DNA from: Bacteroidota bacterium
GTDB lineage: Bacteria; Bacteroidota; Bacteroidia; Flavobacteriales_F; PHOS-HE28
NCBI GenBank assembly: GCA_018266475.1
Contig: JAFEAI010000270.1
Coordinates: 1 to 53,070, forward strand
Direction: 5' to 3'
DNA length: 53,070 bases
Both the position numbers and the translations under genes were made by a program. Position 1 is the stretch's first letter. Every line of letters begins with the position of its first letter. Of the stretch, positions 1-53,070 are shown one piece after another. The notes beneath the pieces are model-generated. The model was not told the origin of the DNA, did no database searches, and saw only the letters and a program-made list of their open reading frames with translations.

Positions 1-177
1 GACCATATCGTGCCCTGCGGCATCAGCGACAAGGGCGTTACCTGCATGGCCAAGGAGCTGGGCGGCCTGGTGGACATGGGGCAGGTGAAGGAACGGCTGA
101 AGTTGGAGCTGGCGGATTTGTTCGAGGTGGAGCTGGTTGGGAAAGAACCGCAGATGGACGCAGATGGACGCAGATAG
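1..177 (+). CDS. lipB: Octanoyltransferase LipB, 3' end (partial)
   Basis: This is the C-terminal 58 residues of a gene whose start lies outside the window. The stretch HIVPCGISDKGVTCMAKELG matches the conserved LipB segment that follows the acyl-binding site, and the next part (VKERLKLELADLFEVEL) is the usual LipB C-terminus. LipB transfers octanoate from acyl carrier protein to lipoyl domains in the cytoplasm. The usual family end would be near FEVEL. Here the frame runs on for about 14 residues into the first unit of a 45-bp tandem array and stops at a TAG inside it, so the repeat supplies the C-terminal tail and stop codon. The family assignment rests on a short piece but the motif is distinctive. 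Confidence 0.8.
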   Translation, partial: DHIVPCGISDKGVTCMAKELGGLVDMGQVKERLKLELADLFEVELVGKEPQMDADGRR

Positions 178-445
178 TTGGTTGGGAAAGAACCGCAGAT
201 GGACGCAGATGAACGCAGATAGTTGGTTGGGAAAGAACCGCAGATGGACGCAGATGAACGCAGATAGCTGGTTGGGAAAGAACCGCAGATGGACGCAGAT
301 GGACGCAGATAGTTGGTTGGGAAAGAACCGCAGATGGACGCAGATGAACGCAGATAGCTGGTTGGGAAAGAACCGCAGATGGACGCAGATGAACGCAGAT
401 AGCTGGTTGGGAAAGAACCGCAGATGAACGCAGATAGCTGGTTGA
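133..445. repeat. 45-bp tandem repeat array (GCAGATG-type)
   Basis: There are six near-identical 45-bp units plus a shortened seventh. Each contains GTTGGGAAAGAACCGCAGAT followed by GGACGCAGAT and a (G/A)ACGCAGAT block. Units differ mainly at GGAC/GAAC and TTG/CTG positions. Because 45 is a multiple of three, the array stays open in one frame and creates a spurious 96-residue reading frame. The array begins inside the end of lipB. Related GCAGAT blocks recur near 909-985, 1185-1213, 23889-23913 and 38130-38190. Confidence 0.95.
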
Positions 446-508
446 GGAATAACTACAGATGAAGGTGGATGGTTACTTTCGATTTCACAACCTCAATCTG
501 CCTAACTG

Positions 509-901
509 ATGAAGGATTTCGTGGAATACGACCTGGCCATACCGGAAACAAAGGATGTTATTGGTGCGGCCATGGAAGTGGTCAACACGCTGGGGCATGG
601 CTTGCTGGAGAAGCCTTATGAGAACGCCATGTGCGTTGAATTGGGATTACGGGGGCTTGGATTTGAGCAACAATCCCGGTATCCGGTATTGTACAAATCG
701 GTGCTTGTGGGAGAGTACGTACCCGATATCATCGTGGCCGGTAAAGTGGTTGTGGATACGAAGACGATCGACAGGATCACGGACCATGAGCTGGGCCAAA
801 TGATGAATTATCTACGGATCACTGGCCTTCCGGTTGGGTTGATCATCAACTTCAAGTATGCCCGGTTGCAATGGAAACGGGTAGCCTTTACCCGTGGTTA
901 G
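509..901 (+). CDS. GxxExxY family protein (PD-(D/E)XK nuclease-like fold)
   Basis: A 130-residue protein with the diagnostic motif GLLEKPY (G31, E34, Y37). It is followed by VPDIIV (D73) and VVVDTK (D83, K85), which fit the acidic and lysine positions of a PD-(D/E)XK core. The C-terminal segment GLPVGLIINFKY is also typical of the family. The function of the family is unknown; a nuclease-like fold is predicted, and catalysis is not established. The gene lies just downstream of a 45-bp tandem array and is followed within 10 bp by more GCAGATG repeats, so it is embedded in that repeat family. Start: ATG at 509, after an in-frame stop upstream. Confidence 0.85.
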   Translation: MKDFVEYDLAIPETKDVIGAAMEVVNTLGHGLLEKPYENAMCVELGLRGLGFEQQSRYPVLYKSVLVGEYVPDIIVAGKVVVDTKTIDRITDHELGQMMNYLRITGLPVGLIINFKYARLQWKRVAFTRG

Positions 902-1253
902 TGTTTTACCGCAGATGAACGCGGATTCACGCAGATGGCCCGAACTTCATCAGCGTTCATTGGCGTTCATCTGCGGTTAATCATCCATCATCCGCTACTT
1001 TCGGCTCGCAATCATTTCCATGCGCGTCCTCTTCCTGTATTCCGCGATTGGGTCACCCAAACCGAAAACAGCCCCTGAGATTTCGCTGTGGGATTTTTTT
1101 GACTTGAAAATTTGCGTTTAAGCGAACCTCAGAGGCTTCCGGAGCCGCGGGTCACCCAACTGCGGAAAACAGGAGGCCTTTCATCAGCGTTCATTGGCGT
1201 TCATCTGCGGTTAATCATCCATCATCCGCTACTTTCGGCACGCAATCATTTCC
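902..1253. repeat. Intergenic region with GCAGAT repeats and an 89-bp direct duplication
   Basis: The first part (909-985) carries GCAGATG-type blocks in both orientations. An 89-bp segment at 946-1034 is repeated at 1180-1268 with about three mismatches and a 234-bp offset. The second copy contains the leader and first codons of the serine hydrolase gene. The first copy contains the same leader and an ATG (1020) that opens a 33-codon frame ending at 1121. The interval holds a second short direct repeat, GGGTCACCCAA, at about 1049 and 1149. I see no other gene here. Confidence 0.85.
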
Positions 1254-2432
1254 ATGCGCACCCTCTTCAAGGCCATCTTTTGGATCATCGGCATCCTCGC
1301 GGCGCTCATCGCCCTGCTGGAGATCACCGGCAACGGGCAGATCGTGAGCGGCGTGCGCTATACGTACCTCAAGGGCCGCAGCGGGCCGGAGATCGACGAC
1401 CGCAACTTCTTCCCCTACGCCACCATACCCGCGGACGATCCGCAACCATGGCCCAAAGGCAAGCGCTACGGCCACCTCTCGCTGAACGGGGATCAGGTGC
1501 GCACACTGGCCAAGTACCACACGGTGGGCTTTGTGGTGATCAAGGATGACAGCCTGCTGTTCGAGGATTATTTCAACGGCTGGCGCGAGGATTCCGTGAG
1601 CAATTCCTTCAGCATGGCCAAGAGCTACATCAGCATGCTCACCGGCGTGGCCATGCAGGAGGGCAAGATCACCGACCTGAAAACGCCCGTGGGGCGGTAC
1701 CTGCCGGAGTTCGACACCTTCTATCCCTGCCACAAGGACATCACCCTGTGGAACCTGCTGACCATGAGCACCGGCCTGGATTGGAGCGAGAGCGGCGCCA
1801 ACCCGTTCAGCGACAATGCCAAGGGCTACTATGGCAGGCACGTGCGCAAGCTGGCCATGGACCAACCCTGCCGTGAAGCACCGGGCAAGGAGTTCGACTA
1901 CATCAGCGGCAGCACGCAGATCATGGCCGACCTGCTCCAGAAGGTCTACGGCAAACCGCTCAACGAGCTGGTGCGCGAAAAGATCTGGAAGCCCTTGGGC
2001 GCCGAACACACGGCCTACTGGGGAAAGGACCGCAACGATGGCGATTTCAAGGCCTTCTGCTGCCTCTATGCGGTGGCACGTGATTTCGGACGCATCGGGC
2101 AAGTGTGGTTGGACAGCGGCAAATGGCAGGGGCACCGCCTGATCCCTGCGAACTACTGGCGTGAATCCATCACCCCGGCGCCGCTTACCGATGATGGCCA
2201 ACCCAACCAGCGCTACGGCTTCTACTGGTGGCTCGGCACGGTGGATGGCATGCCGTTCTACTACTGCCGCGGTTTCCATGGCGAATACACGGTGGTGATC
2301 CCGCAGGAACGCTTGGTGATGGTGCGCACAGGCATGAAATGGGAGGACCATAGCCCGGGACTGGTGCCGCAGGATGCGATGGAATACATAGCGGTGGCGA
2401 GGGAGCTGGTTGGGGGGAAGGGGGAGTTTTGA
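1254..2432 (+). CDS. Serine hydrolase of the beta-lactamase / class C (PF00144) family
   Basis: A 392-residue protein with one hydrophobic N-terminal helix (residues 7-25), so probably anchored in the inner membrane with an extracytoplasmic catalytic domain. The SxxK motif is SMAK (Ser120, Lys123). A YIS motif near residue 216 occupies the YxN position, and FHGEY near residue 342 occupies the KTG/HxG position. These fit beta-lactamase-related esterases and D,D-peptidases such as EstB or 6-aminohexanoate-dimer hydrolases. The substrate cannot be read from sequence; resistance should not be assumed. The ATG at 1254 lies inside the second copy of an 89-bp duplication. Downstream is a 15-bp tandem array. 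Confidence 0.85.
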   Translation: MRTLFKAIFWIIGILAALIALLEITGNGQIVSGVRYTYLKGRSGPEIDDRNFFPYATIPADDPQPWPKGKRYGHLSLNGDQVRTLAKYHTVGFVVIKDDSLLFEDYFNGWREDSVSNSFSMAKSYISMLTGVAMQEGKITDLKTPVGRYLPEFDTFYPCHKDITLWNLLTMSTGLDWSESGANPFSDNAKGYYGRHVRKLAMDQPCREAPGKEFDYISGSTQIMADLLQKVYGKPLNELVREKIWKPLGAEHTAYWGKDRNDGDFKAFCCLYAVARDFGRIGQVWLDSGKWQGHRLIPANYWRESITPAPLTDDGQPNQRYGFYWWLGTVDGMPFYYCRGFHGEYTVVIPQERLVMVRTGMKWEDHSPGLVPQDAMEYIAVARELVGGKGEF

Positions 2433-2440
2433 GGTTCTTT

Positions 2441-2624
2441 TGAGTCGTGAGTCTTTGAGTCGTGAGTCTTTGAGTCGTGAGTCTTTGAGTCGTGAGTCTT
2501 TGAGTCGTGAGTCTTTGAGTCGTGAGTCTTTGAGTCGTGAGTCTTTGAGTCGTGAGTCCGTGAGTCGTGAGTCCGTGAGTCTTTGAGTCGTGAGTCTTTG
2601 AGTCGTGAGTCTTTGAGTCTTGAG
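2441..2624. repeat. 15-bp tandem repeat array (TGAGTCGTGAGTCTT)
   Basis: About twelve copies of a 15-bp unit, TGAGTCGTGAGTCTT, begin nine bases after the serine hydrolase stop codon and end 35 bp before the exonuclease start. Two units carry CCG in place of CTT. The unit itself contains internal GAGTC repeats. It is open in several frames, which produces spurious long reading frames on the minus strand. Confidence 0.95.
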
Positions 2625-2659
2625 TTCTGGAGTTGTGGGCCACCAATAACCGATCACCG

Positions 2660-3388
2660 ATGCGCAACGAACAATCCATTGATTCCGCGAAGGTCCTCTT
2701 TGTGGATATAGAGACCGTGCCGGCAGTATGGCAATATGAGGAGCTGGATGAGCGCGGCGCCAAGCTCTTTGCGGACAAGACGCGCTTTGAGCAGGAGCGC
2801 AGCGGCAAGAGCGCACAGGAGATCTATGGCGAGCGCGGCGGCATCCTGGCGGAGTTCGGCAAGGTGGTTTGCATCGGTGTGGGCGCGCTGCACAAGCAGG
2901 GTGCCGGCCATGCCCTGCGCGTCACGTCCTTCCACGGGGACGATGAGCGCGACCTCCTGCTGCGCTTCACCGACCTGCTGAACAAGAGCTACGCCACGGA
3001 CAGCCACTGGCTCTGCGGGCACAATGCCAAGGAGTTCGACTTCCCATGGATCGCGCGGCGCTGCGTGGTGCATGGCATGGCACTGCCCAAGCTGCTGGAC
3101 GTGGGCGGGCAGAAACCGTGGGACCTGGGCTTCCTCGATACCATGCACCTGTGGAGCTTCGGCGACCGCAAGAACTACACTTCGCTGGCACTGCTGGCAC
3201 ACGTTCTCGGCATCCCCACGCCCAAGGACGACATCAGCGGTGCCGATGTGGCGCGGGTCTACTATGAGGACAAGGACCTTGAACGCATCGCCACCTACTG
3301 CAAAAAGGACGTGGTGGCTACGGCACAGGTGTACCTGCGGCTGAAGGGGGAGATGATGGTGCGTGAGGAGCAGATCACGATGGTGTAA
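2660..3388 (+). CDS. Predicted 3'-5' exonuclease, PolB-like DEDDy family
   Basis: A 242-residue protein with the three exonuclease motifs of the DnaQ/PolB ribonuclease-H-like fold: FVDIET (D16, E18), HNAKEFDFPWI (Exo II Asp) and YCKKDVVAT (Exo III YxxxD). The Exo III tyrosine makes it a DEDDy enzyme. It fits the stand-alone PolB-related exonuclease family (DUF2319/DNA_pol_B_exo2 type), which occurs without a polymerase domain. Likely role: removal of 3' nucleotides during DNA repair or processing. The ATG at 2660 is chosen; an in-frame TTG 27 bp upstream is less likely. No RBS of the enterobacterial kind is visible, as is usual in Bacteroidota. Confidence 0.85.
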   Translation: MRNEQSIDSAKVLFVDIETVPAVWQYEELDERGAKLFADKTRFEQERSGKSAQEIYGERGGILAEFGKVVCIGVGALHKQGAGHALRVTSFHGDDERDLLLRFTDLLNKSYATDSHWLCGHNAKEFDFPWIARRCVVHGMALPKLLDVGGQKPWDLGFLDTMHLWSFGDRKNYTSLALLAHVLGIPTPKDDISGADVARVYYEDKDLERIATYCKKDVVATAQVYLRLKGEMMVREEQITMV

Positions 3389-3404
3389 TCGTTGCGCCCA
3401 ACGT

Positions 3405-5238
3405 TCAGTTCCGCTCCTTCGGTTGGAAGGTGGTGATCACCGGCCCGCTCACGTACACCGGCAGTGTATCACGGAGCCAGAAGTAGCTCACCAACAAGTC
3501 TTTTTTGCTGCGCACTTCGGGGGTCAGGTAATAGGTGCGCACAGTGGCCCACGCATTTGCAGGCAGGTTCTTCTTCTCCACATCTTCCGAAGTGTAGGCG
3601 TAGTTCTTGCCGCCGTGCTCGAAGGTGGAAACAAAGCTGCCTTTGGTGCCGGATGCAGGCGTCATGACCTTCCATTCGGCTTCGATCCAGGCATGGTTGT
3701 GTTTGGTCAGTTCGATGAACGGAATGTGCAATGCGGGGGAGAATGGATGCTGGCTATCCAAGCGGTAGGCGTGAACGTTCATTCCCGTTGCCGAGTCAAG
3801 GAGAACGGTGTCCGAAGCAGGAAGCTGAGCGGCAACTTCCGGCAGGGGCACACGCACATACTTGGTGCTGTCTGGTCGCCCTTGGTCGCCGCTGTAGGAG
3901 CGGTAAACCAGCAGCAGGTCCTCCATGCTCGCGGGTGCATTTGTTTTTCCAAAGCCCGCCTTGTACGCCGCCCAGGTCATGCGCGAAGAGTGGATGATGC
4001 CGTGCTTGAATTGCCAGTACTGGAACAGGTTGAGCACGGTGCATGCCACAGCCACCGCACCGATGGCCCACTTGCGCGTGCGCATTTCCGCAGCCCAATG
4101 CAACACCGCCGCCAAAGGCAACGCCATTACGGCGTAGGAGCCCACCATGGCGCGGGAGCCGAAGCTGTCCGCATACCACCAGTTGGTCCAGCTGGACACT
4201 AGGAACAGGTTGAGCAGGAAAAACACCAGCACGGGCGGGAAGGCTTCACGCCAGTACTTGCGCAGGAGCCAGATGCCTGCCGTGGCCAGGAGCATCAGCG
4301 GGGTGTAGATGTACCAGCCCTTGCGGAAGCTGAACAGGAAGGGCCACGTGTGCGGGCTCAGGAAGTCGAAGCCTTCACCGGCGTTGTTGTACGTGTCCAA
4401 GGTCCAATGCCCGGTGGCGGCTTTCCAATAGATGAACTGCGGCAGGCCGATCAGGAACATTACGCCGATGATCGCAATCCACTGCCGGCGCAGTTGCCAC
4501 GCGCGCTTGAACGGGTTGGGCAATTCATTTCCGCCGCGCCACAGGAAAGGCAACAGCACGCACACGCCTTCGCTGGGCCGCACCAGCATGGCCAAGCCCA
4601 TCAGTACGGCCAGCACCAAGGCGCGCCCTGGTCGGCGTTCCGCAGTCCAGCGGAGCGTGGCCCACAGGATGCCCGCGTACAGGCAGAACAAGGTGATGTG
4701 CGGCATGGCCGTGCCCACCGTGGCCTGGTCGATCAAGTTGGTGGCGGCAAACAGAAGCAGCAAGGTGTACACCACCACCCATTCGCTGAAGCGTGAACGC
4801 AGCACAGCGCGCAGCGCCAACAGCCCGAGCAGCAAATAGACCCAAACGCCGATGCGCACCGCGAGGTCATACGGCGGAGAGTAGCCATCCTGCGGCTGGC
4901 CGGTGATGCCCGCGATCCAATGCCCCGCCACAAACCACGGACTCCACAGCACGGCCAGGCCCATGGGGTATTTGTCCACGTGCGCACCGTTGTCCAGCGT
5001 GCTGATCTGGTACAACGTGCCCGAAGCATCATGGTCCTTGCGTGCCTGGTCCACCCAGCCAAGATCCTTCAGCAAAGGGTCGTGATGGATGCATGCAGCC
5101 GGCAGGTAAAGGTGGTAACCGAAGGAATCCCAAGTGAACAAGGTGCCGCTGTGGGGCCGCATCACCATGTAGCCCGTCAACGCCCAAATGAGCAATAACC
5201 CCACCAAGGAGGGGGAGGTTCGTAGGCGCTCAATGGGC
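3405..5238 (-). CDS. Polytopic membrane protein, GT-C-like glycosyltransferase
   Basis: About 611 residues with a first hydrophobic helix (residues 11-27), a polar loop beginning TWDSFGYHLYLP and roughly ten further transmembrane segments. It ends in a soluble domain of about 170 residues. A conserved acidic residue in the first extracytoplasmic loop is the hallmark of GT-C enzymes that use polyprenyl-phosphate sugars, but no subfamily can be named. It shares segments with the divergent neighbour at 5395-6687 (GYHLYLPAACIHHD against GYYQWLPATFITGD; FRKGWYIYTPLML against PRNGWFVFSPIFL), so the two are paralogues. The start ATG is at 5240-5238. Likely role: sugar transfer during surface glycan or glycoprotein assembly. 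Confidence 0.7.
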
Positions 5239-5394
5239 ATGGTAGGGAACTGGGCTGGGCCTGGGATGCATGGCTATGCGTCGACAAAATTAGGCCGGTC
5301 ATGCCCCCCGGGGGCAAGGTCCGCATTGGAGCTCGGCGAGGCACGCAATGCACGCCGCTGCCTACCTTGCCGCACCCTGTCAGCCATCAGCCCA

Positions 5395-6687
5395 ATGGAG
5401 GTGTTATTGGTCCGTCGCAAGAACCGCTATTTGCCGGAGTGGTCACTGTTCATGTTGGTGGCGGTGCTCTCTTGGCGCGTGGCGTGGGCTATTGGCGAGG
5501 GCAACACCACGGATTTCTTCCGGCAGGCCTCCGATGGCCTTGGCTATTACCAGTGGTTGCCCGCTACGTTCATCACTGGTGATCTGGCGATGATGCCGTG
5601 GACCCATTTGCTGTCCGGCGACCGCGCTATCAGCCTGTTCACGTTGGGCGTGGCCGTACTGCAATTGCCGTTCTTCCTCCTGGCCGAATGGTTCACTTGG
5701 GTCTTCGGCTATCCGGACACCGGGTACAACCCGGCCAACGCCGTGTGCATGATGGCCAGCACGGCCGCGTATGCAGGGGCGGGGGCGGTGTTCAGCTTCA
5801 AGTTGGCGTGCCGGTACGGTACTGCGCAGGCCGCCCTGCTTGCCGTGGTCGCCATCTATGCCGGCAGCAACATCTTCTACTATGCCACGGACAAGGTGTT
5901 GATGTCCCATGTGTATTCCTATTTCCTGGTCTCGTTGTTCTGCTGGACGGGCCTGCGGATCATCGACGGGCCGCGCCGCATGCACGTGTTCCTGTTCATT
6001 TTCTCCGGTGCCTTGATGGTGCTGGTGAGGCAGTTGAATGTGGTCGTGCTCTTCTTTCCGCTATGGATGGCCTGGCGTTCCCCCGGGGGGGGCTGCGGCA
6101 CATTGCGGAACATGGGGCGGCACCGGGGCACCCTCATTGCCGCTGTGCTGATGGGTGCCGTTCCTTGGGTGTTGCAGTCCATGTACTGGCATTATATCAC
6201 GGGGCACTGGTACGCCAACGGATATGCGTACAAGGATGAGTTCTTCGATTTCAGCAGGATGGTGCCTGGCATGGTGCTCTTCAGCCCGCGGAACGGGTGG
6301 TTCGTCTTCAGCCCCATTTTCCTCTTCGTGGTGGGTGGACTGCTCGTGCAGGCCTGGCGCGGCAGGCGCCCCGCACGCCCCATCTTGCTGGTCCTGCTGC
6401 TCACCTTGCTACTGTACAGTGCTTGGTGGTCCTGGTGGCTTGGCGGGGCATACGGGCACCGGGGCTTTGTGGACCTGTACGGGCTGCTGGCCATCCCCCT
6501 CGCTTGGCTGTTTCGCTCCGTGATGCGGAGTTCCTGGGCGGTACGGATCTTCAGTGCCTTGCTCTTGTACGCACTGGTGCGGTTGAACTTCGGCATGATC
6601 GGGCACTTCGACAACACTTGGTACACGGAGGCTTCCACGTGGCCGCGCGTGCTGGAGGCAGTCGGTGAGATCGCTGCCGGAAAATGA
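5395..6687 (+). CDS. Polytopic membrane protein, paralogue of the upstream GT-C-like protein
   Basis: From the ATG at 5395 it encodes about 430 residues with roughly ten transmembrane segments. It begins MEVLLVRRKNRYLPEWS, and the open frame extends upstream to 5188 without a better start. The first outer loop contains TDFFRQASDGLGYYQWLP and the C-terminal half contains PRNGWFVFSPIFLF. Both align by eye with the divergent gene at 3405-5240. A C5G8 tract (6078-6090) lies in frame in the middle of the gene; slippage there would truncate the protein. The function is inferred as a lipid-linked sugar transferase or related membrane enzyme. Confidence 0.65.
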   Translation: MEVLLVRRKNRYLPEWSLFMLVAVLSWRVAWAIGEGNTTDFFRQASDGLGYYQWLPATFITGDLAMMPWTHLLSGDRAISLFTLGVAVLQLPFFLLAEWFTWVFGYPDTGYNPANAVCMMASTAAYAGAGAVFSFKLACRYGTAQAALLAVVAIYAGSNIFYYATDKVLMSHVYSYFLVSLFCWTGLRIIDGPRRMHVFLFIFSGALMVLVRQLNVVVLFFPLWMAWRSPGGGCGTLRNMGRHRGTLIAAVLMGAVPWVLQSMYWHYITGHWYANGYAYKDEFFDFSRMVPGMVLFSPRNGWFVFSPIFLFVVGGLLVQAWRGRRPARPILLVLLLTLLLYSAWWSWWLGGAYGHRGFVDLYGLLAIPLAWLFRSVMRSSWAVRIFSALLLYALVRLNFGMIGHFDNTWYTEASTWPRVLEAVGEIAAGK

Positions 6688-6799
6688 CCATGGGCGGAAT
6701 GGCCTCCAACGGTGCAGTGCCAAGCAAGGGCCGGGTGCCGGTGCATATCTCAACGGGACGCATACCATGCGGACGGATCGCATGACGGGGACGCCCCCC

Positions 6800-6811
6800 G
6801 GGGGGGGGGGG
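6800..6811. repeat. Homopolymer tract of 12 G (preceded by 6 C)
   Basis: Six C are followed directly by twelve G, 40 bp upstream of the preferred start of the DUF2079 gene. It is in frame with possible earlier ATG starts at 6767 and 6782. It is the longest homopolymer I found in the window and a candidate site of replication slippage or assembly error. Confidence 0.9.
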
Positions 6812-6850
6812 AGCGGGAGGTTCACGGAAACCGCCCGGAAGGGGAACGGC

Positions 6851-8320
6851 ATGGCCCGGTGGAATTGGCCGCTGCTCCTGGTGCTGTCGGTGTTCCTTGC
6901 GGTCTACGTGCTGATCAGCTTCGTTAACCACTGGTTCTTCCGCACCTATGCCCTTGATCTCGGGTTGTATACCAATGCCGCATGGAAGTATGCGCATGGC
7001 ATTGTGGCGGACCGGTCCCTTTTTACTTGGAACCATGATCCGTTGCTCACGGACCACTTCGACCTGCATCTCATCCTCTGGTCACCGTTGACCTACCTCT
7101 TCGGCGAGTGGACGTTGCTGGTGGTGCAAGTTGCCGCCGCGCTGTGGGGAGGTGTGGGGATGTATCGGCTTGCCATGGCCCTCACTACGGACCGCACCAC
7201 ATCCATGTTCCTCATGGCCTGTTGCCTCGGATCCTTCGGCATGATCCAAGCGTTCGGTTTCGATTTCCACAGCAACGTAGTGGCGGCAATGGCCTTGCCA
7301 TGGTATTTTTTAGCACTGTTCCGCAGGCGCAAGGGCCTCGCTTGGACTTGGCTCTTTTTCATGCTGGTCGCCAGAGAGAACATGGGGCTTTGGCTGGGCG
7401 TAACGGCTTTTGCCTCGATCGGCATTAACTGGATGGACAGCAGGATGCGCCGTACGCTGCTCTTGCAGGGGGGAACGGCATTGGTTTGGTCGGCCGTCGT
7501 CATTGTGTGGGTAATGCCGGCCATGGACGGCAACAAGATGAACTTCCAGACGCTCAGATACGCCCACCTCGGGCCCGATTGGGCCGGCATCGTGAAGAAT
7601 TTTCTGCGCCACCCGATGCACGTGCTGCAATACTTCGTGGTGCCGGTGGAGGACGAGGAGCACTTGGGGAATGCGTTGAAACTTGAGTACTACGTGGCGT
7701 TGCTGGCATCGGGGGCATGGGCGCTGCTGTTCAGGTGGCCGTACTTGCTGATGGCCCTTTCATTGCTTGCCCAGAAAATGCTCAGTTCGTCGGATGCCAT
7801 GTCGGGCCTGTTCTACCAGTATTCCGTGGAATTCGCCGGGTTGCTGCCGATCGCCATGCTGGACGTTCTTCAGCGGGTCCGTTCTTGGCCATGGCGGCAT
7901 GTGTTGGCGTTCCTGGGTTTCGGAGCGGTGGTTGGCACAACCATCTACACGTTGGACCTGCCTTTGGAGCATTGGAGCAACGCACATGGGGCACATGACC
8001 GCCTACGGTTCTACCAGGCGCGGCACTACCGGAGCAAACTCGACGTGGCAGGGGTGCACCGGGTGTTGAAACGGATACCGGCGGGTGCCTCCATTTCCGC
8101 TGTTTCGGGCTTGGTGCCGCATCTGGCGGGACGGGACCGGCTATATGCCTTCCCAATCATGCACGATGACCCGGAATACCTTGTGTTCCTGAAGGATGAG
8201 GTACCCTGGCCGCTTACGTCCGCGGAGTTCGGGCAAGCATTGGACCATTACCGTTCGTCTCCTGAATGGCGGCTGGCGGTGGACAGTGCCGGCGTACTGG
8301 TGTTCCAGCGGATGCCCTGA
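6851..8320 (+). CDS. DUF2079 family membrane protein
   Basis: From ATG 6851 it encodes 489 residues with about ten transmembrane segments. The pattern DLGLYTNAAW near the N-terminus, then NHDPLLTDHFDLHLILWSPL and a later FGFDFHSN, is typical of DUF2079. This is a polytopic family of unknown function that resembles GT-C glycosyltransferases in topology. An open frame reaches back to 6665, overlapping the preceding gene and spanning a G12 tract. I prefer the ATG at 6851 because it directly precedes the first membrane helix. The gene follows its paralogue-like neighbour in the same direction, with 163 bp between them. Confidence 0.75.
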   Translation: MARWNWPLLLVLSVFLAVYVLISFVNHWFFRTYALDLGLYTNAAWKYAHGIVADRSLFTWNHDPLLTDHFDLHLILWSPLTYLFGEWTLLVVQVAAALWGGVGMYRLAMALTTDRTTSMFLMACCLGSFGMIQAFGFDFHSNVVAAMALPWYFLALFRRRKGLAWTWLFFMLVARENMGLWLGVTAFASIGINWMDSRMRRTLLLQGGTALVWSAVVIVWVMPAMDGNKMNFQTLRYAHLGPDWAGIVKNFLRHPMHVLQYFVVPVEDEEHLGNALKLEYYVALLASGAWALLFRWPYLLMALSLLAQKMLSSSDAMSGLFYQYSVEFAGLLPIAMLDVLQRVRSWPWRHVLAFLGFGAVVGTTIYTLDLPLEHWSNAHGAHDRLRFYQARHYRSKLDVAGVHRVLKRIPAGASISAVSGLVPHLAGRDRLYAFPIMHDDPEYLVFLKDEVPWPLTSAEFGQALDHYRSSPEWRLAVDSAGVLVFQRMP

Positions 8321-8340
8321 GGAATGCATCTTCCTCTCTG

Positions 8341-9933
8341 TCAAGGCCCCACGCGAGATTCCCGGTTGCCGAACTTTTCCGTTTTCCGGTCACACCATTC
8401 CAAGATCCCCCCCCACGTGCTGATAGGATACAGCGTAATCTGACCAAGGTTGTAAGTGGCCACGCCGTCTGCCGCAGGCTTGAATAAGGCATCACCGGGG
8501 TCACCGCGTTTTACGGATAGGCGAAGACCCGATGCCATCCAGTGGTGAAAGCGGAAGTCGCCCATGAGTTCGAACGTGCCGTCATCATGTGTAACGGTGT
8601 GATAGGAGGCCGTCCAGTATTCGTTCCAGCCGATGATCACACCTTGGCGAACGGGGTTTCCATGCCAGTCCACCAACTTTCCGGTGATGCGCGAGCCATG
8701 GTGCCCCGAATAGTTGTAGTAGTTCGGCAGCTCTACGCAAGGCCCCTTCGGTGACCTGGGGTCAAAGGAGCGGAACACTTTAGCAACTGGTTTGGGCGTG
8801 CCTTCCACGGTGTCTCCGCGGGCGGTAAGCGATCTGCCGTTGCGGGAAAGCAGGCCCATGTATGCCGCATGGAAGTTATGCCAGCGCACGTCCTTGTATT
8901 GCCACCAGGAATAGCCGATCGCGCCGCAGGCACGCGCTTGTGCCAAGGTCCGCATTGCAAAGGCTGTTTGGGCGGCGTATGGCACGGAATCATTGTCGGC
9001 AGGTATGGCCGTTTCGCCCACCATCCAAGGCACGTTAAGCTCCCTTCCGTACCAAGCTAGTTCATTTAGCACCTGGTCGGGCTCATATTCATAGGGGTGG
9101 AACGAAATGAAATCCACATCGATCAGCTCGGGGTCGAATTCAAAGGTTTCGCGGATGCCGGTGAGGCCAAGCGTGAAGAGGTGGTCAGGTGCATGGGCGT
9201 CCACAATTTTCCGCCATCGCGCCACGGTGCGTATCGCCTCCTGTTTGGGCCGTTCCAGCCGGTCGAAATAGAGCGGCTCGTTGAAGAGGTCAAAAGCGAG
9301 GATCGCCGTATTGTTCCGGAAGTGGTCGAGGTAGCGGGCCAGGTATCCTTCGTTCTCGGGGATATCCAGGTACACAGTGCTGAGCGGGATCACCTTCAAC
9401 CCGCATTCTGCACAAATGCTGAAGAGCTCGTCCAAGGCGTGGAGATATAGAGGCCACGTTCCCGGGTCGGAAAAGAGCAGGCTTGTGTCGTGCTCAAGTG
9501 AGATCGCGGCTTTTATGCCCAAGGAGTCCTTGTGGTCGTCCATGCCCAAGTCATTCCAGATGCCCACGATCCGCACGCTGTTGAACCCCATTTCACGGAT
9601 CAGGCGCATGTCTGCCCGAAATCGTTGCAGTGCCGTGTCCTTTGGGCAAAAGTGGCCTTCCGGTCGGTTTTGATAATCGGCTGATGGGCCGAACCAGAAG
9701 TCATTGCCCCCGGAGCGGGCACCGGCAATGTAATTTACGGCCAAGGGAAAGAAGGCGCTGTCGTTCAGTATGAAGCCTGACGGGCCCAACTGCACCATAT
9801 CCTTTTTTTTCGCACGATGGTGCGGGCCGGGCCTAAGGCAGGAAACGAGTGAAAATGCCATTGCAAGAATTGCAGTGGCCCGGATGAAAGCACAGCCCTG
9901 TACGCTGTTCTTGGCGATGGACAGGTGTTTCAT
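8341..9933 (-). CDS. Lipoprotein with GH5-like (cellulase-fold) glycoside hydrolase domain
   Basis: A 530-residue protein with a signal peptide ending in a lipobox (LAMAFSLVSC). It is followed by a TIM-barrel region with MGFNSVRIVGIW, the acid/base motif FDLFNEPLY and the nucleophile motif PWMVGETAIP. NEP and the later GE pair are the catalytic glutamates of clan GH-A families such as GH5. The last 150 residues (about 385-530) look like a separate beta domain with carboxypeptidase-regulatory features (ITGKLVDWHGNPVRQGVII). It probably acts on a glycan at the cell surface. A G8 tract on the coding strand (8407-8414) lies near the 3' end within STWGGILEW. The gene is surrounded by glycosyltransferases. 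Confidence 0.8.
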   Translation of the reverse strand: MKHLSIAKNSVQGCAFIRATAILAMAFSLVSCLRPGPHHRAKKKDMVQLGPSGFILNDSAFFPLAVNYIAGARSGGNDFWFGPSADYQNRPEGHFCPKDTALQRFRADMRLIREMGFNSVRIVGIWNDLGMDDHKDSLGIKAAISLEHDTSLLFSDPGTWPLYLHALDELFSICAECGLKVIPLSTVYLDIPENEGYLARYLDHFRNNTAILAFDLFNEPLYFDRLERPKQEAIRTVARWRKIVDAHAPDHLFTLGLTGIRETFEFDPELIDVDFISFHPYEYEPDQVLNELAWYGRELNVPWMVGETAIPADNDSVPYAAQTAFAMRTLAQARACGAIGYSWWQYKDVRWHNFHAAYMGLLSRNGRSLTARGDTVEGTPKPVAKVFRSFDPRSPKGPCVELPNYYNYSGHHGSRITGKLVDWHGNPVRQGVIIGWNEYWTASYHTVTHDDGTFELMGDFRFHHWMASGLRLSVKRGDPGDALFKPAADGVATYNLGQITLYPISTWGGILEWCDRKTEKFGNRESRVGP

Positions 9934-9964
9934 GGGTTGGCACAGGTGAAAGAGATCCGACCCT

Positions 9965-10672
9965 TCACAGCCCGTATTTCACAATGCACCAGATCGCCCG
10001 GAAGCCATCCCGCCAGCCGATCTTCTTCCCCTCGGCATACGTGCGGCCGTAGTAGCTGATGCCTACTTCATAGATGCGCGCGCCCTTCACCCGCGCCAGC
10101 TTCGCCGTCACCTCCGGCTCAAAGCCGAAGCGCTTTTCCTTCAGGTCAAGGCTTTTGGCAATGTCGCTGCGGATCAATTTGTAGCAGGTCTCCATATCGG
10201 TAAGGTTCAAATTATTGAATGCATTGGAGAGCTGCGTGAGGAACTTGTTGCCGATGCTGTGCCAGAAGAAGAGGATGCGGTGCGGGTGGTGCCCCATGAA
10301 GCGCGAGCCGAACACCACGTCGGCAAAGCCTTCCACCACTGGGCGCAGCAGGTCGTTGTATTCACGCGGGTCATATTCCAGGTCGGCGTCCTGCACGATA
10401 AGGTATTCGCCGGTGGCCTCCCGGATTCCGCGGTGGATGGCCGCACCTTTGCCCATGTTGCGGGGCTGCTGGATAAAGCGGATGCCCATGGCCGGATTGG
10501 CGGCCATGTAGCGCTCCACGGCGGCTACCGTGCCGTCGGTGCTGCCATCGTTCACGATGATCACCTCTTTGGCAATGGCGTTCATCAGCACCACATCCCG
10601 CACCTTGTCCAGGATCAGGTGGATGGTGCGCTCCTCGTTGTAGGCCGGGATGATGATGGAAAGGGTGTTCAT
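9965..10672 (-). CDS. Glycosyltransferase family 2, dolichyl/polyprenyl-phosphate mannosyltransferase-like
   Basis: A 235-residue GT-A enzyme. It has IIPAYNEERTI at the N-terminus, VNDGSTDGT, the DxD-like QDADLEYDP and GSRFMG, which is the DPM1/GtrB arrangement. There is no C-terminal membrane domain, so it resembles the soluble DPM1 type. Such enzymes load a sugar onto polyprenyl phosphate at the cytoplasmic face. The GT-C-like membrane proteins around it would be logical users of that donor; this link is inferred from position. The ATG at 10672 is chosen over an in-frame TTG nine bases upstream. Confidence 0.88.
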   Translation of the reverse strand: MNTLSIIIPAYNEERTIHLILDKVRDVVLMNAIAKEVIIVNDGSTDGTVAAVERYMAANPAMGIRFIQQPRNMGKGAAIHRGIREATGEYLIVQDADLEYDPREYNDLLRPVVEGFADVVFGSRFMGHHPHRILFFWHSIGNKFLTQLSNAFNNLNLTDMETCYKLIRSDIAKSLDLKEKRFGFEPEVTAKLARVKGARIYEVGISYYGRTYAEGKKIGWRDGFRAIWCIVKYGL

Positions 10673-10781
10673 AGTGCGCAAACATCGGATATTATTTCAT
10701 GCGCATTGTAGAGTTCAATGTGCATTGCCAAGAAACAAGTTGCTGCAGGAGGGTTGTACTCAGACCTGCTTGTCGAAATCC

Positions 10782-11522
10782 TCATTGGAGCACCCACAGG
10801 TTGAGGTCGTCCAAGTACATTACGGTGTCGTCAGTGAGCGGCCATGCCTCCAGGTGGATTTCATCTCCGGGCAAGAGCGGGAAATTGAGGTACACCGGAA
10901 GCGCTACTTGTGTCCATCTTCCAAATTGGTTCATTTGCAGCCCGGAGTTTGCATCCGCCCGGGCAATTTCTACGGGACCCCTTGTTATGCGGACAAGCAG
11001 GGCCGTCCAATTGAGGCGGCTTGGTTGCTGGATCATCGCCGTGGCCAGCACCTGCAGGTCAGGGCCTCGCAGGGTGTCCGTTACAATGCGGACAAGGGGT
11101 TGGGTGAACCTGGAGGCCGCATCAAACCTCACGCTGTATTTGCCGCTTACATGCGCTTCCGCAGTGCGGCCGGGCACACTCGCAGCCTCCATGTCCATGC
11201 TGTCATGGTAGATCACCTTTGGGACTTCATGGTGGCGCAGATCGCGGTATAGCCTGGTGCCGGAACCGGGTGAACGGTAAAGCAGTATCCAGTTTGAGGG
11301 GTCTGCACGTGCCGTGTCAGGCTCTTCCACGATGTAGAAATCCGCTGGTGCAATAGGACCTTGCCCTGCCATGGGCGTGGCAATGAGCCACTGCATACTA
11401 TCCTGTATTTGGTAGTAGGGGATGCTGCCCCAGCATTCAAACCCTGAACGGACCAGTATTGCCGGTCGCATCGGATCAAGCGGAGCATGGTACGCACGGA
11501 TCATGGAGAGCATTTTGCCCAC
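10782..11522 (-). CDS. C-terminal part of a frameshifted GT-C-like membrane protein
   Basis: An open frame of about 246 residues with only a GTG as possible start. It has no membrane helices and reads like the soluble C-terminal domain of the neighbouring gene at 14323-16113. The segment ILVRSGFECWGSIPYY corresponds by eye to ILLSGSEHFAPCWAFH, and SNWILLYRSPG to SGAVLLIRDRP. It overlaps the end of the membrane part (11476-12711) at a G8 tract. Removing one G would join the two frames into a single protein of about 640 residues. It is therefore better read as the second half of one gene than as an independent gene. Confidence 0.7.
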   Translation of the reverse strand: MGKMLSMIRAYHAPLDPMRPAILVRSGFECWGSIPYYQIQDSMQWLIATPMAGQGPIAPADFYIVEEPDTARADPSNWILLYRSPGSGTRLYRDLRHHEVPKVIYHDSMDMEAASVPGRTAEAHVSGKYSVRFDAASRFTQPLVRIVTDTLRGPDLQVLATAMIQQPSRLNWTALLVRITRGPVEIARADANSGLQMNQFGRWTQVALPVYLNFPLLPGDEIHLEAWPLTDDTVMYLDDLNLWVLQ

Positions 11523-12711
11523 CCCCCCCGGCAGGTTTCCATTCCAGGGCGTAGGTCAGATTGATGGTCCATATCTGGTGGAACAGCAGTGGAAGGCACA
11601 GCAAGCAGGCTGCCACCACCGGAATGCGGGATCTTCCTGGCCAGGCCACGAGGCCTGAAACTGGTACGAAGAGCGCGAGAGGCAAAAGAAATAGCGCAGT
11701 GCGTGTGCGCGGCATAGGCGTGCCCAACAAGAGGTGCTGGAGCGCGAACGAGGCGACGCAGGAGACAACGATAATTGTGCCGAAGGCCATGGGGCGCAGG
11801 CGATGGGCCCATCCATTGCGGAAGGCAAAACCGACGCAAGCCATGGAGCATGCGGCGAGCAAGGCGATCACAAGACCAACCATTGGCTGAGGCGTGATTC
11901 CGTATGCTTGGCCATAAAGCAGACGCATGCCCAAGGTCTCCATGGTGCAGTCCCATAGGCTGTCGCAGCCGAAGTAAAGCGCTCCCCCCATGGACAGCCG
12001 CACTGCGAATGGTACCACTGCGACCAAAGCAAGACCTGTTCCACCGATAAGCAGCCCGGCATGCCGCCATGGGGGAACCTTGTGGTGACGAAGCGTGTCG
12101 AACACCCATATCAAAATGAATGCAGCTGTAAATGCAAGGAGGTAGTTCAGCATGATAAGATGGGACAAGGTGGCAAGCACTGCCGCGGCCACAGCAAGGC
12201 CCAAGTCGCGCAGTTGCCGACCATCCGATAAGTAACGGGTAGCAAGCCAGAGGCTCAGCATCATCATGCCATTGGCGATGCCGTATCCACGGGCCAAGGA
12301 GAAGAAATCGAGCAGATAGGGGTGTGCGTTCAATAGGAGAAAGGCAGCTATGGAAAGCACCAAGGTGCGCGCCCGCAGGGCAATGCGTGCACTGGCATAA
12401 AGGTAGATCGCGTGGGCCAGGAGCACGGGAAGCCGCAAGGCCAATTCGCTGTTCCCGAACAGTGTGTTGGACAGGATCATGCCCCATACGTTCAACGGGT
12501 GGTAGTTGGCCCCCATCTGGTCATAGGCACGGGAGATGAACACCTTGGGGATCACGTGGTGGATGTAAGTCCAGCTTTCATCCCACGTGAACGAAACGGT
12601 AATGGCCCGCAGTATGGTGTAGGTGAGCAGCGCGATTGCGCATGTCGCTATTGCAACAGGCGCAATGTCGAACCTGCTTGCACGTGACTGTCGGTCGCTG
12701 CTGCGTTCCAT
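11476..12711 (-). CDS. GT-C-like membrane glycosyltransferase, N-terminal membrane part (frameshifted)
   Basis: From ATG 12711 it encodes 411 residues with about ten transmembrane helices. An alternative ATG at 12810 would overlap the preceding gene by 43 bp. The first outer loop carries FTWDESWTY and then GANYHPLNVWG and LFGNSELALRLPVLL. That is the DE motif and HPxL...LFGxSExALRLP pattern of GT39/PMT-type glycosyltransferases. The frame ends shortly after a G8 tract (11522-11529 on the plus strand) with a short non-homologous tail. The natural continuation, a soluble C-terminal domain, is in the next frame at 10782-11522. The paralogue at 14323-16113 has both parts in one frame. Confidence 0.72.
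   Translation of the reverse strand: MERSSDRQSRASRFDIAPVAIATCAIALLTYTILRAITVSFTWDESWTYIHHVIPKVFISRAYDQMGANYHPLNVWGMILSNTLFGNSELALRLPVLLAHAIYLYASARIALRARTLVLSIAAFLLLNAHPYLLDFFSLARGYGIANGMMMLSLWLATRYLSDGRQLRDLGLAVAAAVLATLSHLIMLNYLLAFTAAFILIWVFDTLRHHKVPPWRHAGLLIGGTGLALVAVVPFAVRLSMGGALYFGCDSLWDCTMETLGMRLLYGQAYGITPQPMVGLVIALLAACSMACVGFAFRNGWAHRLRPMAFGTIIVVSCVASFALQHLLLGTPMPRTRTALFLLPLALFVPVSGLVAWPGRSRIPVVAACLLCLPLLFHQIWTINLTYALEWKPAGGGGQNALHDPCVPCSA
11522..11529. repeat. C8/G8 homopolymer at a frame break
   Basis: Eight C on the plus strand (eight G in the coding sense). The upstream frame reads GGG GGG GGT GGG and ends soon after. With seven G the reading would pass to GTG GGC AAA ATG and continue through the 10782-11522 frame. 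This places the frame break exactly at the tract. Confidence 0.85.
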
Positions 12712-12767
12712 TGACGGTTCACGATTAGGCGCCGTGCGCTCAAAAGATGGGGCCAGGGAATCGGGGC

Positions 12768-14162
12768 TTAACGAGGTTGTTCCGCTGATTTGAAAGTGCG
12801 TTGTGCCCATTTCGTTTGCAATAGCACCAGGCACGCAGCAAGTACAGGCAGCCAGGCCACGCGGGATTGAAGCCTGTCGAACACGTTGGCCAAGCTGGCG
12901 GTGACCACGGCGTTCAACACCACCCACGCCAACAACATGGGCACCAGCAACCGCAGTTCCTTCTGGTGCATCCATGCTGCCCTTTTCCAATACAGGACGA
13001 ACAGGGCGAGCACCAAGGTGAACCGGACTACGCGGTTCTGAACGCCCAGGTCCCACCATTCGCCTTTGGCTTGCCGAGAGGTGGAGTAGGAAGACAATTC
13101 CCAAGGAAGGCGTTCCACAATCTCATAATACGGGGCGGATCCTTCCGCATACGGGGACAGGCCAGAGGCCGCAGATACTTGAAATAGTTGCGTGGCCGAT
13201 GCTATCATGCTGCTGCGTGCGAAGCGTCCAATGAACACAGGTTCTGCGAACAGGTCCTGAACCGCCGGGGCGACCGCTGAGTCGGCCTTGGTAAGACTTG
13301 GTCCCAGCCTGGCGATGATGCTATGGTCCCCCCAAATGAATTGTGTTGCTTCCATGGGCAGCTCATCCTTGAACGGGCATAGCGCGTAGTCGTGCGAGTC
13401 ACAATGTTCCCTCAGGAAATCGCCGAGCATGCCGTTCTCGCACAGCCGCGCGGCCAGAAACATGTGGCGCGTAGGTGAAAATGACGTTCCTAACCCGCTC
13501 TTGGCATTATACACCGTGATCAAGGTGATCCCTCCGGCCAGTACGGCCAAGGTCGCGGCCAAGCTCGCCCATGGATATGGCCGGTTGCCACTTCCCCGTT
13601 GGATCCAGTTGGCGAGCGCCAGGCCGGCAAGCAGGATCAGCACCATGGGGACATGCGCATAGTGCGCCATAAGGAAGAACAACAAGCAGGTCCATAAAAA
13701 TCCGCGTTTCACCGGACCTAATTCCGGCGCGCGCAAGATCAGGTACAAGACCAGGATTATCATCGGAGTGATAATGTCCGGCATCACTTGCGCCGCATAC
13801 CATGGCATGCTAGTGAAGGCCACAAGCACTAAGGACATGGGGATGTAGACGGCACCAAGCTGCATGCCCGGTGGCAGCACCTTGCGCAGTACCTCCAATA
13901 GCAGCCATGCCAACATGAAGGCCTGGAAGATCACCAAGGTCCATAACGTGTCCTGCCATGTAACTGCACGGATAATCAAGCCGTAGGCTACGGGCCGGTC
14001 CGCAGGGGGGACCAAAGTGAAGGCCGAGCGGATGTAGGTCCCCGAATCGGAGAATACCAACGGGTAGCCGTTGTAAAAGGCCAGGGCGGAGATCAGGAAG
14101 GTTGAACAGAGCAGGTAGAGCGCAATGCGTATTTTGTGCTTGTGGTCGAGCATGCGGCCCAT
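12768..14162 (-). CDS. Polytopic membrane protein of unknown function
   Basis: From ATG 14162 it encodes 464 residues. The frame extends to 14255, but residues before MGRMLDHKHK look non-coding. About ten hydrophobic helices are visible. After the first helix comes FYNGYPLVFSDSGTYIRSAF and later PWYAAQVMPDIITPMII, a pattern with an acidic residue in the first outer loop as in GT-C proteins. A large loop (about residues 215-370) contains the cysteines CENGML and CDSHDYALCPF. I do not recognise a named family. It lies in the same minus-strand run as two GT39-like genes and probably serves the same surface-glycan function. Confidence 0.6.
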   Translation of the reverse strand: MGRMLDHKHKIRIALYLLCSTFLISALAFYNGYPLVFSDSGTYIRSAFTLVPPADRPVAYGLIIRAVTWQDTLWTLVIFQAFMLAWLLLEVLRKVLPPGMQLGAVYIPMSLVLVAFTSMPWYAAQVMPDIITPMIILVLYLILRAPELGPVKRGFLWTCLLFFLMAHYAHVPMVLILLAGLALANWIQRGSGNRPYPWASLAATLAVLAGGITLITVYNAKSGLGTSFSPTRHMFLAARLCENGMLGDFLREHCDSHDYALCPFKDELPMEATQFIWGDHSIIARLGPSLTKADSAVAPAVQDLFAEPVFIGRFARSSMIASATQLFQVSAASGLSPYAEGSAPYYEIVERLPWELSSYSTSRQAKGEWWDLGVQNRVVRFTLVLALFVLYWKRAAWMHQKELRLLVPMLLAWVVLNAVVTASLANVFDRLQSRVAWLPVLAACLVLLQTKWAQRTFKSAEQPR

Positions 14163-14322
14163 GGTAAGATGTCTGGCAGGTTCAGTTGTTCGGAATGGGT
14201 CTTTTCGTTCAAGCACGCCAAGGTGGGTCGGGTCTTTCAAATGGCTACCGTGCAATGGCGAATGTATGCCCCATCCAAGAACAGGGGTGACTTTTGATAT
14301 GGCCCGCTAATTCCCATGTGGC

Positions 14323-16113
14323 TTATTGGTGAACGCCCATCGTTCGGATCCGTACTGCTGGAGTTTGATAGGATGAGCGGCTCTTGTTCCACAGATAGAA
14401 TCCACATTTTCCACCTTGGGGTATTGCAGGCATGAAGCGGGCTATTTCAACGAGAGTCCCGGAAGTCAATTGGGGCCAATGCCGAAGTTCCGCCGCATCA
14501 TAGCGCAGATACTGTCCAGCGCCGTCAACAACCTCTGTAACGAGCATGATGTCCGAGGTTGGGTCTGTACATTTTACCTCAGCATTAAAGATCACGCATA
14601 TGCCAGCAGGGCTACTTGGGCAAGTAACCGGCAAACGAATCCATTCATCATTGGTCCGGATGGCAGGCAATAAGGTGTCCGAGGAGAGTGACCACGCCAA
14701 TGGCCGGTCCCGGATCAATAGGACGGCACCGCTCCTGGAGCTGTCAGCAACGTGATACCCGGCCTGATATTCCCCAAGTCGCTCCCGCGTGACCACTCGT
14801 GCGTCATCGGGGTCATGCGGGTCCATATTTGACCGCATTTCAACAATTTCACCAGATCCCGCAGCTTGGTGGAATGCCCAGCATGGCGCGAAGTGTTCAG
14901 AACCGGACAACAGGATCGGCCGGCCAAGTTTTCCGTGCAATAGTGCCACTTCATCGAGAAAGCGCAACGGGAATGTTTTTTCATACGAATCGGATAACCG
15001 GTCCGTGTTCAGCGTTGCAACCGTTCGGGCAGGAAAGGCCAATAGGAGCAATGCGGCCCATCTCCATGCCCGGCGGTGACGGGCCAGCACGTCGACGGTT
15101 TCGGCATAAACGAGAATGAAAAGCGGTATCCATTGTATTGCGGCCCTATCGTAAGGGTAGTTAGTACCCATGAAATGGAACATGAAGACCCTTGCCAATA
15201 CACTGAGCAAGAACAAGGTTGAAAAAATAGTGAGATCCGAACGCCATTGCTTGTGGACTGCTTGCCAGGCAGCGAGGCCAAGCCCGATAAACAACGGGGC
15301 AATGATGACCTGGTCGGTCAAGAGGCTTCTCGGACCTGAAAATACAGCATCGATCAAGGTGCGGACCGGACCCGACATCAAACCCTTGGATGTCCCGAGG
15401 TATAGCAGGTCCTTTTGACGCAGGTCAAGCGCGATCAACAGGGCGAAAGACAGCACCGCACCAAACGCGGCAAAGGCGAGGAATGCACCCTTGCCCAATC
15501 GGTTGGTTGATGTTTGCCGATCAAGGGTAAGGACCAAAAGGGAGACACCGAACAGGATCCCGCATTCAGGCAGCAGGGAAAGGTTCGCGAACAGGGCTGC
15601 AGAGGCGGCAGCCACCATGAGCAAAAGCTGTGATAAGCTGCGGTACTTCACAAAGCCTGCAAATCCACATAAGGCCCAGATCCATCCTGCCATGGCCGGA
15701 CCGTATCCACGGAAAAGAGCGAAGAAGTCCAGCAGGAAAGGGCAAAATGCCAAGGCGAGGAATGAGCACCAACGTGTTAGGCCCATGAGGCTCCGCGTAA
15801 TGGTCCAGCAGCCCATTGCGTAGAAGGGGAACGCGGCAAGGCTGCCCCATCGAATGCCAATTGCGGAATAGCCAAAGAGCTTGTACCCGACTATGCCGAA
15901 GAAGGAGCTCAGGAAATGATTGCCGGCATCCGTATGGGACCTGAACGGCAAGAATTCCCCGGCATGTACGAACATCCAGAAAGAATTTGCCTCATCCTGG
16001 ATGAACGGCACCAGCGCGGCCCTTGTGGCCAGGTAGGACCATGCCAAAAGCACCACCCCGAGCAGGATGAAATGCGTTCCTCGTTCTTTGTCGAAGCCCA
16101 TTGGTTTGCACAT
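14323..16113 (-). CDS. GT39-like (PMT-type) membrane glycosyltransferase with C-terminal soluble domain
   Basis: A 596-residue protein. After the first helix come FIQDEANSFWMF and then DAGNHFLSSFFGIVGYKLFGYSAIGIRWGSL, the DE and nHfL...LFGxS...R pattern of lipid-linked-sugar-dependent glycosyltransferases. About ten membrane helices occupy residues 15-350, followed by a soluble domain of about 240 residues. The organisation is the same as that of the split gene at 10782-12711 and gives a useful reference for repairing it. GT39-type enzymes transfer sugars from polyprenyl phosphate in the periplasm. Here the acceptor cannot be deduced. Confidence 0.72.
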   Translation of the reverse strand: MCKPMGFDKERGTHFILLGVVLLAWSYLATRAALVPFIQDEANSFWMFVHAGEFLPFRSHTDAGNHFLSSFFGIVGYKLFGYSAIGIRWGSLAAFPFYAMGCWTITRSLMGLTRWCSFLALAFCPFLLDFFALFRGYGPAMAGWIWALCGFAGFVKYRSLSQLLLMVAAASAALFANLSLLPECGILFGVSLLVLTLDRQTSTNRLGKGAFLAFAAFGAVLSFALLIALDLRQKDLLYLGTSKGLMSGPVRTLIDAVFSGPRSLLTDQVIIAPLFIGLGLAAWQAVHKQWRSDLTIFSTLFLLSVLARVFMFHFMGTNYPYDRAAIQWIPLFILVYAETVDVLARHRRAWRWAALLLLAFPARTVATLNTDRLSDSYEKTFPLRFLDEVALLHGKLGRPILLSGSEHFAPCWAFHQAAGSGEIVEMRSNMDPHDPDDARVVTRERLGEYQAGYHVADSSRSGAVLLIRDRPLAWSLSSDTLLPAIRTNDEWIRLPVTCPSSPAGICVIFNAEVKCTDPTSDIMLVTEVVDGAGQYLRYDAAELRHWPQLTSGTLVEIARFMPAIPQGGKCGFYLWNKSRSSYQTPAVRIRTMGVHQ

Positions 16114-16169
16114 GGCGGCCTAAGGGGTCAACGTGAATGAACGATGTCCGCTGGAAACAGGGTCTGCCC

Positions 16170-16826
16170 TCACACCCCCATCTCCTTCACCTCGCCCTCC
16201 ACCACCAGCCTTCCTTCCGTCTTCGCCTTTATCTCCTCCACGCTCACGCCCGGTGCGCGTTCGGTGAGCTTGAAGCCATGGGGCGTAACGTCGAAGAAGC
16301 CCAGGTCGGTGAGCACGCGCTTCACGCAGCCCACGCCGGTGAGCGGCAGGGTGCATTGCTTCAGCAGCTTGCTTTCGCCGGCCTTGTTGGTGTGCATCAT
16401 GCACACAATGATGTTTTGCGCGCTGGCCACCAGGTCCATGGCGCCGCCCATGCCCTTCACCATTTTGCCGGGGATCTTCCAGCTGGCGATGTCGCCGTTG
16501 TCCGCCACTTCCATGGCGCCCAGCACGGTGAGGTTCACCTTTTGGGCGCGGATCATGGCGAAGCTGGTGGCGCTGTCGAAGATCGCGGAGCCGGGCAGCA
16601 GCGTCACCGTCTGCTTGCCGGCGTTGATCAGGTCGGCGTCCTCCTCGCCTGCATACGGGAACTGGCCCATGCCGAGGATGCCGTTTTCGCTTTGCAGCGT
16701 CACATTGATGCCGGGCGGGATGTGGTTGGCCACCAGCGTGGGGATGCCGATGCCGAGGTTTACGTAGTATCCGTCCTGCAGTTCGCGCGCGATGCGCTTC
16801 GCCATCTGGTTCTTGTCCAAGGCCAT
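16170..16826 (-). CDS. scoB: 3-oxoacid CoA-transferase subunit B
   Basis: From ATG 16826 it encodes 218 residues. The motif QSENGILGMG contains the catalytic glutamate (Glu47 in SENG) of family I CoA transferases. YYVNLGIGIPT near the N-terminus and PGKMVKGMGGAMDL are the normal subunit-B signatures. It works with subunit A to transfer CoA between succinyl-CoA and acetoacetate or similar acids. Subunit A, usually the immediate neighbour, is absent here: the upstream minus-strand gene is a surface protein and the downstream one a glycosyltransferase. The upstream frame extension to 16913 is not supported by family length. Confidence 0.92.
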   Translation of the reverse strand: MALDKNQMAKRIARELQDGYYVNLGIGIPTLVANHIPPGINVTLQSENGILGMGQFPYAGEEDADLINAGKQTVTLLPGSAIFDSATSFAMIRAQKVNLTVLGAMEVADNGDIASWKIPGKMVKGMGGAMDLVASAQNIIVCMMHTNKAGESKLLKQCTLPLTGVGCVKRVLTDLGFFDVTPHGFKLTERAPGVSVEEIKAKTEGRLVVEGEVKEMGV

Positions 16827-16946
16827 GCCGTTGTATGATTGGTTGGCCGTGCGCGCAGGGACCCTGGCGCGTACAAGCCGTTTTCCGAAGTTTCCAAATG
16901 TAGCCATCGGCACGGCAGCCCGTGCGCGGCCTGCTGTGCAGGTGCG

Positions 16947-19900
16947 CTAGCGCAGCACCTGCACGTGGCCGGTCCGGGTCTGCTCAAACCCGAGGTGCCC
17001 GCTGCTGTCCTCCTGCAGGCGGAAGGTCACCTGGTACACGTACACGTCGTTGGGCACCGGGTTGCCGTTGGCGATGCCGTTCCAGCCGGTGTTCACGTCC
17101 ATGGAATGGAAGAGCACGCCGCCCCAGCGGTCGAACACGTACATGTCGTATTCGGCGATGTTGTTGCCCACGGGCAGCCACACATCATTGCGGCCGTCGC
17201 CGTTGGGGGTGAAGGTGTTGGGGATGAAGATGGTGGGGCGGCAGAACTCCACCACCTGGGCGCTGTCCTTGCGGGTGCAGCCGAACACGTTGGTGATGGA
17301 TACACCGTGCCAGCCGTAGGTGCGTGCGTTGATCACCTGGGCCTGTTGCCCGCCGTCCCAGCGGTAGGTGCAGCCCGGGTTGCCGGCATCCACGGCGATG
17401 TAGTGCGGGTCTTCGTCCAGGCAGGTGTAGTACTGGTGCGAGGGCATGGGCTCCGGCACGGGGTTGAAGTGTACGGTGATGGTGCCGGAGGTGCTGCAGT
17501 AGCCGTTGTTCACGGAGACGGTGTAGGTGCCCGAGGTGGTTGGCGCGATGGTGCGCGCGGTGGACCCGTTGCTCCAGCTGTAGGTGGCGCCCGGGTTGCC
17601 GGCATCCAGGGTGAGCAGCTGCCCGGCGCAGAGCACGGTGTCCGGGCCGAGGTGTACGCTGGGCGGGGGCACAAAGGCGGCGGTTGCGCTGAAGTCCGCG
17701 TGGCAGCCGAAGGCGTTGGTGACCTGCACGCTGTACGGCCCGGGTGCGGTGATGCTGATGGATTGCGCGGAGCTTCCGGTGCTCCAGGCGAAGGTGGATC
17801 CCGCATTGGCGGCATCAAAGGTGATCGCCTGGCCCGTGCAGGCGGTCTGGTCGGCCAGGTTGTTTGCGGGCAGCGGGTGGAAGAGCACCGCTACGGTATC
17901 GGCGCCGGAGCAGTAGCCGTTGGTGGCGGCAAGGGTGTATGTGCCGCTGGCGGAAACCTGGATGGACGGCGTGGTTTGCCCGGTGCCCCACAGGTAGGAT
18001 ACGCCCGACGAGGCGGCGCCGCCCAGCACCAAGGGATCACCCGCGCAGAGCGCCAGGTCGGGGCCCAGGCTTACCGCCACGCGGGGCATCAGCACTACCG
18101 CGGCGCTGAAGGTGGCGCTGCAGTTCTGTGGCGTGGTCACCGCTACGGTATAGGTGCCGCTGGTGGCGGGTGTGATGGACGGCCCCGTGTCGCCCGTGCT
18201 CCATGCGTAGCTGCTGCCGGGGTTGCCCGCGTTCAGCGTTACGGGGTTGGTTTCGCAGGCGGTCACGTCCTGCAGCATGTTGGCGGGCAGCGGGTTCAGC
18301 GCGATGTGCGCGGCATCCGTGGCCTGGCATCCGTGGTTGTCCGTTACCGTTACGCTGTAGGTGCCCGTGGCGGCCACGGTGATCTGGTCGGTGGTGGCGC
18401 CGGTGCTCCATTGCTTGCTGCTGCCGGGGTTGCCGGCGTTCAGCGTGTATTGGGGCACGCCGCACAGGGCCTGGTCGGGCCCCAGGTCCACCACCGGCAG
18501 GGGGTTGAAGGTGGCGAAGAAGGATTTGATCACCTGGCAGGCCTGCACGTCGGTGATGGTCACGGTGTACTGCCCGGGCTGCCCCACGGAGATGGTTTGG
18601 GAGGATGCGTTGGTGTTCCAGCTGTACGTGGATCCCGGATAGCCGGCATCCAGCACCAATTGTTGGCCGGCGCAGGTGCTCAGGTTCACCGGGGTCACCA
18701 AGTTTTCAAAGGCCACGGTGATGTGCGTGGAATCGGTGGCGGTGCAGCCGTTGGCATCGGTTAGGGTAAGCACGTAGGTGGCGCTGTTGTTGGCCAGGAT
18801 GGACGGCTGCAGGATGTTGGCGGCGTTCAGGTTGGCCGCCGGTGTCCATGCCGCCTGGTAGGGCTGGGCCATGTTGTGGGAAGCGTGCAGCTGCAGGCCC
18901 AGGGCGGTGCATACGGTGGTGTCCGCCGTGGTATGCAGCACGTATGCCGGGGCCACGTTCACGGTAACGGCGGAGCTTTGCGTGCAACCCGTGGGGGTGT
19001 CCGTGGCCGTGCAGATATAGGTGGTGGTGGTGCTTGGCGTGGCGGCGGTATTGGCTGCTGCCGGGCTGGCCACGGATCCGTTTGGCGACCATGCCAAGGT
19101 GTAGGTGCCGGTGGAAGTGATGGCTGCGGAGAGGTTCACCGATTGGCCGTGGCACAGGTTGTTGCTGCTTGCGGTGGCGGCCACGGCGGCAAGTTTGCTC
19201 ACCGCCACGGTTACTTGGCGGCTGGCGGTGCATCCCCAGGTGTTGGAGGCGTTCACGGTGTAGGTGGTGGTGGCGGCGGGCGAGGCTACCGGGTTGGCCA
19301 CGGCGGCGGAGCTCAACCCGGTGGCTGGTGCCCAGGCCCAGGTGACGCCTGCGGCCAAGGAGGATTGCGCCAGCAGCTGGGTGCCGGCCGTGCCGCAGCG
19401 CGTGGTGTCATTGATCGGCAGGATGCTGAAGGCGGGCGCCACATGCACCAGCACCGAATCCGTGTAGAGGCAGCCGGACCCGTTGGCCACGGTGGCCTTG
19501 TACCAAGTGCTGGCGATGGGGCTGGCGGTGGGCGTGGCGCCCGTGGGGCTGCTCAGCCCGGCGGCGGGCGACCAGGCCAGCTGGCCGGATGCATCCTCGT
19601 AGCGGGTGATCAGCAGGTTGTCCATGGACCAGTTGTCGTGGCCGGCCCCTCCATGGGCGAGCTGCCTCCAGCGCAGGCGCATGGCGGTGGCTGCGGAACC
19701 CAGGGCGGGCACGGGCACGTCCAGCTGGGTGAAGGCGGGGAAGGCGGCCTCGTTGAAGGTGGCCAGCAATTGCCAGGTGGAGCCGTTGGTGCTGTATTCC
19801 AGCACCACGTCGTCGCCGGGGTCGGCATCCTCGCAGGGTGCGGCGCCTGTGGCGATCTTCAGTGCGAAGTGGGCCACGCCGCCATTGCTGAAGTTGATCG

Positions 19901-21929
19901 GCGGGGTGGTGGCGCTGCGCGTGCCGCCGCCGTTGAAGTAGAGGGCCGTGCCGGTTACCGATCCGCAGGCGGCGCTGGCCGTGCCGCCCTGTATGCTTTC
20001 CCACCATGCGGCAGGCGTGCCTTCAAAGGCATCGGCGAACAGTACGCGCTCCACCTCGGCATGCAGTTGGGCGCTGTTGCCGGCGCAGATGGAATCGTCG
20101 GAGACCGTGGTGCGCAGCGCGTAGATGGTGCTGGGCTGCACATGCACGAACACGCTGTCCAGGGCGCTGCCGCAGCCCACCGGGCTGGTCACCAGCAGCT
20201 TGTACCAGGTGTCCTGCGCGGGGTAAGCCACCGGGTTCGGTATCGTGGGGTCGGAAACTTGGGCCGAGGGGCTCCAGTTGAGGTCGAACCAATTGGCGTT
20301 GGCAATGGCGCCCGTGCCGAGCTGCACGGAGTTGAACTGGCACACGGTGGCGCTGGGCGCGTTGTTGGCGGTGAGGTTCAAGTTGGGCTGCACGGGCAGG
20401 CCCACTTGGAATTCGAAGTGCTGCGCGCATCCGCTGGGGAGCAGTACGCCGTCCACGCGGTAGGTGTCGTTGTGGTCCGGCGTGAAGGTGTAGCTGTTGC
20501 CGGTGGCCAGCACGGTGCCCGGGTCGCTGGCCATGGTCCACTGTGCGTTGGAGAGCACCACGGGCGAGGTGAGCGTCACGGGGTCGGTGGAGCAGATGAT
20601 GCCGCTTGGCGGCGGCGGCGGCGCCATGGTGTTGGAGAGGCTGTACAGGTAGCTTTCCCCGGAGGCCAGCCCGTAGGCATAGGCCAGGAAGCCGGCAGGG
20701 GAGGTGAGGCGGTGCTGGCCTGCGGCTACTTGCACTTTGGCGCAGGAGAGGCCCGGGCAGGCGGCGTAGGTGGTGAAGGAGGCCGCGGGGATCGGGTTCC
20801 CGTCGAGCTGGAGCTGGGCTATGCTGCCCGTGGCGGTCACCACGCTTACCCAGTGGGTCATGGTGTTCTGTGTGGAGAACAGCGTGGTGAAGGCGGCCGA
20901 GGTGCTCATGCGGTCGTCGGCCGTCAGCAGCAGCAGGGAGGGGTCGCCGCTGCCGGCGCAGGTGGCGCCCACCATGTATTGGGCCACGCTCACGGGCTTG
21001 TCGCTGGTGATGCACGCGGGTTGGTTGGTGCCCGGCACGGTGTACGATCCGCCGGCGTTCAGCGGCACGGGCGCGCCCCCGTTGATGGACACCAGGGTGC
21101 CGTTTTCATTGGCCAGCACCCGGAAGCCCCAGGTGGAGAGGTTGTCCAAGGGAACGGTATGGAAGGCATTGCCCCAGGTGTCCACGGGGATCATCTGCTC
21201 GTTCACATGGTCGCAGGCGGCACAGCTTACCACGGCGCACATGCTGCCGCCGAACACCGCGAAGGGGCGGCAGCTGCCGTTTTGGGCGGTGCCCTTTACG
21301 GTGGTGCCCGTCAGGTCCGTCAGGCCGCTGAGGGCCTGCACCTGGTAGGTTTGGCCGGCGTTCAGCTGCACCGTGAAGGGTACGCCGGGTGCATGGCCGG
21401 CGGTGGTGGTGGCAGTGGGTGTGATGCTCACCTCGGTGCCGTCCTGCGTGGCCACCACCATGAATTCGCTGCGGAAGATGTACTGCCCGTTCTGGTAGGC
21501 GGTGGAGGTGCCGGGCAGGGCGTCCACGCGGTAGCTGGTGCCCAAGCTCTTCAAGGGCAGCAGCTGCGCGGCGTCCGTGGTCTGGTTCTGGTAGTTCACC
21601 AGCGTTATGGTCACGGGTTCCACAGAGGTAAGGTAGAGGCCCTTGGGCTGTGCCGTTTCCGATCCGGTGGTCTCATAAATGGAGGGCACCGCCACGGAGG
21701 TCACCCCGTTGGCCGCTACGCTGAAGGAAGTGCTCCAGCCCGCCAGGGGCACGCTCAGGGTGCCGGTGGTGGCTTGGGCCGCGGCAATTTTCACCGAGAG
21801 CTGCTGGGTGCCGGAGGCGTTCTGCATGAACCCCATCCAAAATTCGCGGCCCCGCGTGTCCGGCGATTGCACCTGTGCCGCTGCCGTGATGGACAGCAGC
21901 AGCAATGCGGCACTGATAGTAGAGCGCAT
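16947..21929 (-). CDS. Giant secreted surface protein: IgGFc-binding-like domain, Ig-like repeats, T9SS/gliding C-terminal domain
   Basis: About 1660 residues. It has a signal peptide (MRSTISAALLLLSITAAAQ) and then roughly 430 residues resembling the IgGFc-binding N-terminal domain (GREFWMGFMQN ... QTTDAAQLLPLKSLG ... FAVFGGSMCAVV). A beta-jelly-roll insert near residues 640-770 (FADAFEGTPAAWW ... GDDVVLEYSTNGSTWQLL ... DNLLI) is like reelin-type repeats. Then come about ten Ig/PKD-like repeats with the recurring pattern LDAGNPGxxYxWxTG...I.V...GTYxVTVT. The C-terminal domain, beginning IPNTFTPNGDGRNDVW and containing IYVFDRWG-like sequence (MYVFDRWGGVLFH), is the CHU_C/gliding-motility type that directs export by the type IX system. 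A GTG 27 bp upstream of the chosen ATG is also possible. Probable role: adhesion. Confidence 0.9.
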   Translation of the reverse strand: MRSTISAALLLLSITAAAQVQSPDTRGREFWMGFMQNASGTQQLSVKIAAAQATTGTLSVPLAGWSTSFSVAANGVTSVAVPSIYETTGSETAQPKGLYLTSVEPVTITLVNYQNQTTDAAQLLPLKSLGTSYRVDALPGTSTAYQNGQYIFRSEFMVVATQDGTEVSITPTATTTAGHAPGVPFTVQLNAGQTYQVQALSGLTDLTGTTVKGTAQNGSCRPFAVFGGSMCAVVSCAACDHVNEQMIPVDTWGNAFHTVPLDNLSTWGFRVLANENGTLVSINGGAPVPLNAGGSYTVPGTNQPACITSDKPVSVAQYMVGATCAGSGDPSLLLLTADDRMSTSAAFTTLFSTQNTMTHWVSVVTATGSIAQLQLDGNPIPAASFTTYAACPGLSCAKVQVAAGQHRLTSPAGFLAYAYGLASGESYLYSLSNTMAPPPPPSGIICSTDPVTLTSPVVLSNAQWTMASDPGTVLATGNSYTFTPDHNDTYRVDGVLLPSGCAQHFEFQVGLPVQPNLNLTANNAPSATVCQFNSVQLGTGAIANANWFDLNWSPSAQVSDPTIPNPVAYPAQDTWYKLLVTSPVGCGSALDSVFVHVQPSTIYALRTTVSDDSICAGNSAQLHAEVERVLFADAFEGTPAAWWESIQGGTASAACGSVTGTALYFNGGGTRSATTPPINFSNGGVAHFALKIATGAAPCEDADPGDDVVLEYSTNGSTWQLLATFNEAAFPAFTQLDVPVPALGSAATAMRLRWRQLAHGGAGHDNWSMDNLLITRYEDASGQLAWSPAAGLSSPTGATPTASPIASTWYKATVANGSGCLYTDSVLVHVAPAFSILPINDTTRCGTAGTQLLAQSSLAAGVTWAWAPATGLSSAAVANPVASPAATTTYTVNASNTWGCTASRQVTVAVSKLAAVAATASSNNLCHGQSVNLSAAITSTGTYTLAWSPNGSVASPAAANTAATPSTTTTYICTATDTPTGCTQSSAVTVNVAPAYVLHTTADTTVCTALGLQLHASHNMAQPYQAAWTPAANLNAANILQPSILANNSATYVLTLTDANGCTATDSTHITVAFENLVTPVNLSTCAGQQLVLDAGYPGSTYSWNTNASSQTISVGQPGQYTVTITDVQACQVIKSFFATFNPLPVVDLGPDQALCGVPQYTLNAGNPGSSKQWSTGATTDQITVAATGTYSVTVTDNHGCQATDAAHIALNPLPANMLQDVTACETNPVTLNAGNPGSSYAWSTGDTGPSITPATSGTYTVAVTTPQNCSATFSAAVVLMPRVAVSLGPDLALCAGDPLVLGGAASSGVSYLWGTGQTTPSIQVSASGTYTLAATNGYCSGADTVAVLFHPLPANNLADQTACTGQAITFDAANAGSTFAWSTGSSAQSISITAPGPYSVQVTNAFGCHADFSATAAFVPPPSVHLGPDTVLCAGQLLTLDAGNPGATYSWSNGSTARTIAPTTSGTYTVSVNNGYCSTSGTITVHFNPVPEPMPSHQYYTCLDEDPHYIAVDAGNPGCTYRWDGGQQAQVINARTYGWHGVSITNVFGCTRKDSAQVVEFCRPTIFIPNTFTPNGDGRNDVWLPVGNNIAEYDMYVFDRWGGVLFHSMDVNTGWNGIANGNPVPNDVYVYQVTFRLQEDSSGHLGFEQTRTGHVQVLR

Positions 21930-22175
21930 CCAATGCAGGTTCAGCGGGTGGTTCACCGGGGGCTTGTTATGCGGCCTTCTTACGTTGCTTTCGGAAGAAG
22001 GTTTGTTTCGACGAATGTGCGAATCTATTCGACGAAAATGATGCAGCCAAATCGCGCATGGTTGCCTGTGGTAGGTGCAAAAGCCTTGCCATTCAAGACA
22101 ACCAACCTATTTTCAGGCGGTTTAGGCAGGAATGCCCGGGAATGATTTTTCGTCGAATTCTTCGACGAATGCGCG
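21930..22175. promoter_or_regulatory. Intergenic region with four TTCGWCGAA palindromes
   Basis: The 246-bp gap upstream of the giant surface-protein gene holds four copies of the 9-bp palindrome TTCGWCGAA at 22007-22015, 22028-22036, 22149-22157 and 22161-22169. The first pair starts 21 bp apart, two helical turns. The inner copies are flanked by matching bases so that ATTCGACGAAAA and TTTTCGTCGAAT form an inverted pair about 110 bp apart. This could be an operator array or the ends of a small mobile relic. No gene is visible between them. Confidence 0.6.
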
Positions 22176-23774
22176 CTAAGGGCGATCGCCCAACGCCCAG
22201 GACCGTTCCACGGACCAGCCGGCGCGCACCACCACGGGGCCGGGGTCCAGGAAGATCCGCTCGGGCTGCAGATGGCGCAGGTAGGAGCCGGTGGTCCAGC
22301 GTCCATCCCCGTTAAGGTCCTGGAACAGCCGAAGGGTGTAGCTCGCCGGCACCAGGTTGGCCCAGTGTACCGTAGCGGGCAGGGCGGGGATGCGGGCCTC
22401 GCGCATGGTGCGCCCCTGGGCGTTCACCAATTGCAGCACCAGCGGGCCGGGCAGCACCGTGCCGCTGTCCGCGGCCAGGTCCACCTTCAGCTTCCCAAGG
22501 GTGCGGGGTTCCACGGCGCCCAAGGTGAGCTTGGTGGTGTCGTTGGTGCCGCCCATCACGGCCATCATGGCCTTTGGGAAGAGCGTCAGCTCATACGCGC
22601 GGCCCGGCGGCGGCTTCACGCCAAGGCCCAGGGTGCGCCCGTGGATGCTGTCCGGCCGCACGGTAAGCGGCACGGCCACGGTGTCCATGCGCAGCCGCAC
22701 ATGGTCCAGGTTCAGGCGCTCCACCGGGCGGGTGCTTTCCAGCCGCCAGTCGCCCGTTACCGGGTCTTGCACGGCGCTCACCGTCAGGTTGAACGGCATG
22801 GCGGCCATGGCGCGGTAGGCAAGGGTGTCCAGCACGGTGGAGTCCTCGCGCACCAGGAACCGCTGGCCATTGAGCAGGGTGGTGTCCGAAGGCCAAAAGG
22901 TGGCGGTATCACGCCCGGCGCTCCATTCGGGCCACCAGTGGAGCCTGCCGCCTTCACGGTCAAGGGAAAGCAGCGTTACCTCCTTGGCCGGCTTGGCAAA
23001 GGTGAGCTGCCAGCCGCGCTCGGGCAGCACCTTGGCGGCCGTTACCAGCTGCTTTTCCGGCCGGGGCATGAACAGGAAGAGGGTGTGCGGGGCGGGGTTC
23101 CGCGGATCGATCACGCTGTCCAGGAAGGCGACCTCCTCGTTGGGCAGGTCATAGCGGTAGTTGCCGTTGCGGTCGCGCAGGGCATACAGCCGCATGGGCC
23201 CGCCGCGCAGGTGCGCCAGGCTGAAGCGGCCATCGGTGCCGCTGCGGGTGAAATACAGCGGGGGCATGGTGCGGATATCGCCGGTGTCCTTGGCATCCTG
23301 CAGGATCACCGCCACGTCGGCGGCCGGCAGCCCGGTGGCGGCCTGCACCACCCGGCCATGCACGGAGAGGCTGTCCAAATAGGCACCGGTGGAGACCACA
23401 AAGGCCAGGCCCGCCGCAGGGTTGCCTTCGCTAAGGTCGGTGACCGCCTCGCCGATGTTGAAGGTGTACGTGGTGTTGGCCGCCAAGGGCGCGTTCAGGC
23501 CGATCACTACATCGCTGGTGCCGCGCACCTGCACATCGGGCCGCTTGGCCAAGGGGGGCGATACCAGCAGGCGTTCGGCCACGCGGTCCAGCCGCACCCG
23601 CTCATCAAAGTGCAGCACGATGCGACTTCCGCTGAAGTGTGTGGCGCCGTTGGCCGGCTCGCTTCCCGTAAGCTGCGGGGCCACGGTGTCCTTGGGCCCG
23701 CCCTGGGGCTCCTTCACCTGCGCGCAGGCGGCCAACAGCAGCAAGGCGCCAAGTGCCGGGGCGAAGCGGTTCAT
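22176..23774 (-). CDS. Lipoprotein with N-terminal Ig-like (Big_5) domain
   Basis: A 532-residue protein with signal peptide and lipobox (LGALLLLAACAQ). It is followed by VKEPQGGPKDTVAPQL and an Ig-like Big_5 domain (EPANGATHFSGSRIVLHFDERV). The GGPKDTxxP start is characteristic of a conserved Bacteroidota lipoprotein family. A later SLSVHGRVVQAATGLPAADVAVIL segment looks like a carboxypeptidase-regulatory-like beta domain, and LFQDLNGDGRWTTGSY lies near the C-terminus. Its function is unknown; location at the outer membrane is expected. It is monocistronic or first in line with the surface-protein gene, separated by the palindrome-rich gap. Confidence 0.82.
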   Translation of the reverse strand: MNRFAPALGALLLLAACAQVKEPQGGPKDTVAPQLTGSEPANGATHFSGSRIVLHFDERVRLDRVAERLLVSPPLAKRPDVQVRGTSDVVIGLNAPLAANTTYTFNIGEAVTDLSEGNPAAGLAFVVSTGAYLDSLSVHGRVVQAATGLPAADVAVILQDAKDTGDIRTMPPLYFTRSGTDGRFSLAHLRGGPMRLYALRDRNGNYRYDLPNEEVAFLDSVIDPRNPAPHTLFLFMPRPEKQLVTAAKVLPERGWQLTFAKPAKEVTLLSLDREGGRLHWWPEWSAGRDTATFWPSDTTLLNGQRFLVREDSTVLDTLAYRAMAAMPFNLTVSAVQDPVTGDWRLESTRPVERLNLDHVRLRMDTVAVPLTVRPDSIHGRTLGLGVKPPPGRAYELTLFPKAMMAVMGGTNDTTKLTLGAVEPRTLGKLKVDLAADSGTVLPGPLVLQLVNAQGRTMREARIPALPATVHWANLVPASYTLRLFQDLNGDGRWTTGSYLRHLQPERIFLDPGPVVVRAGWSVERSWALGDRP

Positions 23775-24112
23775 GGGAAGGCGCGAAGATACCGGGGAGG
23801 GGGCTGCGCCGAACAGCTACGCGCCGGGCAATGGGGCCGATCGGCCTTGATGGAACCTATGCCTGGCTGGGGGCTTGGGCGGAAGTCCAACTGCGGATCC
23901 ACGCAGATGGACATGCCTCGGCGCATGCACGTGGCAAATGGCCAGGTACGTACCTTGAAATTGCGGAAGGGATCAAAGCCGGGGGCTGGCCCGTTCGTGC
24001 GCTTCCGTATTTTCCGAAGTTGAATGCAATTGACATGCTGCCATCAGGTGCATGCAGCCTTGCACGGGCACAGGCCCGGTTCCCCGCCCCGTGCCCACCT
24101 TTGCAGCACCCC
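23775..24112. other. Intergenic region without a recognisable gene
   Basis: This 338-bp divergent gap separates the Big_5 lipoprotein and the M23 peptidase. It contains a degenerate GCAGAT repeat (TGCGGATCCACGCAGATGGA at 23892-23911) and a CACCTTTG sequence about 10 bp before the peptidase ATG that may belong to its promoter. The plus-strand frame through it has no protein-like composition. Confidence 0.6.
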
Positions 24113-25018
24113 ATGCCCGGCGAGGAGCTCACCGACAACCAGCGGCGCAAGCAGCGCCGCAAGCAATTGCTGCGCAAGCTGCGCAGCAAGTACCGCGCGG
24201 TGCTGATCAATGAATCCACGTACGAGGAGCGCTTCAGCTTCCGCCTTTCGCGCATGAACGTGATCCTGCTGGCGGTGGTGCTCTTCATCATCAATGCCGT
24301 GTTCGTGGCCGCAGTGATCGTGTACACGCCCCTGAAGCAGTACATCCCCGGCTACAGCAACCAAAAGGTGAAGATGAACGCCTACCGCGCCGTGCTCACC
24401 GCCGATTCGCTGGACCAGGCCATGGCCGTGCGCGACCTGTACATCAACAACCTGCGCAACGTGCTCAGCGGGCACCTGCCCGCGGACAGCGTCACGCTTT
24501 CCGCCCCCATGGTGAAGGCGCCCGCCGCAGCCGACCTGATGCCCTCCAAGGCGGACAGCGCCATGCGCGTGAAGATCCGCGCTGCGGAAGCCTACAGTGT
24601 ACACAGTGCCGGCGCGCCCACCTCGCTGGACCGCCTGGGGCTGCCCGGCCTGCTGTTCTTCCCGCCCCTGCGCGGGGTGGTCACCAGCACCTTCAGCCCC
24701 GCCGAGCGGCACTATGGCGTGGACATTGTGGCCAAGGCCGATGAAGCCGTCTCCGCCTGCCTGGACGGCACGGTGATCATGGCCAGCTGGACCAGCGACG
24801 CGGGCTACGTGGTGGCCGTGCAGCACACGCTGGACCTGGTGAGCCTCTACAAGCACAATGCGGTGCTGCTGAAGAAGACCGGCGATGCCGTGAAGGCCGG
24901 CGAGGCCATCGCCATCGTGGGCAACAGCGGGGAGCTCACCACCGGGCCGCACCTGCACTTCGAACTCTGGAGCGGCGGCAAGCCGGTGGACCCCCAAACC
25001 TATATCGGCTTCAAGTAG
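24113..25018 (+). CDS. M23 family metallopeptidase (LytM-type murein endopeptidase)
   Basis: A 301-residue protein from ATG 24113. The N-terminal 50 residues are very basic (RRKQRRKQLLRKLRSKYR), then one membrane helix (about residues 46-68), a linker and a C-terminal M23 domain. Zinc ligands are visible in RHYGVDIVA (H and D) and GPHLHFELW (HxH). The topology is therefore cytoplasmic N-terminus and periplasmic peptidase, anchored in the inner membrane. It should cleave peptidoglycan crosslinks or activate amidases. The GH3 gene starts 2 bp after its stop, so the two are probably cotranscribed. Confidence 0.9.
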   Translation: MPGEELTDNQRRKQRRKQLLRKLRSKYRAVLINESTYEERFSFRLSRMNVILLAVVLFIINAVFVAAVIVYTPLKQYIPGYSNQKVKMNAYRAVLTADSLDQAMAVRDLYINNLRNVLSGHLPADSVTLSAPMVKAPAAADLMPSKADSAMRVKIRAAEAYSVHSAGAPTSLDRLGLPGLLFFPPLRGVVTSTFSPAERHYGVDIVAKADEAVSACLDGTVIMASWTSDAGYVVAVQHTLDLVSLYKHNAVLLKKTGDAVKAGEAIAIVGNSGELTTGPHLHFELWSGGKPVDPQTYIGFK

Positions 25019-25020
25019 CC

Positions 25021-26508
25021 ATGGCGCTGAAGGCCGGCATAGCCAAGGTGCTTGCGCGCAGGTCCGCCGCGCGGGTGATGCGGGCCGCCATGCAGCCCGC
25101 CGCCACGCAGGCCGAAGTGCTGCGGCAACTGGTGCAGGGGGGGCGCAATACCGCTTTCGGGAAAGAGCACCGCTTGGCCGGGGTTGCGGATCATGCCTCG
25201 CTGGTGCAGGCCGTGCCCCTGCGCGATTACGAGGGGTTCCGCCCATGGATAGACCGCATCGTCGCCGGCGGGCAGGACGTGCTGTGGCCCGGGCGCCCGC
25301 TGTACCTGTGCAAGACCAGCGGCACCACCAGCGGCGCCAAGTATATCCCCATCACACAGGCCAGCCTGCCCAACCACATCGGCAGCGCGCGCCGCGCATT
25401 GCTGGCCTACATCGCCCGCACCGGCAATGCGGCCTTCGTGGACGGCAAGATGATCTTCCTGCAAGGCAGCCCCGTGCTGGACCGCAAGGGCGCCATCCCC
25501 GCCGGAAGGTTGAGCGGCATAGTGGCCAACCATGTGCCGCGCTACCTGCTGCGCAACCGCATGCCCAGCTATGCCGTCAACTGCATCGCCGACTGGGAGG
25601 CCAAGGTGGAGGCCATCGTGGCGGAAACCATGCACGCCGACATGCGCCTCATCAGCGGCATTCCGGCCTGGGTGCAGATGTATTTCGAACGGCTGCTGGC
25701 GCGCACGGGCATGGGCACCGTGGGCGAGGTGTTCCCGCACTTTTCCCTGTTCGTATACGGCGGGGTGAACTTCGGCCCCTACCGCAGCCGCATGCAGGCC
25801 TTGATCGGCAGGCACGTGGACAGCCTGGAGCTGTTCCCGGCCAGCGAGGGCTTTCTGGCGTACCAGGACCAGGGACCGGGCGAGGGGCTGCTGCTGGTGC
25901 TGGGCGACGGCATCTACCATGAGTTCATCCCCGTGGCCGAGCTGGGCCGCCCCGATGCGCGTCGCCTCTCCATCGGCCAGGTGGAGCTGGGCGTACACTA
26001 TGCCCTGGTGCTGCACACCAACGCCGGGTTGTGGGGGTATGAGCTGGGCGACACCGTGAAGTTCGTGTCCCTGGTGCCGCCGCGCATCGTGGTCACGGGC
26101 CGCACCAAGCATTTCACCAGCGCCTTTGGCGAGCATGTGATCGCCGAGGAGGTGGAGGGCGCGCTGCAGGAGGCCATGCAGGCATTTCCCTGCGAGGTGG
26201 CCGAGTTCACCGTGGCCCCGCAGCTGGCCCCGGCCGAAGGGCTGCCCTGCCACGAGTGGTACATCGAATTTGCATCACCCCCGGCGGATACCGCGGCCTT
26301 TGCCCGCGCCATCGACCAGGCCCTGCAAAAGCGCAATGTGTACTACAAGGACCTCATCACCGGCAAGGTGCTGCGCCCCTTGGCCATAGTGCCCGTGCCG
26401 CGCGGCGGCTTCGCCGCATGGATGAAGGCCCGCGGCATGAACGATGCCCAAAGCAAGGTGCCGCGCTTGGCCAACGACCGCCGCTATGTGGAAGGGCTGG
26501 GCGCATGA
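25021..26508 (+). CDS. GH3 auxin-responsive-promoter family acyl-adenylating protein
   Basis: A 495-residue member of the GH3 branch of the ANL (firefly luciferase-like) superfamily. The ATP-binding motif is TSGTTSGAKYIP, and the later YELGDTVKFV and TGRTKHFTSAFGEHV are typical GH3 segments. Plant GH3 proteins conjugate acyl substrates to amino acids. Bacteroidota homologues are common and of unknown substrate. The start is 2 bp after the M23 stop codon, and the 3' end overlaps the convergent DUF5723 gene by 25 bp. The missing phosphopantetheine partner argues for an amide-synthesis role over thioester loading, but that is inference. Confidence 0.9.
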   Translation: MALKAGIAKVLARRSAARVMRAAMQPAATQAEVLRQLVQGGRNTAFGKEHRLAGVADHASLVQAVPLRDYEGFRPWIDRIVAGGQDVLWPGRPLYLCKTSGTTSGAKYIPITQASLPNHIGSARRALLAYIARTGNAAFVDGKMIFLQGSPVLDRKGAIPAGRLSGIVANHVPRYLLRNRMPSYAVNCIADWEAKVEAIVAETMHADMRLISGIPAWVQMYFERLLARTGMGTVGEVFPHFSLFVYGGVNFGPYRSRMQALIGRHVDSLELFPASEGFLAYQDQGPGEGLLLVLGDGIYHEFIPVAELGRPDARRLSIGQVELGVHYALVLHTNAGLWGYELGDTVKFVSLVPPRIVVTGRTKHFTSAFGEHVIAEEVEGALQEAMQAFPCEVAEFTVAPQLAPAEGLPCHEWYIEFASPPADTAAFARAIDQALQKRNVYYKDLITGKVLRPLAIVPVPRGGFAAWMKARGMNDAQSKVPRLANDRRYVEGLGA

Positions 26509-27893
26509 GCGCCCTTTCCGTCCGCCTTGCCCCGGATCCGCACCTTGGCCCCGAAGTAGATGTCCGCACCGGCCACCTCGGTAAGGCCGAACAAGCCGCC
26601 GATGCGGTCGCTGCCGATCGCGAAGCCGCCCACGCGCACCATCAGCCCTGCGGCAAAGCGGCCTACGCGGTCGGCGCTCAGCGGCAGTGCCACGGATACC
26701 AGGCGCGATTCAAAGCGGGGCACCACCGCCAGCACGTCCCGCACGGCCACCGCCCGCGGTGCCTGCCGCAGGCCCACTGCCAGTTCGGTACGGAGCACCC
26801 AACGGCGGGCGAACCGGTACTCCGCGCTCAAATGGGCCGCCATGGGCATTTGTATGCTGAACGCCCTTCCCGCAAGCGATGCCCCGGGGTCGCCAAGCAG
26901 CATTCCGCTGAGGGCCGGCCCAAGCTGTTGCAGGCTGTCTATTCCGAACGAAGTGAGTTCACCCATGGTGGCCGATCCATTGCGCACCCGGTGGGCTTCG
27001 GCATTCTTGTTGAAACGCATGGCTCCAAGGTCGGTAAGGGCCATGCCCACGCTCAGCCGGGCGGCACCGCCGGTGGCCGAATCCGGGCCGAAGAGCGTAT
27101 AGGCCACCCCGAGGTCACCGTTCCAGCCCGTGCCGTGCAACAGGCCGGCCATGCCGCGTTTTAGCACCGGCCATGGAGGGCTGGCGTAGGACAGGTCGGC
27201 GTTGATGTTGGATACAAGCGTGGTGCTGTCGTTCAGGCCGGTAAGGGTGGCGGGGTCCACCGCCAGGGAGCCGCCCATGATGCCCACGGCCACTTTGGCC
27301 GTGGCCGCAAGGTGCAGGCGGCCGTGTGCGCCCAGGCCGAAGGTGTGCCCGAAGGTGATCCCGTGCTCTGTCCAGCCCATGGTGGCCAACCTGGCGCGCA
27401 GGGCGTCCAGCTGCCGTGTGCGGCCTGTGGAGAGCTCTATGGTGTCCATGCCGAACTGCCGTGCGAGCACATCGAGGCCGGTGGCGGAGAGGGATGACCG
27501 TGCGGCGTTCGTGAACGCGATGGCATTGCGTTGCCCGATCCGCATGGAAAAGGAGGGCAGCAGGATGCGGACATCCGTGGTGATGGCCCGGCCCGGGGAG
27601 CCTATCCCTTGCAATTGCGTTTCCGCCCCGTCCACTTTGATCCGCTGGCTGAAGCCGAACAGACCCAAGCGGCCGGTGCCCAAATGGAAATAGGAGTTGT
27701 CCACGTCCGCACCGGCCAGTAGCACGTTCACCTCCAACTTGTCCGGGCAGATGAGGATGCTTGCCGGTTGTGCGGCCACGCCCCAGATCCCCTCCCAAGG
27801 GCCGCCCCGCATGCCCATGCCTGTTTGCGCCATGAGGCCGCTGGAGGCCAGCATGAGCAGTATGGCTGAACAGGAGTAAAATGACAGGCGCAT
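26484..27893 (-). CDS. DUF5723-type outer-membrane beta-barrel protein
   Basis: A 469-residue protein with an N-terminal signal peptide (LLMLASSGLMAQ) and a pattern of alternating hydrophobic strands ending FGAKVRIRG. It resembles the DUF5723 family: LSFSQRIxV-like and ARSSLSATGLD segments, and a final GGFxIGSDRIGGLF motif. Such proteins are predicted outer-membrane barrels of unknown function, common in Bacteroidota. Its end overlaps the convergent GH3 gene by 25 bp. The next gene upstream, a small lipoprotein, ends 16 bp before its start on the same strand, so the two may be one unit. Confidence 0.75.
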   Translation of the reverse strand: MRLSFYSCSAILLMLASSGLMAQTGMGMRGGPWEGIWGVAAQPASILICPDKLEVNVLLAGADVDNSYFHLGTGRLGLFGFSQRIKVDGAETQLQGIGSPGRAITTDVRILLPSFSMRIGQRNAIAFTNAARSSLSATGLDVLARQFGMDTIELSTGRTRQLDALRARLATMGWTEHGITFGHTFGLGAHGRLHLAATAKVAVGIMGGSLAVDPATLTGLNDSTTLVSNINADLSYASPPWPVLKRGMAGLLHGTGWNGDLGVAYTLFGPDSATGGAARLSVGMALTDLGAMRFNKNAEAHRVRNGSATMGELTSFGIDSLQQLGPALSGMLLGDPGASLAGRAFSIQMPMAAHLSAEYRFARRWVLRTELAVGLRQAPRAVAVRDVLAVVPRFESRLVSVALPLSADRVGRFAAGLMVRVGGFAIGSDRIGGLFGLTEVAGADIYFGAKVRIRGKADGKGAHAPSPST

Positions 27894-27909
27894 CGGGTAG
27901 GGACGGAGG

Positions 27910-28464
27910 TCAGTGTGCGGTGGTTACCACGAGCTTCCCGTTCAGCTTCAGCAGGTGGTTGGAGGCGTGGGTGATGGCCTCGCCCAGCACCAGGCTTGCC
28001 CGGAGATGCACGGAATCCGCCTTCATGGCCTGGGCCAGGTCAATGCCGCTGGTTTCCAAGGTCAGCTCCGTGGCGCCGTGCGGCACGGGGTCCACCTTGG
28101 CGATCATCTGGTAGCCGGAGCCGTTGCGGCCCAGTTCAATTGCAAGGCGCTGCACGGCATCGTAAACCGAGGGCGCCACAGCGTCGGCATTCTGCACGTG
28201 CGCCCCGGTGATCCGGAACTCCTTCAATTGCCCAATGGTATAGCCATTGTGGGCAAGCACATCGTTCAGCTCGGCGGGATTGAAGGTGAGGGCTACGGAG
28301 GTGGGGCCCGCCGGGATGCCCGAGTCGATGGCAAACTGGATATCGCTGTACTGCATGTTCAGTTCGGCCTCCAGGTTCAGCCGGTCCTGGTCTTCCTTGG
28401 TGCATGCGGTGAAGGCGATGAGCAATGCGGCTACCGGAAGGAGAGGGAGGATGTGCGTTTTCAT
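27910..28464 (-). CDS. Small lipoprotein of unknown function
   Basis: A 184-residue protein from ATG 28464. It has a signal peptide with lipobox (LLIAFTACTK), then an acidic/hydrophobic beta-type sequence with no named domain. It ends HLLKLNGKLVVTTAH. The longer frame to 28593 is rejected because the lipoprotein signal begins at the internal methionine. It precedes the DUF5723 barrel gene by 16 bp on the same strand, so the pair may act together in the outer membrane. Confidence 0.7.
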   Translation of the reverse strand: MKTHILPLLPVAALLIAFTACTKEDQDRLNLEAELNMQYSDIQFAIDSGIPAGPTSVALTFNPAELNDVLAHNGYTIGQLKEFRITGAHVQNADAVAPSVYDAVQRLAIELGRNGSGYQMIAKVDPVPHGATELTLETSGIDLAQAMKADSVHLRASLVLGEAITHASNHLLKLNGKLVVTTAH

Positions 28465-28536
28465 GGTGCTTCCGGGCGGATGGTTTTTGGTTGTTCCCCG
28501 GCAAGGGCAAAGGGAAGGCGCCGTGGAAGGGGCCAC

Positions 28537-28556
28537 AATACCGGGTAACCGGTATT
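28537..28556. terminator. Perfect 8-bp stem hairpin
   Basis: AATACCGG and CCGGTATT are separated by GTAA, 72 bp upstream of the small lipoprotein start and about 100 bp downstream of the dcm-like stop. It could terminate the methyltransferase transcript or be an operator. There is no T-run beside it, so an intrinsic terminator of the classical type is not supported. Confidence 0.4.
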
Positions 28557-28663
28557 TCCGGTGGGGAAAGGGATCGAGGCTCAATGCGCACACCGCACGG
28601 GGAGTGCGCAGCCCCGCCCCTTTTGAAAACGGTTGGCCGCACCCTGCCGGGTGCGCAGGGGCG

Positions 28664-29911
28664 CTACCGTCCCGCTTCCACGCGCCGGGCCAGCACGGCC
28701 CCCGTGCGCTCCACGATGCCGGTGACCAGAGCGTTGCCCATCAGGAAGGCGCGCCGTGCCGGGGAAAGCCCGGCGGTGTGGTCATCGGGGAACATGTTCA
28801 GCCGTTCCAGCTCCAGGGGGGTGAGGCGGCGCAGGCGGCCGTCTGCGGTGCGCACCACGTGCTTGAAGCGGGAGGGCGTTGGGCCGCCCTCGGCGGTGAT
28901 GATGGTGCGCGCGGGCTTGTCCAGCGGGTCCGGAAACGCCATGGCGCCTTCGCTATAGTGGTAGGTGAATCCGCTGGCTTTGTTCGTGCGGGTTTCGTGC
29001 TTGCCGCCCTTGAGGTATGCCCAGCGTGCATGCTGTGCCGCATCCACGAAGTATTCGGCAGGTACTTCGCCGTCGGGCTGAAGGATGTGGCCCAGCATGG
29101 TACGCGGGCCCTGGTAGGCCGGTTGCACCCGCAGGGTATGCACCTGGCGGTCCGCCATCAGGCCGGCATTGGCAAAGGGGCTGGTGCCGCGGGTGGCGCC
29201 TGCATTGAAGGTTTCGGTGATGTCCGCCAGGTCGCCTTTGATCCCGAAGGCGTGGGGCAAGGGCAATGCGGAGGTTACGGGGAAGGCTTCCGCGAAGATG
29301 CCGTCCTCCAGGATCCATTCTTCGGGGTGTTTGTGCGCAAGCAGTGCCTGGCCCAGGGGCGTGGAGCGGTGGAAGCCGAGGAAGAAGATGCGGCGGCGGC
29401 GCTGCGGCATGCCGTAGTCGGCGGCATTGATCACGCGCCATTCCACGGCGTAGCCCAGGTCGGCCAGGGAGGCCAGCATCACCGCAAAATCGCGCCCGCG
29501 CTGCTTGGCGGGCGATTGCAGCAGGCGGTCCACGTTCTCCAGGAACAGGTAGCCGGGCTTGTGTTTTTTTTCCTGCAGGATGCGATGGATCTGCCACCAG
29601 AGCACGCCCTTTTTGCCCGCCAGCCCGTCGGACCGGTTCAGGGTGCGGGCCACGGAGTAATCCTGGCAAGGGAATCCGCCCACCAGCAGGTCATGGTCGG
29701 GGATGGTTTCCACTTCCACCGTGGCGATGTCCTGGTTGTTGTGCCCCGTGGCGCCGAAGCGCGCCACGTAGATGTCCGAGGCATCCTGCTTTTTGCGCGC
29801 GGGCTCCCACTGGTTGCTCCACACCACTTCATACCGGCCCGGCACGCGCTCCAGGCCCAAGCGGAAGCCGCCCACGCCGGCGAAAAGCTCAGCCACCTTC
29901 AATGTTGCCAT
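28664..29911 (-). CDS. dcm: DNA (cytosine-5-)-methyltransferase
   Basis: A 415-residue C5 methyltransferase. Motif I is FAGVGGFRLG (residues 10-19), motif IV is GGFPCQDYS with catalytic Cys82, motif VI is ENV (125-127), motif VIII is QRRRRIF (170-176) and motif X is near the C-terminus (MGNALVTGIVER). All catalytic elements are present. The variable target-recognition region lies roughly at residues 195-320; the target cannot be predicted. No restriction endonuclease, Vsr or second methyltransferase is adjacent, so it is an orphan in this window, perhaps for regulation or protection. Confidence 0.93.
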   Translation of the reverse strand: MATLKVAELFAGVGGFRLGLERVPGRYEVVWSNQWEPARKKQDASDIYVARFGATGHNNQDIATVEVETIPDHDLLVGGFPCQDYSVARTLNRSDGLAGKKGVLWWQIHRILQEKKHKPGYLFLENVDRLLQSPAKQRGRDFAVMLASLADLGYAVEWRVINAADYGMPQRRRRIFFLGFHRSTPLGQALLAHKHPEEWILEDGIFAEAFPVTSALPLPHAFGIKGDLADITETFNAGATRGTSPFANAGLMADRQVHTLRVQPAYQGPRTMLGHILQPDGEVPAEYFVDAAQHARWAYLKGGKHETRTNKASGFTYHYSEGAMAFPDPLDKPARTIITAEGGPTPSRFKHVVRTADGRLRRLTPLELERLNMFPDDHTAGLSPARRAFLMGNALVTGIVERTGAVLARRVEAGR

Positions 29912-30030
29912 GGATCACGTTGCGGGGCGAAACTACTCGCGGGCAGCTTGTGCAGGGGGCTTTGATCAGGGGTGTGAGGCCGCCAGGGCAGTGCCTTGGG
30001 GCCGCGCCGCGCCGGTCAATGGCCCCGGCA

Positions 30031-30038
30031 TACCTTTG
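30031..30038 (+). promoter_or_regulatory. Bacteroidota -7 element TACCTTTG
   Basis: TACCTTTG matches the Bacteroidota TAnnTTTG element and lies 23 bp before the ATG of the secreted T9SS-type protein. No clear -33 TTTG is visible. Confidence 0.5.
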
Positions 30039-30061
30039 GGCCTGCTACCCCGGTTGCCCCG

Positions 30062-31348
30062 ATGATCCGCCGTTCCCTGTTGCTTTGCCTATGTGCGGCG
30101 TGGGCGTGGCATGTGCCGCAAGCAGCCCTGGCGCAGGGCGGTGCGGGCCATCGCGATTGCGAACCGCCCGTGATCCATGCGGTGATCGACAACAGCCCCA
30201 TCTGCCCGGGCGGCGCCATCGAGCTCTCCGTGGCCGCAAGCGGGGACATCATCGGCTATTCCTGGGAAGGCCCCGGCACACCCACCTTCTTTACGGCCAC
30301 CCCGGCGTTCACCTTCAACTGGGGGGATCCCGGCGGCTACACGGTGATCGCCTACGGCTTTTGCGGAAACGACACGGCCCTGGCGATCATTGCCGCGGAA
30401 GGCGCCGGCGCCGGCCAGAACAATACGGTGATGCTCTGCGGAGGCGGAGGATCCCCGATCGACCTCTCCCTTTCGCTGGGCTTCCATGATCCCTTCGGGG
30501 CATGGACGTACAACGGCGAACCCCATGGAAGTTTGTACACCCCGGGCGTGGACACCCCGGGTGTGTACATCTACAGCGTATCCTACGAACCCGTTTGCCC
30601 GGGCACCTCGCAATCCGCGGCCATCACCGTGGTGGAAACCTTTCTCGGCCCTTCCAAGACCATCACCGTGTGCGGCGGCGACAGTGCCTTCAGCCTGCTG
30701 CAGGTGCTGGATTCCGGAGCCGCCACCGGCGGCAGTTGGTTCCGCTACCAGTTCCTGGACCAACTGCCGCATGACAGCCTGTACAACCCGGCCGTGGATT
30801 CCTCGGGCACCTTCGGCTACGTCCTGCATGGTTGCCACACCACGGTAACCGTGGTGGAGGAGCCCTTGCTGCCGTGGTATGCCGATGCCGACGGCGATGG
30901 CTATGGCGACCCGCTGGACGTCCGCTGGAGCTGTGTGCATCCGGATGGTTACGTGGCTGACAGCACCGACACCTGCCCGCAGCTCTTCGGGCGCATCGGC
31001 GACCCGTGCGATGATGGGCTGCCCGGCACCGTGGATGACGTGATCACGGCCGATTGCGTGTGCGAGGGCGTGCTCCCCACGGCCATCACCGCCCGGGCGG
31101 GAAGCGGATTGCAGCTGTTGGCCTGGCCGAATCCCGTGGAAGGGCGGCAGCTGTTCATTGAAGTTGCCGCCACCGGGCCGGCCGAGGTGCGCGTAATGGA
31201 TGCTTCCGGGCGCCTCGTGGCAGGGTTCTCCTTGGCCCTTGACGGTGCCGCACAGGTGCTGAACTTGCCCGAAATGCCCAAAGGCCTGTACCTGCTACGG
31301 GTGGTGGCCGGCCAGCGCACCGGGGCCCTGCCCTTGGTGGTGCAGTAG
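30062..31348 (+). CDS. Secreted protein with T9SS type A C-terminal sorting domain
   Basis: A 428-residue protein from ATG 30062. It has a signal peptide (MIRRSLLLCLCAAWAWHVPQAALAQ), then Ig-like beta repeats, each beginning with a Cys-Gly pair (MLCGGGG, TVCGGDS). A thrombospondin type 3-like calcium segment, WYADADGDGYGDP, follows, and a C-terminal domain (LLAWPNPVEGRQLF ... GLYLLRVVAGQRTG) of the T9SS type A sorting kind. It should be exported across the outer membrane by the type IX system and either released or attached to the surface. No enzymatic domain is seen. The next gene, 63 bp downstream, is another small secreted protein. Confidence 0.85.
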   Translation: MIRRSLLLCLCAAWAWHVPQAALAQGGAGHRDCEPPVIHAVIDNSPICPGGAIELSVAASGDIIGYSWEGPGTPTFFTATPAFTFNWGDPGGYTVIAYGFCGNDTALAIIAAEGAGAGQNNTVMLCGGGGSPIDLSLSLGFHDPFGAWTYNGEPHGSLYTPGVDTPGVYIYSVSYEPVCPGTSQSAAITVVETFLGPSKTITVCGGDSAFSLLQVLDSGAATGGSWFRYQFLDQLPHDSLYNPAVDSSGTFGYVLHGCHTTVTVVEEPLLPWYADADGDGYGDPLDVRWSCVHPDGYVADSTDTCPQLFGRIGDPCDDGLPGTVDDVITADCVCEGVLPTAITARAGSGLQLLAWPNPVEGRQLFIEVAATGPAEVRVMDASGRLVAGFSLALDGAAQVLNLPEMPKGLYLLRVVAGQRTGALPLVVQ

Positions 31349-31410
31349 TGTGGACCGGGGAACCTTGCCCGCCGATCTGTCGTTGAGCGGTTCGTTTCCA
31401 TCGACGAACC

Positions 31411-32088
31411 ATGAAAAAGCAACTATTGGCGGTAGCCGTGTGCGTGGCAGCATCCGCCTTCGGACAAGGACAGGAGCTGGCCGTAGCCGGAATGGGCGCC
31501 CTCGCCGAACAGGGCCGCATTTCCGGGGAAGGCGCACCGGCATACGAGCTGGTCTCCTTTGTGGCCGCACCTGCCGAAGGGCAAGGCATCAGCCTGAAGT
31601 GGAACACGGCTGCGGAACCGGGCGGCACCACGTTCACCGTGCAGCGCTCCACCGACCGCATGAACTGGCGCACCGCCTTTACCGTGGACGGGGAAGGCCC
31701 GGGCAGCGGGTACCGGCACTATGCGGCCATGGACCTGGCGCCCTTGGAGGGGATCGCCTACTACAGGCTGCTCGCCGCCGCCAACGGCGCGCCCTTGGAA
31801 ACCTCCGACGATTTTGCGGTGGAATACCGGACCCGCCCCGCCATGCTGGTGCAGGGAAGCCATGATCCCGACCGCTTCACGGTGCAGGCCGAAGGCTCCA
31901 TCCGCGATGTGCAATTGATGAACAACCGCGGCCAGTTCATGCCCATGGAACTGGAATATGACGGGAATTCCGTGCTGGTGCGCACGCAGGGCCTGGAGCC
32001 GGGCACCTACTTTGTGCAGGCCGTGGTGAACGGCGCGCCAGCCATGCGCGCAGTGCAGGTAACGCCCACCGGCGTGTTCGGCGGCTAA
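31411..32088 (+). CDS. Secreted protein with FN3-like domain and T9SS-like C-terminus
   Basis: A 225-residue protein with a signal peptide (MKKQLLAVAVCVAASAFG). It has a fibronectin-like domain (ISLKWNTAAEPGGTTFTVQRSTDRMNWR ... YYRLLAAANG) and a final domain (RFTVQAEGSIRDVQLMNNRG ... PGTYFVQAVVNG) that resembles a T9SS sorting domain. The FN3-like pattern VERSxDxxxW...YYRL is frequent in Bacteroidota secreted proteins. Its TAA stop codon is also the first three bases of a 167-bp palindrome-ended element, so the element may have supplied or replaced the original stop. Confidence 0.75.
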   Translation: MKKQLLAVAVCVAASAFGQGQELAVAGMGALAEQGRISGEGAPAYELVSFVAAPAEGQGISLKWNTAAEPGGTTFTVQRSTDRMNWRTAFTVDGEGPGSGYRHYAAMDLAPLEGIAYYRLLAAANGAPLETSDDFAVEYRTRPAMLVQGSHDPDRFTVQAEGSIRDVQLMNNRGQFMPMELEYDGNSVLVRTQGLEPGTYFVQAVVNGAPAMRAVQVTPTGVFGG

Positions 32089-32252
32089 TACCATTTAGAC
32101 ACTCAAGACCGACCAAAGCTGCGCAGCGATCCTTTCGGAGGACGATCCGCGCATTGGGTTGCGTAGCGGTGCCTACGGGACCCGATGCGCGGAGAAGCCA
32201 TCCGGAAAGAGGGCAAGCAGATCGGATGGTATTGAGTGTCTAAATGGTATAA
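32086..32252. repeat. 167-bp palindrome-ended (MITE-like) element, copy 1
   Basis: The element starts TAATACC and ends GGTATAA. Its arms ATACCATTTAGACACTCAA and TTGAGTGTCTAAATGGTAT are perfectly complementary over 19 bases. Inside, a second hairpin pairs CCGCGCAT/ATGCGCGG around a TGCGTAGCGGTGCCTACG core, and a third pairs CCATCCG with CGGATGG. A second copy of the same length is at 40143-40309. It carries no coding capacity of its own and begins on a stop codon. Confidence 0.9.
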
Positions 32253-32277
32253 GGCAAAACGCCTTGGTGCCACGCGG

Positions 32278-32730
32278 TCAATCGGCCATGGGATAGCCGT
32301 GGTCGATCCAATCCGTCTTCAGGTTCTCGGGCAGGTTGAGCAGCTTGCCGTTGCTGAACTTCATCTCGTTCAGCAGGGCCATGGCCGGCCGTACGTTCGG
32401 GCAGTTCTTGAACGGGCAGCAGCCGCAGTACACCACCACCTGCGCATCCTTGGGCAGCTTGTCCAATTGGGCCTTCAGCTTGGCGATGTTCGCCGGGTTC
32501 TTCCCGTCGCCGATCTCCACCGATCCCTTGATGCTGCCAGCCGGGCCGATGTTGAAGACATGCACATCTGCGGCCTTGCCGCCGTTGATCAGTGCGGCCA
32601 GGTCGGCAGGGGGCATCAATTGTTCCTTGGTCCAGGGGTCGTCGCCCTGCGGGCCGGAAAAGGATTGGCAGGCGAGGGCGATCACCGCGATGGCGGCAGC
32701 AACAAGGATGGTAAGGGGCTTCTTGTTCAT
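32278..32730 (-). CDS. Lipoprotein with rhodanese-like domain and cysteine-rich active-site loop
   Basis: A 150-residue protein from ATG 32730. The signal peptide ends in a lipobox (VIALAC, Cys21). The rest resembles a rhodanese fold: VHVFNIGPAGSIKGSVEIG corresponds to the strand and helix before the active site, and VVVYCGCCPFKNCPN is the active-site loop. It has four cysteines (102, 104, 105, 110) in place of the single-cysteine CxxxxR loop of rhodaneses. This suggests sulfur or metal/thiol chemistry in the periplasm, not classic thiosulfate transfer. Much longer upstream frame extension overlaps the opposite-strand kinase and is rejected. Confidence 0.8.
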   Translation of the reverse strand: MNKKPLTILVAAAIAVIALACQSFSGPQGDDPWTKEQLMPPADLAALINGGKAADVHVFNIGPAGSIKGSVEIGDGKNPANIAKLKAQLDKLPKDAQVVVYCGCCPFKNCPNVRPAMALLNEMKFSNGKLLNLPENLKTDWIDHGYPMAD

Positions 32731-32844
32731 GGCAGGTTGTGTGTTGTGCGGGCGGGTCGGCCGGCAGCTACTTCGCGCACCGGCCCAATGCGCCGATAAA
32801 GGTAGATGCGACCTTCGCGCACGGCCAACTTGCCCGCGCGGCAT

Positions 32845-32860
32845 CGTGAGGATCATCACA
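32845..32860. promoter_or_regulatory. CRP/FNR-type palindrome
   Basis: CGTGA-GGATCA-TCACA matches the CRP-type consensus TGTGA-N6-TCACA in nine of ten positions. It lies in the 210-bp divergent gap between the rhodanese-like lipoprotein and the histidine kinase, 80 bp before the kinase ATG. The flanking bases extend the symmetry (GCAT left, ATGC right). A CRP-family regulator gene is not in this window. Confidence 0.5.
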
Positions 32861-32940
32861 ATGCGGAACCGGGCAACCCGCCATCGCCCTTTGCCGCGCC
32901 TTCCGCTACCTTGGCCCGTGCCTTGCTGCTCCACCGCCCT

Positions 32941-35900
32941 ATGCGCCGCCCGTTGATCCTCCTTGTGCTGGCCGTGGCGCTCGGGCTTGCCTCGGCCGTG
33001 CTGCGGGACCGCCCTCCCGGTGAGCGCCTGGCTGCTGCTGCGGCTTCGCTCCAGGTGCAGGTAGGTCGCGCTTCGCGCGCATTGGCCGCCCGGGCCCACC
33101 AGGTGCTGCAGCAGGACAGCCTGGACATGGGCGCAGCGCATGTGCCCGGCGAAGGCGGCCTGCGCTTGTACCGCAACGGCTCGGTGATCGCCTGGACCGA
33201 TCATGCACCCGTCTCCGATGCTGCCCTGGATACCGCCCGGGCCGCGCACATCAACCTGCCCGATGGCATCTACCTCCATGCCATGGCCGCGGACGGCGCG
33301 CGCAGCGTGCATGCGGTGCAGCGGCTGTGGTTCCGGCCGCCGTTCGAAAACCAGTACCTCGCAACCCATTTCGAACCCGGCTTCCGCGTGCCGCACGGCA
33401 TGGTGGCGGAGCAGGGCATGGGCCCGGGTGCCGAGGTGCGTGATGCGGCGGGCCGGGTGATGTTCCGCCTGCAATGGAAGGACGGCCTGCCAGCACCGGG
33501 CGCGGCCTCCTTGGCGGCGCTGCTGATAGCCCTCGCAGCGGCGGCGGCAGGCGTGGGCGCCTTGTGGCTGTTTGCCGCGCGGATGGCCGGCCCAGGGTGG
33601 TCTGTGGCCCTCTTTGTGGCCGTGCTGGGCGGTGCCCGCTTGGCCATGCTTGCCAGGGGCAGCTTCGGCACCCTTGCGGACCTCCCCCTGTTCGACCCCT
33701 CCCTGTTCGCTTCCTCCTTCCTTGTGCCGTCGCTGGGCGACCTCCTGATCAACGCGGCGATCCTGTTGTGCATGGTGCTGTTCCTGGGCCATGCGGTGCG
33801 GCGCGCAGGCCCGCCGGCCAACCCTTGGCCCGCTGCGGCGGCAGGGCTGCTCCTGGTGTTCGCGGGGGCCGTCCGGCTCAGCGAGGTGATGGCGGGCCTG
33901 GTACACGATGGAAGCGTGGCCCTCAACCTGTTCCGCGTGCAGGACCTTGACGGATACAGCATGGCCGCCCTGTTGGCCATCGGGCTGCTGTTGGCCGCAT
34001 GGTGCCTCCTGGCGGACGCGCTGCTGCGGTGGACCGCCACCTCCTTGGCACCGCGCCGCTGGTGGTACACCGCAGCATTGGTGTGCCTGGCCTGCATGGC
34101 ATTCAACCACTGGCGCGGCCAATACGACCTGGTGCCCGTGCTATGGCCACTGCCTGCGCTTTGGCTGGTCCAGCGCATGCAGCGCCGCCCGGGCATGATC
34201 CCCGCGCTGGCCCTCATCGCCGTGCTGGCGCTTTTCACCGCCCATGTGCTGAACAGGCAAACCTTCAAGCGCATGGCCATGGACCGTGAGGCATTGGCCG
34301 AAACCGCCACCACGCGCGAAGATCCCGTGGTGGAGCTGCTCTTTGATGAAGCCGGCAAGGCCATGGCAAGGGATGCGGCCTTGGCCAAATGGCTGCGTAG
34401 CGGGGTGCCGTGCTCATCCGCCGAACTGGACCGCTTGGTGCGCCAGCCCTTCTTTGGCGGTTATTGGGACCGCTACGAGCTCCGGTTCTACCTGGTGGGC
34501 GCCGGGGGGCGGTCATTCTGCTCCACCTCGCCGGATGCGGCCGCCACCGCGGATGTGGTGGAGGAGCGGTTCGAACAAGGCGTGCCGGTGGGGCAGCACG
34601 GCGACTTGCGCATTACAGGGCGCCCGGGGGAGAGTGCGTTGTACATGGGGCGGCTGCCGCTGGCCGATGCGCTGCTCTTCGTGGAGCTCAGGCCGCGCCT
34701 GGTCACCGATGGGCTTGGCTTTCCGGAGCTGCTTCTGGCGGGCCGGCGGCCCTCCCCCTTCAAGCCGGCGCGCTTCGTGCGGGCCCGCTACGAACGTGGC
34801 GTGCTCACCGCCTCCTCCGGCCCGTTCGTATTTCCTGTTGCATGGCAACGGCCGGTGCCCGCCGAAGGCTCCCATTGGGAGGCTGGCGGCTATGACCTGC
34901 TCGCCCAGGGCGATCCGCGCGGCGCCTTGGTGGTGCTGGGCTACCAGATCCCTTCAGCATGGGACCACGTGACCACCTTCTCCTTCCTCTTTCTGCTCTA
35001 TTGCCTGTTGGCCGCGCTTGCCGCTGCGATCCTCCTGCTCCGCAGGGGAAACATGGGTGCCATGGGCATCAGCGCCAAGGTGCGCTTAGGCATGGTGGGC
35101 CTCGCCATTGCCGGGCTGCTGCTCTTCACCTTCGGCATGCGCCGCCTTACCGGGGTGCGCCAGGAACAGCGCAGCTCGCGCATCCTCGACGAACGCACCC
35201 GCGGCGCCCTGGCCATGCTCCGGCAGGCCCTGCACGGCGAAGATGCCCTGGCACCGGCCATGGGCCCCTACCTGGACCACCTGCTGGTGCGCCTCAGCGA
35301 CGTCTTCTTCACCGACCTCTCCCTGTACGCCCCCGATGGGCAGCTCCTGGCCACCTCCCGCGAACAGGTGTTCAATGCGGGCCTGCTCGGCCGCCGCATG
35401 GATCCGCGCGCCTTCCAGCGGCTCGCGCAGCAAGGCGCATCCTCGTTCATCCACGGCGAGCACATCGGGTCCGCGGCGTTCAGCACCGCCTACATGCCCT
35501 TCCGCAACGACCAGGGGCGCGTGCTGGCCTACCTCGCGCTGCCCTATTTCGCGCGCCAGGCCGAAGTGGAGCAGGAGCGGGCCTCAAGCTATGTGTCCCT
35601 GGTAAACCTCTTCACCCTGCTCTTCCTGCTCAGCGCCGTGGCCGCCGCCCTTATCACCCAATGGACCACCCGTCCGCTGGAGCTGCTGCGGCGCGGCTTG
35701 GAGCGCATCCGCCTCGGTGCCGTAAATGAACCCATCGGTTACCGCGGCGATGATGAACTGGGCCAGTTGGTGAACGTGTACAACCGGAAGGTTGCCGAAC
35801 TGCAGGAAAGCGCCGAACGCCTGGCGCGCAGCGAGCGCGAAAGCGCTTGGCGTGAAATGGCCAAGCAGGTGGCCCACGAGATAAAGAACCCGCTCACCCC

Positions 35901-36507
35901 CATGAAGCTCAACATCCAGCAGTTCCAGCGCACCTGGGGCCCGGGCCTGCCCGATGCCAAGGAACGCCTGGACCGCTTTAGCAACGGGCTGGTGGAGCAG
36001 ATCGACGCGCTGGGCCGCATCGCCGGCGAGTTCTCCGATTTCGCCCGCATGCCCCACGCACAGGCCCAACCCATCGACCTGCGGGAAGTGGTAGCGGCCT
36101 CCGTGGTGCTTTTCGCCAATCAGCCCGAGGCCCGCGTTGCCCTGCATGGCGGCCCTGCCCTCACGGTGCATGCCGACCGTGAGCACTTGCTCCGCGTGTT
36201 CAACAACCTGATCAAAAACGCCCTGCAGGCCATCCCGCAGGGCCGGCCGGGGCAAGTGGAAATTTGGCTTCGCCAGGAAAATGGCGAGGCCGTGGTGGAA
36301 GTGCGCGACAACGGCACCGGCATTACCGAAGCGGACCGCGAGCGCATCTTCCAACCCAGCTTCACCACCAAGAACAGCGGCATGGGCCTGGGCCTGGCCA
36401 TGGTGCAGCGCATGGTGGAAAATGCCGGCGGCAGGGTGTGGTTCACCACGGAGGAAAGCAAGGGCAGCAGCTTCTTTGTGGCATTGCCGTTGGAGAAAGT
36501 GGGGTAA
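32941..36507 (+). CDS. NtrY-like sensor histidine kinase with large membrane sensor region
   Basis: From ATG 32941 it encodes 1188 residues. There is an N-terminal helix and extracytoplasmic part, seven or more helices (about 195-440), then further helices near 680-700, 714-735 and 885-907. A HAMP domain follows (about 905-965), the dimerisation helix with H-box VAHEIKNPLTP (His near residue 979), N-box NNLIKNALQAI, G1 DNGTGI and F/G2 FTTKNSGMGLGLAM. HEIKNPLTPMKLNIQQ is the NtrY/ATPase type of H-box. All catalytic elements are present. No response regulator is adjacent. The large multi-helix N-terminus is not a named sensor domain that I recognise. Downstream lies a strong hairpin. Confidence 0.88.
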   Translation: MRRPLILLVLAVALGLASAVLRDRPPGERLAAAAASLQVQVGRASRALAARAHQVLQQDSLDMGAAHVPGEGGLRLYRNGSVIAWTDHAPVSDAALDTARAAHINLPDGIYLHAMAADGARSVHAVQRLWFRPPFENQYLATHFEPGFRVPHGMVAEQGMGPGAEVRDAAGRVMFRLQWKDGLPAPGAASLAALLIALAAAAAGVGALWLFAARMAGPGWSVALFVAVLGGARLAMLARGSFGTLADLPLFDPSLFASSFLVPSLGDLLINAAILLCMVLFLGHAVRRAGPPANPWPAAAAGLLLVFAGAVRLSEVMAGLVHDGSVALNLFRVQDLDGYSMAALLAIGLLLAAWCLLADALLRWTATSLAPRRWWYTAALVCLACMAFNHWRGQYDLVPVLWPLPALWLVQRMQRRPGMIPALALIAVLALFTAHVLNRQTFKRMAMDREALAETATTREDPVVELLFDEAGKAMARDAALAKWLRSGVPCSSAELDRLVRQPFFGGYWDRYELRFYLVGAGGRSFCSTSPDAAATADVVEERFEQGVPVGQHGDLRITGRPGESALYMGRLPLADALLFVELRPRLVTDGLGFPELLLAGRRPSPFKPARFVRARYERGVLTASSGPFVFPVAWQRPVPAEGSHWEAGGYDLLAQGDPRGALVVLGYQIPSAWDHVTTFSFLFLLYCLLAALAAAILLLRRGNMGAMGISAKVRLGMVGLAIAGLLLFTFGMRRLTGVRQEQRSSRILDERTRGALAMLRQALHGEDALAPAMGPYLDHLLVRLSDVFFTDLSLYAPDGQLLATSREQVFNAGLLGRRMDPRAFQRLAQQGASSFIHGEHIGSAAFSTAYMPFRNDQGRVLAYLALPYFARQAEVEQERASSYVSLVNLFTLLFLLSAVAAALITQWTTRPLELLRRGLERIRLGAVNEPIGYRGDDELGQLVNVYNRKVAELQESAERLARSERESAWREMAKQVAHEIKNPLTPMKLNIQQFQRTWGPGLPDAKERLDRFSNGLVEQIDALGRIAGEFSDFARMPHAQAQPIDLREVVAASVVLFANQPEARVALHGGPALTVHADREHLLRVFNNLIKNALQAIPQGRPGQVEIWLRQENGEAVVEVRDNGTGITEADRERIFQPSFTTKNSGMGLGLAMVQRMVENAGGRVWFTTEESKGSSFFVALPLEKVG

Positions 36508-36536
36508 TGCGGCTTTGAAGGTACCCCCCGTGTTCC

Positions 36537-36588
36537 GGTGGATAGGATGGACGGGGGCCATTGGGCCACCCCGTCCATCCCGTCCACC
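36537..36588. terminator. Hairpin downstream of histidine kinase
   Basis: Two 20-base arms (36537-36556 and 36569-36588) pair except for two mismatches, with a 12-base loop. There is no adjacent T-run. It is placed 30 bp after the kinase stop and before the duplicated enoyl-CoA hydratase leader. It may act as a transcript end or as a repeat of the GGATGGACGGG type. Confidence 0.55.
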
Positions 36589-36610
36589 TATTGCACGTAG
36601 CCCAGCCGGG

Positions 36611-36618
36611 TACACTTG
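36611..36618 (+). promoter_or_regulatory. -7-like element TACACTTG of the truncated copy
   Basis: The truncated upstream copy keeps the element in slightly altered form (TACACTTG against TACATTTG at 37314), 23 bp before its ATG. Confidence 0.45.
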
Positions 36619-36640
36619 CCCAAGAACTAGCTTACCCAAC

Positions 36641-36729
36641 ATGGCCCATCAGATCCTCCTGATCGCCGACGCCGGCGGCACCCGCACCATCACCATCAAC
36701 CGGCCGGACCAGCTCAACGCGCTGAACCG
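36641..36729 (+). pseudogene. 5' fragment of enoyl-CoA hydratase
   Basis: It encodes MAHQILLIADAGGTRTITIN and then RPDQLNALNR, closely matching the first 30 residues of the complete gene at 37344. It then changes to a short unrelated tail that ends at 36769 next to the TA pair. It is a truncated copy and has lost the oxyanion hole and catalytic glutamates. Confidence 0.9.
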
Positions 36730-36747
36730 GACCTCCCTTGTATTTGG

Positions 36748-36755
36748 TAGCTTTG
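36748..36755 (+). promoter_or_regulatory. Bacteroidota -7 element TAGCTTTG of a toxin-antitoxin pair
   Basis: TAGCTTTG lies 16 bp before the ATG of the antitoxin, immediately after the end of the truncated enoyl-CoA hydratase copy. The inserted cassette therefore carries its own promoter. Confidence 0.5.
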
Positions 36756-36771
36756 TACAAAGACGCTGAAC

Positions 36772-37011
36772 ATGACGGCCATTGAATTGCGCACCGAGAT
36801 CATTGGTTTGGTCCGGGAGACCAAGGATGTTGACCTGCTTACTTGGTTGCGCAACATGCTTCGCGACAATGCGAGGCACGGAACCATGGATGCGGAAATG
36901 TTGGAGATGGCAGTTCGCAGCGAGGAGGCAATTAAGCGTGGGGAAGTGTACACCCATGATGAGGCCTTGGCTTATTTGAAGCACGAGCGAAGGCGGCGTG
37001 AGACCAAATGA
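36772..37011 (+). CDS. Type II antitoxin, small helical protein (partner of ParE)
   Basis: A 79-residue, charged, predicted helical protein (MTAIELRTEIIGLVRETKDVD ... KRGEVYTHDEALAYLKHERRRRETK). The N-terminal helix and the ...GExxTHDEA... C-terminal segment are typical of a Bacteroidota antitoxin family whose genes precede ParE/RelE toxins. The stop overlaps the toxin start as ATGA (37008-37011), so the pair is translationally coupled. It should neutralise the downstream toxin and repress the operon. It sits in a cassette flanked by two copies of the enoyl-CoA hydratase 5' end. Confidence 0.75.
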   Translation: MTAIELRTEIIGLVRETKDVDLLTWLRNMLRDNARHGTMDAEMLEMAVRSEEAIKRGEVYTHDEALAYLKHERRRRETK

Positions 37012-37307
37012 GGCTGGTCTACACCCGGCCAGCACTGGAGCGCATCGCCGAGATCCAGACTTTTTGGGCCGATCATACCACTGAGGACAAGGCAGAGGAG
37101 CTGGTGACCTCCTTGATGGAAAAGACAAAGCAATTGTTGGCCAATCCGCTTCGAGGCTTTCCGGAACCCAAACTCGCCAGATTGGGCTTGGGTCATCGGG
37201 GGCTCTTGCTCGGCAGGTTCAAGGTGATCTACTACGTCTCCGGCGAAGAGGTCCACATCACCGACTTCTTCGATACCAAGCAACACCCTTCCCGCATGCG
37301 CGGTTGA
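37008..37307 (+). CDS. RelE/ParE family toxin
   Basis: A 99-residue protein with the RelE/ParE fold pattern: LVYTRPALERIAEIQTFWA at the start, KTKQLLANPLRGFPEP in the middle, and HRGLLLGRFKVIYYVSGEEVHITDFFD at the end. ParE toxins inhibit gyrase, RelE toxins cleave mRNA; sequence alone does not decide which. Its start overlaps the antitoxin by four bases. The stop TGA lies on the first bases of the second copy of the enoyl-CoA hydratase leader (37307), marking the end of the inserted cassette. Confidence 0.85.
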   Translation: MRLVYTRPALERIAEIQTFWADHTTEDKAEELVTSLMEKTKQLLANPLRGFPEPKLARLGLGHRGLLLGRFKVIYYVSGEEVHITDFFDTKQHPSRMRG

Positions 37308-37432
37308 GCCGGGTACATTTGCCCAAGAACCAGCTTACCCAACATGGCCCATCAGAACCTCCTGATCGCGGACGACAACGGCACCCGCACCATCACCATC
37401 AACCGGCCGGACCAGCTCAACGCGCTGAACCG
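37307..37432 (+). repeat. Direct repeat B: leader and 5' end of the intact enoyl-CoA hydratase
   Basis: The second copy of the 126-bp repeat, directly after the toxin stop codon. It carries the TACATTTG element, leader and first 30 codons of the complete gene. Confidence 0.95.
37314..37321 (+). promoter_or_regulatory. Bacteroidota -7 element TACATTTG of enoyl-CoA hydratase
   Basis: TACATTTG fits TAnnTTTG exactly and lies 22 bp before the ATG at 37344. It is inside direct repeat B, which shows that the duplication kept a working promoter for the intact gene. Confidence 0.55.
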
Positions 37433-38126
37433 TGCCACCATCGCCGAGCTGGACCAAGCCCTCACCGAGGCCGAAGCCGACAAGGGCGTGCGCGTGCTCA
37501 TCATCACCGGCAGCGGGCCCAAGGCCTTCGTGGCCGGCGCCGACATCAAGGAGTTCGCCCACTTCAGCGTGGAGGAAGGCAAACGGCTCAGCGCCGAAGG
37601 CCACAAGCAACTGTTCGACCATGTGGAACGGCTCGGCAAGCCGGTGATCGCCGCCGTGAACGGGTTTGCACTGGGCGGCGGGCTGGAGCTGGCCATGAGC
37701 TGCCACCTGCGCGTGGCCAGCGACAATGCCCGCATGGGGCTGCCCGAGACCAGCTTGGGCGTGATCCCCGGTTACGGCGGCACGCAGCGCCTGGCCCGCT
37801 TGGTGGGCAAGGGCAAGGCCATGGAAATGATCTTCACCGCAGGCATGATCAAGGCCGAAGAAGCCCTGCAATGGGGCTTGGTGAACCATGTGGTGCCGCA
37901 GGCTGAACTCCTGGCCAAGTGCAACGAACTGGCCACGGCGATCATGAAGAACAGCCCTACCGCCTTGGCCGCCGCCATCCGCGCGGTGAACGCGGGCTTT
38001 GAGCCGGGCGTGGACGGCATGCAACGCGAGATCGAGGAGTTCGGCAAGTGCTTCGGCACCGCGGATTTTTTGGAGGGGACCGGGGCGTTCATGGAGAAGA
38101 GGAAGGCGGCGTTCAAGGGGAATTAA
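37344..38126 (+). CDS. Enoyl-CoA hydratase/isomerase (crotonase) family protein
   Basis: A 260-residue crotonase. The oxyanion-hole segments are AFVAGADIKEF (61-71) and GFALGGG (107-113), and the two catalytic glutamates of true hydratases are Glu115 (GLELAM) and Glu135 (GLPETSLG). The length and C-terminal FMEKRKAAFKG tail are normal. It hydrates trans-2-enoyl-CoA in beta-oxidation or a related pathway. The 5' end exists twice in the window because a toxin-antitoxin cassette lies between the truncated and the complete copy. The intact gene retains leader and promoter. The 3' end is followed by GCAGATG-type repeats. Confidence 0.95.
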   Translation: MAHQNLLIADDNGTRTITINRPDQLNALNRATIAELDQALTEAEADKGVRVLIITGSGPKAFVAGADIKEFAHFSVEEGKRLSAEGHKQLFDHVERLGKPVIAAVNGFALGGGLELAMSCHLRVASDNARMGLPETSLGVIPGYGGTQRLARLVGKGKAMEMIFTAGMIKAEEALQWGLVNHVVPQAELLAKCNELATAIMKNSPTALAAAIRAVNAGFEPGVDGMQREIEEFGKCFGTADFLEGTGAFMEKRKAAFKGN

Positions 38127-38129
38127 AAC

Positions 38130-38190
38130 CGCGGATGAACGCAGATGGGCGCAGATGGGCGCACCTTCCCCATTCGGGTCCATTGGCGTT
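38130..38190. repeat. GCAGATG-family repeat
   Basis: ACCGCGGATGAACGCAGATG and two GGCGCAGATG blocks, followed by CATTGGCGTTCATGCC, belong to the same family as the array at 133-445 and the copies near 909-1213. It begins three bases after the enoyl-CoA hydratase stop codon. Confidence 0.7.
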
Positions 38191-38224
38191 CATGCCGGAA
38201 TCCCAAGCCTGTACCAACCATGGG

Positions 38225-38232
38225 TAGATTTG
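38225..38232 (+). promoter_or_regulatory. Bacteroidota -7 element TAGATTTG (orphan parD)
   Basis: TAGATTTG lies 18 bp before the ATG at 38251; the paralogous copy has TATATTTG at the same position. Confidence 0.55.
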
Positions 38233-38250
38233 CACACAAGCCTTCACGCC

Positions 38251-38502
38251 ATGGCCAAGAACACCTCCCTCCTGCTGGGCGACCACTATGAGAAATTCGT
38301 TGCCCAGCAGCTCAAGTCGGGCAAGTTTTCCTCGGCCAGCGAAGTGATCCGCTCCGCGTTGCGGTTGTTCGAGTTCGAGGAGAGGAAAAGGGAAAGTCTG
38401 ATCAAGGCGTTGAAGAAAGGGGAAAGCTCCGGCTTTATCGAAAGCTTCGACCGCACGGAGTTCCTGAAGGACCTGCACCGGAAACACGTCCGCAAAGGAT
38501 GA
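38251..38502 (+). CDS. Orphan ParD-family antitoxin
   Basis: An 83-residue ribbon-helix-helix protein (NTSLLLGDHYEKFVAQQLKS then SASEVIRSALRLFE) of the ParD/CopG type. It is nearly identical to the antitoxin at 39598. After its stop the sequence diverges at once from the paralogous locus, so no toxin follows. It may be an anti-addiction remnant that neutralises the ParE at 39846, or it may autoregulate its promoter. A homologous promoter (TAGATTTG) is retained. Confidence 0.85.
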   Translation: MAKNTSLLLGDHYEKFVAQQLKSGKFSSASEVIRSALRLFEFEERKRESLIKALKKGESSGFIESFDRTEFLKDLHRKHVRKG

Positions 38503-38589
38503 GGCAAGCGCCGGGTTCACGTTGTGGCCTCGCGCTGATACCCGAGCGACGGGATGGGCAAATTGAATAAGTTACTAACACCATAGAGC

Positions 38590-39114
38590 ATGCTGGCTCA
38601 AACCCAAACAGATGGATTCGGCATAGTACTGGTCATTGTTGCGATGGCGCTACTGGCCATTGCCGTGTATCTGGTGCGAAACATTCACAAGAGCTCCGTG
38701 GCCACGACCATTTATGCTAAGCCGATCTCCTCTCTCCATCCCCCTGCTCCTGAGCCGTCATTCGTGTTCACATACAGATGGAACGGCACGGAATACCCCA
38801 GCCCACTGCTCCCCCAAATTGCGGTCAGGTTTCGCGACGAATGCAAACAGGCGTTGACCCCGTTTGCGAAAACACTTGAGGTCGCAGGTGGAGAGGTCCA
38901 CATTGCCGTTGACTGCCCGGTGATCGCGCTCATGAAAATGTCGGTACGCATCTTGGGTGTCGAAAAGGATGTACAGGAGCGCATCGTGGCGGCATTGCCG
39001 AAAGAGCTGGGATCTGCACAACCCGATTGGAACCTAAGTGAACGCATAGGCGCGCGTGGCGGCCGATACACGCTAAACAACAAAGGGAACCGCGTGTACA
39101 AGAAAAAACAATAG
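38590..39114 (+). CDS. Small single-pass membrane protein of unknown function
   Basis: A 174-residue protein with one strong N-terminal helix (IVLVIVAMALLAIAVYLV, residues 12-29), then a proline-rich segment and a soluble part. The ending (RYTLNNKGNRVYKKKQ) is basic. I do not recognise a family. It lies between the two parD copies, in a stretch with REP-like short palindromes, and its codon usage looks plausible for coding. It may be cargo of the same island or a resident gene. Confidence 0.5.
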   Translation: MLAQTQTDGFGIVLVIVAMALLAIAVYLVRNIHKSSVATTIYAKPISSLHPPAPEPSFVFTYRWNGTEYPSPLLPQIAVRFRDECKQALTPFAKTLEVAGGEVHIAVDCPVIALMKMSVRILGVEKDVQERIVAALPKELGSAQPDWNLSERIGARGGRYTLNNKGNRVYKKKQ

Positions 39115-39174
39115 CCACCATCCCGGCGCCCGGCTGTTTGCCGAGTGCCTGCCCTCTCGCGGCCTCCGGCCTTT

Positions 39175-39414
39175 TCAACCCTCATCACCTAACATTTTCA
39201 ACACACTTTCCGGATGTGCGCTGCTGTGTGCATAGTGCTCCGGCAAGGTAACAAGTCCTTGCTCAACCGGGTTGTTGTGGATGTGATCCAGCACCACCTC
39301 AGCGCAACGCTTTCGCCTGCACACGTCCATCCGTCCGATACGCATCGGACCCACCACTGTGAACGTGCAGAAATATGAGGATCCCGGAACGTGGGCTTTC
39401 AGGTGTTCGCTCAT
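39175..39414 (-). pseudogene. Decayed RAYT-type (IS200-like, Y1) transposase fragment
   Basis: A 79-residue frame that joins the N-terminal region of a REP-associated tyrosine transposase (SSYFCTFTVVG ... MDVCRRKRCAEVVLD) to its C-terminal region (HIHNNPVEQGLVTLPEHYAHSSA). IHNNPVxxGLV...YxxSSA is the conserved end of these proteins. The middle, with the HUH metal site and catalytic tyrosine (about 80-100 residues in the family), is missing. It is therefore an internally deleted, inactive relic. It lies between two parD copies. Confidence 0.8.
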
Positions 39415-39571
39415 GGAATGGCGAATGGAACAGGAGCCCGCCAGAGGCGGATCAAGGGTCGGGCACTCGGCAGAGCATTGGATCTACTGGTTAAGCCGAG
39501 CGCCGGGATCCTTCTTTAACCCTCGCGCACCCGAGCGTCGGGTTGGATGCCATGCCTGTACCAACCATTGG

Positions 39572-39579
39572 TATATTTG
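39572..39579 (+). promoter_or_regulatory. Bacteroidota -7 element TATATTTG (parDE)
   Basis: TATATTTG lies 18 bp before the parD ATG and matches TAnnTTTG. Confidence 0.55.
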
Positions 39580-39597
39580 CACACAAGCCTTCACGCC

Positions 39598-39849
39598 ATG
39601 GCCAAGAACACATCCATCCTTCTGGGCGACCACTATGAGAAATTCATTGCCCAACAGCTTAAGTCGGGCAAGTTTTCCTCGGCCAGCGAGGTGATCCGCT
39701 CCGCGCTGCGGTTGTTCGAGTTCGAGGAGACGAAAAGGGAAAGTCTGATCAAGGCGTTGAAGAAAGGGGAAAGCTCCGGCTTCATCGAAAACTTCGACCG
39801 CACGGAGTTCCTGAAAGGCCTGCACCGGAAACACGTCCGCAAAGGATGA
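39598..39849 (+). CDS. parD: ParD-family antitoxin
   Basis: An 83-residue ribbon-helix-helix antitoxin, differing at about seven positions from the orphan copy at 38251. The N-terminal strand (TSILLGDHYEKFI) and the helix SASEVIRSALRLFEFEE are DNA-binding features. The C-terminal half (SSGFIENFDRTEFLKGLH) should wrap around ParE. The stop overlaps the parE start as ATGA. It should repress its own promoter together with ParE. Confidence 0.9.
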   Translation: MAKNTSILLGDHYEKFIAQQLKSGKFSSASEVIRSALRLFEFEETKRESLIKALKKGESSGFIENFDRTEFLKGLHRKHVRKG

Positions 39850-40145
39850 GGCTGAAGGTCAGCCAAGCGGTAGCGGAAGACCTGGAAAACATTTGGTTGT
39901 ACACGGCGGAACACTGGTCGGTGGAACAAGCCGACCGGTACTTGGGCCAGCTCGCGGACGTGTTTGAGGTGATCCAGAACGACCCAACGACCGGCAAGGA
40001 CTGTAGTGAATTGCGCAAAGGCTATCGGCGCACGAAGGCCGGGTCGCATCTGATCTTCTTCCGGTTGAGCGATGAGGCCGATGCCATGGAGATCATCCGC
40101 GTACTGCACGAGCGGATGGGCCTGGAGGGCCGGTTGGGGGTGTAA
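39846..40145 (+). CDS. parE: ParE-family toxin
   Basis: A 99-residue ParE-type protein: MRLKVSQAVAEDLENIWLYTAEHWSVEQADRYL is the characteristic N-terminal helical hairpin. GYRRTKAGSHLIFFRLSDEADAMEIIRVLHERM is the C-terminal sheet, with HERM matching the family LHxxMD ending. ParE toxins poison DNA gyrase. The TAA stop is shared with the first bases of a 167-bp palindrome-ended element. With the coupled parD this is a complete module. Confidence 0.9.
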   Translation: MRLKVSQAVAEDLENIWLYTAEHWSVEQADRYLGQLADVFEVIQNDPTTGKDCSELRKGYRRTKAGSHLIFFRLSDEADAMEIIRVLHERMGLEGRLGV

Positions 40146-40309
40146 TACCAATTAGACATTCAATTCCGGCCAAAGATGCGCAGCTATTTTTTCGTAGGGC
40201 GATCCGTGACGGGCGTTGCGTAGCGGTGCCTACGGAACGCATGGCAAGGAGAAGCCATGCGGAAAAAGAGCAAGCAGATCGGCTGATATTGAAGGTCTAA
40301 TTGGTATAA
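40143..40309. repeat. 167-bp palindrome-ended (MITE-like) element, copy 2
   Basis: The same length, ends (TAATACC ... GGTATAA) and internal core (TTGCGTAGCGGTGCCTACGG) as the copy at 32086-32252. The arms ACCAATTAGAC and GTCTAATTGGT differ from copy 1 by a paired change (ATT/AAT to AAT/ATT), which keeps the hairpin. It starts on the parE TAA stop codon. Confidence 0.9.
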
Positions 40310-40583
40310 GCCCATGAAGCTGGCACTGGAAATCTTGGCATGCTACGCTTCGGGTACCCGAGTGCCGGGGCGGGGTCTTACTGTTTCCCCTGCTGCGCAA
40401 TAATGTCCATAAGCCGGTTGCAGAGGGCTTCCGTAGTACACCCACCAGTCGCCGCGCCTCCGGCAGGTGGGCCCGTCCTATTCCCTCCATGAACTCACTT
40501 TATGCTTGGACCGGAAGACTCGCGGAAGATGGGAGGCGCGCCAAGGGACGCGTGAGTCATTGGACACTTATCTTTGAACGGCC
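40310..40583. other. Intergenic region, possible minus-strand gene relic
   Basis: No intact gene. A minus-strand frame ending at 40378 encodes a plausible C-terminus (ALCNRLMDIIAQQGKQ) but has no recognisable start or domain upstream. A REP-like short palindrome (CCCGAGTGCCGGG) occurs at 40357-40369. Confidence 0.4.
40569..40576 (+). promoter_or_regulatory. Bacteroidota -7 element TATCTTTG
   Basis: TATCTTTG lies 7 bp before the antitoxin ATG, so a leader would be very short. Confidence 0.45.
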
Positions 40584-40790
40584 ATGAAGATCCTGCTGGA
40601 CATCAAGGAGAACAAGGCCGAATTTGTGCTGGAGTTGCTCAGGAACCTGCATTTCGTGAAGGCCACTCCCTTAACGGATACGAAGGCCAAGGTGCTTTCC
40701 GACCTCCGCGAAGCCGTGGAGGAAATGAAGTTGGTCAAAGCTGGTAAGAAGAATGGCAGGCCCGCGCGGGAGCTCCTCGAAGAGCTTTGA
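40584..40790 (+). CDS. DUF2683-type antitoxin
   Basis: A 68-residue protein beginning MKILLDIKENKAEFVLELLR and ending NGRPARELLEEL. This matches a common Bacteroidota antitoxin family whose first line (MKILLDIKDNK) and last line (PAKELLDEL) are strongly conserved. It normally precedes a RelE-like toxin containing SKGKGKSGGARVI, which is exactly what follows here, though in broken form. The promoter-like TATCTTTG is very close. Confidence 0.85.
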   Translation: MKILLDIKENKAEFVLELLRNLHFVKATPLTDTKAKVLSDLREAVEEMKLVKAGKKNGRPARELLEEL

Positions 40791-41113
40791 GGTCAGGAGC
40801 ATCGCCACCTTCGATCGCCAACTAAAAGCGCTGGCGATCGAAGCATGCTTCACTGATGGGCGATTTTGCGGCACTGCTTGACGATCTTGAACGCGACCCG
40901 TTCACGCTGGGTGCATCCTTGGGCAACGCATGTTACAAAGTGCGCATGGCCATCACCTCAAAGGGAAAAGGGAAGTCTGGAGGCGCACGTGTGATCCTGC
41001 ACGTGGTGGTGCGTGAACAACGAGTTTGGCTGCTGTCCATCTATGACAAAGCGGAAATGGACGGCATACCCATGAAGGAGATCAAACAACTCCTGCAGGA
41101 AGTGCCGTGCTGA
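40786..41113 (+). pseudogene. RelE-like toxin gene with frameshift
   Basis: The expected toxin N-terminus FEVRSIATFDRQLKALA is read from 40786. The rest, SKHASLMGDFAALLDDLE ... GNACYKVRMAITSKGKGKSG ... LLSIYDKAEMDGIPMKEIKQ, is in another frame from about 40840. The two parts join into a normal toxin of about 105 residues if one base near GCGATCGAAG is removed. No ATG is present at the family start position either; the nearest in-frame ATG is 40753, inside the antitoxin. The C-terminal frame has its own ATG at 40856. It is probably inactive unless the base is a sequencing error. Confidence 0.75.
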
Positions 41114-41304
41114 TCACAGGCGGCCGGCCGGTATGGCGCAAGCGTCCTTTTCCAACCTTCCGTGTTCATCCCTGCCCCCGCACCGGCTTTGCCCCATGGC
41201 GTCCTCCGCAAACGCGCCGCCCTATCGGCCACCCGGCCGATAGGGCGGCACCGGGGGCGGCCTTCGGCAAAGCTGGATCCTGCTGCCCATCTTTGCCCCC
41301 CACC

Positions 41305-41389
41305 GCCCGGGTGGTGGAATGGTAGACACGAGGGACTTAAAATCCCTTGGTCCGCAAGGGCCGTGCGGGTTCAAGTCCCGCCCCGGGCA
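41305..41389 (+). tRNA. tRNA-Leu (anticodon UAA)
   Basis: An 85-base class II tRNA. The acceptor stem GCCCGGG pairs with CCCGGGC, followed by discriminator A. The anticodon stem and loop GGGACTTAAAATCCC present TAA. A long variable arm (CTTGGTCCGCAAGGGCCG) and the T loop GGTTCAAGTCC are visible. The 3' CCA is not encoded in full. A CATCTTTG sequence about 10 bp upstream may be part of the promoter. Confidence 0.95.
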
Positions 41390-41456
41390 CAGCATAGGCC
41401 GAGGAACGCGGTTGCCGTGCAAGGGCAACCGGTGGAGGAGAACCGGTGCTTGAGGC

Positions 41457-42290
41457 ATGAAAACCCGCATTGCCCCCACGCCCAGCGGATACCTGCACGC
41501 GGGCAATGGGGCGGCCTTTGTGCTGGCCTGGCGGCTGGCGCGGGAAGCAGGCGGGAAGGTGCTGCTGCGGATCGATGACCTGGACGCCGAGCGCATGCGG
41601 CCGGAATATGTGGAGGACATCTTCGCCTCGCTGCGGTGGCTGGGGGTGGATTGGGACGAGGGTCCGCGGGATCCCGTGGATCTTCAGCGCCGCTGGAGCC
41701 AGCATTTGCGCATGGCGGATCATGCGGCCATGGTGAGGCAGCTGCGTGAAGGAGGCCATTTGTACGCCTGTACGTGCTCGCGGAAGGAGGTGGCCGCACG
41801 CACGGGCACGGGCCTGTACGACGGCCATTGCAGCGGGCGCGGCTTGCCCATGGACCTGCCGGGGCGGGCATGGCGCCTGCGCATGCCCCGGGATGGGCAC
41901 GCGGAGTGGCGCACCTGGCCCGATGGTGCGGTGCGGCAATTCCGGCTGCACCTGCCGGACCCGGTGGTGCGGCAGCGGGATGGCCGCCCGGCCTACCAGA
42001 TAGCCTCGCTTTGCGATGATGTGCGCTTCGGCATCAGCTTGGTGGTGCGGGGGGAGGACCTGCTGCCCTCCACGGGGATCCAACAGCATGTGGCGGCCTT
42101 GCTCGGCATTGGGTCCTTTCGGCAGGCGCTCTTCCTGCACCATCCCCTGGTGCTGGATGAACAGGGGAGGAAGCGTTCAAAATCACAAGGAGCCGCTTCC
42201 TTGCGCGCCCTGCGGTTGCAGGGAGGGGATCCGGCCGGTATCCACCAATTGGCCCGGGCACTGCTTGAACGCGCCTTGGCCCCGGGGTGA
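41457..42290 (+). CDS. gluQ: Glutamyl-Q tRNA(Asp) synthetase-like protein (GluQ-RS)
   Basis: A 277-residue paralogue of glutamyl-tRNA synthetase without the anticodon-binding domain. The HIGH-equivalent is HAGN (RIAPTPSGYLHAGN, residues 14-17), the KMSKS-equivalent is KRSKSQGA, and a zinc-type segment CTCSRKEV ... YDGHC is present. GluQ-RS glutamylates queuosine at the wobble position of tRNA-Asp. The length and missing C-terminus fit; a truncated GltX is the alternative. It follows tRNA-Leu by 67 bp. Confidence 0.85.
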   Translation: MKTRIAPTPSGYLHAGNGAAFVLAWRLAREAGGKVLLRIDDLDAERMRPEYVEDIFASLRWLGVDWDEGPRDPVDLQRRWSQHLRMADHAAMVRQLREGGHLYACTCSRKEVAARTGTGLYDGHCSGRGLPMDLPGRAWRLRMPRDGHAEWRTWPDGAVRQFRLHLPDPVVRQRDGRPAYQIASLCDDVRFGISLVVRGEDLLPSTGIQQHVAALLGIGSFRQALFLHHPLVLDEQGRKRSKSQGAASLRALRLQGGDPAGIHQLARALLERALAPG

Positions 42291-42293
42291 ACC

Positions 42294-43439
42294 TTACAGG
42301 TGAAAAGGCCGAAGCTGTACGGGCACGGCCTGCACGGCGCCGCGGCTGCGCTTGGCCAGTCCCAGCTCCTCCAAGTGCGCCAGGTCGCGCTGCAAGGTCT
42401 TTGCGTTCAGCCGTGCATAGGCATGGGCCAAGGGGGGCGATAGCTGCGGCACCTTCGCCGTGGGCACACTGCTGCGCTCGCCGAGCAGCGCTTGGGCAAG
42501 CTGATGCAGGCGCAGGCCGTTGGGCAAGGCCAAGGGGTCCACGCGGCGCCGCAGCTCGTCCTGGGCCAGTACGCCATGCTGCACGGCGGCAACTTCGGCA
42601 ACCACTGCCTTTACCGCATCGGCGAAGCCGCGCACCATGTACGCCAGAAACGGGGTGATGTCGCCGCCGCCGCTGGCGGCCTGCATGGTTTGCCGCAAGT
42701 ATTCGCCCCGGGTGGCCGAGGCGTGCGCGGCCAGGGCATGTGCGGCCACCGCCGGTATGCCGGCCCCTAGCAGCACCTGGAATTCGGCTAAGCGTGCAGT
42801 GCGGCCGTTGCCCTCGGCAAACGGCGCGATCCACAGCAGATACAGGTGCATGGCCAAGGCGCGGAGCACGGCAAAGGGCATCTGTTCCTCCCCATGTTCG
42901 GGATTGAACAGGGCGGAGGATGTCCATTCCCGCAGGCGGTCCAGCAAGGGGAGGACCTCCTCCGGGGGCACTTCCGTGCCGGGTGCTGCGGACCGTACCG
43001 AGCGGAATTCACCCGGTGCATCATCAGCCGGGACGGGGAGTTCCTTCATCACTTGGGCGTGCAGCACCTGCAAGGCCCAAGGTCCCATGTCGTGGTCCCC
43101 GGCCTTGTTGCGCGCTTCGGCCCAGCTCACGGCCTTCAACAAGTTGCGCACTTCCCGTTCCTGGAAGACCTGTGAGGGAGGCAACCGCAGGCTGCCCTCC
43201 AGCAGGCGGTCCACCTGGTCTTCGCTGAGGGTGTTTCCGTCCAAGGCCGCATTGCCCAGCACCCCCCGGAGCCGTGCGATGTAGTTGATCAGCTCACCTT
43301 CCCGGGCCGGTAGGGCGGCTTCGCGCAGCCAGGTGCAGCCCGCTGCGGCTTCCCCCAGCAGGATCCACACCGGATAGGGCAGCTTCCGGGGGTCGAAGCG
43401 GAAGGAGATCCACGGATGTGTCCGTTCGTATGTCCGCAT
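42294..43439 (-). CDS. Fic-family protein with degenerate active site
   Basis: From ATG 43439 it encodes 381 residues. The Fic core is recognised by WIAPFAEGNGRTARL (about 203-217). The canonical motif is HPFxxGNGR, whose His is the catalytic base for AMPylation. Here that position is Ala205, confirmed by the codon GCG. The N-terminal inhibitory motif (S/T)xxxE(G/N) is also altered, to NAALDGN (63-69). The C-terminal third ends in a winged-helix-like region (LNAKTLQRDLAHLEELGLAKR), so it may bind DNA. Longer frame to 43607 is rejected. It converges with gluQ, with 3 bp between stops. Confidence 0.85.
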   Translation of the reverse strand: MRTYERTHPWISFRFDPRKLPYPVWILLGEAAAGCTWLREAALPAREGELINYIARLRGVLGNAALDGNTLSEDQVDRLLEGSLRLPPSQVFQEREVRNLLKAVSWAEARNKAGDHDMGPWALQVLHAQVMKELPVPADDAPGEFRSVRSAAPGTEVPPEEVLPLLDRLREWTSSALFNPEHGEEQMPFAVLRALAMHLYLLWIAPFAEGNGRTARLAEFQVLLGAGIPAVAAHALAAHASATRGEYLRQTMQAASGGGDITPFLAYMVRGFADAVKAVVAEVAAVQHGVLAQDELRRRVDPLALPNGLRLHQLAQALLGERSSVPTAKVPQLSPPLAHAYARLNAKTLQRDLAHLEELGLAKRSRGAVQAVPVQLRPFHL

Positions 43440-43611
43440 GAATGTCCCAAATCTGCATACTTCGTACCACCTGAAAATTAGCAAGTGATGAATGATTTGA
43501 ACAGGTGATCGTCCATTGTGGTGTCCGCAAGGCGATCCGAAAGCCTGTCGAAAGCTGGAACAGCGGGTATCGGGAAGGAATTGGCCTTGAAAAAGACGTT
43601 GGCCCAACGGA

Positions 43612-44262
43612 TTACGCCGTCAGGATCATGGCCATCAGGCCCACGAAAAGCGCTACCGCGCCGATCACCATGCCTGCCAACGCGAAGCCTTTGCCGCGGT
43701 CTTCGCGGTCGCGGCATTGGCGGCTGCCGATCAGCCCAAGGGCGAAGGCAATGGCACCGCCCACCACCAGGACCGGTACGCTGTGTGCGGCCACGGCCAC
43801 CACCACGGTGGCCAGGGCGGCAGGCGCTGCGGCGATAGCCTTGGTGTTCCAATGGCGGGGTTCAGGGGCGTAATACTCCGAAGAATCCTTCGTGCTGGCT
43901 GTGAGCGGTGCAGGGAGGTGTTTTTCCAGTGGCCTCCGGACGGCGGGGGCGGGGACCGCCGGTGCCGGATCGTTCCAGGTCGGGGCGGGAGGCGCAACCG
44001 TTCCTTCAAGGTCCGGGCCGGTCCTGTTGCCCTGGGGCCTGGTGGCCGCATTGGCTGAAGGCCCATGCACTCCATTGGCTGAAAGGTCCACCGCCGGGAC
44101 GGCAAGGGATGTGTTCGCATCCATGGGTTTCCCCTGTTTGCGAAGCCACCCGTAGCGGGGCGCGGATGGTCCGGTTCTCCCCGCCAGGCCACGTGTAGGC
44201 CCTGCACACCCGGTACAGGCGGCCAAGGCGATGGGCAAAAGGAACTGGAGCTTGCGATGCAC
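43612..44262 (-). CDS. Lipoprotein with two C-terminal membrane helices (DUF4190-like)
   Basis: Read from GTG 44262 (VHRKLQFLLPIALAACTGCAG), it encodes 216 residues with a lipobox. The middle is proline-rich and low complexity. The last 75 residues hold two helices (ALATVVVAVAAHSVPVLVVGGAIAFALGLIG and GFALAGMVIGAVALFVGLMAMIL), the DUF4190-like pattern. The start is uncertain because no ATG lies at the signal peptide; the frame to 44379 starts earlier without a signal. A lipoprotein with C-terminal helices is unusual. Confidence 0.55.
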   Translation of the reverse strand: MHRKLQFLLPIALAACTGCAGPTRGLAGRTGPSAPRYGWLRKQGKPMDANTSLAVPAVDLSANGVHGPSANAATRPQGNRTGPDLEGTVAPPAPTWNDPAPAVPAPAVRRPLEKHLPAPLTASTKDSSEYYAPEPRHWNTKAIAAAPAALATVVVAVAAHSVPVLVVGGAIAFALGLIGSRQCRDREDRGKGFALAGMVIGAVALFVGLMAMILTA

Positions 44263-44521
44263 GGCGAAAGCTAACAAGGCACCGGTGGAAAAGAAGGGAT
44301 TTGTGGATAACTGCTCACAAGTTCGCCACGCACAGTATAGGCTCCCCTCATGCCGGGGCATTTTGCTTGTGTTTGCCAAGCCTCATCGGCCCATCCTTTT
44401 CATTACGCCGCCAGGCGCTGGTTTTCAGCCTTGCGGCCCCTGCACGCTGTGCCATTGCCCGGAAAGCCCGTGTACAGGCGGCCGCCAGCACCGATCTTTG
44501 GCCCCCCCGCCTACCGACGGG

Positions 44522-45268
44522 ATGAAACACATGCACCGGCGCGGGTTGGTCGTCCTGTTCCTGGCCTTGGCCAGCGTTCCGCAAGTAGTGGCCCAGCTTG
44601 GCGTCACCACCTTCGGCCTGCAGGTGAAGCCGGTGATCCCTTTCGGGTTTTTCGAGCCGGTGAGCAAGCTGGGCCGGGAGCATCTTCAGGCCACCCTGCA
44701 GCTGGACGGGGGCATGGCCTTTGGCATGCTCGTGCGCACCGGCATCAGCAAAAGCATCTCCCTTGAAGTGGGGCTGGACCAGATCGTGCGCCGCTATTCC
44801 TTCGCCATGGCCAACGACACCAACGGCTACACCGATGGTGGCAGCCTGCGCTACGTGGGCTACGAGCTGCCGGTGGTCTGCTTGGTGTACATCCGCCTGG
44901 GGGAGCGCACCTGGATGAACAATGCCCTGGGCGCCAGCGTGGATTTTTACCCCAGCGATGCCAAGCGCGATATTGCCCAAGGGCAGGCGTACCTGTTCCG
45001 GCGCAATTGGGCGCAGGTGGGCGTGGTGGGCAACATCGGCGTAGAGTATCGCACCGAGCGGTCCGGCTATTTCTACCTCGGCGCCACCTTCCACCGGCCT
45101 TTTGGCGACATGGCGCAGGCAGATGCCACCTGGCTTGACAAATACACCAGTTACCGGCCCTACCGGATGACCACCCTGCTCAGCGGCAGCTACCTTACCA
45201 TGGACCTCCGCTATTTCTTCCACGAAAACCCCGACAAGGCGCGCTTGCGAAAGGCCCGGAACAGGTAG
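44522..45268 (+). CDS. Outer-membrane beta-barrel-type secreted protein
   Basis: A 248-residue protein with signal peptide (GLVVLFLALASVPQVVAQ). Its alternating beta strands include MAFGMLVRTGISKSISLEVGLDQIVRRYSFAM and NIGVEYRTERSGYFYLGATFHRPFGD. The pattern fits small Bacteroidota outer-membrane barrels (OMP_b-brl-like); function unknown. The ATG at 44522 is chosen because it begins the signal peptide. Downstream is a 28-bp tandem array. Confidence 0.65.
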   Translation: MKHMHRRGLVVLFLALASVPQVVAQLGVTTFGLQVKPVIPFGFFEPVSKLGREHLQATLQLDGGMAFGMLVRTGISKSISLEVGLDQIVRRYSFAMANDTNGYTDGGSLRYVGYELPVVCLVYIRLGERTWMNNALGASVDFYPSDAKRDIAQGQAYLFRRNWAQVGVVGNIGVEYRTERSGYFYLGATFHRPFGDMAQADATWLDKYTSYRPYRMTTLLSGSYLTMDLRYFFHENPDKARLRKARNR

Positions 45269-45615
45269 AAAGGTTCCCTGCCAACCGCTTGCCCGAGGCC
45301 GTTCTCCTGTTCATCCCGTCCTCATCCTGTTCACCTTGTAATCCCCTCCCATCCTGTACATCCTGTAATCCTGTCCGCATCCTGTTCATCCTGAAATCCC
45401 GTCCCCATCCTGTACATCCTGTAATCCTGTCCGCATCTTGTTGATCCTGATAATCCTGTCCGCATCCTGTACATCCTGTAATCCTGTCCGCATCCTGTTC
45501 ATCCTGTAATCCCCTCCCCATCCTGTACATCCTGTAATCCTGTCCGCATCCTGTACATCCTGTAATCCCATCGGCAGGCACTCCTGTCCAACCTGTTTTC
45601 ACCACCTTTGCACCC
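45269..45615. repeat. 28-bp tandem repeat array (CATCCTGT-type) and flanks
   Basis: About ten degenerate copies of a 28-bp unit fill 45306-45590. Each is made of CATCCTGTACATCCTG and AATCCTGTCCG blocks, with TTC, CTG and CTC variants. It lies in the gap between an outer-membrane protein and the DUF423 gene. Because 28 is not a multiple of three, the translations seen on the minus strand are artefacts. CACCTTTG just before the DUF423 ATG may be its promoter. Confidence 0.9.
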
Positions 45616-46026
45616 ATGTCCTCCCTGCGCAGTGAACGCACCTTGGCCTGGGCTGCGGCCATCCTGTTGATCGCCGTGGCGTTGGGCGCCTTCGGGGCGC
45701 ACGGCATCCGCGACAAAGTGGACGCCCAGGCCTACCAGAACTGGACCACCGCCGCGCAATACCAGTTTTACCACGGCTTGGCCCTGTTGGCCTTAGTGGC
45801 GTTGGAGCCGCGGCTGCCCGAGCGGGTGAGCGGCTTCGTGCGCATCCTGTTCCTGCTGGGGATCCTCTGCTTCTGCGGTTCGCTGTACCTGCTGGCGGTG
45901 CGCGACCTGTTGGGCATCCAGCACTGGACGCGGGCACTGGGCCCCATTACGCCGCTTGGGGGGCTGATGTTCATCGCCGGGTGGGCGGCCCTGCTGGCGG
46001 GCGCCTTCCGCAAGCGCACAAGTTGA
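45616..46026 (+). CDS. DUF423 family membrane protein
   Basis: A 136-residue protein with four hydrophobic helices. LGAFGAHGI near the N-terminus and the conserved YQFYHGLALL are typical of DUF423 (YgdD-like). The family is conserved in bacteria; its function is unknown. It is inserted in the inner membrane. It lies 68 bp upstream of pckA in the same direction. Confidence 0.88.
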   Translation: MSSLRSERTLAWAAAILLIAVALGAFGAHGIRDKVDAQAYQNWTTAAQYQFYHGLALLALVALEPRLPERVSGFVRILFLLGILCFCGSLYLLAVRDLLGIQHWTRALGPITPLGGLMFIAGWAALLAGAFRKRTS

Positions 46027-46059
46027 CGGTGCTCAGGAAGGGGCGAAGTGCGATCCCCG

Positions 46060-46067
46060 TACATTTG
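46060..46067 (+). promoter_or_regulatory. Bacteroidota -7 element TACATTTG of pckA
   Basis: TACATTTG matches TAnnTTTG and lies 26 bp before the pckA ATG. Confidence 0.55.
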
Positions 46068-46093
46068 CGGCCTCAAAAGCGAACCGCACGACC

Positions 46094-47710
46094 ATGAACG
46101 ACCTCGGACTGAAACCGATGAACGCCGACCTCTCCAAGGTGGGCTTGGGCAACTTGGGTGATGTGTACTGGAACTTGGAGCCCGCCGAACTGGTGGAGCA
46201 CACGATCGTGAACGGGCAGGGCATGCTGGCGGACAGCGGGGCCTTGGCCGTGGACACCGGTGAGTTCACCGGGCGCAGCCCCAAGGACAAGTTCTGCGTG
46301 AAGGACGCCAAGACGGAAAAAACGGTGTGGTGGGGCGATGTCAACATCCCCATGGAGCCCGCCGTATTCGAGCGGCTGCGCGAGCGCATGGCGGCCTACA
46401 TGATGGGGCGCGATGCCTACGTGCAGGACGCCTACGCCTGCGCCGACACCGCCTTTCGGCTGAACCTGCGCCTAGTGGCCGAGATGCCATGGGCGGCGCT
46501 CTTCGGCAACAACATGTTCCTGCGCCCGGACCGCAGTGAACTGGAGCACTTCAGCCCCGAGTGGCACATCCTCTGCGCCCCCGGCTTCATGGCCGACCCG
46601 GCCGTGGACGGCACCCGGCAGCACAACTTCGCAGCCATCGACTTCACCCGCAAGATGATCCTCATCGGCGGCACCGCCTACACGGGCGAGATCAAAAAGG
46701 GCATCTTCAGCGTGCTGAACTACATCCTGCCGCAGGACCGCGACGTGCTCAGCATGCACTGCTCGGCCAACATCGGCAAGCAGGGCGACACGGCGGTCTT
46801 CTTCGGCCTCAGCGGTACGGGCAAAACCACCCTTAGCGCGGACCCCGAACGCCGCCTGATCGGCGACGACGAGCACGGCTGGAGCGCGAACGGCGTGTTC
46901 AACTTCGAGGGCGGCTGCTACGCCAAGTGCATCGACCTGAGCAAGGAAAAGGAACCCGAGATCTGGGAAGCCGTGAAGTTCGGGGCCCTGCTGGAGAACG
47001 TCACCTTCTTCGAGGACCGGCCCAGCAAGGTGGATTTCAAGGACGGAAGCAAGACGGAGAACACCCGGGTGAGCTACCCGCTGGAGCACATTGCCAACCA
47101 TGCCGAGCCCAGCATGGGCGGCCATCCCAAGCACATCTTCTTCCTTACGTGCGACGCGTATGGCGTGCTGCCCCCGATCAGCAGGCTTGATGCGGGCCAG
47201 GCGATGTACTGGTTCCTCAGCGGCTACACGGCCAAGGTGGCCGGCACCGAAGCGGGCATCACCGAGCCCAAAACGGTGTTCAGCACCTGCTTCGGCGCAC
47301 CCTTCCTGCCGCTGCACCCCACCAAGTACGCCGACATGCTGGGCCAGCGCATGAAGAAGCACAACGTGCATGTGTGGCTGGTGAACACCGGCTGGAGCGG
47401 CGGGGCCTACGGCACCGGCGAACGCATGAAGCTCAAGTTCACCCGGGCCATGATCACCGCCGCGCTGAACGGCGAGCTGGACCAGGTGGAATACCGCGAG
47501 CACCCCGTGTTCGGCGTGCGCATGCCGGCAAGCTGCCCCAATGTGCCCACCGAAGTGCTGGACCCGCGCAACACCTGGAAGGACAAGAGCGCGTATGATG
47601 CCCAGGCGGACAAGCTGGCCGCAGCCTTCCAGGCGAACTTCAACAAGTACCGGGACAATGCGGGCGCGGAGATCACCAAGGCCGAGCCCAAGTTGCGCGT
47701 AAAGGCCTGA
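46094..47710 (+). CDS. pckA: Phosphoenolpyruvate carboxykinase (ATP)
   Basis: A 538-residue ATP-type PEPCK. The P-loop FGLSGTGKTTLS (around residue 240) is the kinase-1 motif, preceded by MHCSANIGKQGDTAVFF and followed by IGDDEHGW. FTGRSPKDKF near the N-terminus binds oxaloacetate, and TGEFTGRSP is the usual start. The length is normal. It converts oxaloacetate and ATP to PEP, CO2 and ADP, the first committed step of gluconeogenesis. It has its own promoter and no operon partners. Confidence 0.97.
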   Translation: MNDLGLKPMNADLSKVGLGNLGDVYWNLEPAELVEHTIVNGQGMLADSGALAVDTGEFTGRSPKDKFCVKDAKTEKTVWWGDVNIPMEPAVFERLRERMAAYMMGRDAYVQDAYACADTAFRLNLRLVAEMPWAALFGNNMFLRPDRSELEHFSPEWHILCAPGFMADPAVDGTRQHNFAAIDFTRKMILIGGTAYTGEIKKGIFSVLNYILPQDRDVLSMHCSANIGKQGDTAVFFGLSGTGKTTLSADPERRLIGDDEHGWSANGVFNFEGGCYAKCIDLSKEKEPEIWEAVKFGALLENVTFFEDRPSKVDFKDGSKTENTRVSYPLEHIANHAEPSMGGHPKHIFFLTCDAYGVLPPISRLDAGQAMYWFLSGYTAKVAGTEAGITEPKTVFSTCFGAPFLPLHPTKYADMLGQRMKKHNVHVWLVNTGWSGGAYGTGERMKLKFTRAMITAALNGELDQVEYREHPVFGVRMPASCPNVPTEVLDPRNTWKDKSAYDAQADKLAAAFQANFNKYRDNAGAEITKAEPKLRVKA

Positions 47711-47802
47711 TCGGGAAAATTCCGGCCCGGCATTTGTTTGCCCGCACCCCGCGTGCAGGCATCCTTATCTTTCGGGTGCCGGAACAATTTGCTGCACACC
47801 AG

Positions 47803-49257
47803 ATGGGAAGGATCGTGTTGAGCGTGGCAGGTGCGGTGTTCGCCTCAGGCATGGCATTGGCCCAGGTGAACCCGTTGACGGCGGTATTTTACCGGGAAGA
47901 CCTTGAGGAGGACCTGGGGGTGATGCGGCAAAGCCTTGAACAGGTACACCCGGACCCCTACCGCTACCGGGTGAAGGCGGAGATCGACCAATTGTTCGAC
48001 GGCTTGGCCGCCAGGCTGGACACGCCGTTGACGGCCGAACAATTCATGGCCGCCATGCTGCCCGCGTTCAAGGCCGTGGGCGATGCAGGCACGTTCCTGT
48101 CGCCCCCGGCAGCACTGCAGGCGCAGTATGACCATCTGGAGCCGATGATCCCCATCTCCGTGGCGGTGATCGGCGAACGGCTGTACCTGAATGAGGAGCT
48201 CAAGGGGTTCCGCAGCCTGCCCACGGCGTGTGAACTGCTGGCCATCAACGGGCGCCCTGCGGATGCCGTACTGGCCCTGCTGCGGGGCGCACAGGTGCCT
48301 GAAGGCGCGGACACCACGCTGCTGGACCGCCGCATCGAGCGTGATTTTCCGGAGATGTACCGGCGCCATGTGGAAGCATCGGGAAAGTTCACCATCGATT
48401 ATCGCGCAGCGGACGGCAGCACGGGCCGCAAGGAGGTCTTCGCCATGACCAGGGACGATATGCGCCGGAGCTACAAGCCCAAGGGCATCGACCTGCAACC
48501 CTGGCGGTTGGATGAAGTGCCGGCCATCCGCAGTGCCTGGCTTACCCTGGGCACCTTTGATGCGGCTGAACTGGAGCGGCAGCGGGTGAACCCCGAGCGG
48601 TTCCTGAACGGAGTGCTGGCGGCCCTGCGGAAATCGGGCGCCACCAGCTTGGTGGTGGACGTGCGCGGTGCCGGCGGTGCCGATCCCGGCATGGCCGAGC
48701 AGGTGTTCAGCCTGGTCGCGCGGCAGCCTTTCCGGGCCCTGAAGTCGGTGTACATCCGCAGCGGAAGGGTACCGGATTCCTATCGGTTCGCCGCACCTGC
48801 CCCGGAGTTTTTTGCCTCGGTGGACGGTATGTACCAACCGGAGGCCAACGGCCGGCGCGTGCTGAAGGCCGATGATCCGCGCCTGCAACCGCTGCAGCCG
48901 TTGGCCAAGGCCTTCGAGGGAAAGGTATATGTGGTGTGCGACGGCCTCACCACGGGCGCGGCAGCGGCCTTTGTGATGATGGCCAAGCGAACGGACAGGG
49001 CGCGCACGGTGGGCGAGGAGACGGGGGCCAACGCCAGCAGCTTCTGCGGCGGCAGGACCATGGAGATCACCTTGCCCCGCACGGGATGTGTGCTGCATGT
49101 GCCCTTGATGTGCTTTGTGCCGGAAGGGACGCCCGCCGGACCTGCGGCACGGGGTGAACTGCCGGCCTATACCGTGCCCCAGCGTGTGGCCGACCTGGCC
49201 AATGGGCGGGACACGGTGCGGGAGGCCCTGCTCAACCTGATCACGGAGCTGCAATGA
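47803..49257 (+). CDS. S41 peptidase-like protein, possibly inactive
   Basis: From ATG 47803 it encodes 484 residues with a signal peptide (VLSVAGAVFASGMALAQ). An N-terminal helical part is followed by a C-terminal tail-specific-protease fold: SLVVDVRGAGGADPGMAEQVF corresponds to the DxRxNxGG stretch and VYVVCDGLTTGAAAAFVMMAK to the catalytic-serine region. In active S41 enzymes this reads GGxxSAxE; here Thr and Gly take the serine position and no Glu follows, so activity is doubtful. The ATGA overlap with the next gene (49254-49257) shows coupling to the binding lipoprotein. Upstream frame extension to 47734 is not favoured. Confidence 0.75.
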   Translation: MGRIVLSVAGAVFASGMALAQVNPLTAVFYREDLEEDLGVMRQSLEQVHPDPYRYRVKAEIDQLFDGLAARLDTPLTAEQFMAAMLPAFKAVGDAGTFLSPPAALQAQYDHLEPMIPISVAVIGERLYLNEELKGFRSLPTACELLAINGRPADAVLALLRGAQVPEGADTTLLDRRIERDFPEMYRRHVEASGKFTIDYRAADGSTGRKEVFAMTRDDMRRSYKPKGIDLQPWRLDEVPAIRSAWLTLGTFDAAELERQRVNPERFLNGVLAALRKSGATSLVVDVRGAGGADPGMAEQVFSLVARQPFRALKSVYIRSGRVPDSYRFAAPAPEFFASVDGMYQPEANGRRVLKADDPRLQPLQPLAKAFEGKVYVVCDGLTTGAAAAFVMMAKRTDRARTVGEETGANASSFCGGRTMEITLPRTGCVLHVPLMCFVPEGTPAGPAARGELPAYTVPQRVADLANGRDTVREALLNLITELQ

Positions 49258-50390
49258 GGCCCGGCCTGCGGGGCTGGGGCTTCACGCTGATCCTTTCCGC
49301 CTTGTGGGGCGCATGGTCGGGCTGCGGCCCCAAGGCGGTGCCCCGCACCGGCTGGCAAGGCTGGCAGCGCGATACGGTGTTCCATGCGCGTTTCTTCCAG
49401 CTGTGGCATGGCGAAGGCAGAAGGATGCTGCTCACCTTCGGTCCCGGCGGCACTGCGGACACCACGGGGATCTTTGTGGTGGGCAAGGCCGGGGATGGCG
49501 GTGCCGCTCCGCGCGGGGCGGTGGTGCTGGAGCATCCGTTGGCGCGCGTGGCCTTGTGGAGCACCACCCACGCCTCATTCCTGTCCGCGCTGGGGCGGGC
49601 GGAAGCGGTGGTGGGCTGCGCCTACACCAAGCGGCTGCGCGATCCGCAGGTGGCGGCCCTGGCGCGCGCGGGCAAGGTGGCCGAGATCGCCATGGCGGAC
49701 GGGCTGGACCGCGAACGTATGCTGCAGTTGGCCCCGGAGGCCTTGTTCACCTATCCCTACGGCACGGAGGGCAAGTCCGATGCCTTGGGCAGCCTGCCTG
49801 CGGTGCCCATAGCGGAATACCTGGAACCGGCCCCGCTTGGCCGCGCCGAATGGGTGCGTGCCTTCGGGCTGCTGATGGGCGATGAGGGCCGGGCCCGGGA
49901 AGTGTTCAACGGCATTGCTGCGCGCTACGAAGCGGCCAAGGCATCCGTGCCGCGGGAGGAGACGGCCCCGGCGGTCTTTTTCGGCAGTTCATGGAAGGGC
50001 ACCTGGTCCGTGCCGGCGGGCAACAGTTACATGGCGCACCTTATCGCCGATGCCGGCGGGCGCTACCTCTTCGCGGACCGCCCGGCCGCGGGCAATGTGG
50101 ACATTGGCCTGGAAACGGTGCTCACCGCAGGGGCGCAAGCCCGGCTATGGGGGCGCATCCTGGAACTGGACCGCCCGGTGACGAAGGCGGACGTGGCCGG
50201 TGATGACCACCGCGTGCTGGCCTTGCCTGTCTTTGGCGGCCCGGGCGTTTTCTATGGCAACAGCACCGAAAGCGACCTGTTCGGGCAGGCCGCGCTGGAG
50301 CCTGATGCGGTGCTGAAGGACCTGATCGGCATTTTCAGGCCCGCCATGGCCATGGGGCGGAAGCCGGTGTACTTCACGCCCCTTCAATAG
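49254..50390 (+). CDS. ABC-transporter periplasmic binding lipoprotein (iron-siderophore/cobalamin type)
   Basis: A 378-residue protein with a lipobox (WGAWSGCG). It has the class III binding-protein plan: PRGAVVLEHPLARVALWSTTHASFLSALG, then a middle helix, and a second lobe beginning PAVFFGSSWKGTWSVPAGNSYMAHLIADAGG. This is the BtuF/FecB-like fold (PF01497). The ligand could be cobalamin or ferric siderophore; no permease or ATPase is adjacent. Its ATG overlaps the S41-like gene by four bases and its stop overlaps the convergent Mpo1-like gene by seven. It is probably an outer-face lipoprotein working with a transporter elsewhere. Confidence 0.85.
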   Translation: MRPGLRGWGFTLILSALWGAWSGCGPKAVPRTGWQGWQRDTVFHARFFQLWHGEGRRMLLTFGPGGTADTTGIFVVGKAGDGGAAPRGAVVLEHPLARVALWSTTHASFLSALGRAEAVVGCAYTKRLRDPQVAALARAGKVAEIAMADGLDRERMLQLAPEALFTYPYGTEGKSDALGSLPAVPIAEYLEPAPLGRAEWVRAFGLLMGDEGRAREVFNGIAARYEAAKASVPREETAPAVFFGSSWKGTWSVPAGNSYMAHLIADAGGRYLFADRPAAGNVDIGLETVLTAGAQARLWGRILELDRPVTKADVAGDDHRVLALPVFGGPGVFYGNSTESDLFGQAALEPDAVLKDLIGIFRPAMAMGRKPVYFTPLQ

Positions 50391-50854
50391 GGAATGCCTG
50401 CCCGGCGGTACAGTTTGGCCATCAGCCAGGCCGGGCCGATCAGCAGGAACTGGAGGTCCTGGAGGAAGCTGGGTTTTTTGCCTTCCACACCGTGGCCGAT
50501 GAACTGGGCGATCCAGGCCAGCGTGAAAATGATCAGGCAGATCGCCCACAGCGGCCAGGCCGCATGCAGGTCCAGCCAACGGCCCGCCGATAAGCAAGCC
50601 GCATTGAAGAAGGCCATGCCGATGGCGATGGAGAAGCTGCGCTGCATATAGAAGATCCAAACGGCGCCCATCGCGAGCAAGGCCCACAGGTAATGGTCCA
50701 CAAAGCGGTAAGCCGGGGACGGAATGGCCATCAGCAGGCCGGTGATGCTGAAATAGATCAGCGGCACGGCAATCCAGTGTATGGCCGTGTTCACGGGGTT
50801 GCGGTGGCTTTCGCCGTAGGCATCGAACCAGTGCTGGATGGGGCGGCTGCGCAT
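50384..50854 (-). CDS. Mpo1-like (DUF962) family membrane protein
   Basis: A 156-residue protein with four helices. YGESHRNPVNTAIHWIAVP near the N-terminus is the conserved HxxNxxxHxxxVP motif, and AQFIGHGVEGKKPSFLQDLQFLLIGPAWL is the second conserved block. Yeast Mpo1 is an Fe(II)-dependent dioxygenase acting on 2-hydroxy fatty acids; the three histidines fit. The bacterial role is not established. Its end overlaps the convergent binding-protein gene by seven bases, and its start lies just downstream of DinB. Confidence 0.9.
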   Translation of the reverse strand: MRSRPIQHWFDAYGESHRNPVNTAIHWIAVPLIYFSITGLLMAIPSPAYRFVDHYLWALLAMGAVWIFYMQRSFSIAIGMAFFNAACLSAGRWLDLHAAWPLWAICLIIFTLAWIAQFIGHGVEGKKPSFLQDLQFLLIGPAWLMAKLYRRAGIPY

Positions 50855-50864
50855 GGCTGCGGAT

Positions 50865-51386
50865 TCAACCGAGATAGCGTTCGCGGATGATCCGCAGGTG
50901 GTGCGCGGAATGCCCCGCGATGGTCCATCCCAGTGCGTTCACGGAGACGGACTTGCCGTTGGCCGTTCCCTTGCGGGCCAACGTTCCGGCATCAAAGCTG
51001 TTGAACAGTTCCATGGTTGAGGCGCGCACGGCCCTCAGTTCACGGAGCAGGTCCCCGATTTTTCGCCGATCTGTGCAGGCTTGGGCTTGGTACGCATCCT
51101 CATCCATGCTTGGCAGATCGGCCTGCTCCCCGCGCGCAATGCAAAGCGCACGGTAGCTGAACACACGCTCCGTGTCGATGATGTGCTGGAAGACCTCCTT
51201 GATCGTCCATTTTCCAGGGGCGTAGCGGTGTTCCCATTTGCCCTCGGGCACCATGGCGATCACGCGGGCTTCTTCCTCCGTGGCGTGCTGCAAGGCCTCC
51301 GCCAGTGTGGTTCCTGCGGCCTCGTCCACGTACACTTGATGCCCTGCGGGGTAGTCGCCTGCACCGGGCTTTGGTATCCTGTTCAT
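50865..51386 (-). CDS. DinB-like (YfiT/DinB_2) family protein
   Basis: A 173-residue four-helix-bundle protein. KWTIKEVFQHIIDTERVF supplies the first histidine, and AGHSAHHLRIIRERY the others, as in the three-His metal site of DinB/DUF1572 proteins. Such enzymes include thiol-dependent S-transferases; the substrate is unknown. Stop to Mpo1-like start distance is 10 bp, so the two may be one unit. Confidence 0.88.
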   Translation of the reverse strand: MNRIPKPGAGDYPAGHQVYVDEAAGTTLAEALQHATEEEARVIAMVPEGKWEHRYAPGKWTIKEVFQHIIDTERVFSYRALCIARGEQADLPSMDEDAYQAQACTDRRKIGDLLRELRAVRASTMELFNSFDAGTLARKGTANGKSVSVNALGWTIAGHSAHHLRIIRERYLG

Positions 51387-51417
51387 GCCCCCGAAGGTAT
51401 AAAAGGCGGAAGTGGTG

Positions 51418-52362
51418 CTACCGGTCCAGCCTCTTCAGTGACACGGCGTCCGCTTCCGGCGCACCGGCCACTTCCTTCAGCAGGGTGAACCAGCCGCGCA
51501 CGCTCTTCCACCAGTTTTCACGGGTGCAGTAGGGGTCGTTGAGGGCGATTACGCCCACGTTGGCGGACGGGCCGCAGGCGCGCTGGAAGAGGCTGCGGGA
51601 CCTGCGCGCATGCACCCCCACGGTGGCCACGTCAAACGCGGTGATCCCATCTTTTGCGGCCTGGATGCTGAAGGCATGGGCGTTGCCCCAGCTGCGGCTG
51701 CGCGGCTCGCCATAGGCGGGCACGGCGGTGATGATGGATTCCGGAATGCCCATGCCGATAAGCTCACTGCGGGCGGACTGGGCGTAGGTGGGCCAGGCGG
51801 GTTGCGGTGCCTGCCACGGGCGGATGAACCAGCTGGCGCGCTGGAGATAGTTCACGTTGGTGCCGTTGAGCGACAGCGCGCGGATGAAGATGGCCGGCCC
51901 GTGCCAGCTTGGATTCTCCCGCGCCATGAAGCGGAGGCGGTGCAGCGGGCGCGGGGCGGTGGCGCGGAACAGGCGCGGGTCGGGCGCCACCGCCGAGCTC
52001 AGCAGGGTATCGCCGTCGGCAAGCAGGATGAAGCCTGCGCCGATGTTGCCGGCCACTTCCAGGTCCAATTTTCCTTGGGCAGGTGCCTGTAGTTCCAGTT
52101 CAAGGCCTTCACCATCGTTGAGCAGGTAGGCAAAGGGGCGCACCGTGCCGGTGGTGTAGATGTGGCGATAGCCGCTGTCCACGGCCAGCGCGGCGGCCTC
52201 CTGCAGGGCGCCCGGGTCCATCCAGCCTTCCACCACCAGCACCTTGCTGCCGCTGGGCGCGGTGATGGCCAGGAAAGGGAAGGCCCAGAGCACGGTGGCC
52301 ACCAGCGCCACCAAGGGACCGGCAAGGACCCACCAAAGCAGCCGCCTGTACTTCCGCATCAT
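51418..52362 (-). CDS. YdcF/ElyC-like (DUF218) membrane-anchored protein with inserted beta domain
   Basis: From ATG 52362 it encodes 314 residues. It has one N-terminal helix (LLWWVLAGPLVALVATVLWAF), then VLVVEGWMDPGALQEAAALA, the start of a DUF218 fold. About 120 residues follow that read like a carbohydrate-binding beta insertion (EGLELELQAPAQGKLDLEVAG ... FIRALSLNGTNVNYL). The fold then resumes with SARSELIGMGIPESIITAVPAYGEPRSRSWGNAHAF. ElyC/SanA proteins act in envelope polysaccharide metabolism. The start shares ATGA with the upstream TPR gene stop (52359), so the two are coupled. Confidence 0.75.
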   Translation of the reverse strand: MMRKYRRLLWWVLAGPLVALVATVLWAFPFLAITAPSGSKVLVVEGWMDPGALQEAAALAVDSGYRHIYTTGTVRPFAYLLNDGEGLELELQAPAQGKLDLEVAGNIGAGFILLADGDTLLSSAVAPDPRLFRATAPRPLHRLRFMARENPSWHGPAIFIRALSLNGTNVNYLQRASWFIRPWQAPQPAWPTYAQSARSELIGMGIPESIITAVPAYGEPRSRSWGNAHAFSIQAAKDGITAFDVATVGVHARRSRSLFQRACGPSANVGVIALNDPYCTRENWWKSVRGWFTLLKEVAGAPEADAVSLKRLDR

Positions 52363-52679
52363 GCTTGTTGCAGGGCCCGCTTCAGCGCAAGCAGTTCCGC
52401 GCGTGCCTTGCCATCGCCGGTGACCAGGCATTGCAGGGCGCCGGCCCGGCACGTTTCCGCCGCATCGGCTGTTCGTCCCAGCCCGGCCAGCACCAGGGCA
52501 AGCTGATAGTAGCAAGCAAGGTGTTTCGGGTCCTCCCGCAGCAGGTCCTCCAGGATCGCGGCTGCGCTTTCCAGCTCCCCGTTCCGCTTTTTCTCCATGG
52601 CGATGGCCTGGCGGAGCAACGGGTCGCCGGGGGCATCGGCGAGCATGGCCTGCAGTTCAAGAATGCGTTCGGCGGGCAT
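52359..52679 (-). CDS. TPR-repeat protein
   Basis: From ATG 52679 it encodes 106 residues, nearly all helical. The repeats read AILEDLLREDPKHLACYYQLALVLAGLGRTADAAETC, one to two tetratricopeptide units. The frame extends to 52790 but the region before MPAERILELQ looks non-coding and overlaps the miaA end. Such small TPR proteins usually mediate protein contacts. It is coupled by ATGA with the YdcF-like gene. Confidence 0.7.
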   Translation of the reverse strand: MPAERILELQAMLADAPGDPLLRQAIAMEKKRNGELESAAAILEDLLREDPKHLACYYQLALVLAGLGRTADAAETCRAGALQCLVTGDGKARAELLALKRALQQA

Positions 52680-52702
52680 CAATGGCGGTTGCGGGCGCAA
52701 AC

Positions 52703-53070
52703 TTAGGCGAGTGCTTCCGCGAGCTGGCGGATGCGCCCGGGAACCACCTCCGCAGGTTGGAGGTATGCCCAATCGCCCCGCCGCAGCCACGTCAACTGCC
52801 GCTTGGCATAGTTGCGCGTGTGCTGTTTGATCAGGTCGATGGCTTCCGCGCGGTCGATCTTCCCGTCGAAGTGCTCGAAGAACTCGCGGTAGCCCACGGT
52901 GCGCAGGGCATTGCGCTCGCGGTAGGGCAGGAGGGCGCGCGCTTCTTGCTCCAGGCCGTCGGCGATCATGCGGTCCACGCGGGCATCGATGCGGGCGTAG
53001 AGTTCCTCGCGCGGCAGGTCCAGGGCGATGCGCAGGATGCGCAGGTCCTCGCGCTGGCGCGGGCCGATGC
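52703..53070 (-). CDS. miaA: tRNA dimethylallyltransferase MiaA, C-terminal part (partial)
   Basis: The 5' end lies beyond the window. The reading continues from [20 protein letters not shown] to the stop at 52703. Conserved MiaA features are [22 protein letters not shown], and [12 protein letters not shown] near the C-terminus. The enzyme adds dimethylallyl to A37 of tRNAs reading UNN codons. About 120 residues are present; family length is near 300. Confidence 0.92.

Follow-up and report, generated by a model that had tools for sequence, protein, structure and literature searches.

Slippage switches have been described in other bacteria at tract lengths that include eight guanines; Campylobacter jejuni NCTC11168 is described as having 29 loci that carry G/C tracts of at least 7 (PMC4965091). 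For Bacteroides, the switches given in the consulted portion of a recent review are DNA inversions (PMC11868660). Frameshifts confined to a single genome (singletons) were, in a GeneTack survey, due in most cases to sequencing error or to indel mutation (PMC3711429). Here we consider a G8 tract in a glycosyltransferase gene from an environmental genome assembly of a Bacteroidota bacterium. The window, that is, the whole stretch of DNA that was analyzed, is contig 189 in full (53,070 nucleotides), and belongs to a 3.57-Mb draft genome of 283 contigs.

Coordinates are collected in Table 1. The preliminary description held that the membrane and soluble parts of the gene occupy adjacent frames and would be joined if one G were lost, and both the ORFs and the alignment bear this out: the two minus-strand ORFs overlap at the tract, and the joint obtained with the tract shortened by one base, EWKPAGGVGKML, aligns without gaps to EWKPEGEVSKML and EWKPSGEASRML of intact relatives. 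Due to the G8, the window gene is one base off register from its orthologues, and the tail that the 411-aa ORF has beyond the tract does not match their register. The tract lies mid-gene, near codon 395 in a gene of about 640. The gene has in common with contingency loci a simple repeat inside the coding sequence that determines the frame by its length, and two halves that are both under constraint.

Table 1. Coordinates of the features discussed; positions are those of the window unless a genome and contig are given.
Feature	Position	Strand	Remarks
G8 homopolymer tract, point of frame change	11522..11529	-	coding sense; plus-strand letters CCCCCCCC
5' part, membrane domain of GT-C-like (PMT_2-like) glycosyltransferase, 411 aa	11476..12711	-	starts at ATG 12711
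3' part, soluble C-terminal domain, 246 aa	10782..11522	-	no stop, Pfam match or transmembrane helix
Glycos_transf_2 protein, polyprenyl-phosphate sugar synthase-like	9965..10681	-	conserved neighbor; 86-93% identity in relatives
GH5-like (Cellulase) protein	8341..9933	-	conserved neighbor; second G8 at 8407-8414 in variable C-terminal tail
Membrane protein without Pfam match	12768..14255	-	same cluster in relatives
Single-frame paralogue of membrane part, 596 aa	14323..16113	-	own soluble part not recognizably akin to 10782-11522
SprB-family tract (L142)	G000:C152:2523-2537		
SprB-family tract (L143)	G000:C136:45-63		
SprB-family tracts (L109, L113, L153, L161, L196, L211, L212, L214, L216, L217)			
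SprB-family tracts (L218, L219, L220, L221, L222, L225, L228, L231)			

Five same-genus orthologues (in genomes G004, G006, G013, G022 and G032) were used for comparison, and all are continuous across the joint, in agreement with the earlier view that the window gene is split. Both halves lie within one frame of 643 to 811 codons in G004, G006, G013 and G022; the G032 frame, cut by a contig end to 464 codons, is nonetheless fused across the joint. Four of the five have EWKP(S/E)GE at the joint, followed by two variable residues, K or R, and then ML; the joint of G022 differs from the other four (EWKPSGELRHIL). The codons used there by relatives are GGT/GGG GAA, and none of the five has a G run at this position. 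The comparison of tract length in related genomes that the preliminary description had proposed thus found the tract absent from every orthologue, and retention of the tract in relatives, a further mark of a contingency locus, was not seen. The surrounding cluster of scoB, glycosyltransferase, membrane protein, GT2 and GH5-like genes is common to the relatives. A scan of the genome contigs gave a single distant match.

It had also been claimed that the neighboring paralogue has both parts fused, which holds only in part. The paralogue is indeed one frame, and its membrane part is related (33% identity over 120 aa; profile comparison probability 98%); its C-terminal part gives no detectable BLAST match to the soluble half (E 0.14). 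The real evidence for a fused ancestral gene comes from the orthologues.

The soluble half of the window gene was compared with those of the other taxa. It contains no stops, and its branch, set against that of the membrane half, is not longer than in other taxa: the values are 0.62 for the soluble and 0.43 for the membrane part in the window, and 0.71 and 0.35, respectively, in G004. Of 52 columns that do not vary among the other taxa, it retains 40 (0.77, where the other taxa range from 0.80 to 0.93), and it is 45% identical to G004, more than the 39% shared by G004 and G006. Further decay behind a fixed G8, named beforehand as an outcome that would speak against a switch, is thus not what is found; the second half is intact and conserved about as in other lineages. 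Because the soluble half is undecayed, the break is either recent, reversible or not real.

In GT-C enzymes the soluble C-terminal domain usually lies outside the membrane. For the membrane part of the window gene, hydropathy predicts about nine helices, with FTWDESW, and so the acidic pair typical of GT-C, following helix 1. The Pfam match to PMT_2 has an E value of 1.2e-4 and 22.8 bits, below the curated cut-off of 26.1; PMT_2 was matched by three of six orthologues and homologues, with a best E value of 4e-6. A search of the PDB by sequence returned no relative. The last predicted helix extends to about residue 383, some eleven residues short of the G8, and the ORF as written stops about 28 residues past that helix. 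The allele as written would probably encode an impaired enzyme, since the membrane domain is kept but the soluble domain is lost. By analogy with the GT-C layout, the soluble domain should belong outside the membrane and be useless if made alone.

To place the tract in context, all exact G8 runs in the genome were considered. There are 39 per 3.57 Mb, whereas about 300 would be expected from base composition (our own estimate), as is expected if coding sequence avoids G8. Overlapping G8 matches in the window number 8, compared with 9.5 expected from shuffles, and a tract of this length is within chance expectation for the GC-rich window. Frames around the runs were assigned using a finder trained on ten ORFs that were treated as genes, together with open-frame lengths; an earlier codon-usage finder trained on all long window ORFs was too weak and was replaced. 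Eighteen of the 39 runs are in frame inside genes, with coding signal on both sides, and the others are between genes, near gene ends or unclear, except that the run at 11522-11529 joins two long same-strand ORFs of different frames, the only one of the 39 to do so. A second candidate for a gene broken at a G8 (L078) was rejected because it is the end of a shikimate-kinase-like gene beside a converging gene (names read from sequence). The G8 at 8407 is uninformative, being located in a part of the GH5-like protein, its tail, that is not conserved.

Separately, three of the 39 exact runs (6085-6092, 8407-8414 and 11522-11529) and a G12 form a mild cluster within 5.5 kb. The G12, at 6800-6811, lies 39 nt ahead of ATG 6851 of a DUF2079 membrane protein, and an upstream ATG (6767 or 6782) reads in frame through it. 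Because homology to most relatives begins near 6851, the G12 may be part of a leader or of an extended N terminus.

CHU_C and SprB, domains that belong to surface proteins of the type IX kind, point to Bacteroidota. Longer tracts were surveyed across 39 genomes of the genus, starting from those of at least 14. These led to a family of secreted proteins of about 430 residues with SprB repeats (Pfam SprB E 1e-16), widespread in the genus. Of the family members, 31 had enough 5' sequence to be scored, and 20 of these have a simple repeat within the 66 nt before the signal-peptide core. The number expected from 169 kb of bulk sequence is about 0.05, but the comparison should be taken as a guide and not as a probability, because members are mutually dependent and some were found via their tracts (the best match per genome was picked regardless of tracts). 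The position of the repeat is constant and its type varies among members (G8-G19, C8-C16, (AC)10 and 7-base repeats). In three near-identical sequences, from G024, G027 and G026 (L219, L220 and L228), the tracts are G10, G9 and G8, respectively. Reading from the nearest upstream ATG, most copies would be “off” and few “on”, a count that is uncertain because the start codons are putative. A looser signal-peptide test around tracts of at least 12 (14 of 46, compared with 21% of random positions) was not specific and was dropped in favor of the single-family test.

It is likely, on these grounds, that the SprB-repeat surface-protein family undergoes slipped-strand switching via tracts just after the start codon. 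If so, slippage would switch a major family of surface proteins in a Bacteroidota genus that has been little studied. The literature searched, whose coverage was incomplete, yielded no report of slippage switching of such surface proteins in Bacteroidota. Other tracts were noted near genes for secreted proteins. In a second secreted-protein family (AQDNLWVNGNQLLDF), C15 and C12 occur just past a start codon (L119 in G002 and L183 in G018). A G12/C12 at G000:C239:10559-10570 (L054) is just upstream of a secreted metalloprotease-like gene. Adjacent double tracts of poly-A/poly-C and poly-T/poly-G (L132, L114) are found at the 5' ends of secreted-protein ORFs, and may be assembly artefacts.

For the glycosyltransferase, the likely explanation is a recent one-base length change, whether genuine or introduced by assembly, in a homopolymer that came about by chance in the window lineage. 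The ancestral gene would have been a conserved, one-piece GT-C-type (PMT_2-like) membrane glycosyltransferase. Neutral codon changes in the window lineage would then have created the G homopolymer where relatives have G-E-V/A codons, after which a one-base length change would have split the gene, leaving the tract one base too long for the frame. This change could be a slippage allele actually present in the population that was sampled, or a sequencing or assembly error in the consensus alone. We infer that the split is recent and is not an evolved switch. Note that the intact soluble half counts against this explanation to the extent that it also suits a gene switching back and forth. Also counting against it are the length of the tract, at which slippage switches are described in other bacteria, and the putative slippage switches in other genes of the genus.

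It is quite possible that the change is a real frameshift mutation in the strain, either a transient allele or a young pseudogene. The evidence is that shared with the general explanation above, and the neighboring GT-C-like paralogues might render the loss tolerable; the lack of further decay speaks against it. It is possible that the organism's gene is unbroken and that an assembly or base-calling error has given the consensus one G too many. A draft genome in 283 contigs, an undecayed second half and a frameshift seen in a single genome (compare PMC3711429) all favor such an error. Against it, the 18 other genic G8 runs of the assembly are in frame, so miscounted G8 runs are not a general feature of the assembly, though a single error among about twenty genic tracts is possible.

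The preliminary description offered two readings, assembly error or phase variation. The first remains, together with an ordinary recent frameshift, and the second is unsupported. It is unlikely that a surface-glycan gene has here evolved phase variation by slipped-strand mispairing, with fast changes in length turning the soluble domain on and off. In favor of such a switch, the G8 is in a gene that probably acts in the cell envelope and whose two halves are both intact, and SprB-family genes of the genus have suitable repeat tracts. The switch is nevertheless the least supported of the readings under consideration (error, frameshift allele and switch), because the tract occurs in none of the five orthologues, is mid-gene where the putative switches of the genus directly follow the start codon of secreted proteins, is short, at a length not above chance in the window, and is known from one genome. 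The SprB-family loci raise the prior for slippage switching in the lineage, but the window glycosyltransferase is without the marks of that set. It is unlikely that a genus-wide system of slipped-strand surface switches includes this G8 as a young, weak member that toggles the enzyme. Programmed frameshifting or transcriptional slippage yielding a fused protein, or an independent start of the soluble half (GTG 11522 or a later ATG), is very improbable: the homopolymer does sit at the frame change and the ORFs do overlap, but relatives have one plain frame without a slippery site, and a soluble half made alone would stay in the cytoplasm, since neither signal nor transmembrane segment is predicted for it, whereas as part of a fusion of GT-C topology it should lie outside the membrane.

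By itself, the G8 frameshift, which looks like an ordinary one, serves as a caution that a homopolymer together with a split gene in one draft genome is no evidence for phase variation, and a suspected switch can be tested cheaply using orthologues and a genome-wide survey of equal tracts. Compared with the PMT_2 and ArnT-like members of the GT-C superfamily, the window gene differs in its sub-threshold Pfam match and in having no PDB relative by sequence; it resembles them in a multi-helix membrane domain, an acidic (DE) motif that follows helix 1 and, as seen in its relatives, a soluble C-terminal domain. The poly-G phase-variable glycosyltransferases of Campylobacter jejuni likewise have a run of Gs within the coding sequence of a gene for glycan synthesis, where one-base changes in length shift the frame. 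The window tract departs from these in its absence from orthologues, its chance length in the window and its occurrence in one genome. The GeneTack survey (PMC3711429) used complete genomes whereas the window is from a draft assembly, but the singleton frameshift genes described there are like the window gene in being broken in one genome and whole in its relatives.
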